Shown here one piece after another: positions 1-23,121 of a stretch of 23,121 bases of DNA. The DNA is from a virus: IMG/VR virus record IMGVR_UViG_3300031977_001569, positions 1 through 23,121 of that record; one strand, written 5' to 3'. The notes below the pieces were generated by a model. The model saw nothing but the letters and a program-made list of their open reading frames with translations. It searched no databases and was not told the DNA's origin. Each line of letters starts with the position of its first letter. Within the stretch, counting starts at the first letter, position 1. The translations under genes and the position numbers were made by a program.

Positions 1-222
1 CTTTTTTACAGTTGTTGCTAGTGATGGATAATCCGATAAAGATATCTCCGAAGTTAAGCCCGTATCTTCTGGTGCTGTTATGTCCGGCGCCGCGTTCGCA
101 CCCACAGTCGTGGCACCTGTTATCTTTCCCAAATTAATGTCGTATTCTTGTAATAGTTCATTAATTATTTCCTCATCGTAGCCTTTATCTACAAGAAGTT
201 GTTTATATTCCTCTCTGTTCAT
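1..222 (-). CDS. Unknown protein, N-terminal 74 residues (3' end beyond the left edge)
   Basis: An ATG at 222-220 opens a frame that stays open to base 1, giving 74 residues that begin MNREEYKQLLVDKGYDEEII. The start lies 9 nt after the stop of the upstream gene, behind an AT-rich leader (AATATTAAATC), as for neighbouring genes. The first 35 residues are charged and likely helical. They are followed by an Ala/Thr/Pro/Gly-rich linker (around residues 36-60), which looks like the flexible N-terminus of a longer protein. Its place after two probable internal virion proteins suggests another late virion protein, but no domain is visible in the part present. The linker is locally GC-rich compared with its surroundings. 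I do not recognise the family. Confidence 0.75.
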   Translation of the reverse strand, partial: MNREEYKQLLVDKGYDEEIINELLQEYDINLGKITGATTVGANAAPDITAPEDTGLTSEISLSDYPSLATTVKK

Positions 223-231
223 GATTTAATA

Positions 232-2313
232 TTATAAGTTTTTTGTTTCTAACTCTACCATAAGAGCTTTAACTGTCATAGTTCGACCTCCGTATTCAAC
301 GTATTGATCTTTAAGTCTATTAAATAAATCTTTACTTGCTGTTGCTGCATTATCCATAGCACGTATGAAGTATTTAGGATCTTGTTTTGCTACCATACTA
401 ACATACTTATGCATTGATCCTTGATCACCAAATGGGTTATCTGATGTAGGTTTGTGCACATCGCCAGCTTCTGTACCTGTATCTAGTAAATGTCTATATA
501 AATTAGTTTTTGCGTATTCCATAACAAAGACTTGAGCATCGTTTCTGTAGTTTTGAGCATCTTTTCCTGTTTTGCTAACTTCAACTCCTCTTCTAACGTA
601 AAGCTTTTCAAAATCAGTAGGATTAGATAAATCAAGAATATCAGTTTTTTCAGGTAAATCTCCGTAAGTATCTTCATATGTACCATCTTCTTTTTGTACT
701 TGGTACTTTATACCTCTTTTTTGATCATATCCAAACGTTAACTGTTTACTCATTGGATCGTAGTTAACTTCATCTATAAATCTAACACCATCTTTGGTAT
801 CAACTTTAGTTCCTTTAAATTTATTTACAGCATCGTCATATTTACCTTCTTCAACATCGTAGTAATCATAATTACTATCAACTAACGAAGGTACTTTAGG
901 TCCTTCCCAATCATCACCAGCTTCTATTTTTTCTATAGCCATTTCACCCACAAAAGAACCTATTTCATTTGCTACCCTCGCGCCATAATTTAATCCTGTA
1001 GCTCTATTTTTTTCATCGGCTGTTGCTTTTTTTACTTCTGGTGTATCAGGTTCAACTATTTCATCTGCTTTTCTATACTTACTTGTTAAACCTTGCGCAT
1101 ACAGATCAAGATATATTTTTTCAGAAACCATATTGTCTTTAACATTATTTAAAGCTTCAATTGTTGTTTGTACATTTTCACCTTTAAGGCCTAGCTTTTT
1201 TAACAACGATACATTTAAACTAGTGTCGTTATGTTTTGTTTCTAGTAAATCAGCTATTATCTCTCTTTTTTCAAATATACCATTTTCACCAGTATCACCT
1301 TCTGCTAAATCAACTAATGTTTTAAGCAACGGGTTATCTTCACTAGCTTCAGTAAGCATACTATATCTTTTTGAATAACCAAAGTTTACACTGTTGTTAA
1401 ATATATCTGTAATCATACTTTCACCACCTGGTATACCTTTAGCAGAAGTCTTAACAACATTTACATATTCATCTACACTGCTTTTTAAATATTTTTCAGG
1501 TGTTACAGCAAAACCATCTACATCTTTAGCTGGTACTTTACCTTCAGCAAAAATTTCATCTGCTCTAGTTTCAAAATCACCTTGAATACTTTTAATTACA
1601 CCTTTTTCACCACTGTAAGCCTCTTTGTATCTTTCTAAGTCAGCTGGATTATTATTACCTATGTATGAGGCTAATAACTTAGAATCAACATCGATATATT
1701 TTTTATCTGGTGGATCGCCATTACGCCACTTTGGATTTTCTATTTTGATATTCATATCAAAATCATTATTACCTTTGTTTTGAAATTCAAATTGTTTAGC
1801 TATTTCTGGATTTTTACTTTGAAAACCATTTCTAGCAGCTTTAATAACAGCTGCGTATTCTAAGTATGTTTCTGAACTTTTATTTAAACCACCTTTTTCA
1901 TCTAATTCAGGTAACACTTGAAATAAAGCATTTAATGGTTGTGCTGCAGCTGAAAAATTTTGCGCAGCTAAATCTAAATCTACATCTGATCTTCTTTCTT
2001 GATTAAGGTTTTTAGCAAAAAACCCTGCGCTTTTTTTACCACCAAAATCAACTTTTGTAGCGCCACTATAAAACTCATTAACACTTTTTAATATTTCTGC
2101 TTGAGTATCAGCTTGTAAACCTTTTAAACCAGCAATATCTTGCTTCATTAAGTCAGATCTTACCTGAACATCTGATTCGTATTCTTCTTGTTCTTTTTCT
2201 ATATTACTATAATACTCTAAAGCACCCTTCATGCCTTCTCTAAAAGCAGTTTGAAAACTTCTATTTATTAACGTGTAATCTTCTTTAAAAAATCTTGGAT
2301 TTCTATAACTCAT
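232..2313 (-). CDS. Large helical protein, candidate internal virion (cargo/ejection) protein
   Basis: This 693-residue protein is rich in Lys, Glu, Asp and Asn, has no signal peptide or membrane segment, and reads as mostly alpha-helical with coiled-coil-like stretches near the N-terminus (residues 20-75, EYYSNIEKEQEEYES). No catalytic motif is apparent. It starts 14 nt after the preceding gene with the leader AAAATAAAATT before ATG. It follows the tail/muzzle-like genes and a 237-aa Gln/Ala-rich protein. This is where podoviruses and crAss-like phages carry proteins packaged in the capsid and ejected with the DNA. The virion-cargo role is inferred from position and composition only. An enzymatic or tail-associated protein of unknown family remains possible. 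Confidence 0.7.
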   Translation of the reverse strand: MSYRNPRFFKEDYTLINRSFQTAFREGMKGALEYYSNIEKEQEEYESDVQVRSDLMKQDIAGLKGLQADTQAEILKSVNEFYSGATKVDFGGKKSAGFFAKNLNQERRSDVDLDLAAQNFSAAAQPLNALFQVLPELDEKGGLNKSSETYLEYAAVIKAARNGFQSKNPEIAKQFEFQNKGNNDFDMNIKIENPKWRNGDPPDKKYIDVDSKLLASYIGNNNPADLERYKEAYSGEKGVIKSIQGDFETRADEIFAEGKVPAKDVDGFAVTPEKYLKSSVDEYVNVVKTSAKGIPGGESMITDIFNNSVNFGYSKRYSMLTEASEDNPLLKTLVDLAEGDTGENGIFEKREIIADLLETKHNDTSLNVSLLKKLGLKGENVQTTIEALNNVKDNMVSEKIYLDLYAQGLTSKYRKADEIVEPDTPEVKKATADEKNRATGLNYGARVANEIGSFVGEMAIEKIEAGDDWEGPKVPSLVDSNYDYYDVEEGKYDDAVNKFKGTKVDTKDGVRFIDEVNYDPMSKQLTFGYDQKRGIKYQVQKEDGTYEDTYGDLPEKTDILDLSNPTDFEKLYVRRGVEVSKTGKDAQNYRNDAQVFVMEYAKTNLYRHLLDTGTEAGDVHKPTSDNPFGDQGSMHKYVSMVAKQDPKYFIRAMDNAATASKDLFNRLKDQYVEYGGRTMTVKALMVELETKNL

Positions 2314-2327
2314 AATTTTATTTTCTT

Positions 2328-3041
2328 TTAATCTTGGTCTGGATCAGCAAAGTTTTTTGTTAAATTTTTAAAGAAACCACCTTCTCCACCTACAAGACCA
2401 CCTAACGCAATACCACTAGCGCTACCTAATGCACTAGCAAAACCAGCTTGTGAAGCTTGTCTAGCTTGTAACATCTGCGCTTGAGCATTATCTAATAACG
2501 CAGCAGATCTATCTTCATCTCTAAACTGTCTAGCTTCTGTCATTTGTTGTGTAAACGATGTACCTCTTATTTTTAATGCGTCAGCTTGTGCGCCTATTTG
2601 CGCTCTTGCTACCTCAGCTCTTTGTTGACCTTGTGCTCTTAACTGCTGAGCTTGTATTTCTTGTTTTTCAATATTAGCAGATATACCTCTTTTACTTTTT
2701 AATGCTGCTTGAGCTAAAGCTGTGGCGCCACCAGCACCCGCACCTGTAGCTCTAAGAGTATCTAGTGTGTTAGCTAAACTAATGTCAGCTTCTTCTGCTT
2801 GAAACTCTGAAGCTTGCGTTGCAACACCAATGTTTGCAAATGGGTTTGTTATATCGCTAGATCTATCTTTAGCTAAATTACCAAGATTATTTAAAGCTTG
2901 CCTTTGACCTTTCAAGTTACTGAAAGCTCTTTCTGCATCTTTATATCTGTCTTCTGCAGCTGCCGCTCTTTTCTTAGCGCCGAAACCTTGTATTAAGCCG
3001 CCTACTATATTAGTAGCAGCTCCTATTAAAGCCATGCTCAT
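2328..3041 (-). CDS. Ala/Gln-rich helical protein, candidate internal virion protein
   Basis: This 237-residue protein has an amphipathic or hydrophobic N-terminus (ALIGAATNIVGGLIQGFG, residues 4-21), a long Ala/Gln/Arg/Glu-rich helical centre (residues 22-195) and a Gly/Ala-rich C-terminal segment (ASALGSASGIALGGLVGGEG). Two short membrane-compatible segments flanking a helical core are typical of small podoviral internal or ejection proteins such as the T7 gp14 type, which line a channel in the host envelope. The analogy rests on composition and position, not on a recognised motif. The start could be the ATG at 3041 or the in-frame ATG at 3035; the first is used because the AT-rich leader fits both. 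It lies between the 444-aa tail protein and the 693-aa helical protein. Confidence 0.7.
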   Translation of the reverse strand: MSMALIGAATNIVGGLIQGFGAKKRAAAAEDRYKDAERAFSNLKGQRQALNNLGNLAKDRSSDITNPFANIGVATQASEFQAEEADISLANTLDTLRATGAGAGGATALAQAALKSKRGISANIEKQEIQAQQLRAQGQQRAEVARAQIGAQADALKIRGTSFTQQMTEARQFRDEDRSAALLDNAQAQMLQARQASQAGFASALGSASGIALGGLVGGEGGFFKNLTKNFADPDQD

Positions 3042-3056
3042 ATTACTATAATTTTA

Positions 3057-4391
3057 TTAGACAGTAACTTCTCCATTAACTGAAAATAATTCAGCCTTTG
3101 AATCATTGGAACTTTCATTAGGTTCCCAGTACTGCATTGTTATGTTTGAAAAATATCCTTTTAAACCAGATGTTTGAAAATGGCTGTTGTCTTGATAAAA
3201 ATCAACCGCCTTATTTCTTAATTCACTGTAGTAAAAACCTTCTTTTTTAATAAAGCCTACAGTTTCACCTGTTCCTATTGTTGTACCTTCTTTAGGTATC
3301 TCATATGCTGTGTTAAGATCATCGTAACTATTTGATGCTCCGTAAACAGCGTAACCACCTGTTGAAAAATTAGTCATATTCCAACCAGTAGTTCCCTCGT
3401 AATCAAGGGTTAAAAATGTTTTGACTGATGATGGTTCCATGTTAAATAGAAGTTTAACATATGATGGATCGTTAAATGATGCGTCATAAAAATTACATCT
3501 TGCAACCGTTTCGTCATGTTGTCTGTATAAGTTTGATAAGTGATATGTGTAAAACTCATTTTTTAAACTTACACCGTGTGTTGCTTTGTATGTATAAAAA
3601 CTAACCCAGCCACTAGCTCTCTCGTCAAATGCCAATGTGCCATAAGTTGTTACGTCGGCTGTTGCTGATGCGCTAGATGCTATTACACCTCCATCAACAC
3701 CTGTTCCTTCTAATGTTATAACATATTGTTTCTTTTGTTCATCAAATGCTCCATATATAGTATCACACACTTTTAGGTTATCTTTAAACCAGTCTTTCAT
3801 ACCAGCGTCTGATATAGGAGTTATACCATCTGTTGATAATCTACATACAACGCCTCTTTGCTTATCTGCAAAGTATTTTCTGTTACCAAAGTATGCAAAA
3901 CTTTCAGGGTTTTTGCCAATACCATATTTACCAGAATAAGGAGTTATTTGTCCTATAACGTTAGCGCCTGACGCTGTTATAGCTTGTCCTTCAGCTGTAA
4001 ATATAGCGTCTTTATCTATTAAAGCTCTATTAACTTTATTCTCTTGAAATATATTTAAATTAGTGTCTTCAGCGTGTAGTTTTTGTACACTACCATTATT
4101 TATATCAACAGCTCTTGTTATTGATTGACCTGATGGAAATTGATTCAATTCATTAACAGTAGTTCTAGCGTTGAATATACCACTGTATGTTAAAGCGTTT
4201 TTTCTTACCCTACTTTTATATTCTTCGTCTGTTATATGAGCTCTTGCACCAATATCCATTTGAATACCATTGTATTCACCTTTTATTCTATTTTCTTCAA
4301 TGTGATATACGCCAGGCGCTTCTGCTGTACCGCTTCTACCACCTTGTATTATTATGGCGTTTGAAAATGCTAATTCTATTACTGCTCCCAT
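3057..4391 (-). CDS. Tail/structural protein, companion of the long muzzle-like protein
   Basis: This 444-residue, beta-rich protein has no membrane segment. Its middle (FGNRKYFADKQRGVVCRLS, then DGITPISDAGMKDWF, around residues 165-205) and the later region around 250-290 (DERASGWVSFYTYKATHGVS) resemble, from memory, a propeller-like module found in structural proteins of marine and crAss-like phages, often near the C-terminus of one long tail or muzzle protein. Here that module sits in its own gene. The gene begins 9 nt after the stop of the 1373-aa gene, with the leader AAAATTAAAAT before ATG. The likely role is the distal part of the short tail, acting with its neighbour. Function is inferred and sequence search is needed to confirm the module. 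Confidence 0.65.
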   Translation of the reverse strand: MGAVIELAFSNAIIIQGGRSGTAEAPGVYHIEENRIKGEYNGIQMDIGARAHITDEEYKSRVRKNALTYSGIFNARTTVNELNQFPSGQSITRAVDINNGSVQKLHAEDTNLNIFQENKVNRALIDKDAIFTAEGQAITASGANVIGQITPYSGKYGIGKNPESFAYFGNRKYFADKQRGVVCRLSTDGITPISDAGMKDWFKDNLKVCDTIYGAFDEQKKQYVITLEGTGVDGGVIASSASATADVTTYGTLAFDERASGWVSFYTYKATHGVSLKNEFYTYHLSNLYRQHDETVARCNFYDASFNDPSYVKLLFNMEPSSVKTFLTLDYEGTTGWNMTNFSTGGYAVYGASNSYDDLNTAYEIPKEGTTIGTGETVGFIKKEGFYYSELRNKAVDFYQDNSHFQTSGLKGYFSNITMQYWEPNESSNDSKAELFSVNGEVTV

Positions 4392-4400
4392 ATTTTAATT

Positions 4401-7400
4401 TTATGCTATTGGACAATCATATGTGCTTGCTGATATAACTCCAGAGCTTGAAGTTGCATGTCTAGGATTCAAACCAGACACTGTAAATGTTCCTTCTGCT
4501 ACTGGATTATTTAATAATTTATCTGTATACACTATATTACCAGCGTTTACACCACCACTTTGACTAGGATCTGCTCCACCGCCACCACCAGTAGATGATT
4601 TAACATAATAAGTTGTAGCTGGTTGACTATATTTTATAGTACACACATTATTACTAGCTCCAGCTAAATAATGAGCATCTATAGCTACTGAAACTCTTGG
4701 AAATATTGTAAATGCTGTAGCGCTTACACCAGTTGGTGATGTTAAACCACCGTTATCCGTAAACACCACTTGTATTGCTTTTCCTGATATGTTATCACCA
4801 CCAAAGAAACCACTGAAAGTAAATGTATTATTTGTTCTTATTGAAAAAGTACCGTCTTGTCCAGCTGGATTAATATCAAACATACTAGCGTTTGTTCCAC
4901 TTAAAGCGGCTGTCATGCCTGTGTTATTTAATGCTGAGTTTGCAGATCCATTAACAGCTGTTATAGTACCTACTTGATAACCTTTTCCACCACTACCGTA
5001 AGTACTATGATTATCTATAAAACCATTAGCGTTAGTTCCAACAGGGTTACTATTTGCTACACTAACTGTTATTGTTTGTAGCGAAGAAGCATTATTACTT
5101 TGCGTTGCTCTTAATAAAATACTATAATCATCAGAACCGTCATTACTAAAACCAAATTGATGTCCTACTTTTAACATAAATCTAGGATCAATATTACCTG
5201 ACGCTCCAGCTTGTTCGTTAGTTATAGCTACTATATCATGATTAGCGTCTAACTGAACAACACATTGTCTTTGATTAGTAATATTTGTTGAGTAATTATC
5301 ATAAAACCATATTTTATAAAAACCAGCACCAGTATTAGCTATTGATGAAATATTAGTTGCTTCATTTGTAAGATTAGTACCTTCTGATGACAATGCTAAA
5401 AGCTCTGTGTATTTAAATCTAGCCGTGATAACGCCAGGATTAGTCAATGTTAAATCAATAGCGTTAGCAGCGCTTGCTGTAGACTGTTTAGCAGAGTGTT
5501 TAACTACTGTAATATCATCTTCTTGATCAATTTCAAACTTACCTAAATCAGTACCATCAGTTTCATCATTATTTGTAACAGACATTAATTGAAAGTTTGA
5601 TATAGTATAACCTTGACTTGTTGGGTCATCTACAGTTGCTGTTAATTCACCAATTTGTTTTTCTAATTTACTATTATTTGTATAATCAAAACTTTCTGGA
5701 AAATTAGCTGTCAAAGCTGCTGTATAAGTATCTTTTTCAGCTGTATCTGTTATTTTTATATTAGTTGGTCCAGAAGAAGCTGCTTCGCACTGGTCATTTA
5801 AATCAGGCACAGTACCACACGTTGCTGTTTCATAATATATATCTAAATTTGATTGAAAAGGTTTTGTTTCAAAAACAGTTAAACCTTTGTCTTTAGCTTT
5901 TGGATAACCAAATGGTCTATCATTATTTGCATCATCTGCCGCGACAATAAGGTCACTTTCTTGAGTAAACTCACCGGTTACATTTACTATTTCATTATCT
6001 AAGTTTGGTAATTCAGCTACTGTTGGATTTTTCTCTGCATCGTGTAGAAAATCATATACTCTTTCTCTATCTGGTAAGCTTCTAGGTATAAAAGCTCCGT
6101 CTGTAAAAGGTCCGTTTTTAGCATTAGATATACTAAATAAACCTTGTGACTTAGCATCGCCAATACTTATAACATCAATATACTCCTGACCATCAACACC
6201 CATTTTAGAATCAAAATGATTACTAACTGCGGTTGCTTGAGTTCCATCGTTTATTTGTACAACTTTAGGATATAATTGTACTTCTGAACCAGCTGTACCA
6301 TCTTTAAACTCATCAATATCTTTTACAGATCTAGGTACTTTATTTATATTATCACCCGTTAAACTAAACCATGATCTTGATTTTGATGTTTGGTTAAATT
6401 GACCAGCGATTACTTGATCTTGATCATCAGCATGATTATTTGGGTTAGTTGTTACAGTTTTACCAGCTGTAACTGACCAGTTATTCATTGGGTGCTGAGT
6501 ATAAACGTTATAATATTCTTGCTCTGTTTGTTTAATTACAACTTTCCACGAGAACCAACCATTTGGATTATCTTCATAATGATGTGTATTTGTGCTTGGC
6601 ACTATTCTAGAGTCTTGAAAATCTACATTTAAAGCTTTACCATATGTTTTAAATGTATTTTCCCAGCTGCCATCTGTATTAGCGTTATATGGATCGGTTT
6701 CAGCTACTACTGTATGTGTATCAGATAAGTCATCAGTTTTATAAGTTGATGGTATTACCGGTGACATTCTACCATATCTATCACACAATACTACACCTGC
6801 TTGATAAGTTCTTCTTTGTTTTACAGTGTGAAACCTATGCGATTGTGTGTTGTAATAAAAATGACCACTTGTAACTCCTTTTTCTACATTACCTTTGTTA
6901 TCGCTTGATAAAAAGAAGCTTATACCTCTATTACCAGCTTCATCGTTGGGTATATCATAACCTAATGTTATATTTCCATAAACTATTCTATTACCAACTA
7001 TTTCTTGAGCTTTTGCTCTAACTGGAACATCGTCAGCAACTCTTATTAATTGTTTTTCTGGTAAAACTTTAAATGGTTCTTTTGCTTTATATGTATAATC
7101 TATAGCTGTTCTATAATAAGTAGCACCAGCTTTTGGTGTTACTGTATAATTACTAAAAGGTCTTGTTGATTCGTTGTTAGCAGCATCAATATTTATAGTA
7201 TCTACAAGCTTAACAGATAAGCCGTTTGATTCTTTTAGTAATATTTCTACATCTTTTATTCTTAAACCTTTATCATTATTATAACCATTGTTTACTACAT
7301 CAACGTTGCCACTATCAGTTTCAAACTCTGTAACAACAAATGAATCGTTTACACTTGGTAAAGGTATACGCATTATAACTTTATCATAAGCGTTTTGCAT

Positions 7401-8522
7401 TATAGGAAGAATACCTGTTTCAACAACATTTTGTGAAGATATATTTACTTTAGGCTCGTTTGTAGTTGCGTTTACAGATGTGTCAGGAGAAAATTTAAGC
7501 ACACCAGCATTTAAAGGTTTAAATACAGGTTGTGTAAATGGTGATATTATAGAATACGTACCGTCTTTATATTTATATCTATATGCAAATCTAATAAATC
7601 TTTCTTGCATATAATCAGACTTAACGCCTATATTAGAATTTGGATTAGATGTAATTAATGTTTGACCATCAGCTGTATTAGGATAAGCAGTTAATGTTAT
7701 CGTAGCATTACCACCGCTACCTGTTATTGTTAATACATCACCTACGCTGTAACCATAACCTACGTCGTCTGGTGATATTGTAACTGCTGTTACAACACCA
7801 GCGTTAACAGTTGTTATATTTACTTTTAAGCCAGTACCAGTTCCACCTGTGGTTACTAAGTCGTTAGCTACAGAATAACCAGTTCCACCAGCAGTTACAT
7901 TAGCAGTAGCTTCAATTATGTTTGGCTTATTTAACATTGGTGCTAAATATGGTGCTACTTTTGCAACTGATATTTTTTCTTCTTGTGCGTCTACATAATA
8001 AGTTGTATTATTTCTAGCTAAGTCTACATCTATAACTCTTGGTGAGTTGTAGTTATCTGTAAAATATAAATAATTACCTATCGTATTTACACCTGTTATA
8101 GGATGTGTTTTTGTAAAATTTAAATACAAGCCTGATGCTAAAACCTCTTCAGCGTTGTTACCTTCTTTAATTACAACTTTCATCCTATGCTTGTTTGAAT
8201 TTTGTTTCGCCCTCTGCATATTATGTATATCTGCATTTGGAGTTGTACTTGTGCATGAAGTTGTAAACCAAAATATTCTATCGTTAGAAACATCTACATA
8301 AGAACCTATTGTAACTACATCTATAGCGTTGCCTTCATCTAGAACTTCTTGAGTTGTAAGTTTTTTATTACCTCTAATATTTTCAATAGCTCCAACGTCT
8401 GAACCTTCACTTGTAGCTATAGATATATTTTGAGCTTCTCTATATTCACCACCCGGAACGAGTCTTTCGTCCAGATCTTTATTCATACGAGCTTTAGTAA
8501 AAATATTTTTTATTTTTGGCAT
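4401..8522 (-). CDS. Very long tail/muzzle-like structural protein with beta domains
   Basis: This is the longest gene in the window at 1373 residues. The N-terminus (MPKIKNIFTKARMNKDLDER followed by LVPGGEYREAQNISIATSEG) is a pattern I associate with large structural proteins of marine phages. In crAss-like phages a protein of similar size forms the tail muzzle. Residues about 204-281 form a separate Gly/Thr/Val-rich beta module (GGTGYSV, GYGYSVGDVLTITGSGG) that looks inserted. Roughly the last 400 residues are Thr/Ser/Asn-rich, with Ig- or cadherin-like stretches (VVFTDNGGLTSP) suited to surface exposure, ending in a Gly-rich linker and a short terminal segment. It starts 3 nt after the preceding gene (TAG TAC ATG). 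Tail assignment is fairly safe; the muzzle role is inference. Confidence 0.75.
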   Translation of the reverse strand: MPKIKNIFTKARMNKDLDERLVPGGEYREAQNISIATSEGSDVGAIENIRGNKKLTTQEVLDEGNAIDVVTIGSYVDVSNDRIFWFTTSCTSTTPNADIHNMQRAKQNSNKHRMKVVIKEGNNAEEVLASGLYLNFTKTHPITGVNTIGNYLYFTDNYNSPRVIDVDLARNNTTYYVDAQEEKISVAKVAPYLAPMLNKPNIIEATANVTAGGTGYSVANDLVTTGGTGTGLKVNITTVNAGVVTAVTISPDDVGYGYSVGDVLTITGSGGNATITLTAYPNTADGQTLITSNPNSNIGVKSDYMQERFIRFAYRYKYKDGTYSIISPFTQPVFKPLNAGVLKFSPDTSVNATTNEPKVNISSQNVVETGILPIMQNAYDKVIMRIPLPSVNDSFVVTEFETDSGNVDVVNNGYNNDKGLRIKDVEILLKESNGLSVKLVDTINIDAANNESTRPFSNYTVTPKAGATYYRTAIDYTYKAKEPFKVLPEKQLIRVADDVPVRAKAQEIVGNRIVYGNITLGYDIPNDEAGNRGISFFLSSDNKGNVEKGVTSGHFYYNTQSHRFHTVKQRRTYQAGVVLCDRYGRMSPVIPSTYKTDDLSDTHTVVAETDPYNANTDGSWENTFKTYGKALNVDFQDSRIVPSTNTHHYEDNPNGWFSWKVVIKQTEQEYYNVYTQHPMNNWSVTAGKTVTTNPNNHADDQDQVIAGQFNQTSKSRSWFSLTGDNINKVPRSVKDIDEFKDGTAGSEVQLYPKVVQINDGTQATAVSNHFDSKMGVDGQEYIDVISIGDAKSQGLFSISNAKNGPFTDGAFIPRSLPDRERVYDFLHDAEKNPTVAELPNLDNEIVNVTGEFTQESDLIVAADDANNDRPFGYPKAKDKGLTVFETKPFQSNLDIYYETATCGTVPDLNDQCEAASSGPTNIKITDTAEKDTYTAALTANFPESFDYTNNSKLEKQIGELTATVDDPTSQGYTISNFQLMSVTNNDETDGTDLGKFEIDQEDDITVVKHSAKQSTASAANAIDLTLTNPGVITARFKYTELLALSSEGTNLTNEATNISSIANTGAGFYKIWFYDNYSTNITNQRQCVVQLDANHDIVAITNEQAGASGNIDPRFMLKVGHQFGFSNDGSDDYSILLRATQSNNASSLQTITVSVANSNPVGTNANGFIDNHSTYGSGGKGYQVGTITAVNGSANSALNNTGMTAALSGTNASMFDINPAGQDGTFSIRTNNTFTFSGFFGGDNISGKAIQVVFTDNGGLTSPTGVSATAFTIFPRVSVAIDAHYLAGASNNVCTIKYSQPATTYYVKSSTGGGGGADPSQSGGVNAGNIVYTDKLLNNPVAEGTFTVSGLNPRHATSSSGVISASTYDCPIA

Positions 8523-8525
8523 GTA

Positions 8526-9650
8526 CTAGTGTTTAATTTGTTTTGACTTACCTCTCATAACTTGTGTAAGTTCTTTTATATTTAAGTTAGATAGTCTAAG
8601 TTTAGCGTTACGCATAGCAGCTCTTCTTTCTTTTCTATATCTATTTACGATATACTCTGGAATATTTGCTCTTGTAGAAAGTAAACTAAATGTAATATAT
8701 TTATATAAAGCATCTTCAGCCATTTTATGTACTTTCATTTCACTGTCAGTAGCTAAACCATCTGATACGTATTTTATTGTTATAGTTCTACCGCTTAGTG
8801 ATGAGTCAAATCCAAACTGACCACCAACTTCATCAACAGTAAATACACCGTTCATGTTTGTTAGCTCAGGGTTTGCTCCGTATCTACCTGAAAAAGAAGA
8901 TAATCTATTGGCTATATAATGTGTATATAAAAAATAATCATCATTAGTAACAGTTCCATCAAATACATCTTGATTAAAATTAGCGTTAAATCTATCAACT
9001 GTCATACCTGGATTTAATGTAAGCTCTCCACCGTCTTCATCAAATAAAAATTCACCGCTACCACTTTGAGCAATTGATTTACTAGGTCTTGATGTGAATC
9101 TTGCAGGAAATACAGGATGTTCTACACCATGTGTATCAACCCAATGTATACCAATAGTGCTTACATAATCTTGAGGCATAGGCAATTTTAATGTTGGTGG
9201 AACATCAAGCTCTATATTTTTTTCCATACGAGATATATCGTAACTAAATTCTTGTATACCTCTTTTTGCATGAAATATTATTTCAGATCTATCAGCGTGC
9301 GGTATTAATTTACCATTACCAACAAATGCTATTTTAAAGTTATTAATTATATCTTTTAATTTTATATACCTATAGTCACCTAATTCTCTATCAATAAGTT
9401 GTACTAACACAACATCACCTGCTGTTTTTCCAGATGTAAATGTAATCTCACCAGCATTACCACCAGTAGCACCAGCGTAAGCATAAGTGCTAGGATTTTG
9501 TTCAGTTCCGTTTACAAAAATAAGAAAGTCAGTTATTGCGACTGGCAATAAAGACATACTAAGAGTAAATACAGTTTGATCAGCCGTAGCTGTAAATTTC
9601 TGACTACTATTGTAATATTGTTCTGCTGTTGTTGTTCCTAATAATCCCAT
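8526..9650 (-). CDS. Connector/tail-tube or ring-like structural protein
   Basis: This 374-residue protein has two parts. Residues 1-95 are a beta-rich domain (TADQTVFTLSMSLLPV, FLIFVNGTEQNPSTYAYAG, ITFTSGKTAGDVVLVQLIDR) resembling the small beta modules of phage tail and fibre proteins. Residues 100-374 form a second domain with FVGNGKLIPHADRSEIIFHA, KRGIQEFSYDISRMEKNIEL and a Lys/Arg-rich C-terminal tail. The second domain resembles, from memory, tail-completion or ring proteins of marine podovirus-like and crAss-like phages, comparable in place to P22 gp4 or T7 gp11. Its ATG overlaps the upstream stop by one base (TAATG), which suggests translational coupling. The role at the head-tail junction is inferred from position between capsid and long tail genes. 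Confidence 0.65.
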   Translation of the reverse strand: MGLLGTTTAEQYYNSSQKFTATADQTVFTLSMSLLPVAITDFLIFVNGTEQNPSTYAYAGATGGNAGEITFTSGKTAGDVVLVQLIDRELGDYRYIKLKDIINNFKIAFVGNGKLIPHADRSEIIFHAKRGIQEFSYDISRMEKNIELDVPPTLKLPMPQDYVSTIGIHWVDTHGVEHPVFPARFTSRPSKSIAQSGSGEFLFDEDGGELTLNPGMTVDRFNANFNQDVFDGTVTNDDYFLYTHYIANRLSSFSGRYGANPELTNMNGVFTVDEVGGQFGFDSSLSGRTITIKYVSDGLATDSEMKVHKMAEDALYKYITFSLLSTRANIPEYIVNRYRKERRAAMRNAKLRLSNLNIKELTQVMRGKSKQIKH

Positions 9651-10411
9651 TATTGTTGTTGTTTAGCCATTGCAGCACCTTGACCTAATGATACAGCTTG
9701 CTGAACCACGTTAGGATCTTTTATTATAAATCCTGTATAAGCTAAGATACTTATTATTAATTCTGTTTCTTGTGATGGATGTAGTGTAAAATCTGTTGAT
9801 CCTTCAGTTGTTGTTTGGTTTGTAAATGCCGTGCTATCATATGTTTGAGTACCGTAGGTTGCATTTGTAGTATAACCCCATCTAGGTTCTGCTGGTACTT
9901 TTATGTATTTAATATTTGGATCACCTAAATTAGTTGTAGTTCCTGCTAAATAATCTGTTCTTACAGGTTCAACTACAATATCTGTAGCTCTCTGATAATA
10001 AACAGGAAATGAACTTGATGGTTTTGTTAATGGTGAGGATTTTAAATAAGGTAATCTATTTTTGTCTATTTTTTCAACTTCAATAGTTTCATCTGTTATT
10101 GTTATATCAATAACCTTATATACATCTGTTGGTAGAGTACCAACTCCATTTGTTAGTGTAATGTTACTTGAGGCATAAAACGGATCTATCTGTTCTTGGA
10201 TTTTTACTGGTATATCAGCTAAAGCATCGTTTACTCTACCAGCTTTTTCAATATTTAAAAACCTGTTATAGTCGTAAAATAGCTTATCTAGTAATTCTAG
10301 TTGTGCTTGTCTTGCTAAATTGTTATACTCAGACGGTGTTAAATAACCTCTTTGTTCTTTGTTTAATATTGACAAGACTGATTTATATACCTTGTTTATG
10401 TTTATTGCCAT
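9650..10411 (-). CDS. Connector/ring-like structural protein candidate
   Basis: The protein begins MAININKVYKSVLSILNKEQ followed by RGYLTPSEYNNLARQAQLEL, a helical N-terminal region that I recall from marine phage structural clusters but cannot tie to a proven function. The C-terminal half is beta-rich (LPTDVYKVIDITITDETIEV). I use the ATG at 10411-10409 (253 aa). An in-frame GTG at 10438 would add nine residues, but it lies inside a base-paired leader, whereas the ATG has the AT-rich leader AAAAAAGAAATT typical of this genome. It is coupled to the next gene by a one-base TAATG overlap. A head-tail connector or adaptor role fits the position but is unproven. Confidence 0.65.
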   Translation of the reverse strand: MAININKVYKSVLSILNKEQRGYLTPSEYNNLARQAQLELLDKLFYDYNRFLNIEKAGRVNDALADIPVKIQEQIDPFYASSNITLTNGVGTLPTDVYKVIDITITDETIEVEKIDKNRLPYLKSSPLTKPSSSFPVYYQRATDIVVEPVRTDYLAGTTTNLGDPNIKYIKVPAEPRWGYTTNATYGTQTYDSTAFTNQTTTEGSTDFTLHPSQETELIISILAYTGFIIKDPNVVQQAVSLGQGAAMAKQQQ

Positions 10412-10428
10412 AATTTCTTTTTTATAGT

Positions 10429-10460
10429 AAGTGGTCACCCATAGAGATGACCACCTCTAT
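10429..10460 (-). promoter_or_regulatory. Structured leader: two competing stems or a pseudoknot
   Basis: In the 58-nt gap before the ATG at 10411, the minus-strand RNA can form two alternative structures. Stem 1 pairs AGGTGGTCA (10456-10448) with TGACCACTT (10437-10429), 9 pairs with one G-U. Stem 2 pairs ATAGAG (10460-10455) with CTCTAT (10446-10441), enclosing the loop GTGGTCAT. That loop is the 5' arm of stem 1, so the stems compete unless they form a compact H-type pseudoknot. No U-run follows, so it is not an intrinsic terminator. It could affect translation, RNA processing or protein binding; the function is unknown. Confidence 0.55.
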
Positions 10461-10469
10461 AAATGATTA

Positions 10470-11258
10470 TTATTTTAATCGTTTTTCAACTTGTTTGAAA
10501 ACATCAACACCTTCATCGGTTTTAAACCAAGATGCTAGCGCTGAGTATGGGTTTTCATCAAATGGTACATCAAATAATTTTCTATCATTTGTGCCCCATT
10601 TAAAATGTCTGTTGTCGTCAGATAATTTTATTATTCTAGCTTCAACAGCTCTAATACCCGTGTTTCTAATGTTTATATCTTCATCATTAGCAAGATCTAA
10701 GAACAATTTTGCATTATTCCTAGCAAATACCATTAGATCACGTTTAAGTTCCTTAGAAGTCATGCTAGACACTCTATTACCAATGTCTGTTCTTAGTATT
10801 GCTTCTGCTCTATCAATATCCATTGTAGCAGCCGCATTCATTGCTTCTAATTCTAATTCTAAGTAATCTATATCACTTTCGGCTATCGCTTCAGCATTGT
10901 GCTCAATATACGTTTTACCTGATTCAGGGTGATATTTTGATAAAAACTCTTGTAGTGTTCGTTGTTCTTTTTCGACGAACAATTGTCCGTTTCTAAATAT
11001 GATATGACCTAATCTTTGAGGTCCTTTCATTTCATCAACAAATACTGTGTTTTGATTTCTACAATATTTTATTTCTCTTTCATAACCTTTGTCTTCGTCA
11101 AAATAAAATAATTGTCTTGATTTTAATATATATACAGGTGGTATTGTTCTAATGTTTAATTCATATAACCTGTCTTTCACTTCCCAGCTTTGTCCTTTTG
11201 CCACTGGGTCTGGTAATGGTTGTTCAACAACAACCTTTTTTTCTTTTGTTTTTTTCAT
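10470..11258 (-). CDS. Unknown late structural-cluster protein
   Basis: This 262-residue protein begins MKKTKEKKVVVEQPLPDP. A mixed alpha/beta N-terminal half contains RTIPPVYILKSRQLFYFDED and LGHIIFRNGQLFVEKEQRTL (around residues 37-106). A helical C-terminal half (ELELEAMNAAATMDIDRAEA, then LMVFARNNAKLFLDLAND) follows. I recall similar proteins next to capsid genes in marine phages but know no assigned role. It is the first gene after the terminator behind the capsid gene, so its expression probably depends on read-through or a weak promoter in the AT-rich gap. Candidate roles are head-completion, auxiliary capsid or connector protein; none is shown by the sequence. Confidence 0.65.
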   Translation of the reverse strand: MKKTKEKKVVVEQPLPDPVAKGQSWEVKDRLYELNIRTIPPVYILKSRQLFYFDEDKGYEREIKYCRNQNTVFVDEMKGPQRLGHIIFRNGQLFVEKEQRTLQEFLSKYHPESGKTYIEHNAEAIAESDIDYLELELEAMNAAATMDIDRAEAILRTDIGNRVSSMTSKELKRDLMVFARNNAKLFLDLANDEDINIRNTGIRAVEARIIKLSDDNRHFKWGTNDRKLFDVPFDENPYSALASWFKTDEGVDVFKQVEKRLK

Positions 11259-11281
11259 GATATAATATAATATAAGTTAGT

Positions 11282-11321
11282 AAAAAAATAAAGGGCTAGG
11301 CGCCGAAGCGCCTAACTCTTT
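11282..11321 (-). terminator. Intrinsic terminator after the capsid gene
   Basis: On the minus strand, 11 bases after the capsid stop codon, GTTAGGCGC pairs with GCGCCTAGC around a TTCG tetraloop closed by C-G. Beyond one A/C mismatch, the outer bases AAAG and CTTT extend the stem to 14 positions (arms 11321-11308 and 11303-11290). The run TATTTTTTT follows at once (11290-11282). This is the clearest intrinsic terminator in the window. It lies inside an otherwise one-directional gene block, so it probably acts partially, keeping the capsid message abundant while lowering downstream genes. Confidence 0.9.
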
Positions 11322-11332
11322 AATATAAAGTA

Positions 11333-12793
11333 TTACTTAAGTAATACGAAGTTGTTAGCAGCTTGCGTTACTAAACATCTTTCAGATAAGTAGTTAATCT
11401 CCATCTTATCGATGTTTGAACTAGTTGGTCCACCAACTGATCCAGTCACCCAAGACTTTAATTTTCTGTCATCTGCTTGACCCGCTCTATATCTAACGTG
11501 TAAGAATGGTCTTCTTACATTAGATCCAACTGACTGATCATATACTGAAGAAGTACCTGCAGGTATCATAATACCTTTGATACCACCAACTAATCCTCTT
11601 GTAGAAGAATCGTTTAAGTATTTCCAATCAGTTTTATAGAAGTCATAAGAACCTCTTCTAAATCCAGAGAATCCTAGGTTTAATGCCATATCAGATGAAT
11701 TTTCAAATACACCGAAAGATGTACCGCCATCGTAGTTAGCATTAATTTGACCTAACATATCATCAAAGATTAAGTTTGAAGCTCTATTAAGATATAACAT
11801 GTTTTCTTCAATAGCACCTTGCTTATCTAGTTCAGCTAATAATAAATCGAAATCTGCTAATGCGTCAGTCGCGTTATCAACTAAATTAGTAGCTACAATA
11901 CCTCTGCTTTCAACAGCTGAGAATAAACCTTCAGAACCTTCAATGTCACCATAAGTGTCATGAAGTTGAGAGTCATTAGCGTCTGTACCAGAAGTTGCAA
12001 CTTTTTCAGCTTCAACCATTGTCATTTCCATGTAGTCATTAAATCTTACTCTTGTGTCTCCAGAAGATTTAAGATACCATAAGTATCCACCTTGTCCGCT
12101 TTCACCAGCTACTTCGATCCAACCGATCTGAGCAGTGTCAGAACCATTGACTTCAAAGTGATCTTTGATGATCATTGGTCTGTTTGTGAAAGTTAAGAAC
12201 TTAGGCTCAAGAGAACCTGACATAGTGTTTGTTCCTTTACCAAATTCAGATCCATATACAAAGAACTTTATTACTTGGTTGTCGGTACTTCCAATAGTAC
12301 TAGAAACGTTTTCTACGTTTTTAGCAGCATAAGGAAATATATCTAACGCTACACCATTTTTATAATCAGCTGTACTAGATTCAATACCCTGATTAACGTA
12401 GGCCTTAAATACAACACCTGCTACTGTACAAACTACAGTTGCACCTTTTCTAACTGCGTGTGCTTCTGTTACTCCTGTGTCGATGTTTTTAATTTCATCA
12501 ACTAAACCAGTTGCTGGGTTGATTTGACCTTCATATGCTAAATGCAATCTACCTTGTTCAGACCAAATAACTTGATCAGACTGTAGAGGCATTTCAGCAC
12601 TTAACATTGATAAGAAACCAGAAATTGTTCTGTTTCCATATCTGTCTACTTCTTGCTCATATAATTCTGGCAAATACTGTTTAGCCCACCCGTCATTTTG
12701 AATGTCTAGGTAGTTAGTATTTAATGCCATCTTTTGGTAAGCAGGAGAGACTACTGAGCCGGACGCTGGTCCGGCAAAACTTACTGTTGCCAT
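11333..12793 (-). CDS. Major capsid protein
   Basis: This 486-residue protein begins MATVSFAGPASGSVVSPAYQ and has no signal or membrane segment. Length, mixed alpha/beta composition and gene order (TerL, portal, small head protein, acidic scaffold-like protein, this gene) identify it as the major capsid protein, presumably HK97 fold as in all tailed phages. The length is close to crAss-like capsid proteins (about 490-500 aa, from memory). N-terminal text such as NDGWAKQYLPELYEQEVDRY and the charged region after it fits an assembly arm. A strong terminator follows directly, the usual arrangement for a highly expressed capsid gene. Codon choice seems more GC-tolerant and regular than in neighbours, as expected for high expression. 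The fold is inferred, not visible as a motif. Confidence 0.85.
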   Translation of the reverse strand: MATVSFAGPASGSVVSPAYQKMALNTNYLDIQNDGWAKQYLPELYEQEVDRYGNRTISGFLSMLSAEMPLQSDQVIWSEQGRLHLAYEGQINPATGLVDEIKNIDTGVTEAHAVRKGATVVCTVAGVVFKAYVNQGIESSTADYKNGVALDIFPYAAKNVENVSSTIGSTDNQVIKFFVYGSEFGKGTNTMSGSLEPKFLTFTNRPMIIKDHFEVNGSDTAQIGWIEVAGESGQGGYLWYLKSSGDTRVRFNDYMEMTMVEAEKVATSGTDANDSQLHDTYGDIEGSEGLFSAVESRGIVATNLVDNATDALADFDLLLAELDKQGAIEENMLYLNRASNLIFDDMLGQINANYDGGTSFGVFENSSDMALNLGFSGFRRGSYDFYKTDWKYLNDSSTRGLVGGIKGIMIPAGTSSVYDQSVGSNVRRPFLHVRYRAGQADDRKLKSWVTGSVGGPTSSNIDKMEINYLSERCLVTQAANNFVLLK

Positions 12794-12826
12794 AATGTTT
12801 ATTAATTTTTAATTTTTAACTTTGTT

Positions 12827-14002
12827 TTAATAGTTTTTCAACTTAAATTTTCGGCTAGAACTGTTATCGCCGCTTATAACTTTAAATTTATTACCACCAA
12901 CTTTAACAACACCATCAGATGTTTTTCTTCCGTCGACATTGATATTCTTTGCCTCAGAAGTTAACTGTTTGACAGCGTCTGCTTTTCCTTGTTGATAAAA
13001 ATGATTAGCCAAAGCGTCAGCGTTTCGTGCTGCAAACAAAGATTTATGATAACCTTTAGCGTCTGATAATAAATTATCTTCATTAATGTATTTGCTAAAA
13101 ACATTTAGCACATCAGACTGGGCATCCTTTGTTTGTTGCACATCTTTAACGTTGTAACGATACTTTTTTTCTCCAACTTGAAAATCAAAACCTTTGAAGT
13201 TCTCATTAAATACTTGATCAGTTTTTTGATTAAAGTGTTTTTGTTGCTTTGCTGTAAGTTCACTAACCTGAGCTTGCTCTTTATTATAACGGTTAAAAAA
13301 GTCAATTGCCTTTTGTTGTTCTGGAGCTAACTTGGAACCCAACTTGAGTTCTTTGTAGTATTGTGCTTTCAGACCATCTAAATGGTTTCTTGCTTGTGCA
13401 ACCGCTTCTTTATGAGCTAACTGTTTGCGTTTTATGTCCCTTGGGTCATCTGCCTCGTCATCGTAGCTAAAATTGTCTTCCAACATAAAATTAACTTCTT
13501 CTGTAGACAAATGAGGTTTTGTAGATTTGTAGTACTCTCGCAAGAGTGCTTCGTTATCTATATTTGAGTAATCCGCGTTGAGGCGAACATAATCCTCTAA
13601 CGTTCCACCAGTCTCGTTCATAAACTTTACAAGTTCTTGTACGTTTTCTGGTAGTTCCACTTCTGGAGTTTCTTGCTTTGGTTCTTCTTCATCAAGCTTA
13701 TCAGCTTGTTGTTTATCAACCTTGCTAAGAACATCTTCTGTTTCTTCTACTTCACCTGTTACTTCTTGAATAATTGATTCTTCTTCTTGTTCAGGTGTAT
13801 CTTTTACCTCTGTTTTTTCTACAGGGGTAACTTTTTCTTCCACTTTTTCTTCAGTGGGTTTAGGAGCGGGTTTACTAAGATCTACTTTATAATCCCCATC
13901 TTCGTTTTTATTAGAAGGTGTTTCAACTTTAGTTTCTTCAGACTTTACGTCTTCAGACACCTTAGGTTCTACAACTTCTTCTTGTTGTTTTTCATTTTCC
14001 AT
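12827..14002 (-). CDS. Capsid scaffold-like protein
   Basis: This 391-residue protein lies directly before the capsid gene. Residues 1-115 are a low-complexity acidic stretch rich in Glu, Lys, Val, Thr and Pro, probably disordered. Residues 120-330 are helical and highly charged (LAHKEAVAQARNHLDGLKAQ), and the C-terminus is basic (SSSRKFKLKNY). An acidic, helical, elongated protein with a basic C-terminal tail next to the capsid gene is the standard profile of a scaffold, whose basic tail binds the inner capsid surface. No protease motif is visible here or in nearby genes, so the maturation route is unclear. The start ATG follows an AT-rich 30-nt gap. A head-associated non-scaffold role is the main alternative. 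Confidence 0.75.
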   Translation of the reverse strand: MENEKQQEEVVEPKVSEDVKSEETKVETPSNKNEDGDYKVDLSKPAPKPTEEKVEEKVTPVEKTEVKDTPEQEEESIIQEVTGEVEETEDVLSKVDKQQADKLDEEEPKQETPEVELPENVQELVKFMNETGGTLEDYVRLNADYSNIDNEALLREYYKSTKPHLSTEEVNFMLEDNFSYDDEADDPRDIKRKQLAHKEAVAQARNHLDGLKAQYYKELKLGSKLAPEQQKAIDFFNRYNKEQAQVSELTAKQQKHFNQKTDQVFNENFKGFDFQVGEKKYRYNVKDVQQTKDAQSDVLNVFSKYINEDNLLSDAKGYHKSLFAARNADALANHFYQQGKADAVKQLTSEAKNINVDGRKTSDGVVKVGGNKFKVISGDNSSSRKFKLKNY

Positions 14003-14032
14003 AATAAGATATTATATAATTGTTTAAAAATA

Positions 14033-14383
14033 TTATTTTTTAGCGTAATACGCTATGATACTTCCAGAGTTGACATTTATTTTGGTATACTGACCAAATA
14101 TATCAATACCTGCTGGAAAAGAATCACCTACTACTACTTCTTCTCCTCCAGATCCTTCACTATAAGTTTCAGATCCTGAAGCAGCGTCACCAGCAGCGTC
14201 TTCTGTGTTAGCATATCTAGTAGCTTCTTCAGCAACTAATCCAGTAGTATTACTAAATGTAGTAGCAGCTAAAGTTTTAATAGCTATAAATATATGCCCC
14301 GATGGTGGTACTATTGCGTCTCCACCTTTTGAAAATACCGATCCAGCTATATTACCTGGATAGTCATTAAATCTCCATGCCAT
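14033..14383 (-). CDS. Small beta-rich head protein, possible decoration protein
   Basis: This 116-residue protein begins MAWRFNDYPGNIAGSVFSKG. It has a beta-prone N-terminal half, an Ala/Gly/Ser/Glu-rich acidic middle (residues 50-82) and a beta-rich end (FPAGIDIFGQYTKINVNSGS, ending IIAYYAKK). The last segment resembles, from memory, small proteins found between portal and capsid genes in many marine phages. Its position and compact beta character suggest a head decoration or minor head protein, which would be a capsid-surface component. It starts 11 nt after the portal stop behind AATAAAATT, one of the cleanest examples of the initiation leader used in this genome. No specific function can be assigned. 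Confidence 0.6.
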   Translation of the reverse strand: MAWRFNDYPGNIAGSVFSKGGDAIVPPSGHIFIAIKTLAATTFSNTTGLVAEEATRYANTEDAAGDAASGSETYSEGSGGEEVVVGDSFPAGIDIFGQYTKINVNSGSIIAYYAKK

Positions 14384-14394
14384 AATTTTATTAT

Positions 14395-16815
14395 TTATCT
14401 TGGTTCAAATTGTTCTAAATCAAATCCACCAAGATTATCAAAGCCTTTTGACTCAAATTTCTCAGCTGGTAGATCTTTTTTTCTTTGTTCAATCATTCTA
14501 GACTGTTGACTAGCTTGTATTCTAGTACGTTCATCTTTACGATCTTCTTTATATTGCTCTTTATCTTTAATCACTTGTGAATCCATGTCTTTTAATCTCA
14601 TATTCAAATTAAACTCATGTTCCATAAGTTCTTTCTTAATTTCAGCTTCTCTTTCCATTTTTTGAGTACCAAACTGAAACTCTGCTTGAGCTAACTGAAC
14701 TTTTTGCTCAGTGATTATTTGATTTTTCTGTGCTTCAGCTTGCGCTGCTTGTTCAGCGGCTTGAGCGTTTGCTTGAGCTTGAGCTTGTATATTTTGTTGA
14801 GATATTTGTTGATCTAGCTCCGTCTTTTTTCTTTTTCTTAGTTTTAATACTTGATTAGCTAATTTTAAATTTCTAACTTCTCTAATATCAATAGCATCTT
14901 CTAAGTTTATTTGTTGTTGTTGAAGAGCCATTTGTATATTGTTTTCTAATCTCTGTTTTTCTTCTTCATCAGGTGATAGTTCTAAAAATATACCAAAGTC
15001 ATGCAAATGTAATTCTTTAACTTGGTCTAAATTAACAACGTTAAATCTACCTAAAGATAAAACAAATTGATTTTTAGTCTTAGAATATTCTAATACATCA
15101 GATATTCTTAACGAACAAGCTTCAGCTGTTTTTAATGTTAAATATAAACCAGCTTGCAATATATGTCTTGTAGCTGTATTACTATTTGCCGCAGCAATTT
15201 TTTGTAAACCAACTAATGAAGCTTTATCTGGAACACTACCGTCTCTAGCTTCATTAAGCCCAGTCACATCTCTTATCATTTGTAAATAATAATTGTAAGA
15301 CTGTATTAAAGCATTTATTTTAGCATTACCACCTGATGACTGTAGTTCTTGTATTGGAATACGACCATTGTTAAAATCACCATCTTGCGTCATTGATCTA
15401 CCAATTATACTACCAGTTTGGAAATACATGTTTAATGCTTCTTGTGGATTATAATTAGTACCATTACCTAAATCTATTTCAGCTAAACCATCAGCATCTA
15501 AAAATACACCGTCTGGCACAGTTCTTGATAATACTTGTTGCAGCTTTAAATGTGTCAACTGTATCATATCAGCAAAAGTCATCATACGACTAACTAATGA
15601 CTCAGGTCTTCCTTTGTACATTCTAGGCGCTACTATATTATAACTCATAGCAACCTTAGTAATATCAGACTTAGGTCTAGTCATGTTTTCACATTTCTTC
15701 CAGTCTAACATTATATCAAAGTTTAATATTTTTGCTCCTGAGTATAAAACCTCAATAGCTCTTTCTGCTTTATCAAATCTTGATCTACCATCTTTTGGTG
15801 GATTAAACGTATCGTCTTTTTCTAAAGCTTTATCAGCACCAGATGCTGTTTGTTTTATTTTAAAAGTTTGTTTATTAAAAGTTTTGTATTCAAAATAAAG
15901 TATATTTACATAACCTTTGTCAGAAGCGTCTTCTGGGTAATAAATATATTTATCGTTATTTTGATTTGAATACTTATCTTCTAAGTCTTTTATTTGTTCT
16001 GATGTTAAATCAGGATATTCTTTTATAAGATCTTTTAGTAACACTCTTTTTACTTCACCAACATAATATAAGTCCTCAAAATAAGGATCATCACTATATG
16101 AATAAACTATATTAGCAGGATCTACGTAATCAATTTTTATACCTTCAGCTGTATTAAAACTATTTTTAAGACAAGCTATTCCTAAAACAGTTAAATCATA
16201 ATCAGCTCTTTTCTTTACAAAATCGTATTTATTTAAAGCCATTACGTTATCTAAAGCTTCTTCTTCTGCTATTTCAATAGACTGCTTATAATTTAATTGC
16301 ATGTGAACAGAAAGCTCTTCATCATTTTGAGGTATCTCTTCTTGTTTGTTTTTAAATGAGTTTACACCAGTTTGTGCTTGAACAGCAACTTTAAATGATT
16401 TAAACTTCATATCTTCTTGCATATCCTTTATATAGTCTGTTCTATCTTGAGCAGATACAGGGTCTATTGAAAATGCTTTTATATCGTAAGTTCTTTCTTG
16501 TATTCCGTTTACAACAATATCAACAAATTTTGGTATAATAGGAACAGGCTTCCAGTCTAAATTAAGATAAGACAAATCACCGTTAATAGATAATTCATCT
16601 TTATATTTTTGAATAGATTGCTCTCCTCTTGCATATAATCTTAGTTCGTGGTATTTTTGCTGAGTGTCATAGTAACGATCTGTACCACGGTCACTTTTAA
16701 ACCACTCTTGCTCTATAGCTTGAGCAACCTGCTTGCCATATTCCATGCTAGACTTCTCTAAATCAGGCACTGCCTGACTTGGGAAACTAGATTTTTTTAC
16801 TTTTGTTTTAATCAT
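14395..16815 (-). CDS. Portal protein
   Basis: This 806-residue protein follows the large terminase with an 8-nt overlap, the standard place for the portal. The N-terminal region (to about residue 120) is helical and charged. The central part includes DYDLTVLGIACLKNSFNTAE and KIDYVDPANIVYSYSDDPYF (around residues 205-245), text typical of portal wing and core regions. A helical stretch follows (RMMTFADMIQLTHLKLQQVL, around residues 408-428). Residues about 625-780 form a long Gln/Ala/Lys/Glu-rich coiled coil, the portal barrel or an internal extension. Its length is close to crAss-like portals (about 800 aa, from memory) and above many siphophage portals. The dodecamer would dock the terminase and the connector ring. 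Confidence is high from context. Confidence 0.85.
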   Translation of the reverse strand: MIKTKVKKSSFPSQAVPDLEKSSMEYGKQVAQAIEQEWFKSDRGTDRYYDTQQKYHELRLYARGEQSIQKYKDELSINGDLSYLNLDWKPVPIIPKFVDIVVNGIQERTYDIKAFSIDPVSAQDRTDYIKDMQEDMKFKSFKVAVQAQTGVNSFKNKQEEIPQNDEELSVHMQLNYKQSIEIAEEEALDNVMALNKYDFVKKRADYDLTVLGIACLKNSFNTAEGIKIDYVDPANIVYSYSDDPYFEDLYYVGEVKRVLLKDLIKEYPDLTSEQIKDLEDKYSNQNNDKYIYYPEDASDKGYVNILYFEYKTFNKQTFKIKQTASGADKALEKDDTFNPPKDGRSRFDKAERAIEVLYSGAKILNFDIMLDWKKCENMTRPKSDITKVAMSYNIVAPRMYKGRPESLVSRMMTFADMIQLTHLKLQQVLSRTVPDGVFLDADGLAEIDLGNGTNYNPQEALNMYFQTGSIIGRSMTQDGDFNNGRIPIQELQSSGGNAKINALIQSYNYYLQMIRDVTGLNEARDGSVPDKASLVGLQKIAAANSNTATRHILQAGLYLTLKTAEACSLRISDVLEYSKTKNQFVLSLGRFNVVNLDQVKELHLHDFGIFLELSPDEEEKQRLENNIQMALQQQQINLEDAIDIREVRNLKLANQVLKLRKRKKTELDQQISQQNIQAQAQANAQAAEQAAQAEAQKNQIITEQKVQLAQAEFQFGTQKMEREAEIKKELMEHEFNLNMRLKDMDSQVIKDKEQYKEDRKDERTRIQASQQSRMIEQRKKDLPAEKFESKGFDNLGGFDLEQFEPR

Positions 16816-19018
16816 TATTTATCATTTTTGATAACATACCTTTATTGTTATATTTTGAAAAACCAAAATTTAATTTTGAATTTTCTTTTAGTGGACTAGG
16901 TCTATATAAATTTTTATTACAAGCCATTATAGCTAAACCCGAACTAATAGCAGCATCAAACTTTGTTCTGTTATTAATATCAAATCTAGCCCAATCATTT
17001 AAAGTTTCATTAAATGATATATTACCATATTGTCCTTCTTGTGTTAAACCCACGTGTTGCTGTATATAACTTTCAATAGCTGCAGCATGAGCCTGCTTGA
17101 TGTCTTCACTAGAGTTAGGTATTCCACCTACCTCTTTTTCAGCTGTTGATAATTTGTTCCATATTTTATCAGGTCTGTTCATTGAATAACCTCTATAACC
17201 TCTACGCTTTAAATAATATAAAAGCCTTGGTTTGTTATTTTCTGCAAGTAACGGCATGCCATAAAATACTAATGCCATTAATACATCTTCAAAAAACATT
17301 TCAGCTGTTTCTGGTCTTGCTACATATTCTAAAAAAAATGTATTAGGTGGTGCATCTTCCATGCTAAACTTAGTTAGCCCGTGCAAAGCACCTTTAGAAC
17401 CTCTTTTATCTACTGTTCCTGATATATCATAACTATCACAACCAAAAGCACCTATATGCTCATTTGCTGGTAGTTTTTTACCATTTTTTAATATGTATCT
17501 ATTTTGCAAGTTCATTGGTGGTACCCAAGATAAATTAAACCTACCGTTTTGATCTGGATAAAATCTAACATTTGTATCTTTAATACCGTTTTCCCAAACA
17601 AAACTACCTTTTATAGGTTTTGCTTGCGTTTCATTATAGTCTATTTGTTCGTATATTTTTACTAAATTAAATATACTACTTTTAGTTTCATCTCTGAAAG
17701 CATGTTCTTCAGTTCTTGGAAACTGTCTATAATATTCATTTAAAGCGTCTTGATCATTTTTTAACCCATCCGCTTCATTTTGCCAGTGCGAAATAACTCC
17801 AGTATCAATGACATCATTATGAGGACCGTATACTTCTGTTTCTGGATTTTCAAATACAGGTATCCCGTATTCATCAATAAAACCTTCATAGTTCCACTCC
17901 ATTGGAATAAAAAAAGAGTACAGACCCGAATTAGTTTGGCCATTTCTGTTTCGTTTAGTAACATCTGAATTATAATATAACTTTTTAAAATTACCACCAC
18001 CTTTGTCTAACGCGTTACACGTTGATCCCATCATACATTTTCCTATAATTCTACTACCTAATCGTAAAGTAGTTTTAGTTACACGCCAGTTATTTAATAT
18101 ATTATCTGGTCTTTCCCATTTACCAGATTCATCATGTACTAGTAATTTAAGCTTTTCACCATCATAACTGTTATCACCTGTGTTTTTCCAGTCTATTGTT
18201 GTATCAAGACCTGTTAATTGTTCAGGTTTATCGTTGCTTGTTATTTTTCTTCTTGTAAGCTTTGAAGCTGGTACTCTATAAGCTAACTCTGTTTTTGGTC
18301 GATCCATACCGTCTTGAATCGGTTTAAAGAAAAAAGGATAATTAACTGATATAGGTACAACTTTATCTGTAAACATCTTTTTAGCATCAGCACCAGACTT
18401 AGATAATATACCAAATCTTGCATCTGATGATATTGTAGCTAAGTTAACTGTTTCGCCAGAAGCCATGAAAGAAAAACCAGATCGTCTGTTTTTTAAATAA
18501 CACATACCGTAACATCTGTTATCTGCTTTACAAGCTTCCCAAAATATAAAAAACAATCTATTTGCTTCTCTAAAATCAGGCTTACCTACATCTATTTTAG
18601 ACCACTGAAGATACATATAATGAGTACCGCTAATATAAGTAGCAACACTCTTGTTATAAAACCAAAAACCTTCATCTCTTCTTTTAAACTCATCTTCTAT
18701 GTAGTCTATATATTTTTCTTTGAAATTAGCAGGATAATCTCTCCAGTCAAATATTGTTTTTATTTGATTTAATTCTTTTGGGTATGGAGTTACCTGCCAT
18801 TTATTTTTTTCAAACTTATGTACTTTAGCTGGTTGTTTAGGTAATGCTATTTTAAGGTTTTGTATTTCGTAAACATCACCTATAGTGCCATCTTTAGATA
18901 TAACAACAACATCGTGTTCTTTATTATATCCATACTTCCATTTCTTACCTTTATTTAATCTTTTGATAGTATTTTCACGTATAGGTTTTATAACCTTGCA
19001 TAAACCTTGAGAATACAT
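16808..19018 (-). CDS. terL: Large terminase subunit (TerL)
   Basis: This 736-residue protein contains both terminase activities. The ATPase domain has a divergent Walker A (KNRRSGFS, residues 176-183), Walker B with catalytic Glu (LLVHDE, D296 and E297) and a coupling motif (GKCMMGSTCN, around 326-335). The C-terminal RNase H-like nuclease shows a first acidic site at GCDSYD (D528 and D531) and later candidate metal-binding residues in FFEDVL and in RFDINNRTKFDAAI near 678-691. The Walker A lacks a standard GKT/GKS and has R-R-x-G-x-S, a variant common in large terminases. The ATG overlaps the upstream stop by one base (TAATG), and the stop overlaps the portal start by 8 nt. It would pump and cut concatemeric DNA at the portal. 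Confidence 0.92.
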   Translation of the reverse strand: MYSQGLCKVIKPIRENTIKRLNKGKKWKYGYNKEHDVVVISKDGTIGDVYEIQNLKIALPKQPAKVHKFEKNKWQVTPYPKELNQIKTIFDWRDYPANFKEKYIDYIEDEFKRRDEGFWFYNKSVATYISGTHYMYLQWSKIDVGKPDFREANRLFFIFWEACKADNRCYGMCYLKNRRSGFSFMASGETVNLATISSDARFGILSKSGADAKKMFTDKVVPISVNYPFFFKPIQDGMDRPKTELAYRVPASKLTRRKITSNDKPEQLTGLDTTIDWKNTGDNSYDGEKLKLLVHDESGKWERPDNILNNWRVTKTTLRLGSRIIGKCMMGSTCNALDKGGGNFKKLYYNSDVTKRNRNGQTNSGLYSFFIPMEWNYEGFIDEYGIPVFENPETEVYGPHNDVIDTGVISHWQNEADGLKNDQDALNEYYRQFPRTEEHAFRDETKSSIFNLVKIYEQIDYNETQAKPIKGSFVWENGIKDTNVRFYPDQNGRFNLSWVPPMNLQNRYILKNGKKLPANEHIGAFGCDSYDISGTVDKRGSKGALHGLTKFSMEDAPPNTFFLEYVARPETAEMFFEDVLMALVFYGMPLLAENNKPRLLYYLKRRGYRGYSMNRPDKIWNKLSTAEKEVGGIPNSSEDIKQAHAAAIESYIQQHVGLTQEGQYGNISFNETLNDWARFDINNRTKFDAAISSGLAIMACNKNLYRPSPLKENSKLNFGFSKYNNKGMLSKMINND

Positions 19019-19290
19019 TATTTAGATCTTCTTTCCGCAAAACCACTAAAAGATTCTTGCTTATTTTCTTTTACAACACCATCTAACATAGCTTGTTCAG
19101 CCTCAATGCGATTAAGTATTTCAAAAGCATCAAATATAGCTAACTTTTTAGTTGCTGCAGCGTTTTTAAGTCTATCAGCAGAAACATCATCTTCTGTTTC
19201 AACTATAGGTTCTTTAGCTACTTTAACTAATTCATCAACTGCTCTGTAACCAGCTTGGATTATATTCTTTTTCTTTTCCTCTGTACTCAT
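19018..19290 (-). CDS. Small helical protein, possible small terminase subunit
   Basis: This 90-residue protein begins MSTEEKKKNIIQAGYRAVDE. It is helical and charged, with ADRLKNAAATKKLAIFDAFE and ILNRIEAEQAML in the second half. Its gene lies immediately upstream of TerL and its stop overlaps the TerL ATG (TAATG), so the two are probably translationally coupled. This position and size fit a small terminase subunit, which binds packaging sites and regulates TerL, but no clear helix-turn-helix is visible. I use the ATG at 19290. A TTG four codons upstream (19302) is possible but less likely. The start overlaps the end of the preceding gene by 56 nt, so ribosome re-initiation may help. Confidence 0.55.
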   Translation of the reverse strand: MSTEEKKKNIIQAGYRAVDELVKVAKEPIVETEDDVSADRLKNAAATKKLAIFDAFEILNRIEAEQAMLDGVVKENKQESFSGFAERRSK

Positions 19291-19813
19291 ATTTAATTTC
19301 AATAAAAATGTTTGGAACTCTGTATAATCTTTCTTTGTTTATAACAAACTCATATTCAGCTGCTGAATTATAACCTACTAGTTCACCTTTTTTAAAACTA
19401 CCGTCAGAATATTTAACAATACCTATTTGATCAGCTTCTGATCCATCTTTTTTTTGAATAGGTTTTATAAATGAATAACCAGGTAAGGCTTTCCATTCTA
19501 CTGTTTTTTTGTAAGCAAATACTTGATTGATACTAACCTTGTATAAATCTTTTTTTATATAACTGCTAGAATTACGCTCTTTGCCTCTAGCATCATGCCA
19601 TCTTCTAAAAACATTGTGATGTATAATTATTTCATCACCTTCTTTAATTGGTGTATTAAACTCCGATGGTACACCTACAACAACCGCTTCGCGACTTATG
19701 TATTGATGGTTAAATATCTCAGAGTTTAATATAAGTTTTTTATCACCAATTTTTTTGATATTGTTATATCTTTCTGTTTTTGGTTTTATTAAAAAATAAA
19801 ACGTGCCTTTCAT
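19235..19813 (-). CDS. GroES-like co-chaperonin-like protein, possible internal duplication
   Basis: This 192-residue protein looks beta-rich. Residues 41-101 (REAVVVGVPSEF, KEGDEIIIHHNVFRRW, LYKVSINQVFAYK) follow the GroES fold logic: a strand, the KEGD turn, a loop and a closing LYxV strand. Residues 112-177 (GYSFIKPIQ, IGIVKYSDGS, KKGELVGY, ERLYRVPNIFIEI) repeat the same pattern, which suggests two diverged copies. Phage co-chaperonins such as T4 gp31 replace GroES to fold capsid proteins with host GroEL, and the position beside the packaging and head genes fits that. The flexible GroEL-binding loop is not obvious, so the role is tentative. The gene starts in a one-base TAATG overlap. Confidence 0.5.
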   Translation of the reverse strand: MKGTFYFLIKPKTERYNNIKKIGDKKLILNSEIFNHQYISREAVVVGVPSEFNTPIKEGDEIIIHHNVFRRWHDARGKERNSSSYIKKDLYKVSINQVFAYKKTVEWKALPGYSFIKPIQKKDGSEADQIGIVKYSDGSFKKGELVGYNSAAEYEFVINKERLYRVPNIFIEIKYEYRGKEKEYNPSWLQSS

Positions 19814-20031
19814 TAATATTCTAGATTATATTCAACTGATATAGCCATGTTTTTATTGAAATCTTTCCAAGGTAAAACCTCTTTGTTTTTTTCAATTAAA
19901 ACACTAAACTTGTCATGAGATTCTACTATATCACATATTATGTGGTTACCGTAAACTTCTTGACCAACTGAATAATGCATCGCGTCGTTCTTATAGTCTC
20001 TACCTACGCTAATTTTTCTTATTAGTTTCAT
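19813..20031 (-). CDS. Small conserved-looking protein of unknown function
   Basis: This protein of about 72 residues begins MKLIRKISVGRDYKNDAMHY. It has hydrophobic strands (YGNHIICDIV, FSVLIEKNKEVLPW) and ends near ISVEYNLEY, so a small beta-rich fold is likely. Similar short proteins occur near terminase genes of marine phages as far as I recall, but no function is known to me. Two starts are possible. I prefer the ATG at 20031 because GGAGA lies 8 nt upstream, one of the few Shine-Dalgarno-like matches in the window. The ATG at 20055 would add eight residues and lengthen the overlap with the upstream gene from 23 to 47 nt. Confidence 0.55.
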   Translation of the reverse strand: MKLIRKISVGRDYKNDAMHYSVGQEVYGNHIICDIVESHDKFSVLIEKNKEVLPWKDFNKNMAISVEYNLEY

Positions 20032-20248
20032 CGTTGATTTCTCCAGTGTTAACATTAATGTTTACAGCACCATACTTTTTTTCAAGTTTTTGCTGAAACA
20101 ATTTAACTTCTTGATTAAAATTATTAAATTGACTAATTAGTCCTATTTTTGTAATTTCTAATTCACCAATTCTTATCTGAACTCTATTGAGCTTACTTAT
20201 ATGCTCTTGTAGTTCTGTTAATTCTTTTTTTGCTATTTTTTTTGCCAT
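20009..20248 (-). CDS. Small coiled-coil protein
   Basis: This 79-residue protein begins MAKKIAKKELTELQEHISKL. Residues 5-58 form a Lys/Glu/Leu/Gln-rich helix with heptad-like hydrophobic spacing (LNRVQIRIGELEITKIGLIS). A short tail contains YGAVNINVNTGEI. It is the first gene of the packaging block and follows the promoter-like element at 20299-20270, with the AT-rich leader AAAATTTAATAAA before ATG. The coiled coil suggests an oligomeric scaffold, regulatory or adaptor protein; I know no assigned function. Its stop overlaps the next gene by 23 nt in another frame. Confidence 0.6.
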   Translation of the reverse strand: MAKKIAKKELTELQEHISKLNRVQIRIGELEITKIGLISQFNNFNQEVKLFQQKLEKKYGAVNINVNTGEINDETNKKN

Positions 20249-20269
20249 TTTATTAAATTTTAGTTTTCT

Positions 20270-20299
20270 TTTATATTATCACGCAATTGTCACGCTTTT
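20270..20299 (-). promoter_or_regulatory. Candidate promoter for the packaging/head operon
   Basis: On the minus strand, AAAAGCGT (20299-20292) is followed after 16 bases by TATAAA (20275-20270). The same pairing with the same spacing occurs at 21245-21216 in the only other gap near here. The octamer overlaps the stop codon of the upstream gene. The TATAAA box has a plausible -10 placement, while AAGCGT does not match TTGACA, so a phage-specific or diverged factor is possible. A direct repeat GCGTGA is also present (20296-20291 and 20285-20280). Confidence 0.45.
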
Positions 20300-21192
20300 T
20301 ACTTCTTTTTTGGTTCAGCTATAAACCAGTCTTTGTACATTTCTCGTTTTTTAAGTATGTATTCTAAGTATTTATCTATTTTTTCTTTCCAATTTTTGTC
20401 TACAGCTGGGTTTATAATACCAGACTTTGGACTTGAAAAACATTTATTGATATAATTCTTAATATCATGCTGATTATCAAGCAAATGATTGTTAATACAG
20501 TAAAAAGATCCCATTTGTATGTTATTCCAAACATCAATAGGTTCTATTTTTTTACCTAAAACAGCCGCATATATCATGCTTTCACTAATGTGAGTTGTAT
20601 ATACGTTATTTGCTTTTTGCAGATAATAATACATATCTATATCCCTTGGTAATATATTGCTATCGCCAAAAAAGTCCTTTAATTCACCAATAATTTGATG
20701 TGTTGTTATAGGATGTGGCTTAAAATACATGTTATTACCATGTTTATTTGCTAAAAATTTTAATCTATTCAAGCAAATATTAGATTTTACTTTATTTGAA
20801 CCAGGTAATATAACAATATTATCTTTCGGTTTGTATTGATCAAACTTAGAGTTCCTATCTTGATACTTATTTGCGTTTTTACTCATAACATTTTCAATCA
20901 AATAAGATGAGTAATCAACAACTTCGCAGTCGTCAGCGTAAGCGTCAATCATTTGAGCATACCTAAGCTTTGTGTTTAAAGGTTGCATGTAAAAACTAGT
21001 AGCAAACTCAGTGTATGCTAAAGTTTTAAAATAAGGCATTTCATCAGCCATAACGTCATAGCTAAACTCAATACCAGCCTCAGTACATTTTCTTATAAAG
21101 TATCCTTCTACTTGTTCTAAATCTTCAAGTTTTTTATTTTTTTTGAGATGGCCAATTCTTTTGTCCAACTCACGTCTGTTAAACATTTCCAT
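20299..21192 (-). CDS. GT-B glycosyltransferase-like (capsule/polysaccharide type) protein
   Basis: This 297-residue soluble protein has an N-terminal helical domain followed by a GT-B-like C-terminal half: a strand and loop ILPGSNK (residues 128-134), YFKPHP (156-161) and YTTHISESMIYAAVLGKKIE (198-217). A KPHP motif followed about 40 residues later by an S/T-rich loop, a helix and GK is the donor-site layout of capsule-polysaccharide (KpsS/KpsC-like) and CDP-glycerol or sialyl transferases. The substrate is unknown. It stands alone between two promoter-like elements, like a moron gene, and directly follows the Thr/Ser/Asn repeat protein. It might modify virion proteins or host surface glycans. 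Assignment is tentative; I see no complete family signature, and the protein is short for a two-domain GT-B enzyme. Confidence 0.5.
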   Translation of the reverse strand: MEMFNRRELDKRIGHLKKNKKLEDLEQVEGYFIRKCTEAGIEFSYDVMADEMPYFKTLAYTEFATSFYMQPLNTKLRYAQMIDAYADDCEVVDYSSYLIENVMSKNANKYQDRNSKFDQYKPKDNIVILPGSNKVKSNICLNRLKFLANKHGNNMYFKPHPITTHQIIGELKDFFGDSNILPRDIDMYYYLQKANNVYTTHISESMIYAAVLGKKIEPIDVWNNIQMGSFYCINNHLLDNQHDIKNYINKCFSSPKSGIINPAVDKNWKEKIDKYLEYILKKREMYKDWFIAEPKKK

Positions 21193-21215
21193 ATTATTAA
21201 ATTTAATTTATTAGT

Positions 21216-21245
21216 ATTATAATAGTTACACGTTTTTACGCTTTT
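21216..21245 (-). promoter_or_regulatory. Candidate promoter for the glycosyltransferase-like gene
   Basis: On the minus strand, AAAAGCGT (21245-21238) is followed after 16 bases by TATAAT (21221-21216), directly after the stop codon of the repeat protein and 23 bases before the ATG at 21192. The element has the same octamer and the same 16-base spacing as the one at 20299-20270. TATAAT is a perfect sigma-70-like -10 box, but there is no TTGACA. The flanking CGT and ACG around AAAA form a small inverted repeat. Confidence 0.5.
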
Positions 21246-23121
21246 CTACCTTTCAAACGATACGTCACCTAATTGACCGTAATTACCAGGATCACCGTCA
21301 TACCAGTTTGTATTAGTTTCAAATGTAGTAGTAGTACTCGTATTAAACACTGTAGTTGTGTTAAATGTTGTAGTTGTACTTCTTGTAGTGTTAAAAGTTG
21401 TGGTTGTAGCAGTACTTGTACTAAACGTAGTTGTGGTACTTCTTGTAGTATTAAACGTAGTTGTAGTATTTTTTGATGTACTAACTGTTGTAGTTTTACT
21501 AGTGTTAAAAGTAGTACTTGTAGTTGTGTTAAAAGTCGTAGTCGTATTAGTACTAGTGTTATAAGTAGTAGTTGTAGACTTAGTTGTATTGAAAGTAGTC
21601 GTTGTACTCTTACTTGTACTAACAGTTGTTGTTCTACTAGTATTAAATGTCGTAGTTGTAGCGGTATTAAACGTGGTAGTAGTGTTAGTACTCGTATTAA
21701 ATACCGTTGTCGTGCTCTTAGACGTGTTAAATACTGTAGTTGTGCTCTTAGATGTACTAACCGTAGTCGTTCTACTTGTGTTAAACGTTGTAGTAGTACT
21801 AGTATTAAACGTTGTTGTAGTCGCAGTACTAGTATTGAAAGTTGTAGACGTTGATCTAGTAGTATTAAATGTAGTCGTTGTTGATCTAGATGTACTTACC
21901 GTAGTAGTACGGCTCGTGTTAAACGTAGTTGTTGTACTAGTATTAAATGTAGTGGTTGTACTCTTAGACGTATTATAAACAGTGGTAGTTGACTTACTTG
22001 TAGATACTGTAGTAGTTTTAGACGTATTAAACGTAGTCGTAGTAGACGTATTAAATGTAGTCGTTGTACTTTTAGATGTATTATAAACAGTAGTAGTTGA
22101 CTTATTTGTAGACACCGTTGTAGCTCTAGATGTGTTAAACGTAGTTGTGGTAGATGTATTAAACGTAGTAGTTGTTGACTTACTAGTATTGTATGTAGTA
22201 GTTGTGTTTCTACTAGTTGATACCGTGGTTGTACGACTAGTATTAAACGTAGTAGTAGTGCTAGTATTAAAAGTTGTCGTAGTGCTCTTACTAGTATTAA
22301 ATGTAGTTGTAGTATTTCTAGACGTTGAAACGGTTGTAGTTCTACTTGTATTAAACGTTGTTAATGTTGTTGTGTTAAACGTGGTAGTCGTCGACTTACT
22401 TGTATTAAACGTTGTTGTAGTGTTTCTACTAGTGCTAACAGTTGTAGTACGACTAGTATTAAACGTAGTTGTCGTAGAGGTATTATACACAGTAACTGTT
22501 GCTGTACTAGTATTAAAAGTAGTTGTTGTAGACTTAGTAGTATTAAACGTAGTTTCAGTTGTTCTAGTAGTACTAACAGTTGTTGTTCTACTAGTGTTAA
22601 ATGTTGTTAATGTTGTTGTGTTAAACGTTGTCGTGGTAGACTTAGTAGTGTTATACGTAGTTGTAGTTGATCTACTAGTACTAATAGTTGTTGCTCTACT
22701 TGTTGATGTAGTTGTACTAGTATTAAACGTTGTAGTCGTATTTTTACTAGTATTAAACGTAGTTGTTGTGTTAAACGTAGTCAACGTAGTAGTATTAAAT
22801 GTAGTGGTAGTACTTCTACTAGTGCTAACAGTAGTGTTTCTTGACTCAATTGTACTTTTACTCGTGTTAAACGTAGTTGTTGTATTAGTACTAGTGTTAT
22901 AAGTTGTATTTCTACTAGTTTGCGTAGTTGTACTAGTATTAAACGTTGTAGTCGTGTTATATGCTGTAATTGTATTAAACGTAGTAGTTGTATTAAATGT
23001 CGTAGTTGTGTTAAACGTAGTAGTTGTATTTGTACTAGTATTGTAAAACGTTGTTGTGTTAGTAGCTGTACTAGTATTGTAACTAGTCAATCTACTTGTA
23101 GCAGTTGCGAAAGTAGTAGTA
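21246..23121 (-). CDS. Thr/Ser/Asn repeat protein, probable fibre or surface protein (5' end beyond the right edge)
   Basis: The frame is open to the right edge. An in-frame TTG at 23090 is not a convincing start because the same repeat text (TTTFATATSR) continues upstream, so the true N-terminus is outside. At least 624 residues are present. Almost all consist of 8- and 10-residue units such as STTTTFNTSK, TTTFNTSR and TTTVSTSR, with an aromatic or Val residue at a fixed place. The last 20 residues are unique (NWYDGDPGNYGQLGDVSFER). There is no membrane segment or enzymatic motif. Regular hydrophobic spacing suggests a fibrous beta structure, perhaps a tail fibre or head fibre shaft; a disordered mucin-like protein is the alternative. 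It precedes a glycosyltransferase-like gene. Function is inferred from composition only. Confidence 0.75.
   Translation of the reverse strand, partial: TTTFATATSRLTSYNTSTATNTTTFYNTSTNTTTTFNTTTTFNTTTTFNTITAYNTTTTFNTSTTTQTSRNTTYNTSTNTTTTFNTSKSTIESRNTTVSTSRSTTTTFNTTTLTTFNTTTTFNTSKNTTTTFNTSTTTSTSRATTISTSRSTTTTYNTTKSTTTTFNTTTLTTFNTSRTTTVSTTRTTETTFNTTKSTTTTFNTSTATVTVYNTSTTTTFNTSRTTTVSTSRNTTTTFNTSKSTTTTFNTTTLTTFNTSRTTTVSTSRNTTTTFNTSKSTTTTFNTSTTTTFNTSRTTTVSTSRNTTTTYNTSKSTTTTFNTSTTTTFNTSRATTVSTNKSTTTVYNTSKSTTTTFNTSTTTTFNTSKTTTVSTSKSTTTVYNTSKSTTTTFNTSTTTTFNTSRTTTVSTSRSTTTTFNTTRSTSTTFNTSTATTTTFNTSTTTTFNTSRTTTVSTSKSTTTVFNTSKSTTTVFNTSTNTTTTFNTATTTTFNTSRTTTVSTSKSTTTTFNTTKSTTTTYNTSTNTTTTFNTTTSTTFNTSKTTTVSTSKNTTTTFNTTRSTTTTFSTSTATTTTFNTTRSTTTTFNTTTVFNTSTTTTFETNTNWYDGDPGNYGQLGDVSFER
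21309..23121 (-). repeat. Protein-level repeat array with 36/46-residue higher-order units
   Basis: The basic units are 10 residues (STTTTFNTSK type) and 8 residues (TTTFNTSR, TTTVSTSR). In the middle they combine in the order 10+10+8+8, giving a 36-residue (108-base) super-unit repeated at least five times in a row. The three units nearest the C-terminus gain an extra 10-mer and become 46 residues. The TTVSTSR-like marker occurs 12 times. Toward the N-terminus the order becomes irregular. At DNA level the copies differ strongly in codon choice, so this is a coding repeat and not a simple satellite. Confidence 0.85.

Follow-up and report, generated by a model that had tools for sequence, protein, structure and literature searches.

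KpsC and KpsS are β-Kdo transferases that use CMP-Kdo, and T4 gp5 is a triple β-helix built on an octapeptide repeat. Tail fibres and glycosylated repeat adhesins are both known already. In the crAss-like phage crAss001 the tail fibre gp22 is trimeric and docked through a short N-terminal segment (PMC10172136). In the serine-rich repeat glycoprotein adhesins with GtfA/GtfB, which have been reviewed (PMC6973325), a long Thr/Ser repeat protein is accompanied by a dedicated, adjacent glycosyltransferase gene.

The locus described here has the same arrangement as these adhesins, but it is phage-encoded, its repeat follows a strict two-residue parity and the partner is related to KpsC/KpsS, not to GtfA/B. 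No accessory Sec, cell-wall anchor or GtfA/B was seen in the neighbourhood, whether in the window or in relatives. We have not found a phage Thr-repeat fibre with a dedicated KpsC-like partner described before: the combination is absent from the profile libraries and the open-access literature that were searched, and the latter contained nothing relevant on glycosylated phage fibres.

The window and its repeat protein

The window, by which we mean the whole stretch of DNA analysed, is a 23.1-kb virus fragment. Matches to crAss-type families were obtained for its terminase, portal, capsid and muzzle genes, and the presence of a muzzle C-terminal domain together with the crAss-type order of terminase, portal and major capsid protein (MCP) genes places it among the marine crAss-like phages. 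The families phrog_6681, phrog_6547, phrog_13704 and phrog_14478 were all matched, in the same gene order as in the Flavobacterium elemo phage; the isolates closest to it have Flavobacterium and Cellulophaga as hosts. The features of concern are as follows.

3057..4391, minus strand: muzzle C-terminal domain gene (context; crAss-like marker; Pfam crAss_MUZ_C, 29.1 bits, cut-off 27)
14395..16815, minus strand: portal protein (context; phrog_6547)
16808..19018, minus strand: terminase large subunit (context; phrog_6681, E = 2.7e-170)
20299..21192, minus strand: phrog_26179 protein of 297 aa; putative glycosyltransferase distantly resembling KpsC/KpsS (Capsule_synth), and conserved partner of the repeat (profile comparison)
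21246..23120, minus strand: ORF-B, a repeat protein rich in Thr, Ser and Asn; 624 aa visible, the 5' end lying beyond the contig edge (two-residue parity 253/254)
21249..21320, minus strand: non-repeat C-terminal tail of ORF-B, ETNTNWYDGDPGNYGQLGDVSFER (25 relatives all keep one Trp and one Arg)
21393..21944, minus strand: zone of 46-residue super-units, 8+8+10+10+10 (autocorrelation; TRF period 138)
21945..22622, minus strand: zone of 36-residue super-units, 8+8+10+10 (autocorrelation; TRF period 108)
22623..23120, minus strand: N-terminal part of the array, less regular, with units of 6, 10, 12 and 14 (unit splitting)

ORF-B runs past the contig end, so that the window holds a C-terminal fragment of the protein. 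Full-length relatives have ~740-820 aa, and compared with those of 814 aa the window copy is short by the first ~190 residues. One near relative (L095) is such a whole protein of 814 aa, starting MPNTTTVFGT, in which no folded N-terminal domain is apparent. Among the 624 residues seen there are 319 Thr, 87 Ser and 67 Asn (76% T/S/N) and four Gly, all of the latter within the C-terminal tail. The tail itself is short, with the motif WYDGD..GQLGDVSFER, and the shaft is a single low-complexity Thr repeat.

Cutting after each aromatic residue or Val, so that units end in F, Y or V, yields 31 units of 10 residues, 21 of 8, six of 6 and a few longer ones, ordered into five to six super-units of 36 residues followed by four of 46. 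Autocorrelation is highest at lags of 36, 72 and 46 (0.55-0.58); the base identity is 0.32, and shuffled sequences do not exceed 0.39. A sequence-only reading of this DNA had proposed the ORF and its 8- and 10-residue units, each with one aromatic or Val, and translation and unit splitting agree with it; autocorrelation and the TRF periods of 108 and 138 likewise recover its 36-residue super-unit (10+10+8+8), later lengthened to 46 by an additional 10-mer. The regular nested periodicity that it described holds for the 36- and 46-residue zones and is less marked in the N-terminal quarter, with its units of 6, 10, 12 and 14. It had escaped that reading that every unit length is even.

T4 gp5 resembles ORF-B in being a phage tail protein with 8-residue units, but the ORF-B repeat has no Gly and mixes units of 6, 8, 10, 12 and 14. 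The absence of Gly rules out a gp5-type triple β-helix of VxGxxxxx octapeptides. Searches of Pfam, PHROGs and PDB sequences with the repeat protein gave no match and neither did tblastn of the repeat against phage records, the latter probably because of low-complexity masking. Relatives were gathered by a pattern scan and by composition combined with parity.

A two-residue alternation

Not only are all units of ORF-B even in length, but the spacing from aromatic to aromatic is even in 51 of 53 cases. More generally, residues of the set [FYWRKH] occupy one parity and those of [NSAGD] the other at 253 of 254 informative positions over 598 aa, with zero slips, Thr occurring on both. The mean for shuffled sequences is 60% (maximum 69%), and the window's other proteins score 54-61%. 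The rule extends to far longer relatives, with a parity of 98.1% over 3,295 residues and zero slips in L115 and of 97.6% over 2,615 residues with one slip in L170, while the collagen-like GTSGTNG repeats of L162, a negative control, score 52%.

The larger periods are much less constant. Depending on the relative they measure 36, 46, 48, 94, 96, 22 or 58 residues, the leading autocorrelation lags listed all being even, and the copy number and order of super-units vary even between close relatives. The 36- and 46-residue super-units are thus lineage-specific and the two-residue alternation is the conserved rule: tandem amplification has shaped the super-unit, and selection maintains the alternation. 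The super-unit as a structural coil was ruled out on the same grounds, since the periods differ among relatives and have only their evenness in common. Comparison of eight 36-aa super-units, 70% identical as DNA, gave a pS of 0.67, far above the pN of 0.175, so it is the protein that is conserved. Together with the parity, this excludes chance or an antisense artefact as the source of the repeat.

For the last 300 residues AlphaFold2 (AF2) reached a pLDDT of 34.5 with a 25-sequence alignment; in single-sequence mode the regular 36-mer zone was predicted as all-β with a pLDDT of 61.0 and a pTM of 0.57, with four strands of 5-7 residues per 36 residues, lying on STTTTF/TTTTF, and short TS[RKT] turns between them. 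As evidence for a β-solenoid these models are all-β with low-to-middling pLDDT (34.5 and 61.0), and the coil period varies between relatives. Foldseek comparison of the AF2 model found nothing significant in the PDB (best E 2.8) or in BFVD (best E 0.04, to unnamed or uncharacterised proteins).

An alternative is that the repeat has no specific structure and serves as a disordered, low-complexity spacer or is a by-product of repeat expansion. The low AF2 confidence obtained with an alignment, the 76% T/S/N composition and the rapid shifts in copy number between close relatives would all fit. Against this, the parity is unbroken over 598 to ~3,300 residues, pN is well below pS and the single-sequence AF2 model is all-β. 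Unbroken parity combined with pN below pS points to selection on alternating side chains, as in β-strands, and we regard the disordered spacer as very improbable. A β-structure is likely on the basis of the models, and the alternation would presumably reflect the need of a β-strand for two different faces. Whatever its exact fold, the parity rule offers a simple and extreme β-type sequence for structural work.

Relatives and tail context

Thr repeats of similar type occur in many marine viral contigs, and tailed phages of crAss-like, T4-like and other kinds encode similar repeat proteins, the isolates KVP40, Lullwater and DLP6 among them. The only match in bacterial genome contigs was to a prophage-like SAR92 locus with terminase- and capsid-type genes, and a bacterial origin of the repeat was rejected on that ground.

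The closest relatives have two repeat ORFs in tandem, ORF-A, with the start M[KR]WLWN[KR]IDFWNT, and ORF-B, the homologue of the window protein, and just upstream they encode a protein with tail-fibre-like sequence (NLVVTGDLTVSGDT). The paralogous ORF-A carries a C-terminal Peptidase_S74 domain, an intramolecular chaperone, in several relatives (23.1, 22.1 and 29.1 bits in L108, L161 and L167, respectively; cut-off 22). Furthermore, the repeat module lies upstream of the terminase, and relatives lacking the repeat have Peptidase_S74 proteins of 1,733-1,850 aa there. ORF-B thus shares its genomic locus with Peptidase_S74 tail fibres, but differs from them in having only a short tail, and Pfam gave no Peptidase_S74 match on the window protein. 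T4-like phages, with the Stenotrophomonas isolate DLP6 among them, carry the repeat as a fusion with a baseplate-wedge (gp7) domain. Short versions are present in two isolates, as gp41 of Caulobacter phage Lullwater, directly after an annotated tail-fibre gene, and as KVP40.0254.

It is because these several independent genomic contexts agree that we consider ORF-B a likely tail fibre. The fibre shaft suggested from the sequence alone gains support in particular from the S74 locus upstream of the terminase, the S74 domain of ORF-A and the gp7 fusion. By analogy with gp22 of crAss001, also a crAss-like phage, one might guess that the conserved short N-terminal peptide of ORF-A docks the fibre. 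No virion proteomics or glycan data for the repeat protein were found in the open-access literature, nor mass spectrometry or adsorption data in the accessible text of the DLP6 paper.

Two relatives carry intein-like sequence. Between the two repeat ORFs of L095 (4458-5510) is a methyltransferase-like protein with a C-terminal Hint/intein-looking stretch (weak Pfam matches to Methyltransf_25 and PT-HINT), and a Thr-repeat ORF at L162:7791-11426 has a C-terminal Hint/intein-like domain, with ILTHNRKC near its end and weak Pfam matches.

A conserved partner gene

Directly downstream of ORF-B in the window lies a gene of family phrog_26179, annotated 'unknown function' in PHROGs. The sequence-only reading described the repeat protein but overlooked this glycosyltransferase-like partner. 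The same family is found behind the repeat in very different phages, with members as low as ~20% identical. In a set of loci assembled using the repeat alone, phrog_26179 is directly downstream in 31 of 40 distinct testable cases (L200 and L211 being from the contigs of L139 and L140), and eight of the nine repeat loci without it are T4-like baseplate arrays. In most T4-like fusions phrog_26179 is elsewhere or outside the contig (in DLP6 and the L157 contig it occupies another genome position), a point against the two genes forming a module. Starting instead from phrog_26179, a parity-type repeat ORF ends at most 600 nt upstream in 59 of 80 loci, a set seeded with repeat neighbours and so partly biased; counted by 70%-identity clusters, the repeat is upstream in 15 of 16 that are testable.

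Podo-, sipho- and myophage backgrounds all contain the pair, which in group I is separated by 57-111 nt. Of 37 close terminase relatives whose upstream sequence is long enough, one has both the repeat and phrog_26179 and 36 have neither: the two are gained or lost together. T4-like phage phiM12, whose gp7 has no repeat, has no phrog_26179 either.

As an exception to the pairing, Caulobacter phage Cr30 (L194, L287, L288) has phrog_26179 and, in the genome stretches read, no parity-type repeat ORF. It also carries heptose kinase, phosphoheptose isomerase and epimerase genes (heptose nucleotide-sugar), and is perhaps a heptose version of the system. In group II loci (L249:10833-11546 and similar) the 3' end of phrog_26179 is overlapped or directly followed by a further gene. 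Its products, of 209-321 aa, fall into several families with no convincing Pfam match and may be a second enzyme of the cassette.

Relationship of phrog_26179 to KpsC and KpsS

Positions invariant in phrog_26179 comprise YD, KY, L.G.N, K.HP, SE, K and G. The weak Pfam match most widely shared by its members is Capsule_synth (four of 37 members, best E 0.022); none passed the curated cut-off of this or any other glycosyltransferase family, and PDB searches with phrog_26179 profiles gave no significant match. Against Capsule_synth proteins from genomes of the SAR92 host's class, hhalign gave a probability of 82.8% for the KpsC-type, 85.3% for the KpsS-type and 89.6% for all, with E-values of 2e-6 to 9e-6 for these single comparisons, and six unrelated control families scored below 1%. 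The alignments superpose the K.HP and S..G..A..GK motifs of phrog_26179 and Capsule_synth, and the KpsC-type protein of the comparison set matches solved KpsC structures (6MGB, 6MGC, 6MGD, 8FUW).

Given the profile homology, the aligned motifs and the chemistry of KpsC/KpsS, the most probable identity of phrog_26179 is that of a GT-B glycosyltransferase using a CMP-activated acid sugar, an assignment that we keep as putative. While sharing homology and both motifs with KpsC/KpsS (PF05159), it differs in being a single ~300-aa domain that falls below the Pfam cut-off, and it adjoins a repeat fibre gene instead of lying in a capsule locus.

Fibre-then-chaperone is a common phage gene order, and such an order, with the tight 57-111 nt spacing of group I, would fit a phrog_26179 that is no longer catalytic and is needed, as an assembly factor or chaperone specific to the fibre, to fold or trimerise the Thr repeat. 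Such a role would not account for the homology to Capsule_synth, nor for the conservation of donor-site-type K.HP, SE and GK motifs across members only ~20% identical, nor for the nucleotide-sugar genes of several repeat-bearing genomes (see below), and we think it unlikely.

Kdo genes and a model for the locus

KDO-8-P synthase was found above the curated cut-off in six repeat-bearing contigs, namely G001 (L095), the closest near-complete relative of the window phage, G002 (L103), G003 (L125), L115, L137 and L170. It was present in none of 18 comparison records, which include two incomplete repeat-bearing ones (L004, L083) and some others that are fragments. The synthase gene immediately follows phrog_26179 in L115 and L170. 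In G001-G003 it is instead clustered, away from the repeat locus, with a CTP_transf_3 cytidylyltransferase (79 bits in G001) that scores 57-69 bits with the KdsB model, below the cut-off of 155; the cluster further encodes a GT-A-like protein and, on a weak match of 13 bits, a GT29-like one, and both of these are common to L170, at 37-40% identity. Many other repeat-bearing contigs lack Kdo genes; Gram-negative hosts produce CMP-Kdo of their own. In the Kdo cluster (L282, L283, L284) a JmjC_2 oxygenase and a small cupin lie beside apparent ribonucleotide reductase genes.

On balance we slightly favour a model in which ORF-B is a tail-fibre shaft whose Thr/Ser array is glycosylated by the neighbouring phrog_26179. 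In this marine crAss-like phage ORF-B would form the shaft of a tail fibre or of a similar tail appendage, and nearly all of the shaft would be a β-type Thr repeat alternating every two residues: one face would carry the aromatics together with Arg and Lys, the opposite face Asn, Ser and Ala, and Thr would occur on either. The repeat and phrog_26179 would then be a two-gene module for building and modifying the fibre, the enzyme acting inside the cell, ahead of virion assembly, to transfer Kdo or a related acid sugar, also CMP-activated, onto Thr/Ser hydroxyls. With hundreds of Thr/Ser acceptors, the product might be a stiff, hydrated, mucin-like fibre with an acid-sugar coat. Presence in the virion, the trimeric state, glycosylation and the identity of the sugar are here things that we infer, and it is speculation that the coat could stiffen and protect the fibre and prevent sticking. 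Counting against the model are the scores of phrog_26179 below every curated glycosyltransferase cut-off, the many repeat-bearing contigs lacking Kdo genes, the case of Cr30 and the low AF2 confidence.

In the main rival reading the shaft is a tail fibre but phrog_26179 acts on some other target, for example on host surface glycans so as to exclude other phages. KpsC and KpsS themselves act on a lipid acceptor, the Kdo cluster of G001-G003 is elsewhere than the repeat locus, and Kdo genes could serve a change of the host surface. Fibre and enzyme would on that account adjoin as one host-interaction cassette, swapped together, and phage sugar genes have indeed been proposed to alter host surfaces (PMC5332604). 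What speaks against it is that phrog_26179 is tied to the repeat and not to fibres generally, S74-fibre relatives having none at the same locus, and that the pair recurs across podo-, sipho- and myophage backgrounds. We consider action on host glycans doubtful, if less so than a chaperone.

Returning to glycosylation of the fibre, its extension beyond this phage is more tentative, and we would rate it a little short of an even chance: an exchangeable cassette in many unrelated tailed phages, pairing a Thr-repeat shaft with a dedicated glycosyltransferase of Kdo type (phrog_26179), in some cases alongside CMP-Kdo made by the phage, may give rise to acid-sugar-coated, mucin-like fibres. Tail fibres set host range, and this large class goes unnoticed in routine annotation, since Thr repeats are passed over by low-complexity filters and profile libraries. 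If the partner does glycosylate the repeat, phages would own mucin-like glycoproteins with a dedicated transferase and a family of 'unknown function' would become a testable enzyme; were glycosylation shown, a categorically new virion part is possible. The isolates KVP40, Lullwater and DLP6 make the system testable now.

Other features of the window

The crAss muzzle gene (3057-8522, minus strand) is divided into two ORFs of 1373 and 444 aa, with a stop and a short gap between them. The split is kept in the relative G001 (L309, 3180-7298 and 7308-8657); in the elemo phage the muzzle is a single ORF of 1,470 aa. The protein encoded at 2328-3041 (237 aa) lacks ~110 extra C-terminal residues present in its G001 homologue (L309:8664-9707), whose LDVEFKQI end is like the ends of S74-bearing ORFs. 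The difference is possibly due to gain or loss of a Peptidase_S74 domain.
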